Source of the DNA: Geminocystis sp. NIES-3708
GTDB taxonomy: Bacteria; Cyanobacteriota; Cyanobacteriia; Cyanobacteriales; Cyanobacteriaceae
Direction: 5' to 3'
NCBI RefSeq assembly: GCF_001548095.1
Contig: NZ_AP014815.1
Coordinates: forward strand, 2,789,656-2,853,655
DNA: 64,000 bases
In this document: piece after piece, positions 1-64,000 of the stretch
Position numbering within the stretch: the stretch's first letter is position 1
How the letters are laid out: each line of letters starts with the position of its first letter
Translations under genes and position numbers: made by a program
Notes under the pieces: model-generated
Told to the model about the DNA's origin: nothing
What the model saw: the letters and a program-made list of their open reading frames with translations, nothing else
Databases searched by the model: none

Positions 1-870
1 AAAACCATATAAACCGACATTAAGACGATCGTTTAGCACTTCTAAGCCACCCAGATAAAGAACTGTGACAAATCCGAGTAAAATCATAAAACGGATTAAA
101 GGTTGAAAAGCAACACTTAGTGCAATAGCACGCTGATTACTACGGCGATAGGCTTCGCTTTCTTGATAAACTCGATCGGACTCATATACTTCTGCCGTAA
201 AACTTTTGATAGTAGCGATACCTGAAATATTATTAGAAAGTCGATTACTTATCGATCCTGCTTTCTCACGAACTTGATCATAGCGATCTCCTAAACGTTT
301 TTGAAAGCTCATTGTACCCCATAGTATAGGGAAAATAGGCAACATAGCTAACCAAGAAATTTGAGGGGCAAGAAGAATAAAGCTCAATCCCACCGCCGTT
401 ACCCGAGTGAAAAAGCTAATCAACTCCTGTGCACCACGATTCAGAAAACGCTCTAATTGATTGATGTCATCATTAAGGATAGAAAGAAGTGTACCAGTGC
501 TTTTATCTTCAAAATAAGCTAATTCTAATTGTTGTAAGTGATTGTAGGTGTCAACTCTTAATTCATGTTGTAAAGATTGAGCTAAATTATACCAGAGGTG
601 ATCGGCACCATATTGACTTAAAGACTCCATCCCCCAAGTAATAATAGTAATTATAGACAAAAGTAGTAATTGATTAGCAGGATTGATAATACCTAAACTG
701 GCAAAAAAAGACTTTTCTCCCTCTACTACAATGTCCACGGCAACCCCGATAAGATAAGGAGGCGCGAGATCAAAAAGAGTACGAAAAATAGAACAGACAA
801 TAGCAATTATAAATGGCGATCGATAATGCTTGGCACGAAATAAACTAATAAAGGAATAAGATTTACTCAT
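1..870 (-). CDS. ABC exporter, transmembrane half (partial)
   Basis: Reading leftward from an ATG at 868-870, 290 codons stay open to the window edge, so the C-terminal part is missing. The visible part is an ABC_membrane (type IV exporter) domain. It has a cytoplasmic start (MSKSYSF), hydrophobic segments around residues 20-45 and 65-80, the intracellular-loop signature with 'YFEDKSTGTLLSILNDDINQLERF', further helices near 150-180, and a last one near 260-280. The nucleotide-binding domain should lie beyond position 1. Neighbours are siderophore-binding proteins and a metal-binding protein in the same orientation, so export or handling of a metallophore is possible, but the substrate cannot be read from the sequence. 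Confidence 0.85.
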   Translation of the reverse strand, partial: MSKSYSFISLFRAKHYRSPFIIAIVCSIFRTLFDLAPPYLIGVAVDIVVEGEKSFFASLGIINPANQLLLLSIITIITWGMESLSQYGADHLWYNLAQSLQHELRVDTYNHLQQLELAYFEDKSTGTLLSILNDDINQLERFLNRGAQELISFFTRVTAVGLSFILLAPQISWLAMLPIFPILWGTMSFQKRLGDRYDQVREKAGSISNRLSNNISGIATIKSFTAEVYESDRVYQESEAYRRSNQRAIALSVAFQPLIRFMILLGFVTVLYLGGLEVLNDRLNVGLYGF

Positions 871-925
871 AAAGAATGATTAATATAACGTTATGGATTT
901 AATTGCTTTTAGCAACGAATCACCA

Positions 926-1342
926 TCACCCCTCGCTTTCGGCCTCTTCCTCATTAACAGAGCTTGAGAGGCTTTGTGGGGGAATTTGGGCAAAAATCGC
1001 AGACTGTAAATGTTCAGGTAGTTTTTTCCAAGGGATATTACCTTTTTTACTATCGAGATATAATTGCAGAAATTCTATCAAGGGGAGACTGCTTTCTTCT
1101 GGGGTAAGATTGATAAATAAATAAGTAGGTTTATCTGCACTAGCAACGGAGACAACGCAACCATGATCGCACGCCCATAAACAGCCCACCGATCGAATTT
1201 CTATCTCATCATCGAGGAATTGTTCATCGCATAAAGCGTTTAATTTATCAAGAAAAATGTCACCATCAAAAGGGGGATTTTTGGGGCGCTCTTGGGATGC
1301 ACGATGACAGGATTTACAGACAAATAAAGTATGTTTAGCCAT
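926..1342 (-). CDS. DUF1636 metal-binding protein
   Basis: A 138-residue soluble protein that I recognise as the DUF1636 family (predicted metal-binding). Visible family features are an N-terminal 'FVCKSCHRAS' with a CxxC pair, then 'GCLWACDHGCVV' with three more cysteines near residues 54-62, and a C-terminal 'PWKKLPEHLQSAIFAQIPP' stretch. The family is often found with cobalamin or iron-uptake genes, as here: it lies 4 nt downstream of a siderophore-binding protein and is followed by an ABC exporter, all minus strand and probably one operon. Its biochemical role is not established, and I infer only metal binding. Confidence 0.8.
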   Translation of the reverse strand: MAKHTLFVCKSCHRASQERPKNPPFDGDIFLDKLNALCDEQFLDDEIEIRSVGCLWACDHGCVVSVASADKPTYLFINLTPEESSLPLIEFLQLYLDSKKGNIPWKKLPEHLQSAIFAQIPPQSLSSSVNEEEAESEG

Positions 1343-1346
1343 AATT

Positions 1347-2351
1347 TTAAGGAGTATTTACAAGATATTTTTCAAGATCATTAAGCACTTCATGGGCGCC
1401 AAAAATATTAAGCCCACGCCACACGGAAAAATCCACGACATATACTTGATTATTTTGTACTGCTTTGACTTTTGACCATAAAGGCTTTTGTTGTAGTTTT
1501 TCAATCACCGATCGATCATCTTTTTTCAATGGTGCGACAAAGAGAATATCACTATCAATGGTAGGTAATATTTCCTCAGAAATGGGCAAGTCAATATTCC
1601 CAGAGTCGGTAAACAGAGGATTTAAAAAGCCCAACTCATGTAAGATACCACCAGCAAAGGATTTTTGACGAGTAATGACGATTTGGCCGTCAGCGACATA
1701 CATAAATGAAATTTTCGGAGGGCGATCGCCCATTAAACCTTTCAATTCTCGAATGCGATGATCATAATCATCTATTAATTGATTAGCCTTTTCTGTGTGA
1801 TCAAAAACCCTTCCGGCATCGTGAATATGTTGTTTCCAGTTGCCTCTCGTTTCTTGCCAAGGCAAAATTACAGTGGGTGCAATTTGTGATAGATTGTCAT
1901 AGATTGGCTCAAACCATGAATGAGAAATAACGAGAATTAAATCGGGTTTAAGAGATAATAGTTTTTCGAGATTAGGTTGACCTGATGAATTACGCAAAAC
2001 TTCTATATCATCGGTTTTATTCTGAAAATAGGGAAAATCATCTTCAATTTCAGTGGTTATCCAAGTGGCGATCAGTTTTACATCCAAAGCCAAAGCAACA
2101 GCAAGAGAGTTAAAATCGAGAGTGACAATTCGTTGAGGATTAAGGGGGATACAAGTCTCACCCCTAGCGTGTTGCACTACTCGACAATCTTGATTTGATA
2201 TTTGAGAATCTTTAAGACTGTTATCAACACCACAAGATAACGCCAAAAATATCAAAATTCCTGCCAAAAATGATAGAAAAACTGGAAACCCTTTGCGTCT
2301 TTGTCTCCCCCTTTGAAAGGGGGGTGAAGGGGGTACGAGATATTCTCCCAT
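1347..2351 (-). CDS. Iron-siderophore ABC transporter substrate-binding lipoprotein
   Basis: A 334-residue periplasmic binding protein of the FecB/FhuD (TroA-like) class. After a hydrophobic segment at about residues 24-39, 'LALSCG' looks like a lipobox, so the mature protein would start at that Cys. The body carries the typical 'QRIVTLDFNSLAVALAL', 'PNLEKLLSLKPDLIL' and 'LWSKVKAVQNNQVYVVD' stretches. The first ~20 residues (PPSPPFQRG...) are encoded by a common cyanobacterial repeat and probably do not belong to the ancestral signal peptide. The gene lies 4 nt downstream of a paralogue at 2356-3285, and the matching permeases may be the FecCD genes near 12-15 kb. Confidence 0.88.
   Translation of the reverse strand: MGEYLVPPSPPFQRGRQRRKGFPVFLSFLAGILIFLALSCGVDNSLKDSQISNQDCRVVQHARGETCIPLNPQRIVTLDFNSLAVALALDVKLIATWITTEIEDDFPYFQNKTDDIEVLRNSSGQPNLEKLLSLKPDLILVISHSWFEPIYDNLSQIAPTVILPWQETRGNWKQHIHDAGRVFDHTEKANQLIDDYDHRIRELKGLMGDRPPKISFMYVADGQIVITRQKSFAGGILHELGFLNPLFTDSGNIDLPISEEILPTIDSDILFVAPLKKDDRSVIEKLQQKPLWSKVKAVQNNQVYVVDFSVWRGLNIFGAHEVLNDLEKYLVNTP
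2274..2303. repeat. 30-bp direct repeat, copy 1
   Basis: A perfect 30-bp match to 3292-3321 (begins TAGAAAAACTGGAAACCC, ends GTCTTTG). Both copies sit at the signal-peptide-encoding end of the two tandem siderophore-binding-protein genes, encoding QRRKGFPVFL in each. This supports tandem gene duplication, or gene conversion, at the 5' ends. Confidence 0.85.
2306..2333. repeat. G-rich palindromic cyanobacterial repeat inside a CDS start
   Basis: The forward strand reads CCCCCTTT-G-AAAGGGGG, a near-perfect palindrome followed by TGAAGGGGG. On the minus strand it is translated as PPSPPFQRG at the N-terminus of the binding protein at 1347-2351. This motif is, from general knowledge, a dispersed repeat in cyanobacterial genomes that often extends or disrupts gene starts. 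Here it lies between the annotated ATG and the real signal-peptide hydrophobic core. Confidence 0.6.
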
Positions 2352-2355
2352 AACT

Positions 2356-3285
2356 TTATTTTCTATCTAGTAAGTATTTTTCAATGTCATCTAACACAGC
2401 ATCACTGGCGAGAAAATCAAAACCGTACCAAGTCTGAAAATCCACAGGAAACACTTGATTTTGCTTTACTGCATTAACTTTAGACCATAATGGCTTACGT
2501 TTAATTGCTTCTAAAGTAGAGCAATCATCTTTTTGATAACACCCAATGAAGATAACATCGCTATCAATTTCAGACCAACTTTCTTCAGAGATAGGCAAAG
2601 CTAAATCGTTGGATGACTTAGGAGATAGCAGTCCAAGATCATTTAAAATTGTGCCAGAAAAAGAATTTTTTTGAGTAAGATAGACTCCTCCATTCCCAAC
2701 ATAGATAAAAGAGGCAAGAGTCGGCTTATTTTGTAACATCTGTTTTATTTTTTCTACTCTTTGGTAATAATTGATGAGAAGTCGATCGGCAATCTCTGTT
2801 TTATCAAGAACTTTCGCCGTTTCTTTTAAGTGTTGTTTCCAATCCCGTGAAATCTCAGCCCAAGGAACTAAGACAGTGGGGGCAATGTGGGATAATTGCT
2901 GATATTGCTCTTTTGAAGAAGGATCGGAAGGCGTAATAATCAAGTCAGGCTTAAGTTGTAAAATTGTTTCTAAATTGGGTTGGCTAGTGGAAAAACCATG
3001 TAAAACAATTCCGTTGATTTTGTCTCTTAAATAAGGAGGCATTTCTGATAGGCTTTCTGTAGGAGACCATATAGCAGATGCGATCGGCTTAACTCCTAAA
3101 GCAAGGGTATCTCCAAGACTAAGTATATCTAGGGTGACTATTCGTTGAGGATTTAAAGGGATGCAAGTTTCTCCCATAGTATGGGTGACTATTCTACAAT
3201 CTCCATTTGATGCCTGAGAATGAGTAAGTTTATTGCTATTACCAAGACTACAAAATAGAGTAGAAAATATGAAAATTGCCGACAA
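2356..3285 (-). CDS. Second iron-siderophore substrate-binding protein (start uncertain)
   Basis: Paralogue of the 1347-2351 protein, with the same 'GETCIPLNPQRIVTLD', 'PNLETILQLKPDLIITP', 'NSFSGTILNDLGLL' and 'LWSKVNAVKQNQVFPVDF' landmarks. From the TTG at 3283-3285 it gives 309 residues, but the frame is open upstream to a TAG at 3331-3333 and reads SISQRRKGFPVFLLFL, the other half of a signal peptide, with no ATG. Either a TTG/ATT start is used or the original start was lost. The lipobox-like site (STLFCS) is poor compared with its paralogue. Upstream lies the broken receptor, which implies co-transcription originally. The fold assignment is secure; functional expression is less so. Confidence 0.75.
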   Translation of the reverse strand: MSAIFIFSTLFCSLGNSNKLTHSQASNGDCRIVTHTMGETCIPLNPQRIVTLDILSLGDTLALGVKPIASAIWSPTESLSEMPPYLRDKINGIVLHGFSTSQPNLETILQLKPDLIITPSDPSSKEQYQQLSHIAPTVLVPWAEISRDWKQHLKETAKVLDKTEIADRLLINYYQRVEKIKQMLQNKPTLASFIYVGNGGVYLTQKNSFSGTILNDLGLLSPKSSNDLALPISEESWSEIDSDVIFIGCYQKDDCSTLEAIKRKPLWSKVNAVKQNQVFPVDFQTWYGFDFLASDAVLDDIEKYLLDRK

Positions 3286-3291
3286 AAATAG

Positions 3292-3321
3292 TAGAAAAAC
3301 TGGAAACCCTTTGCGTCTTTG
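3292..3321. repeat. 30-bp direct repeat, copy 2
   Basis: Identical to 2274-2303. Here it lies just upstream of the only usable TTG start of the second binding-protein gene, so the encoded QRRKGFPVFL is probably outside the translated region unless a non-ATG start further up is used. Confidence 0.85.
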
Positions 3322-3339
3322 CGAGATACTCTACCCTCC

Positions 3340-5151
3340 TTAAAACTTCCATGAAATAGTCCCCTGTACAGTAAATGGCTCAACCGGAGAAACTCGCAAT
3401 CTGCCAAAAGCATTCTCATAATAATTCACATCAAAAAGATTTTTGAAATTAAGTGCCGCCCGAAATTGATTTTTTTCGTAAAAAATGGCTGCATCAGTTC
3501 TAAAATAGCTAGGAACTTCAAACGTATTTTGAGCATCTCCTGCTCGATTATCCACATAAAAAAGCCCTAAACCAAAGCCTAAACCTTCTAAATTGCCTTC
3601 CTGAATTTGATAAGTTGTCTACAAACTAAAAGCATTGGGAGTTGTTCGTTGTACTCGATTGCCTAAAGGGATAGAGTTATCTTCTGTCACTTCTGCATCG
3701 TTATAGGCATAACTGGCAAAAATATTCCAACCGGGTAAAATCTCTCCTGCAACACCAAGTTCTACCCCTTGACTACGTTGCTCTCCTGTTTGAACAGAAA
3801 AACCGGGGTTATTGTTATCGGCGGTTAAAACATTGGACTGAGTAATATGATAAAAGGCTAAAGTTGCCGAAAGTTTATCGTGTATATCACCTTTGACACC
3901 AATCTCAAACTGAGTGCCTCTTGTGAGTTCAAAATCGCTACCATCAACGGCTTGACCGATCGCCGGTTCAAACGATCGACTATAATTTGCATAAAGAGAA
4001 ATAGGTTGTATGGGTTTATAAACAATGCCAACACGAGGACTAAAAGCACTCCCAGACTAATTGGTTTGGGTATTAGCGAGAAAATCTTTATAGGTTTGCT
4101 CAAAGGTATCAAATCTACCGCTTATCAGGAAAATCAAATTATCGGATATTGTTACCTGATCTTGTAAGATAAACCCGAGTTCATCGGTGACGGTATTGTC
4201 ATTATACTCAAAAGTAATTGCTCCGGGAGATTGGCCATAAATCGGATTAAATAAATCAAGAGATGCTAATTCCCTATCTACACCACTAGAATCTACCGTT
4301 TGTCTGCCTAAATCAAAACCAAATAGTAATTGATGTTTCACTGAACCAGTGGCAAAATTTCCCACAACATTGGTTGACATCCTCGAATCTCGTTGATCAT
4401 AGTCTGCGGTGAAATATCTTCTTAGTAAAGTACGATCGTCTGGTAAAAGTGCGGTAGGAAAAGTTCCTCCATTAGGATAACTGTAAGAGGAAAAATATCT
4501 TGTGTGTTGAAAAGCATTTCTGATTGACCAATTTTCGTTAAATTCATGCTCTAAGGCGTAACCAATTCTTGAACCATCTGCATCGAGAGTCCCTTCATTT
4601 ACGTTGCGATTTCGGGGGATTTGACCATTGGGATTAGATTCGATCGTACCCACCACAGGCAAACCAAAACTGATTCTAGTAAATTCTAAATCCTTATATA
4701 TCCCTTCGATCGTGATTTTGGTGTTATCTCCCAATTGTACAGATACAGCAGGAGCGATTACTAAATTTGTTGTATTACTAAAGTCAGTAAAAAATCCTTG
4801 ATCTCGATAAGAAGCATTCAACCGCCCTAACACTTTCCCCGTATTATCTAAGGGGCCAGATATATCTATTTCTCCACGATAAAAGTTATAATTACCGAAG
4901 GTTGCCTCCGCAAAATAGTAAGGATTGCTCAAGGGTTGTTTAGTAACGAAATTTACTGTACCATCGGGGGATGATGAACCAAAAAGAACGGAATTAGGCC
5001 CTTGAAGTACCTCTATTCTATCAATGCCCGTCAAATCAGCCCCTAAAGTAGAAGACAAAGAATCTTTAAAACCGTTAAGAGTGGGAGATGTAAAAAATCC
5101 TCTCACTTGTATCCGTAATGTATCAAAATTAGTAGGGGAAGAAACACGAAC
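3340..5151 (-). pseudogene. TonB-dependent siderophore receptor, 5'-truncated with two stops
   Basis: One continuous minus-strand frame of 604 codons reads as an outer-membrane siderophore receptor (FhuA/FpvA-like). It has the end of the plug domain (TLRIQVRGF, 'GIDRIEVLQGPNSVLFGSSSPDGTVNFVTKQP'), then barrel strands, and a C-terminal '...FTVQGTISWKF' with terminal Phe. Two in-frame TAG codons interrupt it, at 4057-4059 (before SGSAFSPRVGI) and 3619-3621 (between AFSL and TTYQIQ). There is no frameshift. The signal peptide and first part of the plug are gone, because the reading frame stops at the left end of an IS4-like element at 5152. The gene is almost certainly non-functional. Confidence 0.9.
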
Positions 5152-6433
5152 CTGAGGGGGCGACAATGAAGGTAAACAGACGATGGCATAAGAGATTGAA
5201 GCTGGTAATCTGGATAAAAATAAGATGTTTTTAGTTTTTATATTAATTACTATAGAAAAAGATGTTTCAACTTCCCCAATTTTATCAGGAGTATTTAAAA
5301 AAACAGTTTAATTTACCTCAATATTTAACTCTTTGTCTTTTAGTTAATTTACTTCAAAATCTTAAAACTGTTAGGTTAGAAGAAATGGCAAAACTTTTTC
5401 CTTATCCGATTAAATTAAGAAGTAGAATTAAAAAGTTACAAAGATTTTTAAGTCTGAAAAATTGGAAAGTTGAAACCATATGGTTTCCGATTTTAAAATC
5501 ATGGATTATGAACCAATGGGAATCAAACAAAGTAATTTATTTAGTCATGGATAGAACACAGTGGCAAAACATTAATATATTGATGGTAAGTTTAGTTCAT
5601 CATCAAGGAGCTATCCCTGTATATTTTATCTGATTAAATAAAAAAGGAAGTAGTAATTTATCAGAACAAAAACAAGTATTAGAAGCAAGTATTAATTTAT
5701 TAATTGAATATAAAATAATCGTTTTAGGAGATAGAGAATTTTGCTCTGTGGATTTAGCAAAATGGTTATCAGTAGAGAAACAGGTTTATTTATCTCTACG
5801 TTTAAAAAAGAGTGAATATGTGGAGTTAGAAACTGATATATGGTTTCGATTGAGTGAATTAGGTTTATCTCCAGGATTCTCCGTATATTATCGAGGAATA
5901 AAAGTTACAAAAACCAAGGGATTCTCAGGAATTAATTTAGCAGCAAAATGGAAGAAAAACTATAGACATAAATCGAGTAAACAGCCATGGTTTATTCTCA
6001 CAAATTTAGAAAGTATGTCGGAAACAATCTCTGCTTATTCCAAAAGAATGGGTATTGAAGAAATGTTTAGAGATTTTAAATTAGGAGGTTATAACTTAGA
6101 AAGTACAAAACTTGAAAATGAACGACTAATTTCTTTAATTATACTGATAACATTATCCTATAGTTATTCAACATTTATAGGAGAAGAAATTAAAAGAAAA
6201 GGAATAAGTGAATATCTAGTTAGACCCACAGAAAAAAGAAGAAGATATAAAAGATATAGTGATTTTTCTATTGGTTTAAATGGGATAAAATGGCTAAGTG
6301 AAATCTGCTTTTTTCAAGAACAATTAGATAAGTTAACCTCTTTATTTCCTCAGAAACAGTCCTATTATCGTCAAGGTATGAGGGCTATTTCCCTTATCCA
6401 ATCTGCATTCTGAATGTTCTGTCGCACCCTCAG
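5152..6433 (+). mobile_element. IS4-family insertion sequence, 1282 bp
   Basis: The ends are 14-bp inverted repeats, CTGAGGGGGCGACA at 5152-5165 and the complement of CTGAGGGTGCGACA at 6420-6433, with one mismatch. Between them is one transposase gene. No target-site duplication is visible. The left flank is the plug region of a TonB receptor and the right flank is the middle of a periplasmic binding-protein gene, so the element marks a deletion or recombination junction rather than a simple insertion. Confidence 0.85.
5262..6413 (+). pseudogene. IS4-family transposase with in-frame TGA
   Basis: A DDE transposase reading in one frame from ATG 5262 to the stop ending at 6413, 383 codons, broken once by TGA at 5631-5633 (after PVYFI, before LNKKGSS). 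Catalytic features are present on both sides: 'VMDRTQWQ' (first D) before the stop, and 'LGDREFCS' (second D) and 'GIEEMFRDFKLGGY' (the E of the IS4 YREK-like region) after it. With a premature stop the transposase should be inactive unless read through. Terminal repeats are intact, so mobilisation in trans is conceivable. Confidence 0.88.
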
Positions 6434-6616
6434 CTCCTCAAGGGAAATAGAGAAAGCTCCATAGGGTGCATCTTGACTTTGTGATGTCGGGCGTTTTAAA
6501 CCAGCATCTTCTAAAATTAAACCAGCAAAGGAATTTTTAGCATCAATGTGGATTTGATCTCGTCCAAAATAAATAAATGATACCGTTTTATCTTGATAGC
6601 GGTCGCATCCCATCAA
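6434..6616 (-). pseudogene. Internal fragment of a siderophore-binding protein
   Basis: Minus-strand frame 'DRYQDKTVSFIYFGRDQIHIDAKNSFAGLILEDAGLKRP' followed by 'GAFSISLEEL' matches the central part of the FecB/FhuD-like proteins at 1347-3285 (their 'RPPKISFMYVADGQIVITRQKSFAGGILHELGF'). The frame runs into the right end of the IS at 6433 and is closed upstream by a stop near 6638. There is no signal peptide and no C-terminus, so this is a gene remnant cut by the IS. Confidence 0.75.
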
Positions 6617-6633
6617 ATCAATCGAAGTAAAAC

Positions 6634-6780
6634 TTAATTACTCTTAGTTATCTGTGCTAATGGTGTTCAGGTGTTCTTTACTTTTCACAGACTGCTAGGG
6701 TTGACTAAACCATAATAGTCAAAAGTATAGATATGATCGCTTTTTACTGCTTTTAATTCACTCTAAAAAGGCTCTTTTTC
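6634..6780 (-). pseudogene. C-terminal remnant of another siderophore-binding protein
   Basis: Minus-strand text EKEPF*SELKAVKSDHIYTF, then DYYGLVNPSSL*KVKNT*TPLAQ and ITKSN*, is the C-terminal end of a binding protein of the same family, carrying three in-frame stops. It lies upstream, in the gene direction, of the central fragment at 6434-6616. A C-terminus therefore precedes a middle part, meaning that two different gene copies were fused by deletion. The 240 bases beyond it to the Fic gene show nothing recognisable. Confidence 0.65.
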
Positions 6781-7021
6781 AACTATTCTAAAATTTTTTT
6801 AGGGTAATTATAATTTTATCTATTACTACCAAATATATTTTCAATAGTTATAGCATTTAAAGATATTTAGCAATTATTTTGAATAATTTGAATTGATAAA
6901 ATAAACAATTTGGACACTATTTTTTGCTCTAAGTATTAGTAATAATAAGTCGTTAATTTAGACAATAGTGGTGTTAGAATTACTATCACTAGAAAAAATC
7001 ATGCCTCTTCCGTTCTTTTTA

Positions 7022-8143
7022 TTATACTCTAACTAATTGCATTAATGGTTCAAATGAATATAATGCTGGTTTTCTTCCTGATGCTTCTTCTAAAACTTTA
7101 AGCAAATCTTCCTCCACAAGTTTTCGGGTGAATCTAGCTGCTGTAGCACTGGGTATCCCACTATTAGAGGTAAATCTATTATTTCTGAATACAGGATTTC
7201 TAAATATGTAATCTAAAGCATTAACGCTCCATTTTGAAGATAAAATTTCTGCAAATATTACTTTCATTTCTTCATATAAATTTTTAATATTTTCTGCAAT
7301 GGTTAAATTTCTGATGGCTTGTTTTGCGATCGCCTCTAGGAAAAAATTACACCATCTTTCCCAATCATTATTTAAAGAAACATTCCTTAACTCATAAATA
7401 TATCTATCTTTATTATTTTCTAAATAGGAACTGATATAAAAATGAGGCTCAGAAATTGCTCCGAAATGCCATAACATTAAAGTAATTAACATTCTACCAA
7501 TACGTCCATTACCATCTTTAAAGGGATGTAAGGCTTCAAATTCTATATGTGCGATGGCTGTTTTGACTAAAATAGGGTGTTGATTATCGTTAATATACTT
7601 AAATAATTGATCTAATCCATCTTGCAATTTTTCTGGGCTAATAGGAATAAATGAGATATTTCGTTTCCAGTTATCCCCAATATAATTTTGTTCATTTTTA
7701 AATTCTCCCGGAGATTCTGATGCACCTCTTCCAAATGATAATAATCTTTGATGAATACTTTTAATTAGAGATTGAGTTAAAGGATAACCGTCTTGTATTG
7801 CTTTTTGAGCCGATTTCAATGATCTTTGATAAAGAAGTGTCTCAATTACTTCTGATCGCACATTTTGAGTCAATTCTGTTTCATTATTATAATCAGCTTC
7901 ATATTTTAAAATTTCATCCATAGTGCTAATAGTGCCTTCCATCCTTGAAGATATAATTGCCTCTTGATTTCTCAAAGGTGCAAGTAATATTTCGCTATTG
8001 TGCATATTTTTCAGCATTTGATCATATCTGGCAACCGCATCCGTTGCTTTAACTAATGACATCACAAATTTTTCATAGTCAAGATGATGGGGAGGAAAGC
8101 GATCATAATGATAGTTTACTGCATTACTCAGGTTATATTTCAT
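7022..8143 (-). CDS. Fic-family AMP/nucleotidyl transferase
   Basis: A 373-residue Fic protein. The active-site motif HPFKDGNGRIGR is complete at residues 206-217 (catalytic His206). An N-terminal Fic_N domain carries the auto-inhibitory helix motif SSRMEG (residues 65-70, fitting [S/T]xxxE[G/N]), so it is a class II, self-inhibited Fic enzyme. The C-terminal ~70 residues look like a winged-helix domain (SATAARFTRKLVEEDLLKVLEEASGRKPALYSF). Such proteins transfer AMP or a related group onto Ser/Thr/Tyr of target proteins. It stands alone on the minus strand, divergent from the XRE-ImmA gene. Its target cannot be inferred. Confidence 0.92.
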   Translation of the reverse strand: MKYNLSNAVNYHYDRFPPHHLDYEKFVMSLVKATDAVARYDQMLKNMHNSEILLAPLRNQEAIISSRMEGTISTMDEILKYEADYNNETELTQNVRSEVIETLLYQRSLKSAQKAIQDGYPLTQSLIKSIHQRLLSFGRGASESPGEFKNEQNYIGDNWKRNISFIPISPEKLQDGLDQLFKYINDNQHPILVKTAIAHIEFEALHPFKDGNGRIGRMLITLMLWHFGAISEPHFYISSYLENNKDRYIYELRNVSLNNDWERWCNFFLEAIAKQAIRNLTIAENIKNLYEEMKVIFAEILSSKWSVNALDYIFRNPVFRNNRFTSNSGIPSATAARFTRKLVEEDLLKVLEEASGRKPALYSFEPLMQLVRV

Positions 8144-8340
8144 TAAATTATGATTATCGAGCTAGATATCAATATTTTACTAAAAATTAACATTGAATCA
8201 TTTAGATATAAATATTTTAGCTATAATGAGAAACAAAATAGTTTAATGTGAATAGATTTATGTCAAAAATGCTTGTCGATCGAACTTAGCCAATTTTGAG
8301 AGACAAAACAAATAAAATAATCCTTTAATGATAATCTGTT

Positions 8341-9489
8341 ATGTCATTTGACCTTAAATTATTTAGTTCAAAGCTAAAAAAATATCGTGAACAACGTCAA
8401 GTTTCGATCAAAGAAATTTCTCAATCAACTGGTATTTTAACGCAAGACTTAATTGACTTAGAAGACGAGAAAAAAATACCAACAGGAGATCAAGTTTTGA
8501 TCTTGGCAGACTATTACAAATGTGACTATCAATTTTTTTTATCGAATGAAAAGTTAGCTCCGTTTGAGCAAATAGAAGCACTTTATAGAAAACATGGTGA
8601 TGAATTTTCTCAGAAAGATCGTAAGGTAATACAAGAATTTTTATTTCTATGTGAATGCGAAGAATTTTTGTTTGAATTAATACCTAGACAACATTATAAA
8701 CTCTTTCATTTTTCAAAAAATGGATCATATTACAAAAGTCACGGAGAACAAGCTTCTATAAAATTAAGACAACATCTTGATTATTCCTCAAATGATTTTA
8801 TCCGTGATATTTACGATGATTTTCGTCGTTTGGGATTTCATATATTTCGTCGAAAACTAGGTAATTCTTCTATTTCAGGACTATATATTAAACATCCGAC
8901 GGCAGGTAAATGTATTTTAGTCAATTACGATGAAGATATTTACAGACAAAGATTTACGGTTGCTCACGAGTCAGCCCATGCAATTTTAGATGAGGAAGAA
9001 GATTTTGTTGTTTCTTTTACTTCTTGGAATAAAAATGACCTTGTGGAAATTAGAGCAAATACATTTGCATCTCATTATCTAATACCACGTAATTTATTAA
9101 ATCAAATTCCACAACCAACTAATTGGGATGATGAAAAAGTAAAAATATGGGCAAATAAATTACAAGTAAATACACAACCTCTAGCCATTGCTCTCAGTGA
9201 TGAAAAATTAATATCAACAGAAATTTATGAACAAATGAAATCGATCAAAATACTAAAGAATAAAAAGGTTGATCCAGAATTACCAGCTGATTTATCTCCT
9301 AATTCTCGTGAGCGTAAAGAATTACTTTTAAAAAAGGGACTCTCAACATTTTACGTCAATCTTTGTTTTGAAGCCTATGAAAAAAGTTTTATTTCACTAG
9401 GCAGATTAGCAGAAATGCTTTTAGTTAATGAACATGAACTCTATCAAATATTAGAAATTTACGGAATGAGATTAAGATATGACAACTGA
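8341..9489 (+). CDS. XRE helix-turn-helix / ImmA-IrrE metallopeptidase
   Basis: A 382-residue two-domain protein. An XRE-type HTH occupies residues ~8-66 (LKKYREQRQVSIKEISQSTGI...). The zinc peptidase domain has HESAH at 209-213 and a third-ligand glutamate in 'EIRANTFASHYLIP' (E237). These are COG2856-type proteases: in phage and ICE systems ImmA cleaves a repressor, and IrrE/PprI cleaves DdrO in Deinococcus. The C-terminal ~80 residues form an extra helical part. The stop overlaps the start of a PIN-domain gene by 11 nt, so the two are translationally coupled. A TATAAT sequence lies at 8222-8227. The molecular target is unknown. Confidence 0.88.
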   Translation: MSFDLKLFSSKLKKYREQRQVSIKEISQSTGILTQDLIDLEDEKKIPTGDQVLILADYYKCDYQFFLSNEKLAPFEQIEALYRKHGDEFSQKDRKVIQEFLFLCECEEFLFELIPRQHYKLFHFSKNGSYYKSHGEQASIKLRQHLDYSSNDFIRDIYDDFRRLGFHIFRRKLGNSSISGLYIKHPTAGKCILVNYDEDIYRQRFTVAHESAHAILDEEEDFVVSFTSWNKNDLVEIRANTFASHYLIPRNLLNQIPQPTNWDDEKVKIWANKLQVNTQPLAIALSDEKLISTEIYEQMKSIKILKNKKVDPELPADLSPNSRERKELLLKKGLSTFYVNLCFEAYEKSFISLGRLAEMLLVNEHELYQILEIYGMRLRYDN

Positions 9490-10072
9490 ACGTAATCCAT
9501 CCAATTTTTATTCAATCAATGTTGTAGATACTTGTTCTATATGGCACATTATTTCAAGTCAACTGTTGCGTGTAACGGCTTATTCTGCTCGATGTTCATT
9601 TTGTTGTACTAATTTTGTATATTATGAGTGTTTGTATAAGCCACGAGAACAACCAAAAGATGAAGATATAGAATTACAAAATTTGCTAAAACAAGAAATC
9701 AACAATGAACAATTTAAAAGTTATCATCTTGATATTGAGGATTTACAGGAAGTTGAGATATTAAAAAGACGCAAAAAGCTAGGAAAAGGAGAATTGACAT
9801 CTATTGCTTATGCAAAAAAGACAAATCAGGCTTTTATTACTGATGATCAGGGTGCAAGAAATATTGCTGAAGAAATACTTGGTAATGATAAAGTTCAAAC
9901 TACCCCACATCTATTAGGATGGCTATTTTTCAAAAATTTCTTGAATTATGAAGATATAAAACTTATTATTGAACAACATCAAACATATAACGGTAAATTA
10001 GAGCGTTATTTTATGGAAATGTATCATAAAGCCTTAGATTATAAACTCAAACAGTATTCTACTAAATATTAA
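9479..10072 (+). CDS. PIN-domain putative ribonuclease partner of XRE-ImmA
   Basis: A 197-residue protein with PIN-fold landmarks: an N-terminal strand ending in VVDTCSIW (Asp17), a central 'GKGELTSIAYAKK' (Glu105) and 'FITDDQGARNIAEE' (Asp122/Asp123), the expected acidic metal-binding residues. The C-terminal third is longer than in VapC-type toxins. The ATG lies inside the upstream gene's last codons (11-nt overlap), so expression is coupled to the ImmA/IrrE protease. Two roles fit: a toxin or effector RNase controlled by proteolysis, or a nuclease acting in a stress response. No classical small antitoxin is adjacent. Confidence 0.75.
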   Translation: MTTERNPSNFYSINVVDTCSIWHIISSQLLRVTAYSARCSFCCTNFVYYECLYKPREQPKDEDIELQNLLKQEINNEQFKSYHLDIEDLQEVEILKRRKKLGKGELTSIAYAKKTNQAFITDDQGARNIAEEILGNDKVQTTPHLLGWLFFKNFLNYEDIKLIIEQHQTYNGKLERYFMEMYHKALDYKLKQYSTKY

Positions 10073-10258
10073 GGTTACTATCGAATAAAAACTAAAAATC
10101 TATAAATAGTATCATTGAAAAATATCATCGCCATACATGGAAACTGAATATTAAACAAGAAATTATCAATATAATAAAAACTACGAAAAGCTCGATCTTC
10201 ATATCTGTATTGCCTTTTTTGCTAATTATATTTGTCTTCTATGCAAACTGTCAGGATT

Positions 10259-10440
10259 CTATTCTTCTGCTTGAATATTTTTGATTAATTGATAATTAAT
10301 TTGTTGATAATTTTCTGGTTTTAAAGTATGGTTTTATTGTCCATTTCATGGTTCAAATTAGGTTGTAAAAAAATCATATTTCCTAAACAATAAACTATTT
10401 CTTCTATTTGATTATTGTTAAAGTATTATTGCAATTGATC
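10259..10440 (-). pseudogene. Remnant with HNH/DUF1524-like text
   Basis: On the minus strand, frame pieces read DQLQ*YFNNNQIEEIVYCL, then GNMIFLQPNLNHEMDNKT, then after a frameshift LKPENYQQINYQLIKNIQAEE and a stop. 'LGNMIFLQPNLNHEMDNKT' resembles the 'IGNLxLLxxxxNxxxxNK' segment of DUF1524/HNH nuclease domains. No start and no complete domain survive. The rest of 10073-10539 holds nothing else that I can identify. Confidence 0.4.
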
Positions 10441-10539
10441 ACTAAAAAATTAGGGTAAAATCTTTCCCTTAAAATTTATCTAAAATCGATAAAATGAGCG
10501 AATTACACCAATATAGAACAGAACAAACGGGAAAAAACA

Positions 10540-11046
10540 ATGATAAAAGTTATTAAAGCAAATTTTGATATACCAGCCCATAGAGAAGCAGTCGTTGATT
10601 TAATGAATACCTATGCCCTTGATTATATGGGGGGAGGGGAAGAATTGTCGGATTATGTCAAAACTAACTTAGCTAGTGAATTGGCAAAAAGACAATCTAT
10701 TCATGCAGTTTTAGCCTTTGTAGATAATAAACCTGCGGGGTTAGTAATTGCCATCGAAGGCTTCTCAACTTTTGCTTGTAAACCTTTATTAAATATTCAT
10801 GATTTAATTATTATTCCTGAATATCGTCGTCAAGGTATTTCTAAATTATTATTGCAAAAAGTGGAAGATATTGCTCTAGAGTTGGGGTGTTGTAAACTCA
10901 CGCTAGAAGTATTAGAAGGGAATCATATCGCTCAATCGGCTTATCAGGCTTTTGGTTTTGACGGTTATCAGTTAAATCCTGATATGGGTAGGGCGTTATT
11001 TTGGCAGAAAAAATTACCATTAAACAAAGTTGAAAAAACTAAATAA
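10540..11046 (+). CDS. GNAT-family N-acetyltransferase
   Basis: A 168-residue single-domain acetyltransferase. The acetyl-CoA-binding motif A is visible in 'IHDLIIIPEYRRQGISKLLLQKVEDIA' (RRQGIS as the RxxGxG/A loop, residues ~95-105), followed by 'LEVLEGNHIAQSAYQAFGF', the standard motif B. It is likely an aminoglycoside- or amino-acid-type N-acetyltransferase, but the substrate cannot be told. It is monocistronic in appearance, with a pseudogene directly downstream. Confidence 0.85.
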   Translation: MIKVIKANFDIPAHREAVVDLMNTYALDYMGGGEELSDYVKTNLASELAKRQSIHAVLAFVDNKPAGLVIAIEGFSTFACKPLLNIHDLIIIPEYRRQGISKLLLQKVEDIALELGCCKLTLEVLEGNHIAQSAYQAFGFDGYQLNPDMGRALFWQKKLPLNKVEKTK

Positions 11047-11047
11047 A

Positions 11048-11732
11048 AATAGTAATACAAATACAAATTTCCACTAATAATCAAGTAAAATTTATCTCTA
11101 AATCTGACATTAGTAATTTAATCACAGAAGATGATATATCAGTAGATAATTTTGATTCAGAAAAACAACAAAGATTTTAACGAACATTCTTTACAATGCT
11201 AGAAAAAATCAAGTTTTTTTAAGCCTGTGAGAATGTTTTTATTTATTATAATGTTGCTCAACCGCTCATTCTACGGATTTTTCCTGAGTTTAGATGTTAC
11301 TACTGCACTTAATTTGTGGGAAAAAATCATCGTTGTTATCTTGAGTTTCCATCGAAATTGTCTCCAATAAAGTAGGAGGAAAATTAGATGAAAAGCTGAA
11401 AATTTATCAAAATATGAGAGTTATTTATTATGTTATTTTTGATCTTCAAAAATATTTAGGTGAACAGATTTTAAGGATATTTAAACTTACGGAAATAAAT
11501 TATCGAGAAACGTCCGACACTTGGTTAGAAGCAATTAATTTACCGTTAACTTTATGGGAAGGAGAATTTGAAAATTTTAATGGTATATGGTTGCGTTGGT
11601 GTGATGAAAATGATAATTTACTTTTAACAGGTGATGAGTCGGTACAAAAAGCTATTTTAAAACAAAAAAGCCGAAAAAGAATTACAAGAATTAAAAGAAA
11701 AATTGCGTCAACAAAGTATAAATCTTAATTAA
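11048..11732 (+). pseudogene. Uma2-family endonuclease, decayed
   Basis: Pieces of a Uma2 (DUF820) protein can be followed in order across frames: QISTNNQVKFISKSDISNLI at the N-terminus (ATG replaced), DNFDSEKQQRF then a stop, ENVFIYYNVAQPLI and SLDVTTALNLWEKN, VSIEIVSNKVGGKLDEKLKIYQNM (the catalytic-core region), YYVIFDLQKYL, GIWLRWCDENDNLLLTG, and, after a frameshift in an A-run near 11663-11670, KELQELKEKLRQQSINLN and a stop. Uma2 genes are highly multi-copy in cyanobacteria, so loss of one copy is unremarkable. The only long uninterrupted part is 11414-11728. Confidence 0.8.
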
Positions 11733-11820
11733 TAATGACTTTGTTACATCAAAAAAAAGATAATTTGGTTTCTAAAGTCGATCACTAAATTTTATGGATA
11801 TTGATTGTTAAACGATATAG

Positions 11821-12000
11821 CTATCTAGTTTTGCCATTTTTATCATTCTATTTAACTACAAATATATTATAGGCAACTATATCACCATAAACTTTAGTTT
11901 TCCATTCTCCTTGCCATCAAACTTTTACTCCTGTGGAATCTATTACTACATGACGAGCTTCACTGGTTTTTTTACGGAAAGAATCAGTTCTAGTTTCATA
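11821..12000 (-). pseudogene. IS5-like transposase remnant
   Basis: Minus-strand text YETRTDSFRKKTSEARHVVI continues as DSTGVKV*WQGEWKTKVYGD. This matches the 'HVVIDSTGVKVxGxGEWKxRxHG' core of IS5/ISL2-type DDE transposases, including the first catalytic Asp of IDSTG. It has an in-frame TGA and no N- or C-terminus. It abuts the 3' end of the frameshifted FecCD permease. The 11733-11820 and 12001-12060 flanks show nothing else. Confidence 0.7.
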
Positions 12001-12060
12001 AATATTGAGTTACTTTAGATGATGATAAATTTTAACTACAATTTATTAATTGATTTCATT

Positions 12061-13099
12061 TTAGCGAGATTTGCTCAACAAAAAGATAAAGTAAGGCACA
12101 CCAATAATCGCCGTGATAATACCACAGGGAAGTTCAAGGGGGGTAAATAATAGTCTGCCCAATAAATCTGCACTGACAACTAATAATCCCCCCACTAAAC
12201 CCGTAACGGGGAATTAAGCCTTGATGGGTATTTCCTACCAAAAAACGGGCGATATGATGGGCAATTAAACCGACAAATCCTACCGCACCAGCGATCGCCA
12301 CACTAGCACTAGAAAGAGCAACACTAGAGATTAAAAGAGTTAATTGTGTTTTTTGGAGAGGTAAACCTAAACCCTTCGCTAAATTATCTCCTAAATTGAG
12401 ACTATTTAACTCTTTACTCATTATCCACGTTAGCAGAACAAAAATGACAATCCAAGGCAATAAAATCAAAACCTGTGTTATGGTTTTTCCATAAACGCTA
12501 CCCGTTAACCAGATTAAGGCTTGAGAAACACTATTTATCTCACCAAAGGTTGTAATAATATTCGTGATGGCGGAAATGATAAAATTAAAACCAATACCCA
12601 CTAAAATCAAACGAATAATTGAATTTTCTCCCTGCCACGCCATTGCATAAATAGCTAATGCTACCAATATTCCCCCCATAAAAGCTGAAAAGGGTAATAA
12701 GACAATGGGTAGGGAAGGAAAAACTACGATAAATAATATAGCGGCTAATCCTGCACCTGCATTGATACCAATAATACTAGGATCTGCTAATGGGTTACGT
12801 GTAATAGTCTGCATGATACAACCAGAAATAGACAATCCTATGCCGACTAGCCAAGCGGTAAGAGTGCGGGGTAAACGCAGAGTGTTAATAATAAATTGAA
12901 AGTCTGATTGTGTGTTAAATCCAACTAAAGTTTTAATGACATCTACTGGGGAAATATAATATTCTCCGTAACCAATACTAAGAGTTATCACAATAAGGGA
13001 TGTTATCAGTAAAACTAAGAGAGTTTTTGGCACTCTACTATCTAACCATAACGAAAAAGATGGTTGCTTTGATCTAACGATAATCCAAGAATCTTTCAT
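12061..13099 (-). pseudogene. FecCD-family siderophore permease with 1-nt frameshift
   Basis: An inner-membrane permease for Fe3+-siderophore import. From ATG 13099 it reads as a normal FecCD protein (TLRLPRTLTAWLVGIGLSISG, 'QTITRNPLADPSIIGINAGAG', 'GAVGFVGLIAHHIARFLVG') up to 'THQGLIP'. After that the frame is wrong and ends at 12134. Deleting one G from the GGGG run at 12208-12211 restores VTGLVGGLLVVSADLLGRLL, then TPLELPCGIITAIIGVPYF and LSKSR, ending at TAA 12061-12063, a normal 345 residues. The gene may be inactivated, or this may be a sequencing error in a homopolymer. One oddity is 'LIAHHIAR' where LIxPHIAR is usual. Confidence 0.85.
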
Positions 13100-13230
13100 A
13101 AGAACTAAAAATTAAGAATTAAGTTTGATAAAAAATTAAAAATCAACTGCATCATAGTTTTTTAGTCAATAACTCTTAACTTTAACTAACCTCTCAATTC
13201 TTAACTCAGGTAGAATAAAAGTTGTAGTCA

Positions 13231-13494
13231 TCAAGATTTATTAATATGTGACCAAATAGAAACTACTTTAATTACTTGATTTTCTTCGTCAATGGAGTAA
13301 ACAAGGCGATGTTGAATATTAATCCTTCTCGAATAATATTTTTTAAGATTTCCTGATAATTTTTCATAAGGGGGTTGATAAGGATTTACTTTTAAAATGT
13401 CCAGTAAATCTTTAAGGTTACTATCGAGGTTAGCTGATTTTATTTTCTTGGCATCTTTTAAGACTCTCTGACTAAAATCAATCTTCCACACCAT
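13231..13494 (-). CDS. yoeB: YoeB-family toxin (mRNA interferase)
   Basis: An 87-residue protein of the Txe/YoeB family (RelE superfamily). The typical end is complete: 'LSGNLKKYYSRRINIQHRLVYSID' with the catalytic-region Arg and His, and 'VVSIWSHINKS' in the place of the terminal H/Y tail. YoeB cleaves mRNA at the ribosome. Its start overlaps the upstream antitoxin gene by 17 nt, the usual antitoxin-first order. The pair sits between two FecCD permease genes in the same orientation, apparently inserted in an iron-uptake operon. Confidence 0.92.
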   Translation of the reverse strand: MVWKIDFSQRVLKDAKKIKSANLDSNLKDLLDILKVNPYQPPYEKLSGNLKKYYSRRINIQHRLVYSIDEENQVIKVVSIWSHINKS

Positions 13495-13741
13495 CTAACA
13501 CCCTCAAAAATTGATCTTCCGATACCCAATCATTTTCTGACTCAGCTTGTTTAAGAGAATCCACTAACCCCACAATGGATTGCAAATAAAGAGTTTCTTG
13601 TAAACTATCCCAATCCTCTTTAGACAATAACACCGCATCTCCTTTTTTGCTAGTGATAATTCGTGGTACATGATCTTGGTTCACTTGTTCTACTAATCCG
13701 AATAAATTGGCTCTTGCCGTACTTGCGTTTATTACTTCCAT
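13478..13741 (-). CDS. yefM: YefM/Phd-family antitoxin
   Basis: An 87-residue Phd/YefM antitoxin. The N-terminal DNA-binding part reads 'MEVINASTARANLFGLVEQVNQDHVPRIITSKKGDAVLLSKEDWDSLQETLYL', a standard family pattern, followed by an acidic tail that would wrap the YoeB toxin. It should bind and neutralise YoeB and autoregulate the pair. An AT-rich 55-bp gap separates it from the upstream permease, enough room for its own promoter (TATTGTAC / TATTATAAT-like bases near 13750-13782). Confidence 0.92.
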   Translation of the reverse strand: MEVINASTARANLFGLVEQVNQDHVPRIITSKKGDAVLLSKEDWDSLQETLYLQSIVGLVDSLKQAESENDWVSEDQFLRVLDGVED

Positions 13742-13796
13742 AATTTAAAAATATTGTACATTTTATTGTACTATTATAATTAATGGAAAAATCACC

Positions 13797-14804
13797 CTAT
13801 CCCCTAATTCTTTTGCGAATGAGATAAATAAAAAAAGGTGCTCCTAAAATCGGTAAAATTAAACCCACAGGCACTTCTTGAGGTTTAATAATCAAGCGAC
13901 TCACAATATCCGCATTCAGTAATAAAATTGCCCCTCCTAGTATAGAAAAAGGTAATATCCAACGGTAATCATTTCCTACCAATAAACGCACCAAATGGGG
14001 CATAATTAAACCAATAAAGCCAATAGGTCCTGCTAAAGAAACACTAGATCCTGCTAACAATATTACAGCAATCATCCCTCCAATTTTAATTAATAAGGTA
14101 TTTTGCCCTAATCCCTTTGCGGTTTCTTCTCCTAAGCTAAGAATGGTAATTTGTCGAGCTAAAATCAACGCTAAAATTAAGCCGATGACAAAATAAGGAA
14201 ATATATGTTTAATGAATTGTATATCCCTTCCAGTAATCGAACCTGCCAACCAAAAACGAATTTCATCGAGGGTGCGTTGATTTAAAATTAAAATGCCACT
14301 GGTAACAGAAGAACAAAAAACAGTAATGGTAGAACCTGCTAAAGTTAAACTCAGAGGAGATAAACCTTTTTTATTTAAAGAGGCAAAAAAGTAAACTGCG
14401 ATCGCACTTAGAGTTGCTCCCAAAAAGGCAAAAAGACCTAAAATATTTGAACTAGGATTATCTAGTAAAAAAGTCATAGTAACAACGGCTAAAACTGCTC
14501 CACTATTGATTCCCAAAATGCTAGGATCAGCTAAAGGATTACGAGTGATACCTTGCATTAAACTTCCAGCAACTCCTAATCCTCCCCCTACTAATAAAGC
14601 AATAATCGCCCTCGGTAATCTAATTGTGGTAATAATTAAGTGAGATGTTGAGCCATCAAAAGCAGTAAAGGCTTGGGGTAAATCCAGCCAAGCAATATCC
14701 GCAACCCCAAAAGTTAAACTAGCTAAAAAACTCAGACATAACAAAACACAGGCAAATATAAAAGAAATTGTCAACGATAAAGGATATTTAGCAACTATCA
14801 TCAT
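13797..14804 (-). CDS. FecCD-family siderophore permease
   Basis: An intact 335-residue inner-membrane permease of the BtuCD/FecCD family with about nine or ten hydrophobic segments. Landmarks are 'RLPRAIIALLVGGGLGVAGSLMQGITRNPLADPSILGINSGA' (residues ~62-105) and 'SLAGPIGFIGLIMPHLVRLLVGNDYRWILP' (ATPase-coupling region). It would pair with the permease at 12061-13099 as a heterodimer for ferric-siderophore import. It starts 8 nt after the PiuC-type gene, so the two are co-transcribed. No ATPase (FecE-type) gene is present in the window. Confidence 0.92.
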   Translation of the reverse strand: MMIVAKYPLSLTISFIFACVLLCLSFLASLTFGVADIAWLDLPQAFTAFDGSTSHLIITTIRLPRAIIALLVGGGLGVAGSLMQGITRNPLADPSILGINSGAVLAVVTMTFLLDNPSSNILGLFAFLGATLSAIAVYFFASLNKKGLSPLSLTLAGSTITVFCSSVTSGILILNQRTLDEIRFWLAGSITGRDIQFIKHIFPYFVIGLILALILARQITILSLGEETAKGLGQNTLLIKIGGMIAVILLAGSSVSLAGPIGFIGLIMPHLVRLLVGNDYRWILPFSILGGAILLLNADIVSRLIIKPQEVPVGLILPILGAPFFIYLIRKRIRG

Positions 14805-14812
14805 TTTTAGGT

Positions 14813-15484
14813 CTAATTTTCTGCAAAACTCCTTAGTAAATTAGAATGAGACTTACACAGTAAATCAAATTCAGTGGTTTTTCCCTCTCGGTGAAACAGA
14901 GCTCGTCTAACAGTGTCTAAATCAAATAAAATCTCTCGTTTTAATTCATCCCTGATTAAACTTTGAATCCAACCGACAACCACTTTTCTAACTCCAAATG
15001 TCACTTTTTCCACTCGATGTAAAGTTGTAGAAGGATATAGTATTAACGAACCAGCATTTAACTTAAAAAATTTTTCGCCGTTGATTTCTTCTAATACTAA
15101 CTCTCCCCCTTGATATTCACTAGGAGAATTCAGAAACAGAGTAAAAGAAATATCTGATCGCCATAGAGTAGATATACCCATTAAAGCATTATCAACATGA
15201 GAACCATAACTCATTCCTTCTTCATATCGACTAAATCGTAAAGAATGAATTGTTTTTGGTAAAGTTGCCATTTGAAAAATAAGATTGTCTTTCAAAGCAT
15301 CATAGATAATTTGATTTAAAGTTTCAGCCTCTGGATAATTAATCGACATCTGTAGGTTATCTTTCACAGTTTTGGCGTGCCAACCTGCGGTGTTTTTACC
15401 ATCGACAAATTGAGCCTGATTTAATTTTTGATCAATAATGCTCAAAGTTTCTGGAGATAAAATATTTTCTAATTCAAGAATCAT
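14813..15484 (-). CDS. PiuC-type PKHD Fe(II)/2-oxoglutarate hydroxylase
   Basis: A 223-residue Fe(II)/2-oxoglutarate dioxygenase of the PKHD/PiuC (YbiX) type. The iron-binding triad is visible in 'YGSHVDNALMG' (HxD, residues ~96-98) and 'PSTTLHRVEKVTFGVR' (distal His and the 2OG-binding Arg). PiuC genes habitually accompany TonB-dependent iron receptors. Here it sits between exbBD and the FecCD permeases. The substrate is unknown in the family, and a role in siderophore processing is inference from context. Confidence 0.9.
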   Translation of the reverse strand: MILELENILSPETLSIIDQKLNQAQFVDGKNTAGWHAKTVKDNLQMSINYPEAETLNQIIYDALKDNLIFQMATLPKTIHSLRFSRYEEGMSYGSHVDNALMGISTLWRSDISFTLFLNSPSEYQGGELVLEEINGEKFFKLNAGSLILYPSTTLHRVEKVTFGVRKVVVGWIQSLIRDELKREILFDLDTVRRALFHREGKTTEFDLLCKSHSNLLRSFAEN

Positions 15485-15512
15485 TAATATTGATAAAAGT
15501 CACACATATTTA

Positions 15513-16286
15513 TTAAAGTTTCATCCAGTCATCAGGTAGCATATTAGCGATTAACTCAAATCCGCCTTTACCATCTGGTTTTAGTACATAAGCCATACCT
15601 TGAGGTGCAGGATAAATACCCGTTGCCGCTTCAAATAAATCATCATGCCCAACAATAATAGTATTTGTACCTTGAGCTGGAACTTGTATCAATAAAGGCA
15701 TTAATTGGGCTTTCATTTGTGCCACTTGCTCATCAGTATAATCTTCTGCCTTGGGAAAATTTAGTGCTGAATTTTTTACGTATTTATCAAAAGCTAAATC
15801 GGCTGTTTGCCAAGCCCGACAATATTGACTGGAAATAACCTCTCCCACAGGAATAGAATATTTACGAAAAGCTTCCCCAATCTGTTTTGATTGTTTCCAT
15901 CCCACTTCACTTAACATTCTTTGACTAGAACAATCTCCCATAACTGCGTTAATCTGATCAGCATAGTCTTTTTCTGTTTGAGCGTGGCGAAAATATATAA
16001 TATAACCTCCTTGACGTAAAGCATTTAATAAGGCAGTGCCACTCATTTTATCTTCAAAGTCAGCGTTTGCTTTTTCTCCTGGGCTCATTTCCTCTCCGCC
16101 TTCACCACCTTCGCCACCTTCGCCTCCTTGTTGAGCGAGAAGATAAGATTTTGAGGAAATTTCTGAGTTAATATTTTCTTGAGCATTTACTGGAATTGAA
16201 TTAAATAAAGTTGTACTTAAACTTAAACCTAGTAGTAATTGTAAAGATTTTGATTTTTTGTTACTCATCGTTAATTTTCTCTCCAT
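15513..16286 (-). CDS. Exported histidine-phosphatase-family protein
   Basis: A 257-residue protein with an N-terminal signal peptide (hydrophobic LQLLLGLSLSTTLFNSIPVNA, residues ~15-35), a glycine/glutamate spacer of four GGE units (residues ~54-66), and a histidine phosphatase domain. The domain has 'YFRHAQTEKDY' (RHxxT catalytic His), 'SSQYCRAWQTA' (second Arg) and 'VGHDD' near the C-terminus (second catalytic His). It should be periplasmic or membrane-anchored. Its place in the exbBD-piuC-fec operon suggests a part in siderophore or phosphate-ester handling, but that is inference. An alternative start M7 (MSNKKSK) lies at 16268. Confidence 0.85.
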   Translation of the reverse strand: MERKLTMSNKKSKSLQLLLGLSLSTTLFNSIPVNAQENINSEISSKSYLLAQQGGEGGEGGEGGEEMSPGEKANADFEDKMSGTALLNALRQGGYIIYFRHAQTEKDYADQINAVMGDCSSQRMLSEVGWKQSKQIGEAFRKYSIPVGEVISSQYCRAWQTADLAFDKYVKNSALNFPKAEDYTDEQVAQMKAQLMPLLIQVPAQGTNTIIVGHDDLFEAATGIYPAPQGMAYVLKPDGKGGFELIANMLPDDWMKL

Positions 16287-16374
16287 GATTCATGATTTTT
16301 TATTTTTGACAAAAGTAAAAAGAAAAGTTCTCTACTCATATTCTTTGTTTCTAAATTCTCAGTTTTCAATTCTT

Positions 16375-16776
16375 TTAGTTTTTTGTGGTTGCAATCGCTA
16401 AACCCGCTCCTTTTACCTGTCTCAATTCATCCATCACCGAAACCACTATTCCATGGGATACTTTCTCGTCAGCGTTAATAATTACCATGCCCTGCTGATT
16501 GTTAGGGATTAATTTAGTGAGCGCACCCTGTAAACTATTAATTTGAATGGGTTGTTTATTTAAAAAAACTTTGCCATCTGATTGAATGGTGACATTAATC
16601 TGAGCAACTTTTTGGGATTCAGTAGTTGTCGCTGAAGGTAGATTAACTGGTAAACCTTCCGATTTAATTAAAGAAATACTCGATATAATGAAAAACGCCA
16701 AAATCGAAAAAATAGCATCAATCATCGGCACAAGATTAATTTCACCTTGTACTTCTTCACCCTCATGTATTTGCAT
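16375..16776 (-). CDS. exbD: ExbD/TolR-family energy-transducing protein
   Basis: A 133-residue ExbD protein with a short cytoplasmic N-terminus, one transmembrane helix (INLVPMIDAIFSILAFFIIS, residues ~14-34) carrying the conserved Asp (MIDAIF) that takes part in proton conduction, and a periplasmic domain ending 'VMDELRQVKGAGLAIAT'. With ExbB it powers TonB. Its start overlaps the exbB end by 14 nt. Operon partners downstream are the histidine phosphatase, PiuC and FecCD genes. Confidence 0.92.
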   Translation of the reverse strand: MQIHEGEEVQGEINLVPMIDAIFSILAFFIISSISLIKSEGLPVNLPSATTTESQKVAQINVTIQSDGKVFLNKQPIQINSLQGALTKLIPNNQQGMVIINADEKVSHGIVVSVMDELRQVKGAGLAIATTKN

Positions 16777-17410
16777 AAACTTTTTCTCCCTTTTCGTAAA
16801 TACGACGATATAAAAGTTCTAATTGTCCTCCCCATTCTTGAATTAAAGCGATTTGACGGAGATAAAGAGAACGAAAAACGTTGGCAAACATTAAAGTAAC
16901 AATTGCTACTACTATTCCCATGACTGTAGAAATTAAAGCCTCACTAATACCCCCAGTTACTCCAGTGGTGTTTGTGCCTCCTGTGTTACCTAAATCAAAG
17001 GATGCAAAGGATTGCATTAAACCTAATATTGTGCCTAATAAGCCAAATAAAGGAGCAATGGTGATCACGGTTTGAAAAAAAGTGTTAAATCTTTTTAATA
17101 AAGGTAACTCTGCTTGAGTCGCTGTTTCTAACGCTAAACGAAACTCTGTTGCATTTGCTTGTTCTAATTCTAAGGCTTCTAAAAAAATACGAGCTGTAGG
17201 TAAATCAGCATTTTTTCTTAACTTGGCGATCGCAGTTACATAATCAGAACGATAAATTTTCAAAACTTCTTTAATTAAAGGTTTTTCCCTTGATTTAATA
17301 CGATTCCAAAACCAAAAACGCTCAATAACTAAAGCTACTGTCATTATTGAGAAAGCTAAAAGAGGGATTGAGACAATACCTCCAGCGACTAAAAATTCAT
17401 ATGCTGACAT
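16763..17410 (-). CDS. exbB: ExbB/TolQ-family proton channel protein
   Basis: A 215-residue MotA/TolQ/ExbB protein. It has three hydrophobic helices: residues ~8-28, and two in the second half within 'TVITIAPLFGLLGTILGLMQSF' and 'ISEALISTVMGIVVAIVTLMFANVF', the most conserved ExbB block. It forms the proton channel with ExbD and energises TonB. It is the first gene of the minus-strand iron operon and diverges from the TonB receptor at 17688 across a 277-bp control region. Confidence 0.92.
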   Translation of the reverse strand: MSAYEFLVAGGIVSIPLLAFSIMTVALVIERFWFWNRIKSREKPLIKEVLKIYRSDYVTAIAKLRKNADLPTARIFLEALELEQANATEFRLALETATQAELPLLKRFNTFFQTVITIAPLFGLLGTILGLMQSFASFDLGNTGGTNTTGVTGGISEALISTVMGIVVAIVTLMFANVFRSLYLRQIALIQEWGGQLELLYRRIYEKGEKVYANT

Positions 17411-17427
17411 CGACTTATTTTAAAAAT

Positions 17428-17515
17428 TAGTTGCAAATATTTATTAATTGAATTAATCATTTTTAACTATAGCGAAGTTTGATAACTAATGCAAATTATT
17501 AGTAATAATGTTAAG
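17428..17515 (+). promoter_or_regulatory. Duplicated upstream element, copy 1 (receptor gene)
   Basis: Begins TTAGTTGCAAATATTTATTA and continues ATTGAATTAAT. Apart from a single base change and one A/G change, the first ~31 bases equal 20111-20141 upstream of tonB. The similarity continues less strictly for ~85 bp, including ATTATTAGTAATAAT here and ATTATTAGTAGTAAA there. Both copies are in plus orientation ahead of a plus-strand TonB-system gene, so I infer a shared promoter or operator, perhaps iron-responsive. Confidence 0.6.
17495..17509. promoter_or_regulatory. Perfect 7-1-7 palindrome, candidate operator
   Basis: ATTATTA-G-TAATAAT is an exact inverted repeat in the exbB/receptor divergent region. 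Its 7-1-7 geometry is that of Fur-type sites, although the arms differ from the TGATAAT consensus. A diverged relative (ATTATTAGTAGTAAA) lies at the corresponding place upstream of tonB. Regulator identity is unproven. Confidence 0.4.
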
Positions 17516-17687
17516 GTACTAAAAAAATATTTTTTTGCAAAAGAGCAGAGAAGATCCCAAAGTTAATCCAATATTTATACAATTATTTGTACTACAAGTA
17601 ATAACTTTGACATTATGTCTGTTGACATTGAAAAATACTTTAAATATCGTTAGTTGAGTAAATCAAACTAATGTGTAAGGAGTAAAG

Positions 17688-20036
17688 ATGAAACAAGAAA
17701 AGCTATTTTCTTTGATTTATCTAAATGTAATATTGTTCACTATTCTATTTCCTTTATCTGCAAAACCTGAAACAAAACCAGTTAATGATGAAGTAGTAAC
17801 AGAAGAAAATTCTTTTGAAAAGTCGCCACCTCAGTCTTTTAGTATCGTCACAGAGGTGCAAGTTCGTGTCACAGAAAATGGTCTTGATGTTATTTTAAAT
17901 ACTTTTAATAATGAGATTTTTCACCCTGTTACTAGCACTGAAGGCAATAATTTAATCATTGACATTCCCAACCTACAACTACAGTTACCAGAAAATCAAG
18001 AATTTCATCAAGAAAATCCGACTCAAGATATTGGAAGTATTACTGTTACTAATCTTGAACCTCATACTCTGAGAATAACGATTACAGGTATAAAAGAAAT
18101 ACCCACAGGGCAAGTCTTTCAAAGTCAATCTGGTTTATTAATTACTTTAACCCCACAACAAAACCCTGAAGAAGATAATATTCAAATCATCGCCACTGAT
18201 GAGCGATCACCTTTTGTACCTAGTTCTGCACCTACTTACACAATCGATAAATCAGAAATTGAACAGCTAAATCCTAGAACTACCTCAGAATTATTACGCA
18301 ATTTACCCGGCTTTGCCGTTAATGATTACGGCTTCGGTGCAGATATTCATACGGGTACTTTTTTAAGGGGTTTTTCGATCAATCAGTCTATTTTTCAAAT
18401 CAATGGACGTTCTCTTGGTAGCAATATTAGCACTTATCATGGTGCAACAGACCTTAATAGTATTCCTGTGGATGCGATCGAGCAAGTAGTAATCACCAGT
18501 GGCACAAGTGCAACTCTTTATGGTTCGGAAGCCTTTGGAGGGATAGTTAATATTATCACCAAAAAAGATCCTCAACCCCTTCAGCTAGGATTAGGTGCAG
18601 AAATAGGTTCTTATGGCTATCAGCGTTATCAACTAGGCTATGGTGGCACAGTAAATGAAGTTAACTTTCGTGTAGGCTATGAATATTTAACCACCAATAA
18701 TGATTATCTTGTACCTGTAGGGGCGGCTAACCGTGATCCTGAAACGGGCAAACTGTTTAATGGCGACAGTACTCTTAATAACTTCTATGGTAGTGTGGAA
18801 TTTCCTATTGATACTCGCAACTATCTCAGTGTTGATGCTTATAAAACTGCCAGTAGGCGAGGGTTACTCTATTTTGGCTTCCCTTTACAGTTTGATCGTC
18901 TCGATCATGATTTATTCAATATTGGTGCAACCTTAACCACTAAATTAGGTAATGGAGATGATTCTATATTAAAAACAACTATTGCCTATAATCAAGATTA
19001 TTTTAGTACTTATGGACCAAATGCGGGGAGATTTTATCGTTCAGGGGTTTTGGACTCTCAAGCCTTGAGTGGGCGTGTGGAAAACCAATGGCAAATATCT
19101 CCTACTTATAAACTGACATCAGGATTTGATATTAGTAACAATTCTATTTATGGAGATGTCCAGAGTAATCGTCCCGATTTAGCTATATTTAATGAAGTAG
19201 AAGATCGCGATCGTTTTCTTTTCGCTTTATTTGCCCTCAATACATTTGAACTCAGCGATAACTTTCAACTGGAATTAGGCTTGCGGCAAAATATTACCAG
19301 TGATTTTGGTAGCTATCTTAACCCCACCTTCGGCACGAGATGGAATATAACACCTAATATTGCCTTTCGTAATAGCTTTGCTGTTCTGCAACGAAATCCG
19401 GGGCTTGATCAATTATATGTGTTTGACACAGTACACAACTGGCTACCGAATCCGAATCTTATTCCCGAAAAAGGAGTAGCTTATACTGCTGGATTCGACA
19501 TTAATTTATCTGATTCTTTCCTTGCACAATTAACATATTTTGGTAGTAATTTAAATGATCGTCTTGGCATTGTTGCTGGACGTTGGGAAAACGTGGGAAG
19601 GGTTGAGACAAATGGGCTTGAAGTAGTTCTTCAATGGCAAATTAGCCCCGAATTTTCTTCATTTCTTAATTATACCTATACCGACGCTCAAATTCTTAGT
19701 AGCCCAATCCCTTCTGAAGTGGGTTTACAACTGTCAACGCTACCTTACTCTGTGGGTACGTTTGGTGTCGGTTATAGCTCTAATGGTTATCAAGCTAATC
19801 TCTTTTTCAACTATTACAGTGGCTCTCGTCGTGCCTTATTTGCTCTGCCGGGAGTTAGTAGTACTGAGTTTTCTCCTTCTTATCTGAGTATAGATTTTAA
19901 CGGGCAAATTCCACTAACTAAAAATATCTTTTTAACCCTCAATTTAGAAAATTTAAGCGATGAAAGTTATGAAAAGAGTAATCGTATTTATCAACCCGGA
20001 TTAACTTATCGAATTGGATTACAAGCCTATTTTTAA
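17688..20036 (+). CDS. AMIN-domain TonB-dependent siderophore receptor
   Basis: A 782-residue outer-membrane receptor preceded by AAGGAGT as ribosome binding site. The order is signal peptide (residues 1-24), AMIN domain (~50-165, 'VRVTENGLDVILNTFNNEIF...LRITITGIKEIP'), plug domain (~185-290, 'TTSELLRNLPGFAVNDYG', 'VDAIEQVVITSGTSATLYGSEAFGGIVNIITKK'), then a 22-strand-type barrel ending '...YRIGLQAYF' with terminal Phe. AMIN domains ahead of the plug are a cyanobacterial arrangement and may hold the protein at peptidoglycan. It is the only intact receptor in the window and presumably works with exbB/exbD (divergent) and the TonB gene downstream. Confidence 0.93.
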   Translation: MKQEKLFSLIYLNVILFTILFPLSAKPETKPVNDEVVTEENSFEKSPPQSFSIVTEVQVRVTENGLDVILNTFNNEIFHPVTSTEGNNLIIDIPNLQLQLPENQEFHQENPTQDIGSITVTNLEPHTLRITITGIKEIPTGQVFQSQSGLLITLTPQQNPEEDNIQIIATDERSPFVPSSAPTYTIDKSEIEQLNPRTTSELLRNLPGFAVNDYGFGADIHTGTFLRGFSINQSIFQINGRSLGSNISTYHGATDLNSIPVDAIEQVVITSGTSATLYGSEAFGGIVNIITKKDPQPLQLGLGAEIGSYGYQRYQLGYGGTVNEVNFRVGYEYLTTNNDYLVPVGAANRDPETGKLFNGDSTLNNFYGSVEFPIDTRNYLSVDAYKTASRRGLLYFGFPLQFDRLDHDLFNIGATLTTKLGNGDDSILKTTIAYNQDYFSTYGPNAGRFYRSGVLDSQALSGRVENQWQISPTYKLTSGFDISNNSIYGDVQSNRPDLAIFNEVEDRDRFLFALFALNTFELSDNFQLELGLRQNITSDFGSYLNPTFGTRWNITPNIAFRNSFAVLQRNPGLDQLYVFDTVHNWLPNPNLIPEKGVAYTAGFDINLSDSFLAQLTYFGSNLNDRLGIVAGRWENVGRVETNGLEVVLQWQISPEFSSFLNYTYTDAQILSSPIPSEVGLQLSTLPYSVGTFGVGYSSNGYQANLFFNYYSGSRRALFALPGVSSTEFSPSYLSIDFNGQIPLTKNIFLTLNLENLSDESYEKSNRIYQPGLTYRIGLQAYF

Positions 20037-20109
20037 TGAGAAATTAAGTCAGAAAAGAGGATAAAATTAAAGGATAATGAGTTATATAATTATGATTTAC
20101 TTTATCAGT

Positions 20110-20196
20110 TTAGTTGCAAATCTTTATTAATTAAATTAATATTTTAATATGAAGTGGGATTTCATTAAAAATTATTAGTAGTAAATACAAAAAGTA
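20110..20196 (+). promoter_or_regulatory. Duplicated upstream element, copy 2 (tonB)
   Basis: TTAGTTGCAAATCTTTATTA followed by ATTAAATTAAT, near-identical over ~31 bases to 17428-17458. It lies ~105-190 bp before the tonB start, in the receptor-tonB intergenic gap. Retention of such a match between two otherwise unrelated AT-rich gaps supports a functional control sequence or a recent duplication. Confidence 0.6.
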
Positions 20197-20301
20197 ACTA
20201 TAGTAAAACTCAAAATTAAAATTTTGATTGAATAACACTTTTACCTTAATTGTCTATATCTCACTAAAAAACCAATTAAGAAAGGAAATTATTAAATAAT
20301 C

Positions 20302-21804
20302 ATGACTCATTCACTGACTTGTACTCAACAACGACAAAAAGAAACGGAAAAAACACGCAAATTAGTTACTATTGGGGTTGTTGGTTCGATAGCTTTTCAT
20401 GGAGTTGCTTTGTCAATGATGAATTATATCGAAAAACCTTTAGCTAAAGAGGAAAATAAACCCATTGAATTCATTATCATACAAGAGCCAGAACCTAAAC
20501 AAGACATAAAACAAGAGAAACCTAAACTACAACCTGAAAAACCAATCCCAAAAACTCAATTAAAGGAAGTTGAGCCTTCTAAACCTCAAACTACCCCGAC
20601 AGTCAAAGCTAATTCCCCTAAATCTCAAGTTATCCAAAGTCTTAAAACTAATATCCCTAAACCTAAACCCACAGAAACCATTGAACCTACCTTATCACCA
20701 CAGGAGATCATTCAACCAATAAAAACTCCTACCCCTATCGCCACCGAATCTAATCCTATTAAACCTCAATTTAACACACCTAATAGCACTCCTCAAATAG
20801 AAGAAAATACCGCTCCTTTACTTCCTCAAGAGGTGCTTACCAGCAATACTTTAGCCCGTAATAATATTCCTCGTGCCCCTAAGCCCGTTGAGAATCAGAA
20901 TAGTAGTAACTCATGGAGTAATTCTTTTAAATCTTCTCCTAGAGCGGTTAATAATAATACTAATCAAGAAACTTTTGTTGCTTCTATGAGTGAAAATGTA
21001 GGAGTTTCTAGTGGCAGACTATCTCGCAATAATAATAAAACTCCTAGTACTATTAATGGTAGTAATGGTAATCAAGGAGAGGGAATAGGTAATTTAAGAA
21101 ATAGTTTTAGTCGTGGTAATAGTAATAGTAATAGTAATGGCATAGGTAATGGCAATAAGGTGTCTGGTATTCCTAGCAATGTTGCGGCTACCAGTCAATC
21201 CGTGCCACAACGCCCCCAAGCTAAACTAACTCCTCCCCCCCCTGAAAGTATCAAATGTATTCGTAATTGTGATCCCGTTTATCCTTCTGAGTTACAAGGG
21301 GTAGAAGGTAAAACCACCGTAAAGGTTAATCTTGATAGTGGTGGCAATGTGTTAGGAGTGAATGTAGTTAATCCTCATAGCAACGGTGAAGTTAATCGAC
21401 AGGCATTATTAGCCGCACGACAAATGAGATTTTCTTCTCCTAGTGTCAATAATGCTTCAGTACAAGTTAGTATTAATTTTACCGTGGCAGGTTCAGAATT
21501 TGATCGCCTTGCTCGTCAGAAAAAAGAAGAGCAACAAAGACAAGCACGTTTAGCCCAAGATAAAGAGCGTCAAGCTCGTCAAGCACAATTAGAAAAAGAA
21601 AGATTACAGCGTCAACAACAACTAGAAAAAGAGCGTCAAGAAAGAGAAAGATTAGCTCAAATAGAAAGGGAAAAAACAGAGCAACAATTAAGACAATCTT
21701 CTTCTCCTATAAATACTCAAACTAATATTAATAATAGTGAAAATCTACCATTATTAGAGTTGGATGAAAAACTAGATTCAACCTTATTAGAAGAAGGTAA
21801 TTAA
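20302..21804 (+). CDS. tonB: TonB-family energy transducer
   Basis: A 500-residue TonB protein. One transmembrane anchor lies at residues ~20-42 (LVTIGVVGSIAFHGVALSMM). Next is a proline/lysine-rich periplasm-spanning region (~55-190, many KP, EP and TP pairs) and an Asn/Ser/Gly-rich linker (~195-295). The TonB_C domain (~313-400) has 'CIRNCDPVYPSELQGVEGKTTVKVNLD' and 'ALLAARQMRFSSP'. After it come ~70 residues of charged Arg/Gln/Glu coiled coil (RQARLAQDKERQARQAQLEK...) and an acidic end. The C-terminal tail after the receptor-binding domain is unlike enterobacterial TonB. It works with ExbBD and the receptor just upstream. Confidence 0.9.
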   Translation: MTHSLTCTQQRQKETEKTRKLVTIGVVGSIAFHGVALSMMNYIEKPLAKEENKPIEFIIIQEPEPKQDIKQEKPKLQPEKPIPKTQLKEVEPSKPQTTPTVKANSPKSQVIQSLKTNIPKPKPTETIEPTLSPQEIIQPIKTPTPIATESNPIKPQFNTPNSTPQIEENTAPLLPQEVLTSNTLARNNIPRAPKPVENQNSSNSWSNSFKSSPRAVNNNTNQETFVASMSENVGVSSGRLSRNNNKTPSTINGSNGNQGEGIGNLRNSFSRGNSNSNSNGIGNGNKVSGIPSNVAATSQSVPQRPQAKLTPPPPESIKCIRNCDPVYPSELQGVEGKTTVKVNLDSGGNVLGVNVVNPHSNGEVNRQALLAARQMRFSSPSVNNASVQVSINFTVAGSEFDRLARQKKEEQQRQARLAQDKERQARQAQLEKERLQRQQQLEKERQERERLAQIEREKTEQQLRQSSSPINTQTNINNSENLPLLELDEKLDSTLLEEGN

Positions 21805-22210
21805 TCAAGAGTCTTTTTTCTTGCAAATACCCTTAATGGTGCAAATTTTTTAGAAAAGAAAAAGAATTCAAAATATTATCTAGGAGTTATTTATTATTGA
21901 TAAAGTATGGGAAATAAAATTTTAAATTAATTTAAAGATATTTGAAGTTTATAAACCTGTATTGGGGAAAAATATTAAATAGAATCTAAAGTATATCAAT
22001 TAATAAAAAATATGTTATAAAAAAATCTTCAATAAATTATCTCAAATTATGGACTAAGCAAGTAATAAAGCTGAAAAGAAGAAATTAACAACGAAAATAT
22101 CACAACTTATTTTGAAATCTGCATTAGTATCATATTTATTTTGAACGATAAATATTATTAAATCTCATCTTTTTTTTGATTAATTAACTATTGACTTAAC
22201 ACATAAAATT
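21805..22210. other. Intergenic, no gene found
   Basis: A 406-base AT-rich stretch between tonB and the MORN gene. All frames are broken, and I see no hairpin strong enough to call a terminator. Confidence 0.5.
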
Positions 22211-23257
22211 ATGAACAAAAAATATCTTTTCTTAACCTCCTTAATTAGTTTAATTTTTATTAATACTTCAGTGATTAGCCCTAAAATTTTGGCTAATAAT
22301 ATGACTCTCCCCGATGGTAGTAAATGCGAAGGTAGCGTTACAAGGGGGAATCTCAATGGCGAGGGTAAATGTATTTTTAGTAATGGTGATAGCTATGAAG
22401 GTAATTTTGTTGATGGTGAAAAGCAAGGAAAGGGTAAATATACTTTTGCCAATGGTGGTTATTATCAGGGAGAATTTCAAAAAGATCAATTTGAAGGGCA
22501 AGGAATAAGAGTTTTTCCTGAAGGTGACAAATATGAAGGGCAATTTAAACAGGGTAAACCAGAAGGTAAAGGGGTTTATCTCTCTAGTGATGGTAGTCGT
22601 TACGAAGGCAATTTTGTTAACGGTTTACCAATGGGAGAAGGTAAATTTATCTACAGTAATGGCGATAGTTGTGCGGGAATGATCAAAGATGGTAGGATTG
22701 ATGGTCAAGGTGCTTGTACCTATCAAAATGGCGATCGCTATCAAGGGCAATTAGTCGATAATCAACCTCAGGGAGAAGGAATCTATACTTTTGGGAGTGG
22801 TGGTAGCGATGAAGGCACTTTCACCGAAGGAGGATTAAGTGGAAAAGGAGTACGTAAATACGGCAATGGTGACAGTTATGAGGGTGAGATAAAAGACGGT
22901 ATTCCTAATGGTAAAGGGATTTATAAATTTACCGATGGTGGTATGTATGAAGGAAATTTTGATAACGGTAAACAGGCAGGTAAAGGAATGTATAAATTTG
23001 CAAATGGTAATCGTTATGATGGAGAATTTGTCAATGGACAATTTGAAGGACAAGGAATATTTACTTTTGCTAACGGCGATGTGTGTCAAGGTAAATTTAA
23101 AAATAACCAATTACACGGGGATGTGATTTGCGATTATGCCAATGGAGACACCTACAAAGGAGAATTTGCCAGTGGTAAAAAAAATGGTAAAGGAATTTAT
23201 AATTTCGCCGATGGCACGGTAATCGATGGTAACTGGAAGGAAGATAAACCTTTATAG
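22211..23257 (+). CDS. Secreted MORN-repeat protein
   Basis: A 348-residue protein with a signal peptide (residues ~1-28, cleavage after SPKILA) followed by MORN repeats only. I count thirteen complete 23-residue units and one partial, all in exact register (pattern xNGDxYEGxFxxGxxxGxGxYxF), from about residue 33 to the end. MORN repeats act as structural or lipid/protein-binding beta-hairpin ladders; no catalytic domain is attached. It is a stand-alone gene and its role is unknown. Several units lose the central Tyr (KCEG, SCAG, VCQG, replaced by Cys), an unusual pattern. Confidence 0.9.
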   Translation: MNKKYLFLTSLISLIFINTSVISPKILANNMTLPDGSKCEGSVTRGNLNGEGKCIFSNGDSYEGNFVDGEKQGKGKYTFANGGYYQGEFQKDQFEGQGIRVFPEGDKYEGQFKQGKPEGKGVYLSSDGSRYEGNFVNGLPMGEGKFIYSNGDSCAGMIKDGRIDGQGACTYQNGDRYQGQLVDNQPQGEGIYTFGSGGSDEGTFTEGGLSGKGVRKYGNGDSYEGEIKDGIPNGKGIYKFTDGGMYEGNFDNGKQAGKGMYKFANGNRYDGEFVNGQFEGQGIFTFANGDVCQGKFKNNQLHGDVICDYANGDTYKGEFASGKKNGKGIYNFADGTVIDGNWKEDKPL

Positions 23258-23515
23258 TTAATAAAAATTCAGTCCGAAGATTTAGCTTAATATCAAAAAA
23301 AGCCTACTCCGTAAATTTTACCAAAAGTGCATTAGTTTAAGTTGATTTCGATATAAAAATAGCTGATGATTGACTTGAAAAACAGCCTGAAAAGGATATA
23401 AGAAGATTATGTTTTTTCCTTAATGAATAAAGTTTTCTCAAAAATATACGAATATTGGGAATTTTTGTGCTTATCCACTATTTTACCTGTCTTATCTTCA
23501 TCATTTTTCTTCCAT

Positions 23516-24499
23516 TTAACTTAGGTTATTTTTAAGTCTAATTATCTTAATAAAATTTCCTTCTACTTGGGCAAACATATCTTTACTTAAGGTAGAAGTT
23601 CGAGAGCAGTGTGGGGCTTCAATTAAGTTCACAACTGCCTCTATTTGCTCAAAATTAGGCATCCTGTTTAAGTTTTGGTGTAAAAAAACCTTTATCACCC
23701 TTCTTTGTAAACTGAGGGGTTTTTCTTTTAGAATAGAACGTTTCAAACTTTTTTGATCTTCATGAATTGCTAAATCAAATAATTTTTCAGTTTCTTCTGT
23801 TAAAAATGCAATATCTCCTCGTAATATTTCTGCTGTTTGGCTTAAATGTTGTTCTATCTGTGAATTAAATTCTTTTTTGAGATAAGGTATTAATTCAAGA
23901 CGGATGCGATTACGAGCAAATTTTTTATTTTTGTTATATTTATCTTCCCAGATAGGTAGTTGTAATTGTTGACAAAAAGCAAGGGTATCGCCACGAGTAA
24001 AATTAAGTAAAGGACGAACTAGGGTAATATTATCATTGAGTTTTCTTGTCCAATTAAGGGCACTTAATCCTTCCATTCCTGCACCACGCATTAAGTTATA
24101 TAAAAAAGTTTCCCCACGATCACTTAAGGTATGTCCTGTTATTAGATAATTGAATTGGTATTTAGTGGCAATTTCTACTAAACCTTCATAGCGATATTTT
24201 CGGGCTTCTCCTTCCGATTCTGTTATTTTTTGCTTTGCTGTCTCTAAATAAAAATCTAAACTCCAATTTTTGGCGATTTTCTCTACATGAAGAGCTAATC
24301 CTTCATCTAATATCCAACCATGATTAAAATGGGCGATCGCCAAATGCCAATCCCATTTTAATTGTAAATCTAAGCATAATTTACCAAGACACAGAGAATC
24401 TTGTCCTCCTGAAACTGCAATGAGGATCTTACTACTTTTTGGCAATAAAAGTCTATTTTTTAAGGTTTGATGGAATTTACCATGATAATCAGTCCACAT
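23516..24499 (-). CDS. tilS: tRNA(Ile)-lysidine synthetase
   Basis: A 327-residue N-type ATP pyrophosphatase. The P-loop motif SGGQDS at residues 30-35 replaces the common SGGxDS with the same key residues. 'LITGHTLSDRGETFLYNLMRGAG' and 'RPLLNFTRGDTLAFCQQLQLPIWEDKYNKNKKFARNRIR' are TilS signatures. It converts C34 of the CAU-anticodon tRNA-Ile to lysidine, so that AUA is read as Ile. It is the short cyanobacterial form without the extra C-terminal domain. 'GHTLSDRGET' has Ser-Asp where 'xDQxET' is common. Essential in most bacteria. Confidence 0.93.
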   Translation of the reverse strand: MWTDYHGKFHQTLKNRLLLPKSSKILIAVSGGQDSLCLGKLCLDLQLKWDWHLAIAHFNHGWILDEGLALHVEKIAKNWSLDFYLETAKQKITESEGEARKYRYEGLVEIATKYQFNYLITGHTLSDRGETFLYNLMRGAGMEGLSALNWTRKLNDNITLVRPLLNFTRGDTLAFCQQLQLPIWEDKYNKNKKFARNRIRLELIPYLKKEFNSQIEQHLSQTAEILRGDIAFLTEETEKLFDLAIHEDQKSLKRSILKEKPLSLQRRVIKVFLHQNLNRMPNFEQIEAVVNLIEAPHCSRTSTLSKDMFAQVEGNFIKIIRLKNNLS

Positions 24500-24547
24500 T
24501 ATTTTAGTAAGGAATTAAGAAATTCAAAGTTAATCACCACGCCATAA

Positions 24548-24590
24548 ATTATTAACTATTAATTATTCATTATTAATTATTGATTATGAT
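24548..24590. repeat. AT-rich TTAATTATT-type intergenic repeat
   Basis: Tandem degenerate 7-mers (ATTAACTATTAATTATTCAT, then TATTAATTATTGATTATG) between divergent tilS and glgC. The same words recur at 27264-27320, and in shorter form near 28541-28580, 32036-32070 and 46680-46735. They resemble the short tandem repeats known from cyanobacterial intergenic DNA. Confidence 0.55.
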
Positions 24591-24650
24591 TGTCGGATTG
24601 ACCATAAACCAATAAACTTTCTAATAAAAGTAATTTAACAGATTAAATTT

Positions 24651-25940
24651 ATGAAAAAAGTACTTGGAATAATTTTAGGCGGTGGCGCAGGTACAAGATT
24701 ATATCCTTTAACTAAATTACGAGCAAAACCTGCCGTACCACTAGCAGGAAAATATCGTTTAATTGATATTCCTATTAGTAACTGTATTAATTCTGAAATT
24801 TTAAAAATTTATGTTTTAACTCAGTTTAACTCAGCTTCTTTGAATCGTCATGTCAGTCGTGCCTATAATTTTTCAGGGTTTAGTGATGGTTTTGTAGAAG
24901 TTTTAGCTGCACAACAAACTAAAGAAAATCCTGAATGGTTTCAAGGTACGGCAGATGCAGTACGTCAATATATATGGTTATTTCAAGAATGGGATATTGA
25001 TGAATATATCATCCTTTCGGGTGATCATCTCTATCGTATGGATTATAGTAAATTTGTAGAACATCACCGCAAAACTGGGGCAGATATTACTTTATCGGTT
25101 GTGCCTATAGACGAAAAAAGAGCTTCTGCTTTTGGTTTAATGAAGATAGATGATACAGGAAGAATTGTTGATTTTAGCGAAAAACCTGAAGGCGATGAGT
25201 TACAAAAAATGGCAGTTGATACTTCTATTTTAGGCTTAAGCCCTGAAAAAGCGAAAGAAAGTCCTTATATTGCCTCAATGGGTATTTATGTTTTTAAAAA
25301 AGAAGTTTTAGAGAAACTTTTAAAAGATAATCCTAATCAGACAGATTTTGGGAAAGAAATTATCCCAGCGGCAGCTAAAGATTATAAAGTACAAGCCTAC
25401 TTATTTAAAGGTTATTGGGAAGATATTGGAACAATTGAGGCTTTTTATGACGCAAATTTAGCTTTAACCAAACAACCTCAGCCAGATTTTAGCTTTTATG
25501 ATGAAAAAGCTCCCATTTACACTCGCTCTCGTTATTTACCACCAACAAAACTACTTAATGCAGAAGTTACACAATCTATTATTGGTGAAGGGTGCATTAT
25601 TAAAGATTGCCGTATAAATCACTGTGTTTTAGGAGTAAGAACACGTATTGAATCTGATTGTATTATTGAAGATAGTTTACTCATGGGATCTGATTTTTAT
25701 GAGTCCTATAGTATCAGACAAAGTAAAATAGATCAAGGAAGTGTACCAGTTGGTATAGGTGCAAATTCTATCGTCAGACGGGCTATTGTCGATAAAAATG
25801 CACGAATAGGCAAAAATGTAATCATAACTAACAAAGACAAAGTCGAAGAGGCTAACCGAGAAGATGAAGGTTTTTTAATTCGCAGTGGTATTGTTGTGGT
25901 TATCAAAAATGCCGTCATTCCTGATAATACCGTTATTTGA
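24651..25940 (+). CDS. glgC: Glucose-1-phosphate adenylyltransferase
   Basis: A 429-residue ADP-glucose pyrophosphorylase, the usual length. The N-terminal nucleotidyltransferase domain begins '[37 protein letters not shown]' and contains '[10 protein letters not shown]' (substrate Asp). The C-terminal half is a left-handed beta-helix ending in '[15 protein letters not shown]', with the Lys/Arg region of the 3-phosphoglycerate activator site (IVVVIKN). It makes ADP-glucose for glycogen and glucosylglycerol synthesis and is the control step of carbon storage in cyanobacteria. It is monocistronic and ends before a hairpin shared with a convergent gene. Confidence 0.96.
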
Positions 25941-25960
25941 TGAATAATTAATGATTATTT

Positions 25961-25979
25961 GGGTGAATACTATTCACCC
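25961..25979. terminator. Hairpin between convergent glgC and M16 genes
   Basis: GGGTGAATA-C-TATTCACCC is a perfect 9-bp inverted repeat (the innermost bases must open to form a loop). It lies 20 bp after the glgC stop and 8 bp before the stop of the convergent peptidase gene. There is no long T-run, so it may be a weak bidirectional terminator or an mRNA 3'-end protector. Confidence 0.55.
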
Positions 25980-25987
25980 CTATTTAA

Positions 25988-27235
25988 CTATTGTCCGACT
26001 ATTGATGTACAAAGAAAATCGTCTTGAAAATAATCATTAGCAACTCTTTGTATATCATCTAGAGTAACGTTAGTGATTTCTTGAGGAAAAATGGTATCGT
26101 ATTCAATTCCTAATCCTAAAGTTTCATACCAACCAAAAATTTGAGCAAACTCGCCATTGGTTTGTTTTCCTAAAGCATATTGTCCTAATAATTTACTTTT
26201 TGCTGTTTCTAGCTCTTCGATACTTAGTTTATTTTTTCTTAGGCGCTGAATTTCATTATATAATCCTTCTTTTCCTATGTCTGTATTGTTAGGAGACGTA
26301 CCCATATAAACCACAAATTGAGATTTATCGAGACGAGTAGGATAAAAAGCGGAAACATCATAAGCTAATCCTCTTTTTTCTCTCAATTCCACAAATAAAC
26401 GGCTAGAAAGTCCATTTCCTAAATAAGTTGTTAATAATTTGAGTACAGGATAATCAAGATGTTTCATTTCTGGTGCAAGGTAGCCCATCATAATAATAGA
26501 TTGTTGAGTTTCTTGGTTAAGTTTTCGATAATTTGATTGAGGAGAAAGAGGATAAGGGGTAAATTGAGGGGTTTTCATGTTCAATGGTTGCCAATCACCG
26601 AAAATTTCTTCCACAATTAAAATTGCTTGATCTAAATTTATTTTTCCTGCTAAACTGATCGTTAAATTATTCGGAGTAAAGTGTTTATTATGACAGTGTT
26701 TTAAATCCTTTACAGTTAACTCCGTGACAGTTTTTTCAGTGCCTAAAACCGAAAACCCATAGGGATGCTCACCATAAATCATTTCTCTAAGTTGACTAAA
26801 GGCAAGATTAAAGGGTTGTTCTTTCTGAGATAAAATATTTTGTAAAATAAGTTTCTTTTCTAGTTCGATTTCATGGTCAGGAAAGGAAGGAAACCGCAAA
26901 ATCTCGGCGGCTAAGGCTAAAATTTCGGGAAAATCGGCAGTAATGGTTTTTAAACTAACTAAAAAGTAATCGTTAGAAGTATCTGTGCTTAATCCTGCAC
27001 CAATAGATTCTACTTTTTGTGCAATTTCTAAGGATGATAGACTCTGAGTGCCTTTAGACATTACACTGGCTAACAGGTGAAAAATTCCTGCTTGATGAGT
27101 TGATTCCCATAAACTTCCTGCATGACGACAAAAAATTCTTCCAGCAATGATTTCTGTGGTAGGATTCTCAATAACTATAAGAGTTATGCCGTTACTTAAA
27201 GTCGTTTTTTGTATATGTTTTTGATTTGCTTTCAC
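25988..27235 (-). CDS. M16-family peptidase homologue lacking the zinc motif
   Basis: A 415-residue M16 (insulinase/processing peptidase) protein with both M16 halves. The C-terminal half keeps 'SRLFVELREKRGLAYDVSAFY' (the R/Y substrate-binding pair of M16). In the N-terminal half the place of the HxxEH zinc site reads HLLAS within 'GIFHLLASVMSKGT', so only the first His remains. Bacterial M16B enzymes often consist of one catalytic and one non-catalytic subunit encoded as neighbours. This is the non-catalytic type, and no partner gene is adjacent. The partner may be elsewhere. Confidence 0.88.
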   Translation of the reverse strand: MKANQKHIQKTTLSNGITLIVIENPTTEIIAGRIFCRHAGSLWESTHQAGIFHLLASVMSKGTQSLSSLEIAQKVESIGAGLSTDTSNDYFLVSLKTITADFPEILALAAEILRFPSFPDHEIELEKKLILQNILSQKEQPFNLAFSQLREMIYGEHPYGFSVLGTEKTVTELTVKDLKHCHNKHFTPNNLTISLAGKINLDQAILIVEEIFGDWQPLNMKTPQFTPYPLSPQSNYRKLNQETQQSIIMMGYLAPEMKHLDYPVLKLLTTYLGNGLSSRLFVELREKRGLAYDVSAFYPTRLDKSQFVVYMGTSPNNTDIGKEGLYNEIQRLRKNKLSIEELETAKSKLLGQYALGKQTNGEFAQIFGWYETLGLGIEYDTIFPQEITNVTLDDIQRVANDYFQDDFLCTSIVGQ

Positions 27236-27263
27236 TGACTATAATTTTTCAAGTACATTTTCA

Positions 27264-27320
27264 TCAATAATTAATTATTTACTATCAATTATTGATTATT
27301 AATTATTAACTATTCATTAT
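27264..27320. repeat. AT-rich TTAATTATT-type intergenic repeat
   Basis: TCAATAATTAATTATTTACT followed by ATCAATTATTGATTATTAAT and TATTAACTATTCATT, in the divergent gap between the M16 homologue and moeA. It uses the same vocabulary as 24548-24590. Its last bases include the ATG context of moeA. Confidence 0.55.
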
Positions 27321-28542
27321 GCTCACTGTTAACGAAGTTGAAAAATTTATTTTGAATTTAGTAAAACCGATTACTGATAAAGAGTTAGTACCTTTATCTC
27401 AAGCTACTAATCGTATTTTGGCTGAAAATATCTCCTCTTCTTTTGATTTTCCCTATGATGATAATTCCGCAATGGATGGTTATGCGGTTAAATATCAGAA
27501 TGTGGCGATGGCAAGTCAAGATTCTCCTGTGTCTTTAAAAATAATAGAAGAAATTCCAGCTGGATATTGTCCACAAAAAACTATTTTAGATGGTGAAACT
27601 TCTCGAATTTTTACTGGGGCAATTTTACCTCAAGGAGCTGATTCCATTGTTATTCAAGAGAATACGCAACGAGAAGGAGATCAAATTAAAGTGTTTGCTT
27701 CTCCTCTCAAGAATGAATTTGTCCGTTATCAAGGCTCTTATTATCGAGCTGGTGAGTGTTTACTGTCCGCAGGTTACAAAATTAATCCTCCTGAAATGGC
27801 TATTTTAGCAGCCGCTCAATGTTTGGAAGTACCTGTTATACGATCGCCAATTATTGCAATTCTTTCCACTGGAGATGAGTTAATAGCACCAGAAGAATCT
27901 ATGGAAAAAGGAAAAATCATAGACTCTAATCAATATTTATTAGCCAGTTTCATTCAACAAAATGGTGGTATTCCTTTATCCTTGGGCATTATTCCTGATC
28001 ATCCTTTGGCACTGGAAAATGCCATTAAAGAAGCCTTGAATCAAGCTGACTGGGTAATTTCCACTGGTGGGGTTTCTGTGGGAGATTATGATTATGTAGA
28101 TCAAGTATTGGAAAAATTAGGAGGAAAAATTCACGTTAAAGGAGTGAAAATGAAGCCGGGAAAACCTTTGACTGTCGCAACTTTTTGCCACGATAAACTA
28201 TATTTTGGTATTCCGGGGAATCCCGTTTCCACAATGGTAACTTGTTGGCGTTTTTTACAAACGGCTATAGAAAAATTATCCGCCAAAAAAAATTATAGTT
28301 ATCCTTCCATTGTCAAAGGAATTACTTTTAATAATTTGCGATCGCAAGGTACAAGAGAAACTTATGTCTGGGGTAATGTGAGCTTGATAAAAGGACATTA
28401 TCAGTTTACTATTGCCAAAGGTTCTCATAATTCAGGAAACCTTGTTAATTTACAACAAATTAATGGTTTAGCCATAATCCCTATCAATACAAATTTAATC
28501 GAAATTGGTGACGATGTAGAAATAATGTTAGTGAATAATTAA
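27319..28542 (+). CDS. moeA: Molybdopterin molybdenumtransferase
   Basis: A 407-residue MoeA with 'DNSAMDGYAVK' (residues ~51-62), 'GEIF/ARIFTGAILPQGADSIVIQE'-type text, 'ILSTGDEL', 'STGGVSVGDYDYV' and 'GIPGNPVSTMVTCWRF', all diagnostic. It inserts molybdate into adenylated molybdopterin to make molybdenum cofactor. A molybdoenzyme of the FdhF/YdeP type is encoded at 40129-42357, a plausible consumer along with nitrate reductase. It is followed on the same strand by a permease pair with a 53-bp gap. Confidence 0.95.
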   Translation: MLTVNEVEKFILNLVKPITDKELVPLSQATNRILAENISSSFDFPYDDNSAMDGYAVKYQNVAMASQDSPVSLKIIEEIPAGYCPQKTILDGETSRIFTGAILPQGADSIVIQENTQREGDQIKVFASPLKNEFVRYQGSYYRAGECLLSAGYKINPPEMAILAAAQCLEVPVIRSPIIAILSTGDELIAPEESMEKGKIIDSNQYLLASFIQQNGGIPLSLGIIPDHPLALENAIKEALNQADWVISTGGVSVGDYDYVDQVLEKLGGKIHVKGVKMKPGKPLTVATFCHDKLYFGIPGNPVSTMVTCWRFLQTAIEKLSAKKNYSYPSIVKGITFNNLRSQGTRETYVWGNVSLIKGHYQFTIAKGSHNSGNLVNLQQINGLAIIPINTNLIEIGDDVEIMLVNN

Positions 28543-28595
28543 TAATTAACAATTGATAGCTAACAATTGCTCATTATCTATGTCCCAAAAAATTT

Positions 28596-29630
28596 ATGAC
28601 TCAAATATATAGTGCTTTTACATTATTTACCAGTTTATTAGTAGAAGCAATGCCTTTTCTTCTAATTGGGGTATTGTTATCTAGTAGTCTCATCTTTTTT
28701 ATGGATGAAAATACACTAATTACTAAACTTCCTAAAAATCCTTTTTTCGGAGCAATTATTGGCAGTATTTTTGGTTTTTTCTTCCCTGTTTGTGAGTGCG
28801 GTAATGTTCCTGTCGCCCGTCAATTTTTATTAAAAGGTTTACCAACTTCTGTGGCAATTTCTTTCCTTTTAGCCGCACCAGCAGTAAATCCAATTGTCTT
28901 ATGGTCAACTTATGTCGCTTTTCGAGGACAACCTCATATTGTTTGGTTAAGAATTACTTTTTCACTCATTATTGCTATTACTATTGGTTGTATTTTTAGT
29001 TTTCAATCTGATCCTCGTCCTCTATTAAAACCAATACTGGCAAAACGTTTAACGGTTTTAATGAATATAAATGAAGCGGAAAAATCATGTCCTAAACAGA
29101 CAAAAGTAAAAGAATATAGTTTGTTGCAGTCAGGAAGTTTTATTCTAGGGGAGGAAGGTAAAACAATCAAGATGGATGAAAATTTATTGACAACTAAGAA
29201 TACCAATAATATCAAAATTTCAGGGTGGCAAAAATGGGATTTATTTATTAATAACGTACAAATTGAGTTAAGAGAATTAGGCGGTATTTTAATTTTAGGT
29301 AGTGCTATTGCCGCATCTATCCAAGTTTTTGTTCCCAGAGAAATTATTTTAAATTTAGGACAAGATACTATCACTTCTATTGTAGCAATGATGATTTTAG
29401 CTGCGGTAGTTTCTATTTGTTCAACAGTAGATTCTTTTTTTGTGTTGTCTTTTGCTTCAACTTTTACGACAGGATCTTTAGTTGCTTTTTTAGTTTTTGG
29501 ACCTATGATTGATATTAAAGGAATTGGTTTAATGTTATCTATTTTTAAGCCAAAAATGATTATTTATCTAACGGCAATCGCAGCTCAATTAACTTTTATT
29601 TTTACTCTATCCTATAGTTATCTATTTTAA
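28596..29630 (+). CDS. DUF318-type permease
   Basis: A 344-residue membrane protein of the DUF318/ArsP-YraQ permease family. 'FPVCECGNVPVARQFLLKGLPTSVAISFLLAAPAVNPIVLWSTYVAF' (residues ~65-110) is the conserved core with a Cys-x-Cys, and 'SICSTVDSFFVLSFAST' is the second signature. It has about eight hydrophobic helices, with a hydrophilic loop in the middle (~150-205). The transported solute is unknown in most members. It is paired with the next gene (21-bp gap), a conserved combination of permease and TIGR03943 protein. Confidence 0.88.
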   Translation: MTQIYSAFTLFTSLLVEAMPFLLIGVLLSSSLIFFMDENTLITKLPKNPFFGAIIGSIFGFFFPVCECGNVPVARQFLLKGLPTSVAISFLLAAPAVNPIVLWSTYVAFRGQPHIVWLRITFSLIIAITIGCIFSFQSDPRPLLKPILAKRLTVLMNINEAEKSCPKQTKVKEYSLLQSGSFILGEEGKTIKMDENLLTTKNTNNIKISGWQKWDLFINNVQIELRELGGILILGSAIAASIQVFVPREIILNLGQDTITSIVAMMILAAVVSICSTVDSFFVLSFASTFTTGSLVAFLVFGPMIDIKGIGLMLSIFKPKMIIYLTAIAAQLTFIFTLSYSYLF

Positions 29631-29651
29631 ATCTAAAAATAATCAAAGCAA

Positions 29652-30455
29652 ATGAAAAATATTAAAAGGAAAGAATTAATATTTAATATCTTAAATATAT
29701 TTGCAATTTTTTTATGGGCATTATTATTGTTTAAATATTGGTTTACTGGAGAATTAAATTTATTAATTCATCCTAATTATTTTATATTAGTATTGGTAAG
29801 TAGTATTATTTTATTCTTATTATCCATCGCTAATATTATTCAATTAATTATTTATAATCAACGAAATTATAATCGAAACAATTCTGCAAATAATCAATAC
29901 TCTAAATTATTACCAAAAGGATGGGCTAGTAGTTTATTAAGTTTTGTCGCAATATTAGGCTTAATAACTAAACCTATGGTATTAAGTAGTCAAACAGCGA
30001 TGCAAAGAGGAGTAATAGATTCTTTACCACCGACTACGTTAGAAACTCAATCTTTTCTCACTCAAACATCTCCCGAAAAACGTTCTCTCATAGAATGGGT
30101 GAGAACTTTAAATGCTTATCCCGAACCTGATACCTATACAGGGCAACCAGCTAATATTACAGGTTTTGTTGTCCATTTCGATCATTTACCTGATAATTAT
30201 ATCTACTTATCCCGTTTTGTTCTTACCTGTTGTGCCGTAGATGCTTATCCTGTCGGTATTCTTGTGGAATTACCAAAATCCAGAAACAATTTTCCTGTTG
30301 ATAGTTGGTTAGAAATACAAGGAATTATGAAGACAGAAATTTTACCCCGCCTTGATTCTTTTCCCTCAATAGAGACAAAAGACAAGCGCCAATTAGTCTT
30401 AAAAGCGAAAGAAGTTAAAGTTATTCCTACACCTAAAAATCCTTACGATTACTAA
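29652..30455 (+). CDS. TIGR03943-family putative permease partner
   Basis: A 267-residue protein with two N-terminal helices (residues ~10-30 and 40-65), a third near 95-110, and a soluble C-terminal domain holding 'YTGQPANITGFVVHFDHLPDNYIYLSRFVLTCCAVDAYPVGILVE', the family hallmark with a CC pair. It is consistently next to DUF318 permeases. Such pairs are sometimes linked to zinc or CobW-type genes, but no CobW gene is present here. Function inferred only as a permease subunit. Confidence 0.85.
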   Translation: MKNIKRKELIFNILNIFAIFLWALLLFKYWFTGELNLLIHPNYFILVLVSSIILFLLSIANIIQLIIYNQRNYNRNNSANNQYSKLLPKGWASSLLSFVAILGLITKPMVLSSQTAMQRGVIDSLPPTTLETQSFLTQTSPEKRSLIEWVRTLNAYPEPDTYTGQPANITGFVVHFDHLPDNYIYLSRFVLTCCAVDAYPVGILVELPKSRNNFPVDSWLEIQGIMKTEILPRLDSFPSIETKDKRQLVLKAKEVKVIPTPKNPYDY

Positions 30456-30466
30456 CTTATTGCTTA

Positions 30467-30547
30467 TGCGGACGGAGAGACTCGAACTCTCACATCAGAG
30501 ATACTAGAACCTAAATCTAGCGCGTCTACCAATTCCGCCACGTCCGC
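30467..30547 (-). tRNA. tRNA-Leu (UAG)
   Basis: An 81-nt tRNA on the minus strand. The acceptor stem is GCGGACG paired with CGTCCGC plus discriminator A. The D arm contains GGCGGAATTGGTAGACGCGC and the anticodon stem CTAGA/TCTAG encloses loop TTTAGGT (anticodon TAG, complement of 30511-30513). There is a class II variable arm, and the T arm holds GTTCGAGTC. The 3' CCA is not encoded, as is usual in cyanobacteria. Confidence 0.95.
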
Positions 30548-30702
30548 TTGAACAGTATCTACTATAATAACAGTCTTCGTTAAATAATTCAACTAGACAT
30601 AGCAGATAACTAATTGATTAGGACATTTTTCTGTTAGTTATTACCTTTAACAAAAATTTATTCGTACTAAATATTCCCTTTCTTGCTATGGATAGATCGT
30701 GA

Positions 30703-32034
30703 TTACGAATCCTTGATATTCATTTGAGAAAAAGTTAAGGCTTTTCCTCTTATATTGGTATTAAGTTTTCCCTTTTCTAAAACAATATCACCATTAACAA
30801 TAGTATAAATAGGCCAACCTGTTAAATTCCAACCTTCAAAAGGACTCCATCCGCATTTTGTCGCTAAATTTTCTTTTAACACGGGTTGATAGTTGTTTAA
30901 ATCTACTAAAATCAAATCAGCATCATAGCCGATTTTTATTTCCCCTTTATTTTGTATTTGATACAGTTTAGCTGGATTAGTACACATCCATGTTACCACC
31001 TGAGCAAGGGTACAACGTCCTTTTTTATACTCTGTTAACATCAGTGGTAATGAAGTCTCAACTCCTGGCATTCCCGAAGGGCTATGGGGATAGGGTTTGG
31101 CTTTTTCTTCTAAGGTGTGGGGAGCATGATCTGTTGCAATACAGTCGATTACTCCATCTAATAATGCTTTCCATAAAATTTCGTTATTTTCAGGCGATCG
31201 CAAAGGTGGGTTCATTTGTGCTAAAGTGCCTATTCTTTGATAATCATTAGTATTGAGTAGAAGATGTTGAGGGGTGACTTCAGTAGAAATCCAAGGAGTC
31301 TTGTTTTCTCGTAAATATTCAGCTTCGATACCAGTGCTAAGATGGAGGATGTGTAAACGCCGTTGATATTTATTAGCTAATTTTACTGCCAATTTAGTAG
31401 CATTTAGGGCCGCTTCTTCATCTTGAATGACAGAGTGAATAGCAGGATTGGTATTATCTTTAAACAGTTTTTTTCTTTCTATAATTCTAGCTTGATCTTC
31501 GGCATGAACAGCAATTAAACGACTACCTTTAGCAAAAATAGGTTCAATTTCAGCCTCGGTACTTACTAATAATGCACCATGATTTGATCCCATAAAAATC
31601 TTTATACCACAAGCAGGATTAGCATTGCGTAAATCATCTAAATTTTCAGCCGTAGCACCCATAAAGAAGCCATAATTAACTAAACATTTTTGACTGGCAC
31701 GGTGTAACTTATCATCTAATATTGCTTGAGTAGTAGTTAAAGGGATAGTATTAGGCATTTCGAGAAAGGATGTGACTCCCCCTTTAGCACAAGCACAAGA
31801 AGCGGTAAAAAGGTCTTCTTTATGGGTTAATCCAGGTTCACGAAAATGCACTTGCGGATCGATTACCCCAGGTAGTAAAGTTAAGCCCGTAGCATCGATA
31901 ATTGTTGCAGAATCGGCAGTTAATTCCGTGCCAATTTCAGCTATTTTGCCATCTTTGATGAGCAAATCTCCTAAAAAAATATCGCCGTTGGATAATAAAA
32001 TTTCGGCATGATGAATTAATAAATTAGAAGTCAT
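30703..32034 (-). CDS. pyrC: Dihydroorotase (class I, cyanobacterial type)
   Basis: A 443-residue cyclic amidohydrolase. The family text is 'LLPGVIDPQVHFREPGLTHKEDL', 'NYGFFMGATAENL', 'SRLIAVHAEDQARI', 'LHILHLST', 'CIATDHAPHTLEEK' and a C-terminal 'ILVDLNNYQP...GWNLTGWPIYTIVNG'. It would close carbamoyl-aspartate to dihydroorotate in pyrimidine synthesis. In the first metal motif the usual HxH is QVH here (Gln replaces the first His), while the later His and Asp ligands (HAED, HLS, DHAP) are present. I believe this variant also occurs in other cyanobacterial homologues, so a true PyrC is likely but not certain. Confidence 0.82.
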   Translation of the reverse strand: MTSNLLIHHAEILLSNGDIFLGDLLIKDGKIAEIGTELTADSATIIDATGLTLLPGVIDPQVHFREPGLTHKEDLFTASCACAKGGVTSFLEMPNTIPLTTTQAILDDKLHRASQKCLVNYGFFMGATAENLDDLRNANPACGIKIFMGSNHGALLVSTEAEIEPIFAKGSRLIAVHAEDQARIIERKKLFKDNTNPAIHSVIQDEEAALNATKLAVKLANKYQRRLHILHLSTGIEAEYLRENKTPWISTEVTPQHLLLNTNDYQRIGTLAQMNPPLRSPENNEILWKALLDGVIDCIATDHAPHTLEEKAKPYPHSPSGMPGVETSLPLMLTEYKKGRCTLAQVVTWMCTNPAKLYQIQNKGEIKIGYDADLILVDLNNYQPVLKENLATKCGWSPFEGWNLTGWPIYTIVNGDIVLEKGKLNTNIRGKALTFSQMNIKDS

Positions 32035-32159
32035 AGTTATAATTAATTATTGATAATAAATAATTATTTAAGCAATATTGCCATAGCTTTGCAAATATTT
32101 TTTTAGCTACTAAATTATTTATACTTATTTATTGATATTATAGTTTAATATTCTAATCC

Positions 32160-33671
32160 ATGAAAAATAATCAATCGACAAAATCGCAACAAAAATTATC
32201 ATTCTTTTTTAAACTTTTAAATTGGTATTCAGATCGATTATTTATTGCTAGAATAATGGCAGTTATTTCAGTATTAAACTTTGGAGTTGTGCTTTTTGAT
32301 ATAACTTATATTCCTTTAAGAGATATATGGTTAAATGGGAAAGTAACCGTAGGAAAAATTAAAATTGCTTCCCATGAATTTGACGGTGTAACTTTTAAGA
32401 TTTTACCTCAATCTTTAAGAGAGAAAATAATTCAGTATGATGTCATAAAAGGAATTGAACCTTATCGAGATACTCAAGAGTATTTAGAAGAAGTTAATAG
32501 ATTAGAAAAAAGTATTAATCAGTCGGGATTAAGTAGTGAAGAAACAGCGAAAATTTTAGAAAATTTAAGACAAATGAGTGCTAATATGATCTCTGAAGAT
32601 CCTTTTAGAATAGCGAATAAAAGTGGGACTTTAGAAATCATAAAAAATAGGATGCGAGAACATATGAGCATATATATTGATAATCCTAGGAACTCTTCTA
32701 CTATTGCTTTTACATCTTTTTGGACAGAAAATCATCTTAAAAATAATAATATAGAAAGGCAATTAACTTTTTTTAACCAACAAATAAAACCGTTAATTAG
32801 AACTAATTATTTCCGCCCTATCGGAGAAAATGGACAATTTGTTGATTATTTTGGCTTGATAGATTTTCCTTTTATTGTCATTATTTTTTATGATTTTATT
32901 ATTCGGTGTCTTTTTATTAGTATGCGCTATCAAGGAGTTAAATTTCAAGATGCTATTCTATGGCGTTGGTATGATTTAATTTTCTTTTTACCTACTTTCC
33001 GATGGTTAAGAATTATTCCCATAATCATTCGTTTAGATGAAGCGAAATTATTGGATTCTAAGAGAATTAAAAAACAACTGAGTAAAGGTTTTGTTGCAGA
33101 AATTGCAGGAGACATAACCCAAGTTGTCATATTGAGAATTGTTAATCAAATTCAAAAAACTATTGAAAAAGGAGAAATAGAAAAAGTATTATTTAAGGAA
33201 GAAGAGAGAAGAGAATATATTGATTTGAATAATATTAATGAAACGTCAGAAATTATCAAAATACTAATTAATTTGGTAGTTTATGAAATGTTACCAGAAA
33301 TTCGTCCAGAAGTCGAAATTTTACTTACCTATATTTTTGCAAAAACTATCATCGAATCTCCTGTTTATCAAAACATCAATTATCTACCTTTGCCAAAAAA
33401 TTTTCCTCAAGATATTAGTAATAAACTAGCTACCCAATTTTATCAAATCTTTTTAAATACTATTAATAATATGTTAAAAGAAGATCTTATTTTTGAGAAA
33501 CATTTAGAACAAATTATTAATAAATCTACCAGAATTATGAGTTTACGTCCTAATGCTAGATATGATATCAATAAAATAGAGGAATTATTAGTTATTTTAT
33601 TGGAAGAAGTTAAAGTTAATTATATTCAAGAACTATCTGATGAAGATATTGAAGAATTAATGAAAAATTAA
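32160..33671 (+). CDS. Membrane protein of unknown function
   Basis: 503 residues, not recognised beyond its look of a conserved cyanobacterial membrane protein. One N-terminal transmembrane segment lies at residues ~30-52 (ARIMAVISVLNFGVVLFDITY). A hydrophilic helical region of about 180 residues follows, then a membrane part at ~235-260 (FPFIVIIFYDFIIRCLFISM) and ~275-300 (WRWYDLIFFLPTFRWLRIIPII). The latter has regularly spaced Arg residues reminiscent of a voltage-sensor helix; this is a visual impression only. The C-terminal 200 residues are hydrophilic and helical. It diverges from pyrC across 125 bp of AT-rich DNA. Confidence 0.75.
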   Translation: MKNNQSTKSQQKLSFFFKLLNWYSDRLFIARIMAVISVLNFGVVLFDITYIPLRDIWLNGKVTVGKIKIASHEFDGVTFKILPQSLREKIIQYDVIKGIEPYRDTQEYLEEVNRLEKSINQSGLSSEETAKILENLRQMSANMISEDPFRIANKSGTLEIIKNRMREHMSIYIDNPRNSSTIAFTSFWTENHLKNNNIERQLTFFNQQIKPLIRTNYFRPIGENGQFVDYFGLIDFPFIVIIFYDFIIRCLFISMRYQGVKFQDAILWRWYDLIFFLPTFRWLRIIPIIIRLDEAKLLDSKRIKKQLSKGFVAEIAGDITQVVILRIVNQIQKTIEKGEIEKVLFKEEERREYIDLNNINETSEIIKILINLVVYEMLPEIRPEVEILLTYIFAKTIIESPVYQNINYLPLPKNFPQDISNKLATQFYQIFLNTINNMLKEDLIFEKHLEQIINKSTRIMSLRPNARYDINKIEELLVILLEEVKVNYIQELSDEDIEELMKN

Positions 33672-33744
33672 TCCTTAATAATTTAAACTTAGTCTTTGTT
33701 AATAAAATTTAAGCATTTCCTAAGCTTTAATAAGTTTTTTGCTA

Positions 33745-34026
33745 CTATTTACTATAATAAAACGCAATTTCTTTATCTTTTAAAGGAGCAAAATTAGCGT
33801 CAATCAACTTTTGATTAAGTTCATCTTGGGGTATATGTTTAGCCCCGATTCGCACAATTCTTGAACGCATAGTATTACTTACTCCGCTACGTTGTCTTTG
33901 ACCTTCTAATCCCATCACCTGATTATATAAATCTATTTTTGCTGTGGGGATTTCACTGCCATCAAAATCAATTCCTTTTGCGATCGCTTGATCAACTGCA
34001 TCAGCTCCAGTGGTTAAATTAGTCAT
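33745..34026 (-). CDS. Small conserved cyanobacterial protein (DUF4090-like)
   Basis: A 93-residue soluble protein. 'GADAVDQAIAKGIDFDGSEIPTAKIDLYNQVMGLE' and 'RQRSGVSNTMRSRIVRIGAKHIPQDELNQ' match, from memory, the cyanobacterium-restricted DUF4090 family. No known function, no membrane segment and no signal peptide. It is convergent with the preceding membrane-protein gene. Confidence 0.75.
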   Translation of the reverse strand: MTNLTTGADAVDQAIAKGIDFDGSEIPTAKIDLYNQVMGLEGQRQRSGVSNTMRSRIVRIGAKHIPQDELNQKLIDANFAPLKDKEIAFYYSK

Positions 34027-34363
34027 AATAAATTTATATTAACTATTTAACTTTTTATCATATCATCACAGAGGAAAATGTCAAGAAAATTAGTTAGGTT
34101 ATATTCCATTTTTCTTGATTGTTCATTGCTACAAATTTTTTATAATCAAAATTTAAAACTATGATTTTTTCTATACCTAAATCATCAATAGTTTTTACCA
34201 CTAATCTTAAATAATTTAATCTTATAATGTTAGTTTCTTTTTTTATTTATGTATATTTTGATAATTTTCTTATTGATTTAGTGTGTTCTTAAAATATTAA
34301 ACATATATACTTATCAAATTTATAATTACTTTGTTATTTGATAAAATATACAGAATCTAGGTA
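34027..34363. other. Intergenic with a short coding-like remnant
   Basis: Mostly AT-rich DNA. On the minus strand 34094-34225 reads RLNYLRLVVKTIDDLGIEKI, then IVLNFDYKKFVAMNNQEKWN, IT and a stop. This looks protein-coding but has no ATG and only 44 codons. I cannot assign it. It may be the end of a lost gene. Confidence 0.3.
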
Positions 34364-35410
34364 TTAACAAATACGAGGTAACTGTTCGCCACTTAACAAA
34401 TTAATAACTCTTTTTCCCCCAATTTTACTATTTAGAATCACCATAGAATTTTTACTTTTTTTTACTTTACCAATTATATTAGCACTAGAATTTTCTGCTT
34501 TTAAAATAGTTAAACTTTTATCGACATCTTCTTCAGAAATAAACATTATAAATCTACCTTCATTTGCTACATAAAGAGGATCAAAACCTAATATTTCACA
34601 CGCACCTTTTACTTCTTCTTGAACATCAATAGCATTCTCATTAATCGTAATTTCTATATTAGCAGAAAAAGCAATTTCATTCAATGCACTAGCTAATCCT
34701 CCCCTTGTTAAATCTCGTAAACAATTAATTTTAATTCCCGCATTTATTAAATCTAAAATAATTTTTGTAACTGGTGCAGAATCACTTTTAATAGAGGTTT
34801 CAAACTCTAAACCTTCTCTAATTGCCATAATTGCAATGCCATGTTGTCCAATATCTCCACTAAGAATAACCATGTCATTAGATTTTATAGAGTGAGGATT
34901 AATATCTAAATTATGGTTAATAATTCCGATGCCAGAAGTGTTAATAAAAATTTGATCACCTTTTCCTTTTTCAACAACTTTAGTATCCCCAGTAACTATT
35001 TTTACGCTACTTATTTCTGATGCTTTTTTTATAGATTGTATAATTCGCCATAACGTAGCAATTTCTAATCCTTCTTCGAGAATAAAACTTAAACTTAAAT
35101 AGAGAGGAATCGCCCCAGACATTGCTAAGTCATTTACTGTACCATAAACCGCCATCGAACCAATATCACCCCCCGGAAAAAATAGAGGATTTACCACATA
35201 AGAATCTGTTGTGAAAGCAATTTTTTTACTAGATAAATTAAGCACTGCTGAATCATGTTCAATATAATTTTTATCTTGAAAAGTAGCCAAAAACATATTA
35301 TTAATTAACTCTCTCATTAACTTGCCACCGCTACCATGACCTAATAAAATATGGGAATATTTATCCATAGGTAAAGGACAATTTAATTGAAAATTACTAT
35401 TCTCTTGCAT
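34364..35410 (-). CDS. hypE: Hydrogenase maturation protein HypE
   Basis: A 348-residue AIR-synthase-like protein ending in the HypE hallmark PRIC, whose terminal Cys is converted to thiocarbamate and then thiocyanate as the donor of the CN ligands of NiFe hydrogenase. The N-terminal 'LGHGSGGKLMRELI' and 'DSAVLNLSSKKIAFTTDSYVVNPLFFPGGDIGSMAVYGTVNDLAMSGA' form the ATP site. It works with HypF. It is divergent from hypD across 120 bp, and no other hyp or hydrogenase structural gene is in the window. Confidence 0.96.
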   Translation of the reverse strand: MQENSNFQLNCPLPMDKYSHILLGHGSGGKLMRELINNMFLATFQDKNYIEHDSAVLNLSSKKIAFTTDSYVVNPLFFPGGDIGSMAVYGTVNDLAMSGAIPLYLSLSFILEEGLEIATLWRIIQSIKKASEISSVKIVTGDTKVVEKGKGDQIFINTSGIGIINHNLDINPHSIKSNDMVILSGDIGQHGIAIMAIREGLEFETSIKSDSAPVTKIILDLINAGIKINCLRDLTRGGLASALNEIAFSANIEITINENAIDVQEEVKGACEILGFDPLYVANEGRFIMFISEEDVDKSLTILKAENSSANIIGKVKKSKNSMVILNSKIGGKRVINLLSGEQLPRIC

Positions 35411-35530
35411 AATATTTATATATAATTTTATGATTGATTATAATATAAATAATAATAATTTAAGCAAGTAATTAATTGATATTTTCACTAAAAAAAATGT
35501 TAAAATCAAAAAAATATTACTGACAATATC

Positions 35531-36625
35531 ATGAAATTTGTTGATGAATATAGAGACATAAATTTAGTTCAAAAATACTCTGAAAAGATCGCAAATATAA
35601 TAACACAACCATGGCAAATAATGGAAATTTGTGGAGGTCAAACCCATAGTATCGTTAAATATGGCATTGATCAACTGTTACCTTCAGAAATTACTTTAAT
35701 TCATGGTTCTGGATGTCCTGTTTGTGTAACAAGTATAGAACTAATTGACCAAGCTATAAAAATTGCTTTGTTACCTAATACTATTTTATGCTCTTTTGGA
35801 GATATGTTAAGAGTACCAGGAAGTAAAAAAGATTTACTAAATATTAAAGCATTAGGAGCAGATATTCGTATTATTTATTCACCTTTGGATTGTTTAAAAA
35901 TTGCCCAACAAAATCCTAATAAAGAAGTAGTATTCTTTGCTGTCGGATTTGAAACAACTGCACCAAGCACCGCTTTAACAATTTATCAAGCACAACAACA
36001 AAATATTTTTAATTTTTCAGTTTTAATATCCCATGTTTTAGTACCTCCAGCAATGGAAACAATTTTATCATCAAACCAGTGTCAAGTTGAAGGTTTTTTA
36101 GCGGCTGGTCATGTTTGTACCGTTATGGGTTATCAAAAATATGAATCTATTTCTCATAAATATAAAGTACCTATTATCATAACAGGATTTGAACCTGTGG
36201 ATATTTTACAAGGAATTTTTCTTTGTATTCAACAATTAGAAAATAACGACATAAAAGTTGAAAATCAATATAGTCGAGTTGTTAACAAAGAGGGGAATAA
36301 AAATGCTCAATTATTAATGAAAAGAATATTTGATACTGATGATTATTTTTGGCGTGGCATTGGCAATATTCCTGATAGTGGCCTAAAACTCAAAGAAGAA
36401 TATCAGGAGTTTTCAGCGAGTAATAAATTTAATTTAAAACTAATTAATCATCAAGATTTAGAAAATCAAAATTGTATTAGTGGGCAGATTTTACAAGGAA
36501 TAAAAAAACCCCATGAATGTCCATCTTTTGCTAAAAAATGTACCCCTGAACAACCTTTAGGAGCTCCTATGGTATCATCAGAAGGTGCTTGTGCTGCTTA
36601 TTATAATTATCGTATAAAGCAATAA
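35531..36625 (+). CDS. hypD: Hydrogenase maturation protein HypD
   Basis: A 364-residue HypD. The active-site cysteines are in 'EICGGQTHS' (C34) and '[11 protein letters not shown]' (C62, C65), with '[10 protein letters not shown]' and '[16 protein letters not shown]' downstream. The C-terminal cluster '[31 protein letters not shown]' binds the 4Fe-4S cluster. It builds the Fe(CN)2CO unit with HypC and HypE. A presumed shared control region with hypE lies at 35411-35530. Confidence 0.96.
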
Positions 36626-36799
36626 AACTTGAGTTCAATATAAAAAATATTGAAGAATAAGATTTTAGTAGTAGTAACTAAACAAAATTTTCTTTTATAA
36701 AATAATTAAACTTAGTAAATAATTATCAAAAATAAATTTTAATAATAGATAGACAAACTTTTTTATCAACTCCTAATTATAATTAATTTAGTTTGATAG

Positions 36800-36994
36800 G
36801 TAAATTATTTCATAAAAATTGATGCTTATACCAAAACAATTTTAACTATCATACCTGTGTGTTTAGTACTAATTATCATGGAATTAGCTAGTTTTTTCCT
36901 AGTAAAAGCTAATAGTATTGTGGATGTTAATATTAAATCTGTTAATAATCGAACCGTTTTTGATGGTGTACCTGTTATTATTCAAAATAAATAA
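36800..36994 (+). CDS. Small membrane-anchored protein, start not identifiable
   Basis: An open frame follows a TAG at about 36797-36799 and ends with TAA 36992-36994. It reads FIKIDAYTKTILTIIPVCLV, then LIIMELASFFLVKANSIVDV, then NIKSVNNRTVFDGVPVIIQN and K. That is one hydrophobic helix and a short polar tail, a pattern I associate with small cyanobacterial proteins beginning 'MKIDxYTK'. The only ATG (36878-36880, 38 codons) lies after the helix. Either a rare start is used or the start was mutated, making this a pseudogene. The rest of the 36626-37079 gap is AT-rich and empty. Confidence 0.4.
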   Translation, partial: VNYFIKIDAYTKTILTIIPVCLVLIIMELASFFLVKANSIVDVNIKSVNNRTVFDGVPVIIQNK

Positions 36995-37079
36995 GGTTAA
37001 TACAATAATATATTTAAAATGTAAAAATTAATAGTTTTCATTTTTTCAAACTTAAATAAATCTTTTATTTAAGTTTATT

Positions 37080-37367
37080 TTAATCTAAAGAAACAGCATC
37101 AATATCTACAGTTTTTTGTTCTTGTGTTTCTGTATAGGAATCTTTTTTATTTTTTACGCTACTCATAATCATTTGAGAAACTTCTGTTAACATAATTGAT
37201 AATAATAAAAAATCGTCAATTTGTCCTGCTAAAGGGAAAAAATCAGGAGAAATATCAAAAGGACTTAAAACATAAATTAATGTACCTAAAATAATCCAAT
37301 TACGATATTTTGGGTTACGGATTGCATTGCGATAAAAACTGTAGAGAGATTGAAGATTAAATTTCAT
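37080..37367 (-). CDS. DUF1232 / YkvA-type small membrane protein
   Basis: A 95-residue protein. 'NPKYRNWIILGTLIYVLSPFDISPDFFPLAGQIDDFLLLSIMLTEVSQMI' (residues ~17-66) is the DUF1232 core, with the SPFDxxPD signature followed by a membrane-buried hairpin. The tail is charged (KNKKDSYTETQEQKTVD). Function unknown across the family. The gene is monocistronic. Confidence 0.85.
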   Translation of the reverse strand: MKFNLQSLYSFYRNAIRNPKYRNWIILGTLIYVLSPFDISPDFFPLAGQIDDFLLLSIMLTEVSQMIMSSVKNKKDSYTETQEQKTVDIDAVSLD

Positions 37368-37566
37368 TGGATATAAGTGGATTAGTTAAAAAAGTTAAAA
37401 GAAAACCTTGATTGCTTATATAATAACTTATTTTTCATAGTATAAAATAAATAGTAAGTTCAGTTTTCCACCCTTTCAATGACGGTTATTATTATTTTTT
37501 CGTTGAATGAACAGTTTGATTAGAATTTTTTATAATCGCTACATAATATATATGCTAAATATTTTA

Positions 37567-38221
37567 TTATAAATAAAATCGATCATCTTCAGGGGTTACA
37601 GAAAAAGCAAGATGATATTTTACTTGCCCTTTTGGGGTTGATGTTCCAAAATTTAATGAGAGAAAAAACTCTTGTGGAACTCCCATTAATTCTATGTTTG
37701 AATTGTTTTTAAATCCAAACTTTTGATAATATTCAGGCTCACCTAAAACTACGCACCCATCAGCATTTTTTTGTTCGAGAATTTTTAATCCTTCCCTAAT
37801 GAGTTTTTTTCCGACTCCCTGATTTTGAAATTGAGGTTTAACAGATACTGGTGCTAAACCATACCAATTTTTTGTTCCATCACTAATTTCTACAGGGGAA
37901 AATGCGATATGTCCAATTAATAACTCCTCTTTTTCAGCAACCAATGAAATTGAGAGAGAATCATGTTTCCTTAATTCTTCAACTATTAAATGTTCAGTGT
38001 GATTACTATAGAACCCATTTGGTATCTTTTTTAGAATGATTACATAGTAATGATTTCAGGAGGAATGCTTTAATCTCGTCAAAGCCTTTTGTTATTTGGG
38101 TTACAGGCATCAATATCAAATGGGTTCTATAGGGATGATTTTTAAAAGCTAATTTTGTAATCTCTGTTATCAAATTAATATCATTGGGTGTTTCTTCTCT
38201 TATTTTGACAAAGTTAATCAT
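37567..38221 (-). pseudogene. GNAT N-acetyltransferase split by a MITE-like insertion
   Basis: The 5' part (38221 to ~38132) encodes MINFVKIREETPNDINLITE and ITKLAFKNHPY. The 3' part (from ~38006 to 37567) encodes SNHTEHLIVEELRKHDSLSI, then SLVAEKEELLIGHIAFSPVE, 'VKPQFQNQGVGKKLIREGL' (acetyl-CoA loop QNQGVG) and 'CVVLGEPEYYQKFGF'. Between them lie 121 bases carrying a 117-bp inverted-repeat element plus a 4-bp duplication. Removing the 121 bases leaves 534 nt, exactly 178 codons, in one frame. It was a YhbS-type acetyltransferase and is now interrupted. Confidence 0.88.
38011..38127. mobile_element. MITE-like element, 117 bp, TATA duplication
   Basis: The ends are inverted repeats, GAACCCATTTGGTAT at 38011-38025 and the complement of GAACCCATTTGATAT at 38113-38127 (14 of 15 match). 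TATA flanks it on both sides (38007-38010 and 38128-38131). It has no coding capacity of its own. Excision with one TATA restores codons CAT CCC TAT AGT AAT CAC of the host gene. This identifies the element borders precisely and implies mobilisation by a transposase elsewhere in the genome. Confidence 0.85.
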
Positions 38222-38348
38222 TGATTTATTTTCTAGTCATTAAAAGATAATCTTGAATAGCCGTCTAATATTCTATCGAAATCATCATTACTTCATTTTC
38301 CGTATTTTAATTTTTTGCGATCGCCATAATACCATTTAAAAATATTCT

Positions 38349-38645
38349 TTAATCCCATGACTCATAGTGATAAACCGAACATTTCTTAACAAATTTTTCC
38401 ATACCGTAAGGAATTACTCAAACGTTTTATTTTTCACCAGCAAAGGCTATCAAAGCTGCTTCATTTTTCCAATGAGAAATCATCATGTATTCGTCTGGCG
38501 ACCATTTAGTTGGTTTATGAATAGAAGCGGAAATAAAACCAGTAGCTTCCTCTACAGTTCGTAAGGAGAGATCTGAAAATTTATCCTCAAACTCTGTGCG
38601 AAATCTTGTATGAATTTGCACTGCAAATATTCTTGTTATAGCCAT
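38349..38645 (-). pseudogene. Antibiotic-biosynthesis-monooxygenase (ABM) protein with two stops
   Basis: From ATG 38645 the first 72 codons encode an ABM-domain protein (VQIHTRFRTEFEDKFSDLSL, then GFISASIHKPTKWSPDEYMM and ISHWKNEAALIAFAGEK). The frame meets TAA at 38427-38429, then TGA shortly after, and continues in frame as VIPYGMEKFVKKCSVYHYES and WD, ending TAA at 38349-38351. The full 98-residue length fits the family. The two nonsense codons remove the last ~25 residues, including the final strand, so function is doubtful. The family includes small monooxygenases and heme-degrading enzymes. Confidence 0.75.
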
Positions 38646-38842
38646 AGTTTTGTTAAAGATATTAAAGGTAAATTAACATGATAAAAAAACTAAATAGAAA
38701 AATATAAAAAATCAATTTAGATAATTTTATAGTCAATTATTTTTATTATTATTATTCCCTATCGCTTATTTCTCCACCTCACCAGCAATTTATTCCCTAG
38801 GTACAAGATATGAGTCTAAGGTATCATGGAGATAGAAAATTA

Positions 38843-39598
38843 TTAAGTAAGATTTAAGCCACCATCACAAATGATAATCTCCCCTGTAAGATAATTATTT
38901 TTAACTATCATTGATGCCAGTTGAGCAATTTCTTCTGGTTTTGCACCTCGTTTCATGGGTGAACGTTGTTGCCAAGTTTTTTGTGCATCTATCCAATTTT
39001 CCGTCATGGGAGTATTGACTAATCCTGGTGCGATCGCATTTACTCTAATCTCTGGTGCTAGACTTAACGCCAGAAGACGTGTCATATGATTGAGAGCAGC
39101 TTTACTCGTCGCATATGGAATTGAACCTCCTTTTGGACGAATACCCGCATGAGAACTAATATTGAGAATACAACTAGGACAATCACTATTTGATGATTCT
39201 CTTAAGACCTGTTCAGCCTCTGTAATGAGTGTCCATGGTGCGATGACATTAATTTCGTAAATATTACGCCAAATTTCGGGACAAGCCTTTTTCAGAGAAT
39301 GGTGAGGGATAATAGCATTAATTCCGGCATTATTTACTAAAATATCTAAGCGACCATGATGAGATATAACTGAACTTATCAAATCACGAATTTGTTTTTG
39401 ATCTGCTAAATCGGCTTGAGTATAAGAAGAATCGGAATGATTTTTTGCTAATTCCCGACCCATTTGCCATGAAGATTTAGAATGGAAAGCGATGGAAAAT
39501 CCATCTTGAGAAAGTTGTTTTGCAATTGCCATTCCAATTCCAGAAGTAGAACCTGTAATTAAGGCAACTCTTTTTGTCTTCATGTTCTTTAATCCCAA
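38843..39598 (-). CDS. SDR-family oxidoreductase
   Basis: A 251-residue classical short-chain dehydrogenase/reductase. TGSTSGIG (residues ~15-22) binds the cofactor, NNAG is at ~88-91, a catalytic Ser lies in 'ILNISSHAG', YATSK (Tyr and Lys) follows near 160, and 'LTGEIIICDGGLNLT' is at the end. It is FabG-like in architecture, but the Rossmann loop 'HSKSSWQMGREL' suggests NADP and a non-FabG substrate. M5 (MKTKRVAL, 39586) is an equally good start. It is isolated between broken genes. Confidence 0.9.
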   Translation of the reverse strand: MGLKNMKTKRVALITGSTSGIGMAIAKQLSQDGFSIAFHSKSSWQMGRELAKNHSDSSYTQADLADQKQIRDLISSVISHHGRLDILVNNAGINAIIPHHSLKKACPEIWRNIYEINVIAPWTLITEAEQVLRESSNSDCPSCILNISSHAGIRPKGGSIPYATSKAALNHMTRLLALSLAPEIRVNAIAPGLVNTPMTENWIDAQKTWQQRSPMKRGAKPEEIAQLASMIVKNNYLTGEIIICDGGLNLT

Positions 39599-39639
39599 AA
39601 AATAATTTGCCAGTTAATAATTAAATTTATCCATGTTAA

Positions 39640-39776
39640 AAGTGAACGCACTCTTTATGAAATTTGAGGTAGTTTAATCATATAGTCAACATTACGGTTT
39701 CAACTTTATCTTCAGGAATATTACGATCTTCTTCTCTCAACATCTCAATATATAATTCAATAGCTTCTTGAATATT
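39640..39776 (-). pseudogene. hicB tail and hicA start remnant
   Basis: In another frame than the gene just upstream, 39678-39776 reads NIQEAIELYIEMLREEDRNI and PEDKVETVMLTI, a HicB-like C-terminal half. Its TGA overlaps an ATG (39679-39681) that begins MIKLPQIS, the usual opening of a HicA toxin, and a stop follows after eight codons. This is what remains of a hicBA toxin-antitoxin operon after a deletion that fused two HicB-like copies. Confidence 0.6.
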
Positions 39777-39948
39777 GGCGACGAAGTTCAATAATATCTT
39801 TGACTGCTTCTTGTAAACTAATAATTAATTCCTCTTTGGTTTTTTCTTGGGCATTTGCACCCGGTATTTCTTCAACCCAACCGAGCCACCAATCCTCATC
39901 TTTTGTGATAATTGCAGTATATTCGATCGACATAATCAATTTTCTCAT
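39757..39948 (-). CDS. HicB-like antitoxin-family protein (possibly truncated)
   Basis: A 63-residue protein with the partial RNase-H-like HicB fold. 'MSIEYTAIITKDEDWWLGWVEEIPGANAQEKTKEELIISLQEAVKDIIELRRQ' (from M7 at 39930) matches short HicB proteins. The last residues YSRSY come from a frame change where a second HicB-like sequence begins. No intact HicA follows. If expressed it would be an orphan antitoxin. Confidence 0.6.
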   Translation of the reverse strand: MRKLIMSIEYTAIITKDEDWWLGWVEEIPGANAQEKTKEELIISLQEAVKDIIELRRQYSRSY

Positions 39949-40128
39949 TTTTTGGTTATTCCTAATTATAGTTCTAATTTATGTATTCTCAAACAGAGAA
40001 AAGGCGATCGTCTTTCTTAAAATAAATCACTACTAACTATGTGACAATTGGATAAAAAAAACAAAAATACCATAATTGTTAACCATGAAGAATTAAAATA
40101 AAAAAGACATCATTATCCGAGTTGAATT

Positions 40129-42357
40129 ATGACAGAATCTACTAAATCCCCTTCTGCTGGTGGCGGTTTACCTGTACTTAAATATTGGGTAGAAAAAAGC
40201 GTTTCTCCTCAAGGTGTCAAAATTTGGGAAAAATTAAATCATCAAAGTAGTTGTTTGTCCTGTGCATGGGGTACAGGAGGGCAAAAGGGCGGTTTTGTCA
40301 ATGAGGAAGGAGAATATTTACAACGATGTGCGAAAAGTGTTGAGGCAATATCCGCAGAATTACAAGAAGGCATTAAACCAGATTTTTTTGCCCAATTTAC
40401 CATCGAAGAATTACAACAATTAGATTCTCAACAGTGCGATCAACTAGGCAGATTAAGCTATCCTGTAATATTAAGAAAGGATAGTAACCATTATGAAAGG
40501 ATTACTTGGCAGGAAGTATATGACATAGCAGAAAAAGCCTTTAAACATCCTCCTGAAAGAGTCGCTAGTTATAGCTCTGGAAGGTCATCAAATGAAGCCG
40601 CTTTTATTTTACAATTGATGATGAGAGCATTAGGTAGTAATAATTTAGCTGATTGCTCAGACTTATGTCACGCACCTTCCACCGTAGGCTTAAAAGAGGT
40701 TTTCGGTAGTGGCACATCAATGGTAAGCCTCGAAAGCCTGAAACAGTCAGATTGTGTTGTTTTAATTGGCTCAAATGCCCCGGCTAATCATCCCCGCTTG
40801 ATGAATGAATTAATCAAAATTCGAGATAAAGGCGGTAAAGTAATCATTGTCAATCCGCAAATCGAAGTCGGTTTAGTCAAATTCGCCTCCCCTGCTTTTC
40901 CCATTAAATCCTTACTAAAAGGTGGCTCAGATATTTCTACTTTATATGTGCAACCAATACCCGGAAGTGATGTCGCCGTATTTGTTGGTATCCAAAAGTC
41001 TTTACTCGAACAAAATTTAATCAACTTTGACTATTTACGCAACTATACCGATGGTTGGCAGGAAGTGGTTAACCATGCAGAAAATACTTCTTGGGATACC
41101 ATTATCGATACTTGCGGTTTATCCAGAGAGGAAATAGAAGAAGTTGCCTATACTATTGGTAAATCGCAGAAGGTTGTCTTTGCTTGGGCAATGGGTATAA
41201 CTCACCATACCAACGGTGTTGATAACGTCAAAAGTATTGCCAATACTGCCTTAATTACGGGCAATGCTGGTAAAATGGGAGCGGGTACAATGCCCATAAG
41301 AGGACATTCTAACGTGCAAGGATTTGGCTCAATGGGAGTTACCATTAGACTTAGTGAGCTCATCAAACAAGCCTTAAAAGAAATTATCGGACAATCTGTC
41401 ACAGAAACAAAAGGTTACTCTGCAAGGGGATTAATTACTGCTTCGGATAACCATAAAGTAGATACTCTCTTTTGTTTAGGAGGTAATTTATATGGTGCTA
41501 ATCCCGACTTAACGGAAGCAAAACGATCGTTATCAAACATCGAAACTATCTTTTATGTGGCAACTAAGCCAAATTTAGGACATTTTCACGGGTTAGCTAA
41601 AGAAAATACCCTTATTCTTCCAGTATTTAACCGTTTCGAGAATCCTCACCGCACTACTACGGAGTCAGGAAATAACTTTGTGCGCTTAAATGAAATGGGT
41701 ACAACTCATCTTCAAGATGGTGATTTAGTATCGGAAATTGAGTTAATTACGGAAATTGCGGATAAGATATTAGGTGAAAATCCTATTAATTGGAAGCAAT
41801 TACAAGATACTAGCTATATTCGGGAGTTAATTGCCAAAACCATACCGGGTTATCAAAAAATAGGCGAAATTGACAAAACTAAAGAAGAATTTACCATTGA
41901 CGATCGAATTTTTACTCAACCAAGGTTTAAAACTGCTAATGGTAAAGCACAAATGCAAGTAACTCCTTTACCTGTCTTAACTATCCCTGATAAAGAATTT
42001 TTTGAAGTGAGTGCAGATAGTAAGGGTATAGTGTTAATTTTAGGCACGGGGAGAGGTTACGGGCAACATAACACCGTTGTTTATAACACCGCAGACAAAT
42101 ATCGGGGAATGCTTCATCGTTACTGTATTTTGATGAATCGTGAGGATATTAAAAAGGGCGGTTTTGTGGAGAATCAACGGGTAAAAGTCAAAGGCGATGC
42201 AGGTGAGTTAGACAATATCGAAATTATTGCAGGAAATATTTTGCAAGGCACAGCATTTATGTTTTATCCTGAAGCAAATATTCTATTTAAGGCACATATT
42301 GACAATTTGGCAGAAACTCCAGCCTATAAAAGAGTGCCTATTTTTATTTATTCTTAA
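40129..42357 (+). CDS. FdhF/YdeP-family molybdopterin oxidoreductase
   Basis: A 742-residue molybdopterin enzyme of the YdeP type (FDH-alpha-like). The N-terminal 'SCLSCAWGTGGQKGGFVNE' holds a CxxC and 'LQRCAKS' another Cys. 'SYSSGRSSNEAAFILQ' and 'DLCHAPSTVGLKEVFGSGT' are MoCo-contacting regions, and 'MPIRGHSNVQGFGSMG' and the C-terminal 'GTGRGYGQHNTVVYNTADKYRGMLHR' belong to the MopB domains. The reaction in this subfamily is not defined (a formate dehydrogenase-like role is often suggested). It ends overlapping the convergent VOC gene by 14 nt. It needs MoCo, and moeA lies at 27319. Confidence 0.9.
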   Translation: MTESTKSPSAGGGLPVLKYWVEKSVSPQGVKIWEKLNHQSSCLSCAWGTGGQKGGFVNEEGEYLQRCAKSVEAISAELQEGIKPDFFAQFTIEELQQLDSQQCDQLGRLSYPVILRKDSNHYERITWQEVYDIAEKAFKHPPERVASYSSGRSSNEAAFILQLMMRALGSNNLADCSDLCHAPSTVGLKEVFGSGTSMVSLESLKQSDCVVLIGSNAPANHPRLMNELIKIRDKGGKVIIVNPQIEVGLVKFASPAFPIKSLLKGGSDISTLYVQPIPGSDVAVFVGIQKSLLEQNLINFDYLRNYTDGWQEVVNHAENTSWDTIIDTCGLSREEIEEVAYTIGKSQKVVFAWAMGITHHTNGVDNVKSIANTALITGNAGKMGAGTMPIRGHSNVQGFGSMGVTIRLSELIKQALKEIIGQSVTETKGYSARGLITASDNHKVDTLFCLGGNLYGANPDLTEAKRSLSNIETIFYVATKPNLGHFHGLAKENTLILPVFNRFENPHRTTTESGNNFVRLNEMGTTHLQDGDLVSEIELITEIADKILGENPINWKQLQDTSYIRELIAKTIPGYQKIGEIDKTKEEFTIDDRIFTQPRFKTANGKAQMQVTPLPVLTIPDKEFFEVSADSKGIVLILGTGRGYGQHNTVVYNTADKYRGMLHRYCILMNREDIKKGGFVENQRVKVKGDAGELDNIEIIAGNILQGTAFMFYPEANILFKAHIDNLAETPAYKRVPIFIYS

Positions 42358-42766
42358 AATTTTCTAAGGTAAAATGAATTTCTTGACCAAAAGATATTTC
42401 TAAAGTGTGTCCATCAGGATCTTTTATATATGCCCAATATCCTACAGGTAAACCCCAATCATTGGGTCCTGACACTAAAATTTTTTCGTCAGAAGCCATA
42501 ATACACAATTGTTCTACTTTTTTTCGGCTTTCTAAAGCTACACCCAAGTGAGATTGTGGTGTAAGTCTTCCTTCAACCTTCGGCATTTTAATTAAAACAA
42601 TCACAAATGGGCGAGTCAAATCACTAATCCAGGCAACATCACTTTGAGATACAGTATCTTTCCGACGATGTACGACTTTCATTTGAGCATATTTTTCATA
42701 AAAATCAATACTTTTATCAATATCACTAACTTCTAAAGCGACATGAGTAAAACCGAAATCTACCAT
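42344..42766 (-). CDS. VOC-family (glyoxalase-like) protein
   Basis: A 140-residue protein with two beta-alpha-beta-beta-beta modules. It begins 'FGFTHVALEVSDIDKSIDFYEKYAQMKVVHRR' (His near residue 8 as metal ligand) and ends 'YWAYIKDPDGHTLEISFGQEI' (Glu as metal ligand). It may be a lyase, a dioxygenase or a resistance protein; the sequence does not decide. The stop lies inside the end of the convergent molybdoenzyme gene. Confidence 0.88.
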   Translation of the reverse strand: MVDFGFTHVALEVSDIDKSIDFYEKYAQMKVVHRRKDTVSQSDVAWISDLTRPFVIVLIKMPKVEGRLTPQSHLGVALESRKKVEQLCIMASDEKILVSGPNDWGLPVGYWAYIKDPDGHTLEISFGQEIHFTLENFKNK

Positions 42767-42786
42767 AAGTTTTTATTTTAAATTCA

Positions 42787-43860
42787 CTATATTAATTCAA
42801 TTTGAGAATCATCACCTATCATAAAACTAACTGCTTTCGGACGTTTTAATGCTGGATGAATTTTTGCCCTTTGCCCAATGACACTATCCACAATTCGCTG
42901 ATGAATACCCACAACTTCTGCGGATTCTAAAATCACGCTATGCTCTAAATCTGTTTCGCTTAATTTAACATTATCAGCGATACTTGAATAAGGACCTATA
43001 AAACAGTTTTCAAGGAAACAATTCTCTCCTATAATAACAGGACCCCTAATAGTTGAGTTAATAATTTGTGTATTTTTACCAATTTTAACTCTGCCAATTA
43101 TTTGACTATTTTCTTCAATTATACCTAAATTTTCTGATTCTAAATCAGTATCTAAAATAATTCTATTTGCTTCGAGTAAATCATCTTTTTTTCCTGTATC
43201 TAACCACCAGTTTTTTAGTTGTCTTGCTGAAACTAATTTCTTGTCTTCTAATAAAGATTGAATGGCATCGGTTATTTCTAATTCCCCTCTAGCAGAAGGT
43301 TTTAAATTAGCGATCGCATTATGAATTAAAGAAGAGAAAAAATAAATCCCCACCAAAGCTAAATTTGATTGCGGATTTTTAGGTTTTTCTACTAATGCTA
43401 AAACTTCTCCTTTTTCGTTGACAGTAGCCACACCAAAAGCGGAAGGATTAGAAACTTTTCTGAGTAGAATTAAAGCATCTAACTTTTTCTCAACAAATTC
43501 CTGTAAATATTGTTCTAAATCATCGGCAATTAAATTATCACCCAAATACATCACGAAAGGAGAATCACCGAGAAAAGGTTGGGCAATTTTGACGGCATGG
43601 GCTAAACCATCAGGACTATCTTGACGAATATAAGTGATGTTTGCACCAAAATAACTTCCATCTCCTGTTTTTTTCTCTATTTCAGTACCAGTTTCAGGGC
43701 TGATGATGATGCCTATATCAGTGATTCCTGCACTAACTAAAGCTTCGATACCATACCAGAGAATGGGTTTATTCGCTACAGGTACTAATTGTTTTGCCCC
43801 TGTATAAGTTAGAGGACGTAGTCTTGTACCTTTTCCTCCAGATAAAATTAATGCTTTCAT
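42787..43860 (-). CDS. rmlA: Glucose-1-phosphate thymidylyltransferase, long form
   Basis: A 357-residue nucleotidyltransferase, 'MKALILSGGKGTRLRPLTYTGAKQLVPVANKPILWYGIE' at the N-terminus and a left-handed beta-helix C-terminal third ('GRVKIGKNTQIINSTIRGPVIIGENCFLENCFIGPYSSI'). This is the long variant, about 60 residues longer than RmlA of enterobacteria. It makes dTDP-glucose from dTTP and glucose-1-phosphate. It is followed upstream on the same strand by rmlD and rmlC homologues. The 262-bp gap to rmlD suggests a separate promoter. Confidence 0.9.
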   Translation of the reverse strand: MKALILSGGKGTRLRPLTYTGAKQLVPVANKPILWYGIEALVSAGITDIGIIISPETGTEIEKKTGDGSYFGANITYIRQDSPDGLAHAVKIAQPFLGDSPFVMYLGDNLIADDLEQYLQEFVEKKLDALILLRKVSNPSAFGVATVNEKGEVLALVEKPKNPQSNLALVGIYFFSSLIHNAIANLKPSARGELEITDAIQSLLEDKKLVSARQLKNWWLDTGKKDDLLEANRIILDTDLESENLGIIEENSQIIGRVKIGKNTQIINSTIRGPVIIGENCFLENCFIGPYSSIADNVKLSETDLEHSVILESAEVVGIHQRIVDSVIGQRAKIHPALKRPKAVSFMIGDDSQIELI

Positions 43861-44122
43861 AAAAGATAACCTATTTTTTTAGTTTGTCAACAATTTTTTT
43901 TAGCTAGTTTTTTTGACTAAGTTAATTGTACAGATAATTAAGACTTTTCTACTTTGAAGATGATAAATTGTTTTGAGAAAATATTTTAGATATTCGGTTA
44001 TAGATATTAGTAAAATTGATAATTAATTATAGATAATTGACTTTAATTGTACCCTTATATTTATCAGTTAAAAACTGTCTTCAATAATTTTATTTTATGT
44101 CTCTTATCTTTTGAAATTAATA

Positions 44123-44998
44123 TTAAGTAAGTTTGAGAAAATATTTAGATAAAGAATCTTGCCAATAAGGAGGAAAACAATCTATATCTTCACTAATTTT
44201 ACGAGTATTTAACACAGAATAATGAGGACGTTGAGCTGGAGTTGGATATTCTGATGTTAAGATAGGTACAATCTCTTTTACTTTTAAATTATAGCCTAAT
44301 TTTTGAGCTTCATTAAAAATATTAACAGCAAAATCGTACCAGCTACAAACTCCTAAGTTAGTAAAATGATAAAGCCTTTTACTATTATTTTCATTCCCAA
44401 ATTTTGTAATAATTTTATTAATAAATATAGCTATATCTTCCCCATAAGTGGGACAACCAACTTGATCTATTACTACTTTGATTTGTTGTCTTTCTTTCCC
44501 TAATTTAAGCATTGTTTTAAGAAAATTTCCTTTACCATAAGTACTATAAACCCACGCTGTTCTAATAATAATATAATTATCACTATTTTCTTTAATATTT
44601 GTTTCTCCAGCTAATTTACTTTGACCATAAACTCCCAATGGGTTGGTTAAATCTGTCTCTAAATAAGGAGTATTAGATTTCCCATCAAAAACATAATCAG
44701 TAGAAAGATGAATTAATTTACCTTTAATTTTACTCATTTCTTCTGCGATTATTTTAGGTGCAATTGTATTTATTTGCTCGGCTAATTTTTTTTCTGATTC
44801 GGCTTTATCAACAGCAGTATAAGCCGCCGCATTAACAATAATATCAGGTTTAATTTGTTGAATAATATCTCGAATTTGTTGCTCATTTGTCAAGTCAACT
44901 AAACTTCGATCAACTTTAATTAATGTTCCTAATAATGGTAAAGTATAGGTTAATTCTGTGCCAACTTGTCCTTGATTTCCCAATAGTAAAATTTTCAT
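44123..44998 (-). CDS. rmlD: dTDP-4-dehydrorhamnose reductase
   Basis: A 291-residue extended SDR: 'LLLGNQGQVGTELTYTLP' (GxxGxxG cofactor loop), 'VNAAAYTAVDKAESEKKLAEQIN', 'HLSTDYVFDGKSNTPYLETDLTNPLGVYGQSKLAGE' (YxxxK catalytic pair), 'IIRTAWVYSTYGKGNFLKTML'. It performs the last step to dTDP-L-rhamnose. It sits between rmlA and rmlC; rmlB (the 4,6-dehydratase) is not in this window. Confidence 0.95.
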   Translation of the reverse strand: MKILLLGNQGQVGTELTYTLPLLGTLIKVDRSLVDLTNEQQIRDIIQQIKPDIIVNAAAYTAVDKAESEKKLAEQINTIAPKIIAEEMSKIKGKLIHLSTDYVFDGKSNTPYLETDLTNPLGVYGQSKLAGETNIKENSDNYIIIRTAWVYSTYGKGNFLKTMLKLGKERQQIKVVIDQVGCPTYGEDIAIFINKIITKFGNENNSKRLYHFTNLGVCSWYDFAVNIFNEAQKLGYNLKVKEIVPILTSEYPTPAQRPHYSVLNTRKISEDIDCFPPYWQDSLSKYFLKLT

Positions 44999-45070
44999 GG
45001 TTAATTAATAATTTCAAAAATACTAATTTTGTTGATTGTTAGTGAACTTTTATCATAAATTTTTGGTGTT

Positions 45071-45616
45071 TTAATCAAAAATATCTGCATCTTTTAATAA
45101 GGGTGCATTTTTATCTTTTTGGGATAGTAAAGGAGTTATTTTGATGTTCCAATTAATATTAATATCGCCATCATCCCAACGAATCGCTCTATCATATTCT
45201 GGAGCGTAAAAATTATTAGTTTTATATACAACTTCAGCATTTTCAGATAACACTAAAAAACCATGAGCAAAACCTTCAGGAATCCATAATTGTTTTTTAT
45301 TTTCAGCTGTTAAAATTTCTCCTACCCATTGCCCAAAAGTAGGAGATTTTTTACGAATATCTACTGCAACATCAAAAATTTCTCCTAGTATTGCTCTGAC
45401 TAATTTGCCTTGAGGTTGTTGAATTTGATAATGTAATCCTCTTAAAACATTTTTTTGAGAGCGAGAATGATTATCTTGGACAAAATTAGTATTTAAACCA
45501 GTTTTTTCCTGCCAAGACTTACTATTAAAACTTTCAAAAAAAAATCCTCTTTCATCTCCAAAAATTTTAGGCTCAATGATTAAAACATCGGGAATTTTAG
45601 TAACAGTAATTTTCAT
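45071..45616 (-). CDS. rmlC: dTDP-4-dehydrorhamnose 3,5-epimerase
   Basis: A 181-residue cupin epimerase of the usual length. 'GDERGFFFESFNSKSWQEKTGLNTNFVQDNHSRSQKNVLRGLHYQ' contains the catalytic His (GLHYQ). 'VAVDIRKKSPTFGQWVGEILTAENKKQLWIPEGFAHGFLVLSE' carries the Asp and second His region. It epimerises the 4-keto sugar before reduction by RmlD. It is the first gene of the rmlC-rmlD block. Confidence 0.95.
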   Translation of the reverse strand: MKITVTKIPDVLIIEPKIFGDERGFFFESFNSKSWQEKTGLNTNFVQDNHSRSQKNVLRGLHYQIQQPQGKLVRAILGEIFDVAVDIRKKSPTFGQWVGEILTAENKKQLWIPEGFAHGFLVLSENAEVVYKTNNFYAPEYDRAIRWDDGDININWNIKITPLLSQKDKNAPLLKDADIFD

Positions 45617-45706
45617 AAAAAATTAAATTATTTAAAGTAAAAACAAAAAAAGGAATAGTTAATATTCTTTTAACATAATAAGTTGCTTAGATTTGACAAG
45701 TAATTA

Positions 45707-46666
45707 TCAATTAACTTTTTGAGCAATAATAGCGCGATGACGAGGACTGATGGGTATAATTTTAGGAGTAGAAAAACCACATTTTTCAAAAACTGATGCT
45801 ATATCTAAAGTAAAATATTCATCTAAATAAGGCTCAGTACTTTTTAATAAAGTTAAAACATAACGAGGCATTTTTTGATAATTTTCTGATTGTGGATTCA
45901 TATCCATTATTCCAAAGTATCCACCTTTTTTTAATAATTTATTAGCGGATAAGATAATATTTTCAGCGGCAGATTGAGGTAATTCATGAAACATTAAAAA
46001 AGCTGAAATTAAGTCAAAGGATTTTACTGGTAAATTAGTTAATTCTGCCGCACTATGAATCCAATTAATAGACTTATTTTTTATTTTACTTTGATAATTG
46101 GCTACCGATAAAAAGTAAGGTGATAAATCTAAACCAGAAATATTACTCTGTGGATAATTTTCTTGTAAAGCAAAAGTACTTAAGCCAACACCACAACCAA
46201 AATCTAATATATTCTCAGGATTGGAGATAATTTCTGACTTTAAAACTTGATTATAACTTTCTCTTAAATTTCGATCTCCATCAGCTTGAGGAGTTTTAGA
46301 ATAGACGGTAGAATGAACACTATAAGATGCAGATTCTAATTCCCAAGCCGCTTCCCAGCTAAGATTACCGTGATCATAAGCATGAAAAGAAGTAAGATAA
46401 TAAGAAGGATAAGTAATATCAGGATTTTCTACAACTTGAATTTCAGTTTGCCAATCATGGTTTTGAAGATTTTTAACATTATTTTCCCATCCTACACCGA
46501 TTAGATTCGCACGTTTAATAATCATACTACGGGCTCTGGTTTTAGCAAATTCCATTAAAGGTTTAATATTCAATAAACCATTGATTAATTTGATCGAAAA
46601 GTTGTTATCTAATTTGCTAGTTGTTGTATTCATAATCTTACTTTTTACCCAATAATTCACTGTCAA
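45707..46666 (-). CDS. Class I SAM-dependent methyltransferase
   Basis: 319 residues. The SAM-binding motif I is 'ILDFGCGVGLSTFALQENYP' (residues ~160-178), followed by 'ISGLDLSPYFLSVANYQ' (acidic motif II) and 'SFDLISAFLMFHELP' (motif IV). The N-terminal 150 residues (with 'YPSYYLTSFHAYDHGNLSWEAAWELESASYSVHSTVYS') are specific to a cyanobacterial and plastid family. The substrate is unknown. M12 (MNTTTSK, 46633) is a better start than the first ATG, which would add a hydrophilic leader without an obvious ribosome binding site. Confidence 0.85.
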   Translation of the reverse strand: MTVNYWVKSKIMNTTTSKLDNNFSIKLINGLLNIKPLMEFAKTRARSMIIKRANLIGVGWENNVKNLQNHDWQTEIQVVENPDITYPSYYLTSFHAYDHGNLSWEAAWELESASYSVHSTVYSKTPQADGDRNLRESYNQVLKSEIISNPENILDFGCGVGLSTFALQENYPQSNISGLDLSPYFLSVANYQSKIKNKSINWIHSAAELTNLPVKSFDLISAFLMFHELPQSAAENIILSANKLLKKGGYFGIMDMNPQSENYQKMPRYVLTLLKSTEPYLDEYFTLDIASVFEKCGFSTPKIIPISPRHRAIIAQKVN

Positions 46667-46718
46667 TTGTTATCGATTAATGGTGAATGATCAATTATTT
46701 GTTATTAATTCTTAATTA

Positions 46719-47450
46719 CTAATTACTTATTTTTTGATAATATGTAGCTGCACCTACTAATAAACCCGTCAATCCTAAAGAAAGAGTAATCATCAACATA
46801 TCTCCTTTACTCATTGCTGAAATTCCCGCACCCATCATCACAAATGGTAAGATACCCGGAATCGTACCAAAAATAGTTCCCAAAAGATAATCTTTTTTCT
46901 TGACACAAGTTAAACCAGCACCAAAATTAACTATTCCATAGGGAATCAAAGGTAGTAAACGAATTGCGAAAATATAACTCATTCCACCCTTTTTTATTTC
47001 TTTATCTAATCGTTGCAAATGAATCCCAAATCTTTTTTTAACCCATTTCCTGCCTAAAAATCTTGAATAGGCAAAACTTACCATTGCCGCTATTACAGCA
47101 GCGATCGCCGTCCAAAGAAGCCCCCACCAAAAACCAAAAATCAAACCACCGCTAACATTTAAAGGAGTAGAAGGTAACAATAAAATAGTAGCAATAATAT
47201 AAAGAATAATATAAAAAAAAGGAGCAAATAGTCCCAATTTAGCGACAAAATTCTCTAATAACTCTGGATTAATACCTCCCATCAAGAAAATACCTACCCC
47301 TGATACTAAAATACAAATTAATGTTAATATAATTAGTCTGCTCTTCACTTGTAATTGTCCTGTTTTTCTAAAATAATAGTTTACTTTTACTAATGCGATC
47401 AAATAAGTGTAGCCTACAATACAAAATATTCTGAAGGTTCTCTCTACCAT
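46719..47450 (-). CDS. TVP38/TMEM64-family membrane protein
   Basis: 243 residues with about five hydrophobic segments. 'GLIFGFWWGLLWTAIAAVIAAMVSFAYSRFLGRKWV' and 'FAIRLLPLIPYGIVNFGAGLTCVKKKDYLLGTIFGTIPG' are the VTT/DedA-like core (re-entrant loop with the R..P..P motif). The family is thought to scramble or transport lipids. The first ATG (47448-47450) sits inside the urtA promoter -10 element. A GTG at 47346-47348 giving VKSRLIIL is a plausible alternative start, shortening the protein by 34 residues. Confidence 0.85.
   Translation of the reverse strand: MVERTFRIFCIVGYTYLIALVKVNYYFRKTGQLQVKSRLIILTLICILVSGVGIFLMGGINPELLENFVAKLGLFAPFFYIILYIIATILLLPSTPLNVSGGLIFGFWWGLLWTAIAAVIAAMVSFAYSRFLGRKWVKKRFGIHLQRLDKEIKKGGMSYIFAIRLLPLIPYGIVNFGAGLTCVKKKDYLLGTIFGTIPGILPFVMMGAGISAMSKGDMLMITLSLGLTGLLVGAATYYQKISN
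47409..47450 (+). promoter_or_regulatory. NtcA-activated promoter of urtA
   Basis: GTA (47409-47411), 8 bases, TAC (47420-47422), exactly 22 bases, then TACCAT (47445-47450), which fits TAN3T. This is the canonical class II NtcA promoter layout (GTAN8TAC-N22-TAN3T) used for nitrogen-starvation genes in cyanobacteria. It ends 39 bp before the urtA ATG. Confidence 0.85.
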
Positions 47451-47489
47451 TAATAGGTCTAAAACATCAAATAAGTAAAAAATTAAATC

Positions 47490-48803
47490 ATGTCCAGACT
47501 CGGAAGAAGAAAATTTCTATTATACAGTTCAGCCACTATTGGTACAAGTTTATTATTAAAAGCCTGTGGAAATTCACCTCCTCCTGCTGATGATACCGCA
47601 ACAACCACTCCCACTGAATCACCAGCACCTGCCACTGGAGACGCTATAAAAGTAGGTATTTTACAATCTTTAAGCGGTACAATGGCTATTAGTGAAACCA
47701 GCGTTGTGGATGCGGAAAAATTAGCCATTAAAGAAATCAATGCGGCGGGAGGAGTATTAGGAAAACAAATTGAAGCAATCGTGGAAGATGGTGCTTCTGA
47801 TTGGCCCACTTTTGCGGAAAAAGCAACTAAACTAATAGATCAAGATAAAGTCGCTACGGTTTTTGGATGTTGGACTTCTGCCAGTCGTAAAGCAGTATTA
47901 CCAGTATTTGAATCTAAAAATCATATGCTATGGTATCCTGTACAATATGAAGGTCAAGAATGTTCCAAAAATATATTTTACACTGGTGCAGCCCCGAATC
48001 AACAAATTGAACCAGCAGTAGATTGGTTGTTAGAGAATAAGGGTAAAGACTTTTTCTTAATTGGTTCTGATTATGTATTTCCTCGTACTGCTAACACTAT
48101 TATTAAAGCACAATTAGACGCAAAAGGAGGCAAAGTTGTAGGAGAAGATTATTTACCACTGGGTAGCACAGAAGTAACTCCTATTATTGCTAAAATCAAA
48201 GCGGCATTACCTAACGGAGGGGTTATTTTTAATAGTCTTAACGGTGATAGTAACGTAGCTTTCTTTAAACAAATTCAGGCTGCAGGTTTAACTCCTGATA
48301 AATTTCCCGTTATGTCAGTAAGTATCGCCGAGGAAGAAGTACAACAAATTGGAGTAGAATATCTTAAAGGACATTATGCTGCATGGAACTATTTTCAAAC
48401 GGTAGAAAGTCCAGAAAATAAAAAGTTTGTCGATGCTTTTAAAGCAGAATATGGTCAAGATAGAGTCGTAAATGATCCTATGGAAGCGGCTTATACCATG
48501 GTATATCTCTGGAAACAAGCTGTTGAAGCTGCTGGTAGTATTGATGACATAGAAAAAGTAAGAACTTCCGCTGTCGGACAACAATTTGCAGCACCCCATG
48601 GACCTGTTAAGATGTTACCTAATCATCATATTGCTAAAACTGTACGTATTGGACAAGTAAGAGATGATGGTTTATTTGATATTGTCTATTCTACTGAAGC
48701 TCCCGTTGATGCTATTCCTTGGAATCAATTTGTAGCAGAGACTAAAGGATATTCTTGTGATTGGACTGATCCGGCTAAAGGTGGTAAATTTAAGATGAGT
48801 TAA
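47490..48803 (+). CDS. urtA: Urea ABC transporter substrate-binding lipoprotein
   Basis: A 437-residue type 1 periplasmic binding protein. The N-terminus carries a Tat-type RRKFLL and a lipobox (LLKAC, Cys ~26), so it is a lipoprotein. The UrtA body is unmistakable: '[37 protein letters not shown]', '[36 protein letters not shown]' and '[15 protein letters not shown]'. It captures urea for the UrtBCDE transporter, whose genes are absent from the window. A perfect NtcA site upstream implies induction under nitrogen limitation. Confidence 0.95.
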
Positions 48804-48809
48804 GTGTGA

Positions 48810-48870
48810 GGGCGAGTAACATTCTCGTCGTTAATTCAGGTTCCCTCCTAATTAATGGAGATATTCGCCC
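48810..48870 (+). promoter_or_regulatory. Structured element after urtA
   Basis: Starting 7 nt after the urtA stop, GGGCGA (48810-48815) pairs with TCGCCC (48865-48870). Inside are GAG/CTC and CTCC/GGAG inverted repeats. It could be a transcription-end or RNA-stability structure separating urtA from downstream genes. There is no T-run, so it is not a standard terminator. Confidence 0.4.
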
Positions 48871-48931
48871 AACTAACATAAAATTTACACTTTAAAAAAT
48901 CATCATCAATTATTTTTTATTAGGTTAATCA

Positions 48932-49330
48932 ATGACGGAAAAAAAAGTCTATACATCTCTAAACCTTACGATTAATTTACCCCTAGAGTGGCAAGAGAAA
49001 ATAAAAGATTTAGCATTAGAAAAACAAATATCTTTATCTGAATTAATTACTGATATTATCGGAGAATATTTAGACGAGAATATTACTGATATTAAAATTA
49101 ATAGATTACAGGAAAATTATCAAAAACTAAACCAAAGACTAATAACCTTAGAAAAAAAAGATTATTCCATTGAAAGATTACAACATCGTTTAGATATTAT
49201 GGAGAAATTAATCGCTAGTGTACAAAATAATTTTACTTCTATTCCTTTCGATCAATTAAGTTATTCTTCAATGATAAGTTATGAAATTGAAGACGAACCT
49301 GACGAAATTTTAACAGATTTCTTGGATTAA
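48932..49330 (+). CDS. Small protein with RHH-like N-terminus and coiled coil
   Basis: 132 residues, not assigned to a named family. Residues ~5-48 (SLNLTINLPLEWQEKIKDLALEKQISLSELITDII) have the strand-helix-helix look of ribbon-helix-helix DNA-binding domains. Residues ~50-95 form a heptad-patterned coiled coil. The tail is acidic (EIEDEPDEILTDFLD). It may be a DNA-binding regulator. There is no toxin partner nearby. Confidence 0.65.
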   Translation: MTEKKVYTSLNLTINLPLEWQEKIKDLALEKQISLSELITDIIGEYLDENITDIKINRLQENYQKLNQRLITLEKKDYSIERLQHRLDIMEKLIASVQNNFTSIPFDQLSYSSMISYEIEDEPDEILTDFLD

Positions 49331-49407
49331 TCAAATAGTCAAAAAATCATTTTATAACTCATTATCATTCTTCAGTATTTTTCTTTCTTTGATTAGGAAC
49401 TATCATG

Positions 49408-50820
49408 TTATTCTATCAGAGGAAAACTAACAGTAAAAATACTACCTTTTTCTGGTTGAGAAATTAAATTAATTGTACCATTCATTGTCGTTACTAAACT
49501 TTTTACAATAGCTAGTCCTAAACCCGTACCCCCCGTATCTCTATTTCTAGCTTCATCTACTCGATAAAAACGTTCAAAAACTCTATGTTGTAAAGCTAAA
49601 GGAATGCCAATTCCTTGATCATGAATTTCAATAATAGCTGATTTATCATGCTTTAAAATAATATTAATATCAGTATTTTCAGGAGAATATTTAATAGCAT
49701 TATCAATTAAATTAAGACAAATTTGTTTAAATCTGTTAGGATCCACTTTAATCTTAATATTCATATTTTTTTCTATTAAATTAATATTTCTTGTGCGATA
49801 TTGTTGAGCCATAGCAATAATTTCTCGGATTAAATCATTGACGATTACTATTTCTAATTGCATCTGAATATTACCATTATCTGCCCTTGCTAAATCTAAT
49901 AAATCTTCTAATAATTGTACTGTACGATTTGCTTCTGATACTGCTACCGATAAGGCTTCTTTTTGTATGGAAGTTAGATTTTCTCCCCGTCTTAAAGTAC
50001 TTTGTAAATATCCTGATATGATCGTTAAAGGTGTTCTTAATTCATGAGAAACATTACTTAATAATTGTTGTTGATTTTCCCAACTTTGCCCTAATCTTAT
50101 TAACATTTTTTCTAAAGTTTGGGCTAGTTTTTTCACTTCACTAGGACTATTATTAAAGTTAATTGATACTTCTTTTAATTTTTCGGCAGAGATATTTTCA
50201 GCAACATTACAAATTTTTTCTAATGGTTTTAAAGAATAATAAATATAATAGGCGATCGCCATAATCATTATAGCAATAGCGACAATAGTCGCAATAGTTA
50301 AACTGCGAATTAAATAGCTAAATAAAATTTGTTCGTTAGTAATATTTTGAGCAATATATAAATGACCAATAAATTTTTGATTAATATTTAAAGGAATTCC
50401 ACAAATAAGCCAATAATTCTGATTAAGAATGATCACTTTTGGAGTTGAAGATAGATGTTCAATATTAGCTAATTGAGGATAAAAATAACTTGATTTAGCA
50501 ATAATAAGATTATTCTTATTTTTAAACCAAAATAAATTTTTATGATCAGATAAATTTTTAATAGTTTTTTGAATACCCATTTCTAAAGAAACCATTTCAC
50601 TATAAATTTCTACATCATGGGGAAAACGATTGGCTACAGAATTAACGGTTTGTTTATGAGTCATTATTAATAAATTTTGCATTTTCCAATTTATCCAGAA
50701 GGCTACACTGCCTAATCCCAGAGTAGAAAGTAATGCAACACCTAAAGTTAAGCGAAATCTTAAAGAATTAAAATCAATAGCTTTTACTTTAGATATATTA
50801 GCCATAATTTGAGTTAACAT
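49408..50820 (-). CDS. Membrane sensor histidine kinase
   Basis: A 470-residue sensor kinase with a transmembrane helix at ~28-46 (LTLGVALLSTLGLGSVAFWI), a periplasmic domain of ~140 residues, and a second helix at ~185-208. A HAMP segment follows, then HisKA with H-box 'NVSHELRTPLTIISGYL' (residues ~255-270), and HATPase motifs 'NLIDNAIKYSPE' (N box), 'DQGIGI' (G1) and 'GGTGLGLAIVKS' (G2). It is complete. No response regulator is adjacent; the OmpR-type regulator at 57826-58539 is one candidate. M6 (MANISK) is an alternative start. Confidence 0.92.
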   Translation of the reverse strand: MLTQIMANISKVKAIDFNSLRFRLTLGVALLSTLGLGSVAFWINWKMQNLLIMTHKQTVNSVANRFPHDVEIYSEMVSLEMGIQKTIKNLSDHKNLFWFKNKNNLIIAKSSYFYPQLANIEHLSSTPKVIILNQNYWLICGIPLNINQKFIGHLYIAQNITNEQILFSYLIRSLTIATIVAIAIMIMAIAYYIYYSLKPLEKICNVAENISAEKLKEVSINFNNSPSEVKKLAQTLEKMLIRLGQSWENQQQLLSNVSHELRTPLTIISGYLQSTLRRGENLTSIQKEALSVAVSEANRTVQLLEDLLDLARADNGNIQMQLEIVIVNDLIREIIAMAQQYRTRNINLIEKNMNIKIKVDPNRFKQICLNLIDNAIKYSPENTDINIILKHDKSAIIEIHDQGIGIPLALQHRVFERFYRVDEARNRDTGGTGLGLAIVKSLVTTMNGTINLISQPEKGSIFTVSFPLIE

Positions 50821-51184
50821 TGTTATCTTTAAAAAAGCACTCAGATATAAATAAAAAATTTTTATCTATTCCCATTAAATCTTACTAATATGATTTTTTC
50901 CTGAATTTTTGATTAAATACTCTTCTTTTATTCTTCATTGATTTTACCATCTTAAAAGTTATGTATTGGAATAAGGTGAAAATGAGGTGACTATAATTTC
51001 CAAGTATTAGACACTATTAAAGCAAAAAAAAGAGATTTATATTCTCTTAATTTAAATAATTTATTAGATAAAAATTGGTTGTTTTTATTTCATGATATAA
51101 TATAAAACTATAAATAATCGTAGTGTAAAAAATATAACTTTCTGTAAACTTAAAGTCTTTTGGAAAGCAGATATAAAAAAACTT
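50821..51184. other. Intergenic, no gene found
   Basis: 364 AT-rich bases between the sensor kinase start and a small plus-strand gene. A TATAAT lies at about 50992-50997 and a TATAATATAAA run near 51096-51110, either of which could be a -10 element. No reading frame looks coding. Confidence 0.4.
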
Positions 51185-51430
51185 GTGATCGCTATTGAGA
51201 AAATTTTATTTAAAATATCACAAGAAAAAAATGTAACTTCGTTAATGAATTTGAATGATGCTAATAGGAAAGAAGTAAGTTTATTTCTCTCGGAAATAGT
51301 TATAAATTTAATGTTAGAAGAAGGAATAGAATTATCAGAAAATATTAATCTTAGTTTTGTTAATTTTACAGCTAATCAATGGCAAAATTTAGATAATTTA
51401 ATTAAAGAAAAAATTACTATTAATTGTTAG
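51185..51430 (+). CDS. Small hypothetical protein
   Basis: 81 residues from a GTG start, helical and acidic, with the text 'NRKEVSLFLSEIVINLMLEEGIELSENINLSFVNFTANQWQNLDNLIKEKI'. Not recognised. The ribosome binding site is weak. A hairpin follows 12 bp after the stop, which supports a transcribed unit. It could be a small regulator or a spurious frame. Confidence 0.45.
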   Translation: MIAIEKILFKISQEKNVTSLMNLNDANRKEVSLFLSEIVINLMLEEGIELSENINLSFVNFTANQWQNLDNLIKEKITINC

Positions 51431-51442
51431 TCTTTTCATCAA

Positions 51443-51491
51443 AAAGCAAGTCTTAAGTATAAGCGATTACTTAAACTTTTTGACTTGCTTT
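51443..51491 (+). terminator. Compound hairpin after the 81-codon gene
   Basis: AAAGCAAGTC (51443-51452) pairs with GACTTGCTTT (51482-51491). Inside, TTAAGTA pairs with TACTTAA. The lower stem runs into TTTAATACTTTA. It also lies downstream of the convergent rpsU (51664), so it may serve both. Confidence 0.55.
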
Positions 51492-51663
51492 AATACTTTA
51501 TGAAAAACAATACTTAACAGACTTACATAATTTCATCATTAATGAACAAAGACAAAAACAATTATTTGCAATTATCAATTGTCAATCTTCTTATCACCTT
51601 ACCTATTTATAAAAAAATCACTATAACTATCTAAACACTAACATTCCGACAACATTACTCTAC

Positions 51664-51840
51664 TTAACGAAAGCGTTTTTTGCGACGGGCAACGGCTTTG
51701 CGTTTTTGTTTTTCAATGGGGGTTTCAAAATGACGCAGACGCTTAATATCAGCGAAGATTCCAGCTTTAGAAACCTGTCTTTTAAAGCGACGTAAAGCTG
51801 ATTCTATATTTTCGTTTTGTCCCACAACCACTTGGGTCAT
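51664..51840 (-). CDS. rpsU: 30S ribosomal protein bS21
   Basis: A 58-residue basic protein: [20 protein letters not shown], then [20 protein letters not shown], then [18 protein letters not shown]. Every S21 feature is present (the central RRFKR and the Arg/Lys tail). A strong AGGAGG lies 7 bases ahead of the ATG at 51838-51840. It binds the 30S head/platform near the 3' end of 16S rRNA and assists initiation. The gene is short and monocistronic. Confidence 0.95.
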
Positions 51841-51965
51841 CTAATATCCTCCTTACTAAAATATTACTCAAATTTTAAAACTAATCTACAATTATAACTT
51901 AGTAAACAGCGTTCTACAATCCATAAATTAATTAAATTTTTAGTCATGATTAATAAGTAAAGATT

Positions 51966-53534
51966 CTACAATCCAATGCCGATACCTAAACGACTAGCTA
52001 AAGTTGGGGTGATAGGAATTAAGGTTGTTAAAGATAAAAAAATTAATATTAATCCCCATGCCGCTCGTTTATCATTAGGTTCAGTTATTTCATTTAAACT
52101 AGGACGCTCTAATTCTCTTTGTAAGAATAAAATGACGATCGCCCAATAGAAAGGTAAAGAATTAATAGGATTGAGAATGCTAACAATACCTAAAATAATT
52201 AATGTGCCGATAGTAGCACGGCGACAGGTTTTTCTACCATAGATTGCTTGAATAATTCTACCACCGTCGAGTTGACCTGCTGGTAAAAGATTTAAGGCAT
52301 TAATCACTAATCCTAACCATCCCAAAATCATTAAGGGATTTATACCGATGGTTTCACTTTGTAAAGCAGAATTAAAAAATAATTTTGCTAAAATACCGAC
52401 AAAAATTGAGCCTTGAAAAAAATTAGTGGGAATTTGAAAACCACTTTCACCATTAGACATCAAAAAACCTAAAAGTAGTATCAGAAACGAAACGGCAAAT
52501 CCTGCGGCGGGTCCAGCAAATGAAATATCAAACAAGACAGAGCGACTAGGAATGATAGATTCAAAACGAGTAATAGCACCAAAACTGCCTATTTGTATCG
52601 TAGGGATAAAGAAAGGCAAACTTATTTTAACATTATTTTTTGCTCCTATAATTTGATGTCCTATTTCATGAGCTAATAAAATAATCCATAAACCAATACA
52701 CAAGGGTAAAACTTCTTGATAACGATTCCAATTACCAACTAAATCGAATCCTAACAGTAAAGCAATCGCCTCCATACTGGTAAAAATTGTTGCTAAAAAT
52801 AATACTAAAGCGAGATTTTTTTGTGAGAGGGTTAAAGGCTTAGGGTCATTAGTACTAGGTAAAATAATAACAACAGGTTTTCCTTCAGGAGTTTCCACTA
52901 AAAATAAGCGATATTTATCACCCAATTTAGCAGTTAATTTTTCAGTTAAATGTTGATGAGTAAAATCAGCTTCTCCCCGTAAATTCCCTTTTAAAATAAC
53001 GCCTTCTTGATAAGGTATTGTTTCGGTTATAAAAAAAGTATCGATGCCAAAAATAGTTTTAATGACTTTTAAATCTTCTTCATTAATAGGAGTAAAATCA
53101 GGTTGTATTTGTTCGATTTTAATCGGAAATTGATTTTGTTTAAAATTATCAAGATTATTATTAGATGATGATATTTTATTGCTATCACTTACAGTTTCAT
53201 TTTTGTTAATATTTTCAATTAATTGTTTTTTAATTTGTTCGAGATTGTCAGGGTTAATATTTTTCGTTGCTTTTTTTCTAATTAAATTACCTAAATAAAT
53301 ATAAATACCTGAAGATAAAACTAGAAATAAAATAACAGAAATAAGATTAATATATATCCCCGTTGCTAATAATCCAAAAAATACTAGCCAAGGACTCATT
53401 AATGTTAAAGATTGTAGCCACGCTAAAATACCTATCTCACCAAAAAGTTTAGCTCGATTATAACCCCAAATAATGATTATAAAGGCAACTAAAGTAATGG
53501 CGATAGTAGTAAAATTATCAGATAAATTAAACAT
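51966..53534 (-). CDS. Site-2 protease family (M50) metallopeptidase
   Basis: A 522-residue polytopic membrane protease. The zinc site HEIGH is in 'ILLAHEIGHQIIGAKNN' (residues ~288-300) and the third ligand in 'NLLPAGQLDGGRIIQAIYGR' (NxxPxxxLDGG-type). Two N-terminal helices precede a soluble domain of ~130 residues, and the remaining helices follow. It resembles the EGY1-like chloroplast/cyanobacterial branch of S2P. It is likely to cleave a membrane-bound regulator. Here it is an isolated gene. Confidence 0.93.
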   Translation of the reverse strand: MFNLSDNFTTIAITLVAFIIIIWGYNRAKLFGEIGILAWLQSLTLMSPWLVFFGLLATGIYINLISVILFLVLSSGIYIYLGNLIRKKATKNINPDNLEQIKKQLIENINKNETVSDSNKISSSNNNLDNFKQNQFPIKIEQIQPDFTPINEEDLKVIKTIFGIDTFFITETIPYQEGVILKGNLRGEADFTHQHLTEKLTAKLGDKYRLFLVETPEGKPVVIILPSTNDPKPLTLSQKNLALVLFLATIFTSMEAIALLLGFDLVGNWNRYQEVLPLCIGLWIILLAHEIGHQIIGAKNNVKISLPFFIPTIQIGSFGAITRFESIIPSRSVLFDISFAGPAAGFAVSFLILLLGFLMSNGESGFQIPTNFFQGSIFVGILAKLFFNSALQSETIGINPLMILGWLGLVINALNLLPAGQLDGGRIIQAIYGRKTCRRATIGTLIILGIVSILNPINSLPFYWAIVILFLQRELERPSLNEITEPNDKRAAWGLILIFLSLTTLIPITPTLASRLGIGIGL

Positions 53535-53677
53535 AAATTAGTAATTGATGGTTGACTGTTAACAGTTGACATTGCTTGAACAGTTGGGATATTCTGCTAC
53601 AAGAATAGTTGATTTATTATGAAATTTTCCCTACACCTTATACTTTAACGAATTATGTATCATCTATTATCTTAAAA

Positions 53678-54346
53678 ATGACCATTGAAAATCTAAACCT
53701 ATCTCCTAAATTATACGAATATTTATTATCAGTATCTTTAAGAGAATCGAAAATCTTACAGGAATTAAGAGAAGAAACATCATCTCATCCTTTAGGAAAA
53801 ATGCAAATTTCCCCAGATCAAGCCCAATTTTTGGCATTATTGATTAAGTTAATGGGAGTAAAAAAGATTCTCGAAATAGGTGCTTTTATGGGTTACAGTT
53901 CTACTGCAATGGCTCTAGCTTTGCCAAACGACGGAAAATTGATTGCCTGTGATACACGAAAAGATTTTACCGATATTGCCCAACATTATTGGCAAAAAGC
54001 TCAAATCGCTCATAAAATCATTTTACATCTTCAACCAGCATTAAAAACTTTAGATCAATTAATCGGACAAGGAGAAACAGAAACTTTTGATTTTGTTTTC
54101 ATTGATGCAGATAAAAGCAACTATTCTCATTATTATGAAAAATCTTTACAATTAGTCAGAAAAGGAGGATTAATTGCTATTGATAATGTGCTTTGGTATG
54201 GAAAAGTGGCAGATGAAAATATTAATGATAATAGAACTCAAAAATTAAGAGAATTTAACACTAAATTAGCTCATGATGATCGTATTGATTTAAGTATTAT
54301 TTCTATAGGAGATGGATTAACTTTAGCTATGAAAAAAACTATTTAA
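53678..54346 (+). CDS. O-methyltransferase (CCoAOMT-like)
   Basis: 222 residues from ATG 53678 (MTIENLNLS). A longer frame from 53609 adds 23 residues without family similarity, so I chose the internal start. 'KKILEIGAFMGYSSTAMALALP' is SAM motif I (ExGxxxGYS), 'FDFVFIDADKSNYSHYYE' holds the metal-binding Asp residues, and 'GGLIAIDNVLWYGKVAD' is the third motif. It is a class I, divalent-metal-dependent catechol-type O-methyltransferase. The acceptor is unknown. Confidence 0.92.
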   Translation: MTIENLNLSPKLYEYLLSVSLRESKILQELREETSSHPLGKMQISPDQAQFLALLIKLMGVKKILEIGAFMGYSSTAMALALPNDGKLIACDTRKDFTDIAQHYWQKAQIAHKIILHLQPALKTLDQLIGQGETETFDFVFIDADKSNYSHYYEKSLQLVRKGGLIAIDNVLWYGKVADENINDNRTQKLREFNTKLAHDDRIDLSIISIGDGLTLAMKKTI

Positions 54347-54459
54347 TAATTAAAAATTAATTCTAAACCTGATTATTTTTAAAAAACATTATCCTAATGC
54401 CCTTTATCTTTTATGATATGGTGATAGGTGAATATTTTTTCATTTCATGATTTTTGATT

Positions 54460-55203
54460 ATGTCAACACCCGCTAAACTTTACGAAGGAAAAGCTAAAAT
54501 TGTCTATTCTACACAAAATGAGCAAGAATACCTAACTTATTTTAAAGATGACGCTACAGCCTTTAATGCTTTGAAAAAAGGTACTATTCAGGGAAAAGGA
54601 GAGATCAACTGCACAATTTCTTCCGCATTGCTCAAATTATTATCTGATAAGGGTATTGAAACTCATTTTTTGGCACAAAAATCAGAAAGAGAAATGTTAG
54701 TCAAAGCAGTCAAAATTATACCATTAGAAGTGGTAGTCAGAAATATTGCTGCTGGAAGTTTATGTAAACAAACAGGTTTAAAAGAAGGGTTAGAGTTACC
54801 TTTTCCTTTGGTTGAATTTTATCTCAAAAATGACGATTTAGGAGATCCCCTTTTAACTAGCGATCGCTTATCAATATTAAATATAGCTAGTGATGAGCAA
54901 ATTGAGCAGTTAAAAAATAATGCACTCAAAATTAATCAGTATCTTCAAGATTTTTTTGTAAGTTGTGATATTACTTTGGTAGATTTTAAATTAGAATTTG
55001 GTTTAGATGCTCATGGTAACTTATTATTAGCCGATGAAATTAGTCCTGATACTTGTCGTTTGTGGGATTGTTTGGAACAAGATGCCGAAAAAAGAGTCTT
55101 GGATAAAGATCGCTTTCGCCGAGATTTAGGTAAAGTTGAATCAGCATATGAGCAAGTACAAAAAAGAGTTTTAACTCAAATTGAAAAACTGGGAAATACC
55201 TAG
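54460..55203 (+). CDS. purC: SAICAR synthetase
   Basis: A 247-residue phosphoribosylaminoimidazole-succinocarboxamide synthase from ATG 54460 (MSTPAKLYEGKAKIVYST). A TTG two codons upstream is less likely as the start. 'SEREMLVKAVKIIPLEVVVRNIAAGS' and 'DEISPDTCRLWD' are PurC signatures. It adds aspartate to CAIR in purine synthesis. The next plus-strand gene starts 38 bp downstream, so joint transcription with the Omp85 gene is possible. Confidence 0.96.
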   Translation: MSTPAKLYEGKAKIVYSTQNEQEYLTYFKDDATAFNALKKGTIQGKGEINCTISSALLKLLSDKGIETHFLAQKSEREMLVKAVKIIPLEVVVRNIAAGSLCKQTGLKEGLELPFPLVEFYLKNDDLGDPLLTSDRLSILNIASDEQIEQLKNNALKINQYLQDFFVSCDITLVDFKLEFGLDAHGNLLLADEISPDTCRLWDCLEQDAEKRVLDKDRFRRDLGKVESAYEQVQKRVLTQIEKLGNT

Positions 55204-55241
55204 TATATTTAAAAACAATTATTGCAATTAAAATTTGGTGT

Positions 55242-57545
55242 GTGGCAGTGAAAAACAAGAAAATTCAATATCGTTCTTTGACCGCTAAAGTGGATAAATC
55301 ACGTTCAACATGGATAATTTCTGATCAAAAAGACAAAAAATCACTAATTATCCCTCAAATTGACCTTTTGAAATCTAAAAATCATTCTTCATGGTATAAA
55401 ACTTTCCTTTTCGCACTTTTATCCACTGTTGGTTTAACATTTCCTTTCAAAGCAATCGCATTATCAGACACTATAACTACTTCTACGAACCTTTCGGCGA
55501 CAACAGATTTGACAACTCCAGAAAAATCTTCCGTTACCTTAGAAAATCATAATGCAGATTTTGTCATTGCTGAACCATCCGAAGCAAAAAAAGAACTATT
55601 TTCTCCTAATTTAACTGCACAAACACAACCATCAGAATCCCAAGCAAATCCAAATCCTCAGCCTGAGTCTAATTCTGAGCCTCAACCAAATCCTACACCC
55701 CAACCAAATCCTACACCTCAACCAACAACAGAATCTCAACCGCCAGTGGATGAGCCTAGAGTCTTAGTATCGGAAGTATCGGTGGTAGGAGTAGAAGGAG
55801 AATTGCAAGATTTAGTTTTTAATACTATTAGAACTAATCCCGGACGCACTACTACTCGTTCAAGATTACAAGAAGATATTAATGCCATTTATGCTACAGG
55901 ATATTTCCGAAATGTAAAAGTAACTCCAGAAGATACTCAGTATGGGGTAAAAATAATTTACGAAGTACTATCTAATCCAGTGTTAGAAAAAGTTGAAATT
56001 CAAACTTTGCCAGAAAAAAAAGATGGACAAACTTCCTTATTACCTTCAGATGTAATTGAAAAAGCATTTACAGATCAATATGGTAAAATTCTCAATCTTC
56101 GAGACTTACAAGAAGGAATTACCGAAATCAATAAATGGTACACCGATAACGGTTATGATTTAGCCCAAGTGGTAGGAGCACCACAAATTAGTGAAAATGG
56201 TGTTGTTACTTTAGTTATTGCCGAAGGAAGATTGGAAAATATTCAGGTTAGATTTTTTGATAGCGAACAAGAAGAAATTGAAAGTAGGACAAGAGATTTT
56301 ATCGTCACAAGAGAAATGCAACTAAAACCCGGTGATGTCTTTAATCGGAAAACAGCACAACAAGATTTACAAAGAGTATTTGGTTTAGGAATTTTTGAAG
56401 ATGTCAAATTGTCATTTAGCCCAGGGCAAGATCCTTCAGAAGTAATCATGAACGTTGATATAGTTCCTACTAATACTGGATCTTTAGCGGCAGGGGCTGG
56501 TATTAGTTCTACCAGTGGTTTATTCGGTACTGTTAGTTATCAAGAAAAAAATTTAGGTGGCAATAATCAAACGGTAGGATTAGAATTTCAATTAGGAGAA
56601 AGAGAATTATTATTTGATTTAAGTTTTCAAGATCCTTGGATTGCAGGTGATCCTTATCGTACTTCCTATGGTGCAAATCTTTTCCGTAGAAGATCGATTT
56701 CTCTAGTTTATGATGGTACTGACACTGAAACTATACGTACTGCGGAAAATAATGATAGTCCTAGGGTAGTACGTACAGGTGTTGGTTTCTCCATTTCTCG
56801 CCCCATTGCCAAAGATCCTTTTTCTCCTGCTGACTGGGTAATTAGTGGAGGATTGCAATATCAAAATATTGAAATACAGGATGCTGATGGCGATCGTGCG
56901 CCTAGATCAGGAGAAGCCTTTGGAAGTCAAAAACTAGCTTTTAATAGTGGCGGTATTGATGATTTAATTACTTTAAGATTAAATGCTTCTAAAGATACCC
57001 GTGATAATAGTTTACGCCCTACCAATGGCAGTTTATTATTGTTAGGTATGGAGCAAACCTTGCCTCTGACTTCTATTTTATATAATCGTATTCGGGCAAA
57101 TTATAGCTACTATTTACCTTTAAAATTACTGAATTTCGATTTCATGGAAGGACCTCAGACTTTAGCTTTTAACGTCCAAGGAGGAACTGTTTTAGGAGAC
57201 TTACCCCCCTATGAAGCCTTCGTTATTGGTGGTAGTAATTCCGTTAGAGGTTATGGAGAAGGGGATTTAGGTAACGGGCGATCATTTTTCCAAGCTACCG
57301 CAGAATATCGTTTTCCCATCGTTTCCTTTTTAGCAGGTACTCTATTTTTTGATTATGGTACAACTCTCGGTTCAGGGGGTGCAGTAATCGGTAAACCTTC
57401 AGAAGTAAGGGGTTTAAGTGGTGATGGTTTTGGTTATGGCTTAGGAGTAAGGGTACAATCTCCCGTCGGTCCAATCCGTATCGATTATGCGATTAATGAT
57501 GAAGGTGACAGTCGTATTCATTTTGGAATCGGCGAGAAATTTTAA
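55242..57545 (+). CDS. bamA: Omp85/BamA-family outer-membrane assembly protein
   Basis: A 767-residue Omp85 protein with a GTG start (55242, or GTG 55248). An extended cytosolic-type leader comes before a hydrophobic segment (~residues 53-75, FLFALLSTVGLTFPFKAIAL). Then there is a low-complexity Pro/Gln/Asn spacer with QPNPTP repeats (~135-165), three POTRA domains (~172-420) and a 16-strand barrel. The barrel has the conserved 'VRGYGEGDLGNGRSFFQATAEYRFPI' (the VRGF/Y lid-lock motif) and ends 'HFGIGEKF'. The three-POTRA layout is that of cyanobacterial Omp85, related to Toc75. It inserts beta-barrels into the outer membrane. Confidence 0.93.
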   Translation: MAVKNKKIQYRSLTAKVDKSRSTWIISDQKDKKSLIIPQIDLLKSKNHSSWYKTFLFALLSTVGLTFPFKAIALSDTITTSTNLSATTDLTTPEKSSVTLENHNADFVIAEPSEAKKELFSPNLTAQTQPSESQANPNPQPESNSEPQPNPTPQPNPTPQPTTESQPPVDEPRVLVSEVSVVGVEGELQDLVFNTIRTNPGRTTTRSRLQEDINAIYATGYFRNVKVTPEDTQYGVKIIYEVLSNPVLEKVEIQTLPEKKDGQTSLLPSDVIEKAFTDQYGKILNLRDLQEGITEINKWYTDNGYDLAQVVGAPQISENGVVTLVIAEGRLENIQVRFFDSEQEEIESRTRDFIVTREMQLKPGDVFNRKTAQQDLQRVFGLGIFEDVKLSFSPGQDPSEVIMNVDIVPTNTGSLAAGAGISSTSGLFGTVSYQEKNLGGNNQTVGLEFQLGERELLFDLSFQDPWIAGDPYRTSYGANLFRRRSISLVYDGTDTETIRTAENNDSPRVVRTGVGFSISRPIAKDPFSPADWVISGGLQYQNIEIQDADGDRAPRSGEAFGSQKLAFNSGGIDDLITLRLNASKDTRDNSLRPTNGSLLLLGMEQTLPLTSILYNRIRANYSYYLPLKLLNFDFMEGPQTLAFNVQGGTVLGDLPPYEAFVIGGSNSVRGYGEGDLGNGRSFFQATAEYRFPIVSFLAGTLFFDYGTTLGSGGAVIGKPSEVRGLSGDGFGYGLGVRVQSPVGPIRIDYAINDEGDSRIHFGIGEKF

Positions 57546-57825
57546 ATAAAGTAAGATGAAAAAGTTTTTTAGTGAAGGTAAGAAACAGGAAAAAAATTAT
57601 GAAGATAAGACAAGTGGACAAGTCAAGAGGTAGAAAAATTTTCAATATTTGTGTCTTTTTAAAATAACTTTATTGACTCAAAAAAAACAATCTCCTTGTT
57701 TTCCCAGTCTATCTTTCACTATTTTTCTATCCCAAAGAAAAAGTTGGTAAGGACATTCTTAAACGGTGAAAGTTAATCACAACAAAAAGTTACTATTAGT
57801 TTTTTACTATGTTTTCATTAAAATT

Positions 57826-58539
57826 TTACCCATCGGATTGTAAACCGAACCAATAACCTTTACCATAAATGGTATGAATTAGGATTGGTTCATTATCTTT
57901 TTCAATTTTACGCCTTAGTAATCTTACCATTGCGGCTACTACGTTACTACTAGGGGATTCTTCTTCACTCCAAAGATACTCAAAGATTTCCTCTTGAGTT
58001 ACTAGCTGATTAAGATTAAGGCTAAAAAACTCTAATAATTTAACTTCTTTTTCTGATAACTTAATTAATCTGCCGTTACGATAAGCTAATTGATTCTCTA
58101 GCTCTATCTCTAAGTCTGCAACCTCTAATTTTATTTTATTTGGCTGAGGCTCAATATTTACTGATAATCTACGTAATAATGCCCTCACTCTAGCTAATAA
58201 TTCCCTTAATTCAAAGGGTTTAATTAAATAATCATCAGCACCAGCATCTAAACCAATTACTCGATCATCTAAAGTATCTTTTGCTGTTAAAAATAATACA
58301 GGAGTTGTAGCGATAGATTGATTAATATGAGATTTTAAACCTTGACAAATTTCTAAACCAGTCTTATTCGGTAACATCCAATCAAGAATTAGTAAATTAT
58401 AATTTTGTGTCAAAGCTAAATTTAATCCTTCATTACCGTCATGACATAATTTCACCTCATAACCTTCCTGAGTTAAAATCCGTGCCAGACTTTTTCCTAA
58501 TTCTTTCTCATCTTCCACCAATAAAATCTTCATTGACAT
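57826..58539 (-). CDS. OmpR/PhoB-family response regulator
   Basis: 237 residues. The receiver domain has acidic pocket 'VEDEKE', phospho-acceptor Asp53 in 'LLILDWMLPNKTG', a Thr in 'FLTAKD' and Lys in 'YLIKPFE'. The C-terminal winged helix (~135-232) contains 'LSEKEVKLLEFFSLNLNQLVTQEEIFEYLW' and 'RLLRRKIEKDNEPILIHTIYGKGYWF'. The spelling is close to RppA-like cyanobacterial regulators. No kinase is adjacent. The 280-bp gap to the Omp85 gene shows nothing else. Confidence 0.93.
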   Translation of the reverse strand: MSMKILLVEDEKELGKSLARILTQEGYEVKLCHDGNEGLNLALTQNYNLLILDWMLPNKTGLEICQGLKSHINQSIATTPVLFLTAKDTLDDRVIGLDAGADDYLIKPFELRELLARVRALLRRLSVNIEPQPNKIKLEVADLEIELENQLAYRNGRLIKLSEKEVKLLEFFSLNLNQLVTQEEIFEYLWSEEESPSSNVVAAMVRLLRRKIEKDNEPILIHTIYGKGYWFGLQSDG

Positions 58540-58590
58540 GATCTACTCTTCACTGATAATTAATAAAGAACAATAAAAATACTTATAATT

Positions 58591-59223
58591 ATGTTAACCA
58601 TCGCACTACCTAAAGGCGCACTTCTAAAAGAAAGCATCGAACTTTGTCAACAAGTAGGACTTGATTTTAGTTTATTTCTTTCTTCTAGTAACCGTCAACT
58701 ACAAATTGAAGATTCTCAAGGATTAGCTAAAGCCGTATTAGTTAGAGCCCAAGATGTCCCCGTATATGTAGAATATGGTCAAGCTCATTTAGGTTTTGTG
58801 GGCTATGATGTGTTAAAAGAAAAAAAAGCTAATGTTGCTAATATTGCTAATTTAGGTTTTGGTTATTGTCGAATGTCTGTAGCTGTACCAGAAAATAGCC
58901 CTTATCGTAGTTCTGTTGATTTACCCGCTCATGGTATTGTTGCTTCTAAATTTGTCAATTGTGCTAAAGAGTACTTTCGATCACTAGATTTACCTGTGGA
59001 AATTGTACCGTTATATGGTTCAGTAGAATTGGGTCCAATTACAGGAATGTCAGAAGCCATTGTCGATTTAGTCTCAACGGGAAAAACCTTAAGAGAAAAT
59101 GGTTTAATTGAAATTGATGTTTTATTTGAAAGTAGTGCCTATTTAGTTGCCAATCCTCTTACCTATCGTCTTAACACCTATAATCTTAACGACTGGGTAA
59201 AAAAAATAATTAAAGTTTCCTGA
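58591..59223 (+). CDS. hisG: ATP phosphoribosyltransferase, short form
   Basis: A 210-residue HisG of the short (HisGs) type, lacking the C-terminal regulatory domain. '[26 protein letters not shown]' begins the periplasmic-binding-protein-like fold, and '[20 protein letters not shown]' is the PRPP-binding signature. It catalyses the first step of histidine synthesis. Short forms need HisZ for regulation and activity, and hisZ is not in the window. It is divergent from the response regulator. Confidence 0.95.
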
Positions 59224-59614
59224 ATAAATCAGAAATCTATAAATATAAAAAAATACTACTTGACAAAAAGTGCTAAATTTTGGTTATTTTTATTGAATAA
59301 TTCAATATTTTTGATTCTATTACCTCAATAAAACATTCCTATATTTTTAAAAATACTAAAACTAAATCTTGATTGATCAGTTTTTTTCCTCTCTCCGATA
59401 GGGATAATCCATTAACTACCTCTTAATTTTATCAATCAAACTTTTTTATCACATATATTTTTTATAATGAGAATAACTTGCAATAATTATCATTATCAGA
59501 TATATTATTAAATAAGTATTTGATAAAAATTATCAATAAGAATCGGTTACTATGTATTAAGCAAGGTAATGGTTAAAAATCTTGCTGATACTTTTTTAAA
59601 TTATTTAGTAATTA
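59224..59614. other. Intergenic upstream of hydrolase
   Basis: 391 AT-rich bases with no gene. It contains the Fur-box-like site at 59479-59497 and a GCAAG/CTTGC inverted pair around 59562-59586, close to the start of the hydrolase gene. Confidence 0.4.
59479..59497. promoter_or_regulatory. Fur-box-like site
   Basis: TGCAATAATTATCATTATC matches 14 of 19 positions of the classical Fur consensus (GATAATGATAATCATTATC), preceded by AATGAGAATAACT. It lies ~125 bp upstream of the alpha/beta hydrolase start, so that gene may be iron-regulated. It could also be chance in AT-rich DNA. Confidence 0.5.
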
Positions 59615-59623
59615 TTGAGAAAA

Positions 59624-60364
59624 ATGTTCAAAAATCCTGATGTACTTTGGTTAAATAGCAACCCTTATTTACTCCGTTTTAATTTACCCATTATTAAATA
59701 TTTATCTAGTCATGCAAAAATTGGTCAATGGGAATATAAAATTCATCAAGATGAAAGTACATCTATTGATCAAGCAATAGAATTATTAGACAATTATTTA
59801 AGTTTAATCAACAAACCAGTACATTTAATTGGACATAGTACTTGCGGATTATTAGGTTTATATTATGCACAAAAATATCCTCAAAAAGTTAAATCTTTGA
59901 CAATTTTGGGGGTAGGTGGTAATGCTGGTTGGGATTGGGTTAGTTATTACTATATAATGCGATCAAATCTTCAATGCAGTAAAGACATAATTCTAGCAAA
60001 ATTAGCCAGAAATTTATTTGGTTATCATAATCAATATTATCAAAAAGCCTTTATTCAACTTTTAGAAAAAGCCTTGTTATATTCTTTATCTCCTCATTCT
60101 CTTTATCAGAGATTTAATTTACCCATAACTCAAATTTCTTCACCATTAATGGTTTGTGGTGGTAAAAATGATAAAATTGTTTCTTGGGATGAAATCAAAA
60201 AATGGAAGTCTTATTTAAAACCTGAAGACTGTTTATGGCAATGTCCTCAAGGAGAACACTTTTTTCATTATTTTGAAGCTAAATTATTATCGGAAAAAAT
60301 AGTTGATTTTTGGAGTTTATTATTGAAAAATGAGACCAATATTAAAAGTTATTCTTTACAGTAA
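59624..60364 (+). CDS. Alpha/beta hydrolase
   Basis: 246 residues from ATG 59624; a TTG three codons earlier is possible. The nucleophile elbow is GHSTCG (Ser in 'VHLIGHSTCGLLGLYYAQKYP'), the acid lies in 'MVCGGKNDKIVSWDE' and the His in 'QCPQGEHFFHYFEA'. 'LWLNSNPYLLRFNLPIIKYLSSHAKIGQWEYKIHQDESTSIDQAIELLDNYL' is a conserved-looking N-terminal cap. The substrate is unknown. A Fur-like site upstream suggests a link with iron supply, for example a siderophore esterase or ferrisiderophore-related role, but that is speculative. Confidence 0.82.
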   Translation: MFKNPDVLWLNSNPYLLRFNLPIIKYLSSHAKIGQWEYKIHQDESTSIDQAIELLDNYLSLINKPVHLIGHSTCGLLGLYYAQKYPQKVKSLTILGVGGNAGWDWVSYYYIMRSNLQCSKDIILAKLARNLFGYHNQYYQKAFIQLLEKALLYSLSPHSLYQRFNLPITQISSPLMVCGGKNDKIVSWDEIKKWKSYLKPEDCLWQCPQGEHFFHYFEAKLLSEKIVDFWSLLLKNETNIKSYSLQ

Positions 60365-60509
60365 CTATAACCAATAGTTGATTAATTTATAAATAAGCTA
60401 AAACTCATTTAACTTGCGTTTTTAAAAATTCGTAAAAAATGTATCAAACTCCTATAAATTGCTCCTTATCCATTGCCTACCTTCAAAAAAATTTTAAAAA
60501 ATAACACTC

Positions 60510-61607
60510 CTAATTATATTTTCGAGGAATCATAACAGTAAATATTGTTCCTTCGTTTTCTTTGCTTTTAACTTCTATTTTTCCACCTTGCAATTCTACT
60601 GCTTTTTTTACTATAGATAAGCCTAAACCATTACCTTTTATATTACCCACATTATCTCCTCTTTCAAAAAGAGCAAACAATTTTGTTTGATAATTTTCTG
60701 GTATTCCAATACCTTCATCTTCTATTTTTAAAATAATTTCTTTTTCTTCACACTGAATTTGGATAATAATTTTTCCTCCTTCAGGAGAATATTTAATAGC
60801 ATTAGAGATTAAATTATTAAGAATATGATTAAGGATTTTTTGGTCTAAATATACTTCATAATTTTCTTCATTGGAATATAATTTTAAGTCATGGTTTTCT
60901 GTTAAGTTATTATATTCATCAATCATAATACTGAGATATTCTACAATATTAAAATACTGAGGATAAAGAGTAATTTTTCCTTCTTCTGCTTTGCTGATTA
61001 GTAATAAATCTTCTAATGAGTCTGTCATTTTTACTACCGCAGACTTAATGAAATTAAAGTATCTTTCTTTTTTATCGGCAGAAATGCGATCGCCATAATC
61101 TCGAATTAATTCAGTATAACCAAGAATATTCGTTAAAGGAGTACGTAAATCGTGAGAAGCAGTAGCTAAGGCTTGGGTTTTGATTTGATTTAGTTTTTTT
61201 TCCGCTGATAAATCTGTTTCTCTTTGTTTATCTTCTTGATGCTTGGCTAAAGCAATAGAAATAGTAGTGCGAATATCAACAATTTTATAAGGCTTAACTA
61301 AATAACCATAAACAGGAGTTGACTTACTACGATTAAGAGTCTCATTATCAGCATAAGCACTAAGATAAATTATCGGAGTTTTGTATTCACTATAAATGGT
61401 TTGTGCGGCAGTAATACCATCCATTTTTCCCTTTAACATAATATCCATTAAAATTAAATCAGGTTGAGATTTTTTAACTTTTTCAATGGCTTTTTCTCCT
61501 GAGTTGACAATCCCACAAATTTTATAACCGAGTTTTTCTAAATCTAACGCTAGACTTTCCGCCGCTATTAATTCGTCTTCGACTATCAAAATTTGTGCGG
61601 TGTTCAT
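60510..61607 (-). CDS. Receiver-domain histidine kinase
   Basis: 365 residues: an N-terminal receiver domain ('IVEDELIAAESLALDLEKLGY', Asp55 in 'LILMDIMLKGKMDG', 'YLVKPYK') followed directly by a histidine kinase (H-box 'ATASHDLRTPLTNILGYTELI', N box 'NLISNAIKYSPEGG', 'DEGIGIPE', 'GNGLGLSIVKKAV'). It is soluble, with no membrane segment. It could be a phosphorelay member receiving phosphate from the large PAS kinase encoded directly upstream on the same strand (156-bp gap). Confidence 0.92.
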   Translation of the reverse strand: MNTAQILIVEDELIAAESLALDLEKLGYKICGIVNSGEKAIEKVKKSQPDLILMDIMLKGKMDGITAAQTIYSEYKTPIIYLSAYADNETLNRSKSTPVYGYLVKPYKIVDIRTTISIALAKHQEDKQRETDLSAEKKLNQIKTQALATASHDLRTPLTNILGYTELIRDYGDRISADKKERYFNFIKSAVVKMTDSLEDLLLISKAEEGKITLYPQYFNIVEYLSIMIDEYNNLTENHDLKLYSNEENYEVYLDQKILNHILNNLISNAIKYSPEGGKIIIQIQCEEKEIILKIEDEGIGIPENYQTKLFALFERGDNVGNIKGNGLGLSIVKKAVELQGGKIEVKSKENEGTIFTVMIPRKYN

Positions 61608-61763
61608 TTTTTACCTCTTGACTAAGAATAAATTAAAGAATAAGTGAAAAAGGTGACAATTATAGATTTTAATATTAATTAAACCTCCATAAAACTCTTA
61701 AGTATAATGTAATTTTAATATTTTATCTTTTACTTTATCAGTAAAATCAAATTTATTTTAGGA

Positions 61764-64000
61764 TTATTCCGGAGTAAATGTAATGGAAAAAATTGTCCCT
61801 TGACTATTACCATTAACGAATATTTCAGCATCTAATTGTTGACTTAATAATCGAACTAATCGTAACCCTAAAGAGTTACTTTTTTCCCAGTCTAAATTTA
61901 CTGGTAATCCGATACCATTGTCTATCACTTCTAATTTTACCTGTTCTTCTTCTTTTACCATCAAATTAATAGTAACTTCTCCTTCTCCATTGGGAAAAGC
62001 GTGTTTAAAAGCATTAGTTACTAATTCATTGATTAATAACCCAGCAGGAATTGCTGTTTCAATACTTAAAAAACATTCTTGCAAATGGGTAATGGGTTTA
62101 ATACCTGTATGATAATGATTATAAGAAAGAAATAAATTTGATACCAGTCGGTTAATATAATCGGCAAAATTGATTTGAGAAAGATCATGAGACTGATATA
62201 ATTGCTCATGAATTACTGCCATGGTTTGAATGCGATTTTGACTGTCTTGAAACAGAATTTTTACAGCTTCATCTTCTATATAACTAGATTGTAAATTCAA
62301 TAATCCTGAGATAACATATAAATTATTTTTTACCCGATGATGAACTTCTTTTAATAATATTTCTTTTTCTTGTAAAGATTTAAACAACTTTTCTTCCGCT
62401 AAATGTCTTTCCGTCACATCCGTAGAAATACCATCAATACTTACTGCTCTACCATATTTATCATATACTATATGAGATCTTTCTCGAATCCAACGAGTAT
62501 CCCCCGTCGATAATTGAATTTTATATTCTAACTCCCAACTTTTCCCATAATCATTTTGTAAAATACCTAACTCATAACTTTCCATAATATCTGCCCAAGT
62601 TTTTTCCACTGATTGACGATATTCTGAGACTACCATATCTAATAAGATGCCTCGATTTGCTAAAATATCTGCAGGAGAATGACCATATAATATTTGACAA
62701 GCAGGATTTATATAACGGGGTTGCAAATCTGGTAATGACATTGACCAAACTACGTCTTGTAAAGAGCTTAATACACTATTTAGTCTTCCTTCACTTTCTT
62801 GTAATGAGGCTTCCGCTTGTTTACGACCACTTATATCATTAATAATAGCGATAAAGTAGGATGGATCAACTGCCACCCATACTACAGACATAGTTAAATT
62901 AACCCACAATAATTGATCATCAGCACAGCGAATACGAATTTCTCTTTCAAAAGTCGCATGATAACCTGATAATAAACCCGATAAATCTGTCAGAGTAGGG
63001 GAAACATCATCGGAATCAATGAGAGAATGAAAATCTACATCCGCTAATTGTTCACGAGTATAACCCATTAGTTGAATAAACTTATCATTAACTAAAACTA
63101 TCTTACCCGGAAGACTAACTTGTACAATTCCAACGGCTGCTTGATTAAAAATACTGCGAAAACGTTGCTCACTTAATTTTAATCGCAATTGTGCTAGTCG
63201 AACTTCTTCTATATCTTGTCCACAAGCAATAATACCAATTCCTTGACCATAATTATCAGTAAAACGATTAACATTCCATAACAAAGTTCTTTCGCTACCA
63301 TCCGCTGTTAAGATTTTATTCTCTAAATTTCGTTGAACTGTTCCCTCATTTAAAGTTATATTTAATTTATCCCTCAAAATATCTCTTTCATCAGGGGCAA
63401 TAAACAGTAAAAAATAATCTTCCCCCAACACAGCATCCCTTTGCCAACCAAATACTTTTTCGGCTTCCTCATTCCATTCCATGATACGATATTCTTGATT
63501 AAGTACCACTAAAACAGTACCGGCTGTTTGCACAAAAGTTCTTAACTGTGTGGTAGTATGCTCTAATTCTTCTGTCCGATCTTTTACCCTTATTTCTAAC
63601 TCTTCATTAAGACTACGTAATTGAGACTCCGCTTGTTTTGCTAAAGTAATATCTCTAGCCACAGCATAAATAATACCCTCATCATAGGGAAGACTTTTCC
63701 ATGCTAACCAACGATATTGTCCATCATTGGTTAACCAACGATTCTCAAAATTTACACTAGGAAAACCACTATCCAATTTTTCCAATTCTTGCTTTGTTAT
63801 TTCCACATCATCAGGATGCACACAAGAAAGTACATTTTGATTAATTATTTCTTCTTCGGTATAACCTAAAGTCGTTAAGAAACTAGAATTAACACGCTTA
63901 AATGATCCATCTTTTCCTATAATACAAAACATATCCAGAGAAAGATCAAAAAAGTAGTTGAGTTGTCGCTGAGTTTGAGTGCGTTCAATGGCTGTGGCTA
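61764..64000 (-). CDS. Multi-PAS sensor histidine kinase, HisKA_2/HWE type (partial)
   Basis: The frame is open through the window end (upstream residues read TAIERTQTQRQLNYFFDLSL), so the N-terminus lies outside. The visible ~745 residues contain about four PAS/PAC modules ('DGSFKRVNSSFLTTLGYTEEEI', 'VLNQEYRIMEWNEEAEKVFGW', 'GKIVLVNDKFIQLMGYTREQL', 'PRYINPACQILYGHSP'), each followed by a PAC segment, and a coiled linker (LRSLNEELEIRVKDRTEELE). The C-terminal kinase core has 'LLKEVHHRVKNNLYVISGLLNLQSSYI' (HisKA_2 H-box) and 'ELVTNAFKHAFPNGEGEV', 'DNGIGLP', 'GLRLVRLL'. It is probably cytosolic in this part and is likely a light/redox or small-molecule sensor. Confidence 0.92.
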   Translation of the reverse strand, partial: ATAIERTQTQRQLNYFFDLSLDMFCIIGKDGSFKRVNSSFLTTLGYTEEEIINQNVLSCVHPDDVEITKQELEKLDSGFPSVNFENRWLTNDGQYRWLAWKSLPYDEGIIYAVARDITLAKQAESQLRSLNEELEIRVKDRTEELEHTTTQLRTFVQTAGTVLVVLNQEYRIMEWNEEAEKVFGWQRDAVLGEDYFLLFIAPDERDILRDKLNITLNEGTVQRNLENKILTADGSERTLLWNVNRFTDNYGQGIGIIACGQDIEEVRLAQLRLKLSEQRFRSIFNQAAVGIVQVSLPGKIVLVNDKFIQLMGYTREQLADVDFHSLIDSDDVSPTLTDLSGLLSGYHATFEREIRIRCADDQLLWVNLTMSVVWVAVDPSYFIAIINDISGRKQAEASLQESEGRLNSVLSSLQDVVWSMSLPDLQPRYINPACQILYGHSPADILANRGILLDMVVSEYRQSVEKTWADIMESYELGILQNDYGKSWELEYKIQLSTGDTRWIRERSHIVYDKYGRAVSIDGISTDVTERHLAEEKLFKSLQEKEILLKEVHHRVKNNLYVISGLLNLQSSYIEDEAVKILFQDSQNRIQTMAVIHEQLYQSHDLSQINFADYINRLVSNLFLSYNHYHTGIKPITHLQECFLSIETAIPAGLLINELVTNAFKHAFPNGEGEVTINLMVKEEEQVKLEVIDNGIGLPVNLDWEKSNSLGLRLVRLLSQQLDAEIFVNGNSQGTIFSITFTPE

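Follow-up and report, generated by a model that had tools for sequence, protein, structure and literature searches.

A probable XRE–ImmA/PIN toxin-antitoxin pair in Geminocystis sp. NIES-3708, with a UPF0175-like tail and relatives that have lost the catalytic glutamate of the protease

Two overlapping genes of the cyanobacterium Geminocystis sp. NIES-3708 raise the question of whether a zinc peptidase and a nuclease form one system, and whether proteolysis is what sets the nuclease free. The genes lie in a stretch of 64,000 nucleotides (contig NZ_AP014815.1, positions 2,789,656 to 2,853,655; hereafter the window), and the original prediction, made from the letters of the DNA, described an HTH-HEXXH protein with an intact zinc site, followed by a PIN-fold protein with the expected acidic residues and joined to it by an 11-nucleotide start/stop overlap. 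All three observations hold, and the toxin-antitoxin nature that was also suggested is the best reading: with a probability of roughly 70%, the pair would be a variant form of the XRE–ImmA/PIN kind of toxin-antitoxin, working like VapBC52 of M. tuberculosis. The features of the pair, in window coordinates, are the following.

8341 to 9489, forward strand: gene for the XRE–ImmA–tail protein, putative large antitoxin/sensor (382-aa open reading frame; the family profile matches VapB52)
8371 to 8544, forward strand: N-terminal XRE-type HTH, residues 11-68 (Pfam HTH_19, E 4e-6, under the gathering cut-off)
8584 to 8589, forward strand: Y82-R83, counterpart of the VapB52 'FR motif' at the junction of N-domain and peptidase (alignment of relatives)
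8827 to 9195, forward strand: ImmA/IrrE zinc peptidase domain, residues 163-285 (Peptidase_M78, 72.3 bits, cut-off 22)
8965 to 8979, forward strand: HExxH motif, H209-E210-S-A-H213, intact in the window protein
9046 to 9048, forward strand: E236, likely third zinc ligand (invariant in an eight-row alignment of close relatives)
9364 to 9483, forward strand: C-terminal tail, residues 342-381, UPF0175-like HTH and proposed active-site plug (Pfam UPF0175, E 0.0084, under the cut-off)
9479 to 9489, forward strand: 11-nt overlap between the two genes (open reading frame coordinates)
9479 to 10072, forward strand: PIN-type nuclease, 197 aa, proposed toxin (PIN, PF01850, just under the cut-off)

The PIN match of the nuclease reaches 21.8 bits against a cut-off of 23.6 (E 2.9e-4), and its residues D17, E50, E105, D122 and D123 are invariant in all seven aligned sequences. 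A PDB search with the window PIN profile was empty, and AlphaFold predictions from two alignment rows each gave pLDDT values of 46.8 and 36.2 and were unusable. Used as queries against their own genome at E up to 0.001, the 382-aa protein and the PIN protein each find a single place.

The pairing itself is not new, as is clear from Makarova 2009, Ernits 2023 and the PADLOC candidate PDC-M69; with a relative solved in 2026 as well, the original ranking of the locus as the best candidate for a poorly described system finds no support. Makarova (2009) reported operons that combine COG2856–Xre fusions with a PIN or RelE toxin, listed COG2856 with PIN 42 times (60 in the other direction), and proposed a three-component scheme (PMC2701414). 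This is the same gene pair as in the window, and the available text of that paper makes no mention of a fused COG2886/UPF0175 part. Ernits (2023) presented ImmA as an antitoxin hub (D25) and noted PIN-like partners (PMC10440598). The window protein shares with RosmerTA an ImmA-type antitoxin, and PADLOC RmrA models match it (best E 1e-21) as well as 63 of 63 relatives; however, the Rosmer toxin that was tested is another protein, predicted to be membrane-depolarising (PMC10440598), and none of the six PADLOC matches of the window PIN is named RmrT. PDC-M69 consists of an XRE-like protein (A), ImmA (B) and PIN (C), three models against the two genes here, in which the XRE part is fused. The window proteins match B at E 6.9e-7 and C at E 6.9e-6, both weak; PDC-M69B matches 63 of 63 relatives, PDC-M69C 3 of 54 downstream proteins and the PDC-S70 models 16. 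A literature search for the name PDC-M69 found no paper.

The likely mechanism of the pair, judged by analogy, has been shown in a distant relative, VapBC52 (Rv2515c-Rv2514c) of M. tuberculosis, reported in Nucleic Acids Research in June 2026 with PDB entries 9vzy and 9vzz (PMC13273310). According to that report VapB52 comprises a toxin-binding N-terminal domain, a CapP-like peptidase and a C-terminal domain occluding the PIN active site; upon ssDNA it cleaves itself between the N-terminal and middle domains, with the FR motif as the probable cutting site (PMC13273310). The complex is 1:2, VapC52 cuts tRNAs, those of phages too, and inhibits growth, and its overexpression renders M. smegmatis resistant to phage D29; Tandon et al., as cited there, found VapBC52 to be a functional pair (PMC13273310). 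A profile of the whole family matches VapB52 (9vzy_A) at E 4e-40 over positions 11-379 of 388, and the profile of the window's own clade does so weakly (E 2.6e-7, positions 194-351). Like VapB52, the window protein has three domains (XRE, ImmA peptidase and a C-terminal helical domain, the tail standing at the same place as the C-terminal domain of VapB52), an HExxH motif with a third-ligand Glu, and an Arg at the junction of N-domain and peptidase, where the window protein reads YR and VapB52 FR; in the window too a PIN gene adjoins, its match just under the Pfam cut-off. At the FR position Arg is found in 60 of 63 relatives and Phe in 48 of 63. The window protein has no Cys in the loop after HExxH, a position at which 8 of 63 proteins have one, and without a Cys between H213 and E236 it is missing the cysteine switch of VapB52. 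VapC52 is a DUF4411 PIN, whereas the window PIN is not (no match to Pfam DUF4411 at E up to 1), and L089 is the sole DUF4411 protein among the 54 downstream. With no cysteine switch and a PIN other than DUF4411, the window pair is not filed as VapBC52 but is taken as a variant within the wider XRE–ImmA/PIN kind.

That the two genes belong together was evaluated across genomes, and the conserved two-gene neighbourhood for which the original prediction had proposed a search was found. Among 388 cyanobacterial genomes the window PIN as query matches in seven, counting that of the window, and each of the seven has an XRE–ImmA gene directly upstream; three close relatives share an inter-gene distance of -11, and a fourth, for which the script picked an earlier start, has -41. 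The XRE–ImmA profile matches 56 of 291 cyanobacterial genomes at E up to 1e-10. There are 61 loci besides that of the window, and the 54 with a protein of at least 300 aa form the set for the pairing count, outside which fall L016 and L070 (one gene in two pieces, at contig ends), five short ImmA open reading frames and the window's row; L080 is included although a frameshift splits off its XRE part. A PIN-like open reading frame of at least 100 aa stands at -56 to +32 nt from the XRE–ImmA stop in 46 of the 54, two of these PINs being damaged (L039, L082), and PIN remnants lie downstream in five (L020, L035, L077, L090, L094). Beside the stop in L093 and L017 is a transposase-like gene, recognised in the former by one DUF4096 transposase match and in the latter by reading the open reading frame alone, and L095 has neither tail nor PIN. 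None of the six tail-less proteins (L095, and the five short ImmA open reading frames as judged by their C-termini) has a PIN. Pairing in all seven genomes and in 46 of 54 proteins, with the five remnants, rules out a chance overlap of genes.

The reverse search, with a PIN profile built from the largest branch, matched 31 of 291 genomes, and a full-length XRE–ImmA open reading frame is directly upstream in 27 of the 30 loci checked, many of which are the same as in the forward search. At L144 (the same place as L080) the upstream gene is frameshift-split, at L168 it is cut by the contig end, and at L154, with about 190 bp of contig left and the PIN start seemingly lost, no XRE–ImmA is upstream. 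Eight plasmid regions were read out of 15 records with a match: L104, L106, L107 and L108 have a PIN-like gene downstream, the Thermus plasmids L103 and L109 have a PIN gene upstream in divergent orientation, L110 is a weak case only, and L105, a tail-bearing relative, has as neighbour a HipA-family kinase, not a PIN. The window PIN query had no match on plasmids and the XRE–ImmA protease query none in phages, and in pattern-based scans of viral_contigs neither family had a relative; virus-borne spread is thus not supported. Among the 54 downstream proteins Pfam at E up to 0.1 names 7 as PIN, 6 as PIN-TPR-GreABC, 3 as DUF3368 and 1 as DUF4411, so that the PIN identity of many rests on Asp motifs and mutual likeness. 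An N-terminal hydrophobic-Asp motif, its pattern written post hoc after viewing the sequences, occurs in 52 of the 54 open reading frames of alignment A4 (the 46, L020, L070, L093, the window's and four from plasmids) against 6.5% of shuffles. The two damaged and five remnant loci named above make seven in which a spoiled toxin lies beside a full-length antitoxin, a number favoured by searches that started at or included the antitoxin; decay on the antitoxin side appears at one locus, L080 = L144.

An accessory site had also been predicted, and the contents of the site do differ in two congeners. It is bounded as follows.

8188 to 8307, no strand assigned: conserved left flank of the cassette site, 120 bp (single place in this genome)
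10540 to 11046, forward strand: GNAT acetyltransferase gene, right flank of the cassette site (conserved in the same two congeners)

The left flank recurs in two of four congeners, at 90% and 83% identity. Between the same flanks one of them carries a phycobilisome-like gene and a SLATT 2TM gene, and the other a gene of 394 aa that matches defence candidates weakly; with other genes at the same site in both, the locus seems to be an exchangeable cassette. The adjoining Fic gene (7022-8143), for which partial, distant matches only are found in three of four congeners, is of the SoFic type (PADLOC SoFic, E 1.5e-106). Its product contains a motif SxxxEG, spotted by eye, which we take to be of the inhibitory type, in keeping with the self-inhibited Fic neighbour originally described. 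The variable site, the patchy presence of the window's own PIN family (7 of 388 genomes) and the decay on the toxin side all bear on whether this is a toxin-antitoxin pair at all. A regulator accompanied by a housekeeping or RNA-processing PIN nuclease would be compatible with the dN/dS of 0.196 found for 18 partner PINs in the dead-protease branch discussed below, a value suiting an ordinary gene; given these three observations and the growth inhibition by VapC52 (PMC13273310), it is a very improbable account.

The toxin-antitoxin reading calls for an antitoxin, and the pair had been described as being without the usual small one. That description needs revision: the antitoxin is in all likelihood the XRE–ImmA protein, the small antitoxin function most likely residing inside it, with a C-terminal plug that resembles UPF0175, a family of small HTH antitoxins of PIN toxins. 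A separate, missing small antitoxin gene was rejected because there is nothing between the two genes and the tail can supply the function. In UPF0175 (COG2886)–PIN (DUF3368) pairs the small antitoxin is free-standing, whereas in the window protein it would be a fused tail; the last 40 residues score 16.2 bits against the Pfam UPF0175 cut-off of 27.9 (E 0.0084), under that cut-off and not a free-standing UPF0175. The relative L088 is above it, with 31.6 against 27.9 bits (E 1.3e-7), and if E up to 0.1 is allowed, 14 of 63 relatives match the model. A model of free-standing UPF0175, built solely from 29 cyanobacterial antitoxins, was scanned over the 63 XRE–ImmA proteins, and for 59 of the 61 proteins with any match the best one fell within the last 95 residues, L015 (whose tail is assigned by homology) and L095 having none; as the XRE–ImmA proteins are mutually related, the 59 are not independent events, and most single scores are weak.

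Profiles were also compared by hhalign. All tails together (70 rows, among which five repeat a protein already present and one is the tail-less L095) match UPF0175 at P 86.6 and E 4.5e-6, the window's own clade at P 32.6 and E 4.7e-4, 20 proteins of the largest branch at P 71.1, and L088 at P 95.4; the sister pair L008/L009 alone reaches P 1.8, and three other groups P 12.1 to 27.3, with the group of L085 and others at P 12.1. DUF433, another family of PIN antitoxins, served as control. With all tails it gave P 0.11 and the proteins' own XRE profile P 6.9, and across the ten sets compared DUF433 stayed at P 1.01 or below and XRE at P 18.2 or below. One control is not clean: the XRE region of the L017-L020/L106-L108 group matches UPF0175 at P 31.8. 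The match of the window tail could reflect generic HTH likeness. When the nucleases are compared by hhalign, those of L088 and of the L018/L019/L106-L108 group come out like UPF0175-linked PINs (P ~98), and the window PIN does so weakly (P 9.7); DUF433-linked nucleases look like another nuclease type and are therefore a weak control for this comparison. The main text of the VapBC52 report does not mention UPF0175 (PMC13273310).

The tail might instead be a second DNA-binding HTH for operator recognition with no role in toxin inhibition. COG2886/UPF0175 was predicted to be an HTH protein (PMC2701414), and in most groups only a short part aligns with it (22-68 columns; 80 in L088). The C-terminal domain at the same place in VapB52, however, occludes the toxin (PMC13273310), and tail and PIN distances covary: partial rank correlations with PIN distances over 48 pairs (L014, L020, L039, L082 and L093 left out) are 0.62 for the tail, 0.56 for the core and 0.003 for the XRE part. 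Operator recognition as the sole role of the tail is accordingly an unlikely reading, and a plug is preferred. The distance test shows no share for the XRE part, whereas in pull-downs a VapB52 construct without the C-terminal domain still bound toxin, the N-terminal domain being the one that binds (PMC13273310). That VapB52 alone binds and plugs VapC52 (PMC13273310) bears in turn on the three-component scheme, in which the XRE–ImmA protein would cleave a separate XRE repressor or antitoxin controlling the PIN toxin. Such action in trans is known for ImmA/ImmR and CapP/CapH (PMC2701414, PMC13273310); with the XRE domain fused and the pair without a separate small antitoxin gene, the scheme has very little chance of applying here.

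By analogy with VapBC52, the pair acting as a plugged toxin-antitoxin would proceed as follows. The PIN protein would be an RNase toxin, with tRNA as its likeliest target, and would have the XRE–ImmA–tail protein as antitoxin. The XRE domain at the N-terminus may bind both the operon promoter and the toxin. A scan of the upstream region gave 11 promoter sites against 16.4 expected, and a search there for an operator-like repeat found none that was prominent. The UPF0175-like HTH tail would plug the active site of the PIN protein, with the ImmA domain serving as sensor. Once ssDNA arises through DNA damage or phage attack, the peptidase would cut its own chain near Y82-R83, the complex with the cut antitoxin would fall apart, and the freed nuclease would halt growth. 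We infer that the window pair most likely acts as VapBC52 does (plug, self-cleavage, tRNA cleavage); for toxin release through self-cleavage in the window pair itself, taken singly, the odds are a little below even.

The protease gate, central to the original prediction, thus survives as a release step reported for VapB52 (PMC13273310), but not as a general gate. In the largest branch of the family, with 27 proteins, HExxH has become HGxxH in 22 and RQxxH in 1, so that the catalytic Glu is lost in 23 of 27, by two changes on a tree that excludes L095. An E to G change in HExxH kills a zinc peptidase. The zinc histidines are retained in the 22 HGxxH proteins and the FR motif in 23 of 23 dead-protease proteins, and the 20 aligned PINs of this branch, 17 of which stand beside a dead protease, all carry D11, E45, E98, D115 and D116. 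The dN/dS of the dead ImmA domain is 0.04 (42 of 171 pairs usable, dS between 0 and 2) and that of XRE and tail 0.05, the sample being 19 of the 23 dead proteins with 18 PINs. A dead yet conserved ImmA domain must be retained for something besides catalysis, and an FR motif kept in dead proteins is not kept solely as a cutting site. With the Glu gone from 23 of 27 while protein, tail and nuclease are conserved, self-cleavage cannot be the general trigger, and proteolysis as a universal gate is ruled out by the HGxxH branch. A literature search for this branch found no report among the papers listed, within a coverage that most subscription journals fall outside.

These same observations (the loss of Glu, the low dN/dS, the FR motif in all dead proteins), together with the finding that the zinc motif of VapB52 is dispensable for toxin binding (PMC13273310), favour a reading of the same pair in which ImmA chiefly serves as a scaffold or ligand sensor, and the nuclease is freed by conformational change or through cell proteases rather than by self-cleavage. 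Against its extension to the window are the HExxH kept in the window protein and its seven nearest relatives (the eight-row alignment) and the self-cleavage of VapB52 with ssDNA (PMC13273310), and for the window pair it is somewhat doubtful. Within the preferred reading, the pair may be one branch of a broader class, tentatively and at slightly less than an even chance for the whole: here an ssDNA-sensing XRE–ImmA protein would have taken up a small UPF0175-type antitoxin as its C-terminal plug, and across one large branch in cyanobacteria the protease would be a pseudoenzyme, still sensing and guarding an intact nuclease. If so, toxin release in that branch must occur without self-cleavage, and sensing and proteolysis would have been uncoupled by evolution.

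In summary, comparative analysis of the window pair and its relatives leads from an apparent protease-gated nuclease to a probable toxin-antitoxin in which proteolysis may be one way of release. For VapBC52, self-cleavage is the proposed activating step, and the broken, strongly conserved protease of a related branch suggests that this is not class-wide. The family offers a natural experiment, matched intact and broken proteases whose neighbouring nucleases retain their acidic residues. The resemblance between the plug and UPF0175 would account for a possible origin of a large sensor-antitoxin by fusion of a small one, and links a catalogued defence candidate to a solved mechanism.

The HExxH zinc motif of the ImmA/IrrE peptidase domain was found to be replaced by HGxxH in 22 XRE–ImmA proteins and by RQxxH in one (L086), and PIN genes adjoin the genes for these proteins (loci L021, L023-L029, L031, L033-L036, L038, L039, L071, L074, L080, L082-L084, L086 and L091). 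The ImmA domain of these proteins, which has lost its catalytic Glu, is under strong purifying selection.

On Thermus plasmids (L103, L109 and, weakly, L110) the PIN-like gene is divergent and lies upstream of the XRE–ImmA gene, not downstream. ThiF genes occur near XRE–ImmA genes bearing the C-terminal tail in both L105 and L106, together with a multiubiquitin gene in the latter, and in L105 the PIN position is taken by a HipA-family kinase. The PIN gene L007:1492-2193 contains an in-frame direct duplication of ~30 residues.

Further features of the window were recognized by eye:
5262-6413, transposase-like gene in two ORFs, near the Fic gene
12134-13099, FecCD-type permease gene

The former is probably an IS remnant. 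The permease has an odd C-terminal sequence, perhaps reflecting a frameshift. In an iron-uptake cluster, two FecCD-type permease genes flank a RelE-like/Phd-like gene pair (13231-13741, also by eye).

At the putative cassette site of the pair, one Geminocystis congener carries a phycobilisome-like gene and a SLATT 2TM gene (L183:8945-9867), and another encodes a 394-aa protein (L184:3776-4957) weakly matching the defence candidates PDC-M34B and PD-T4-5.
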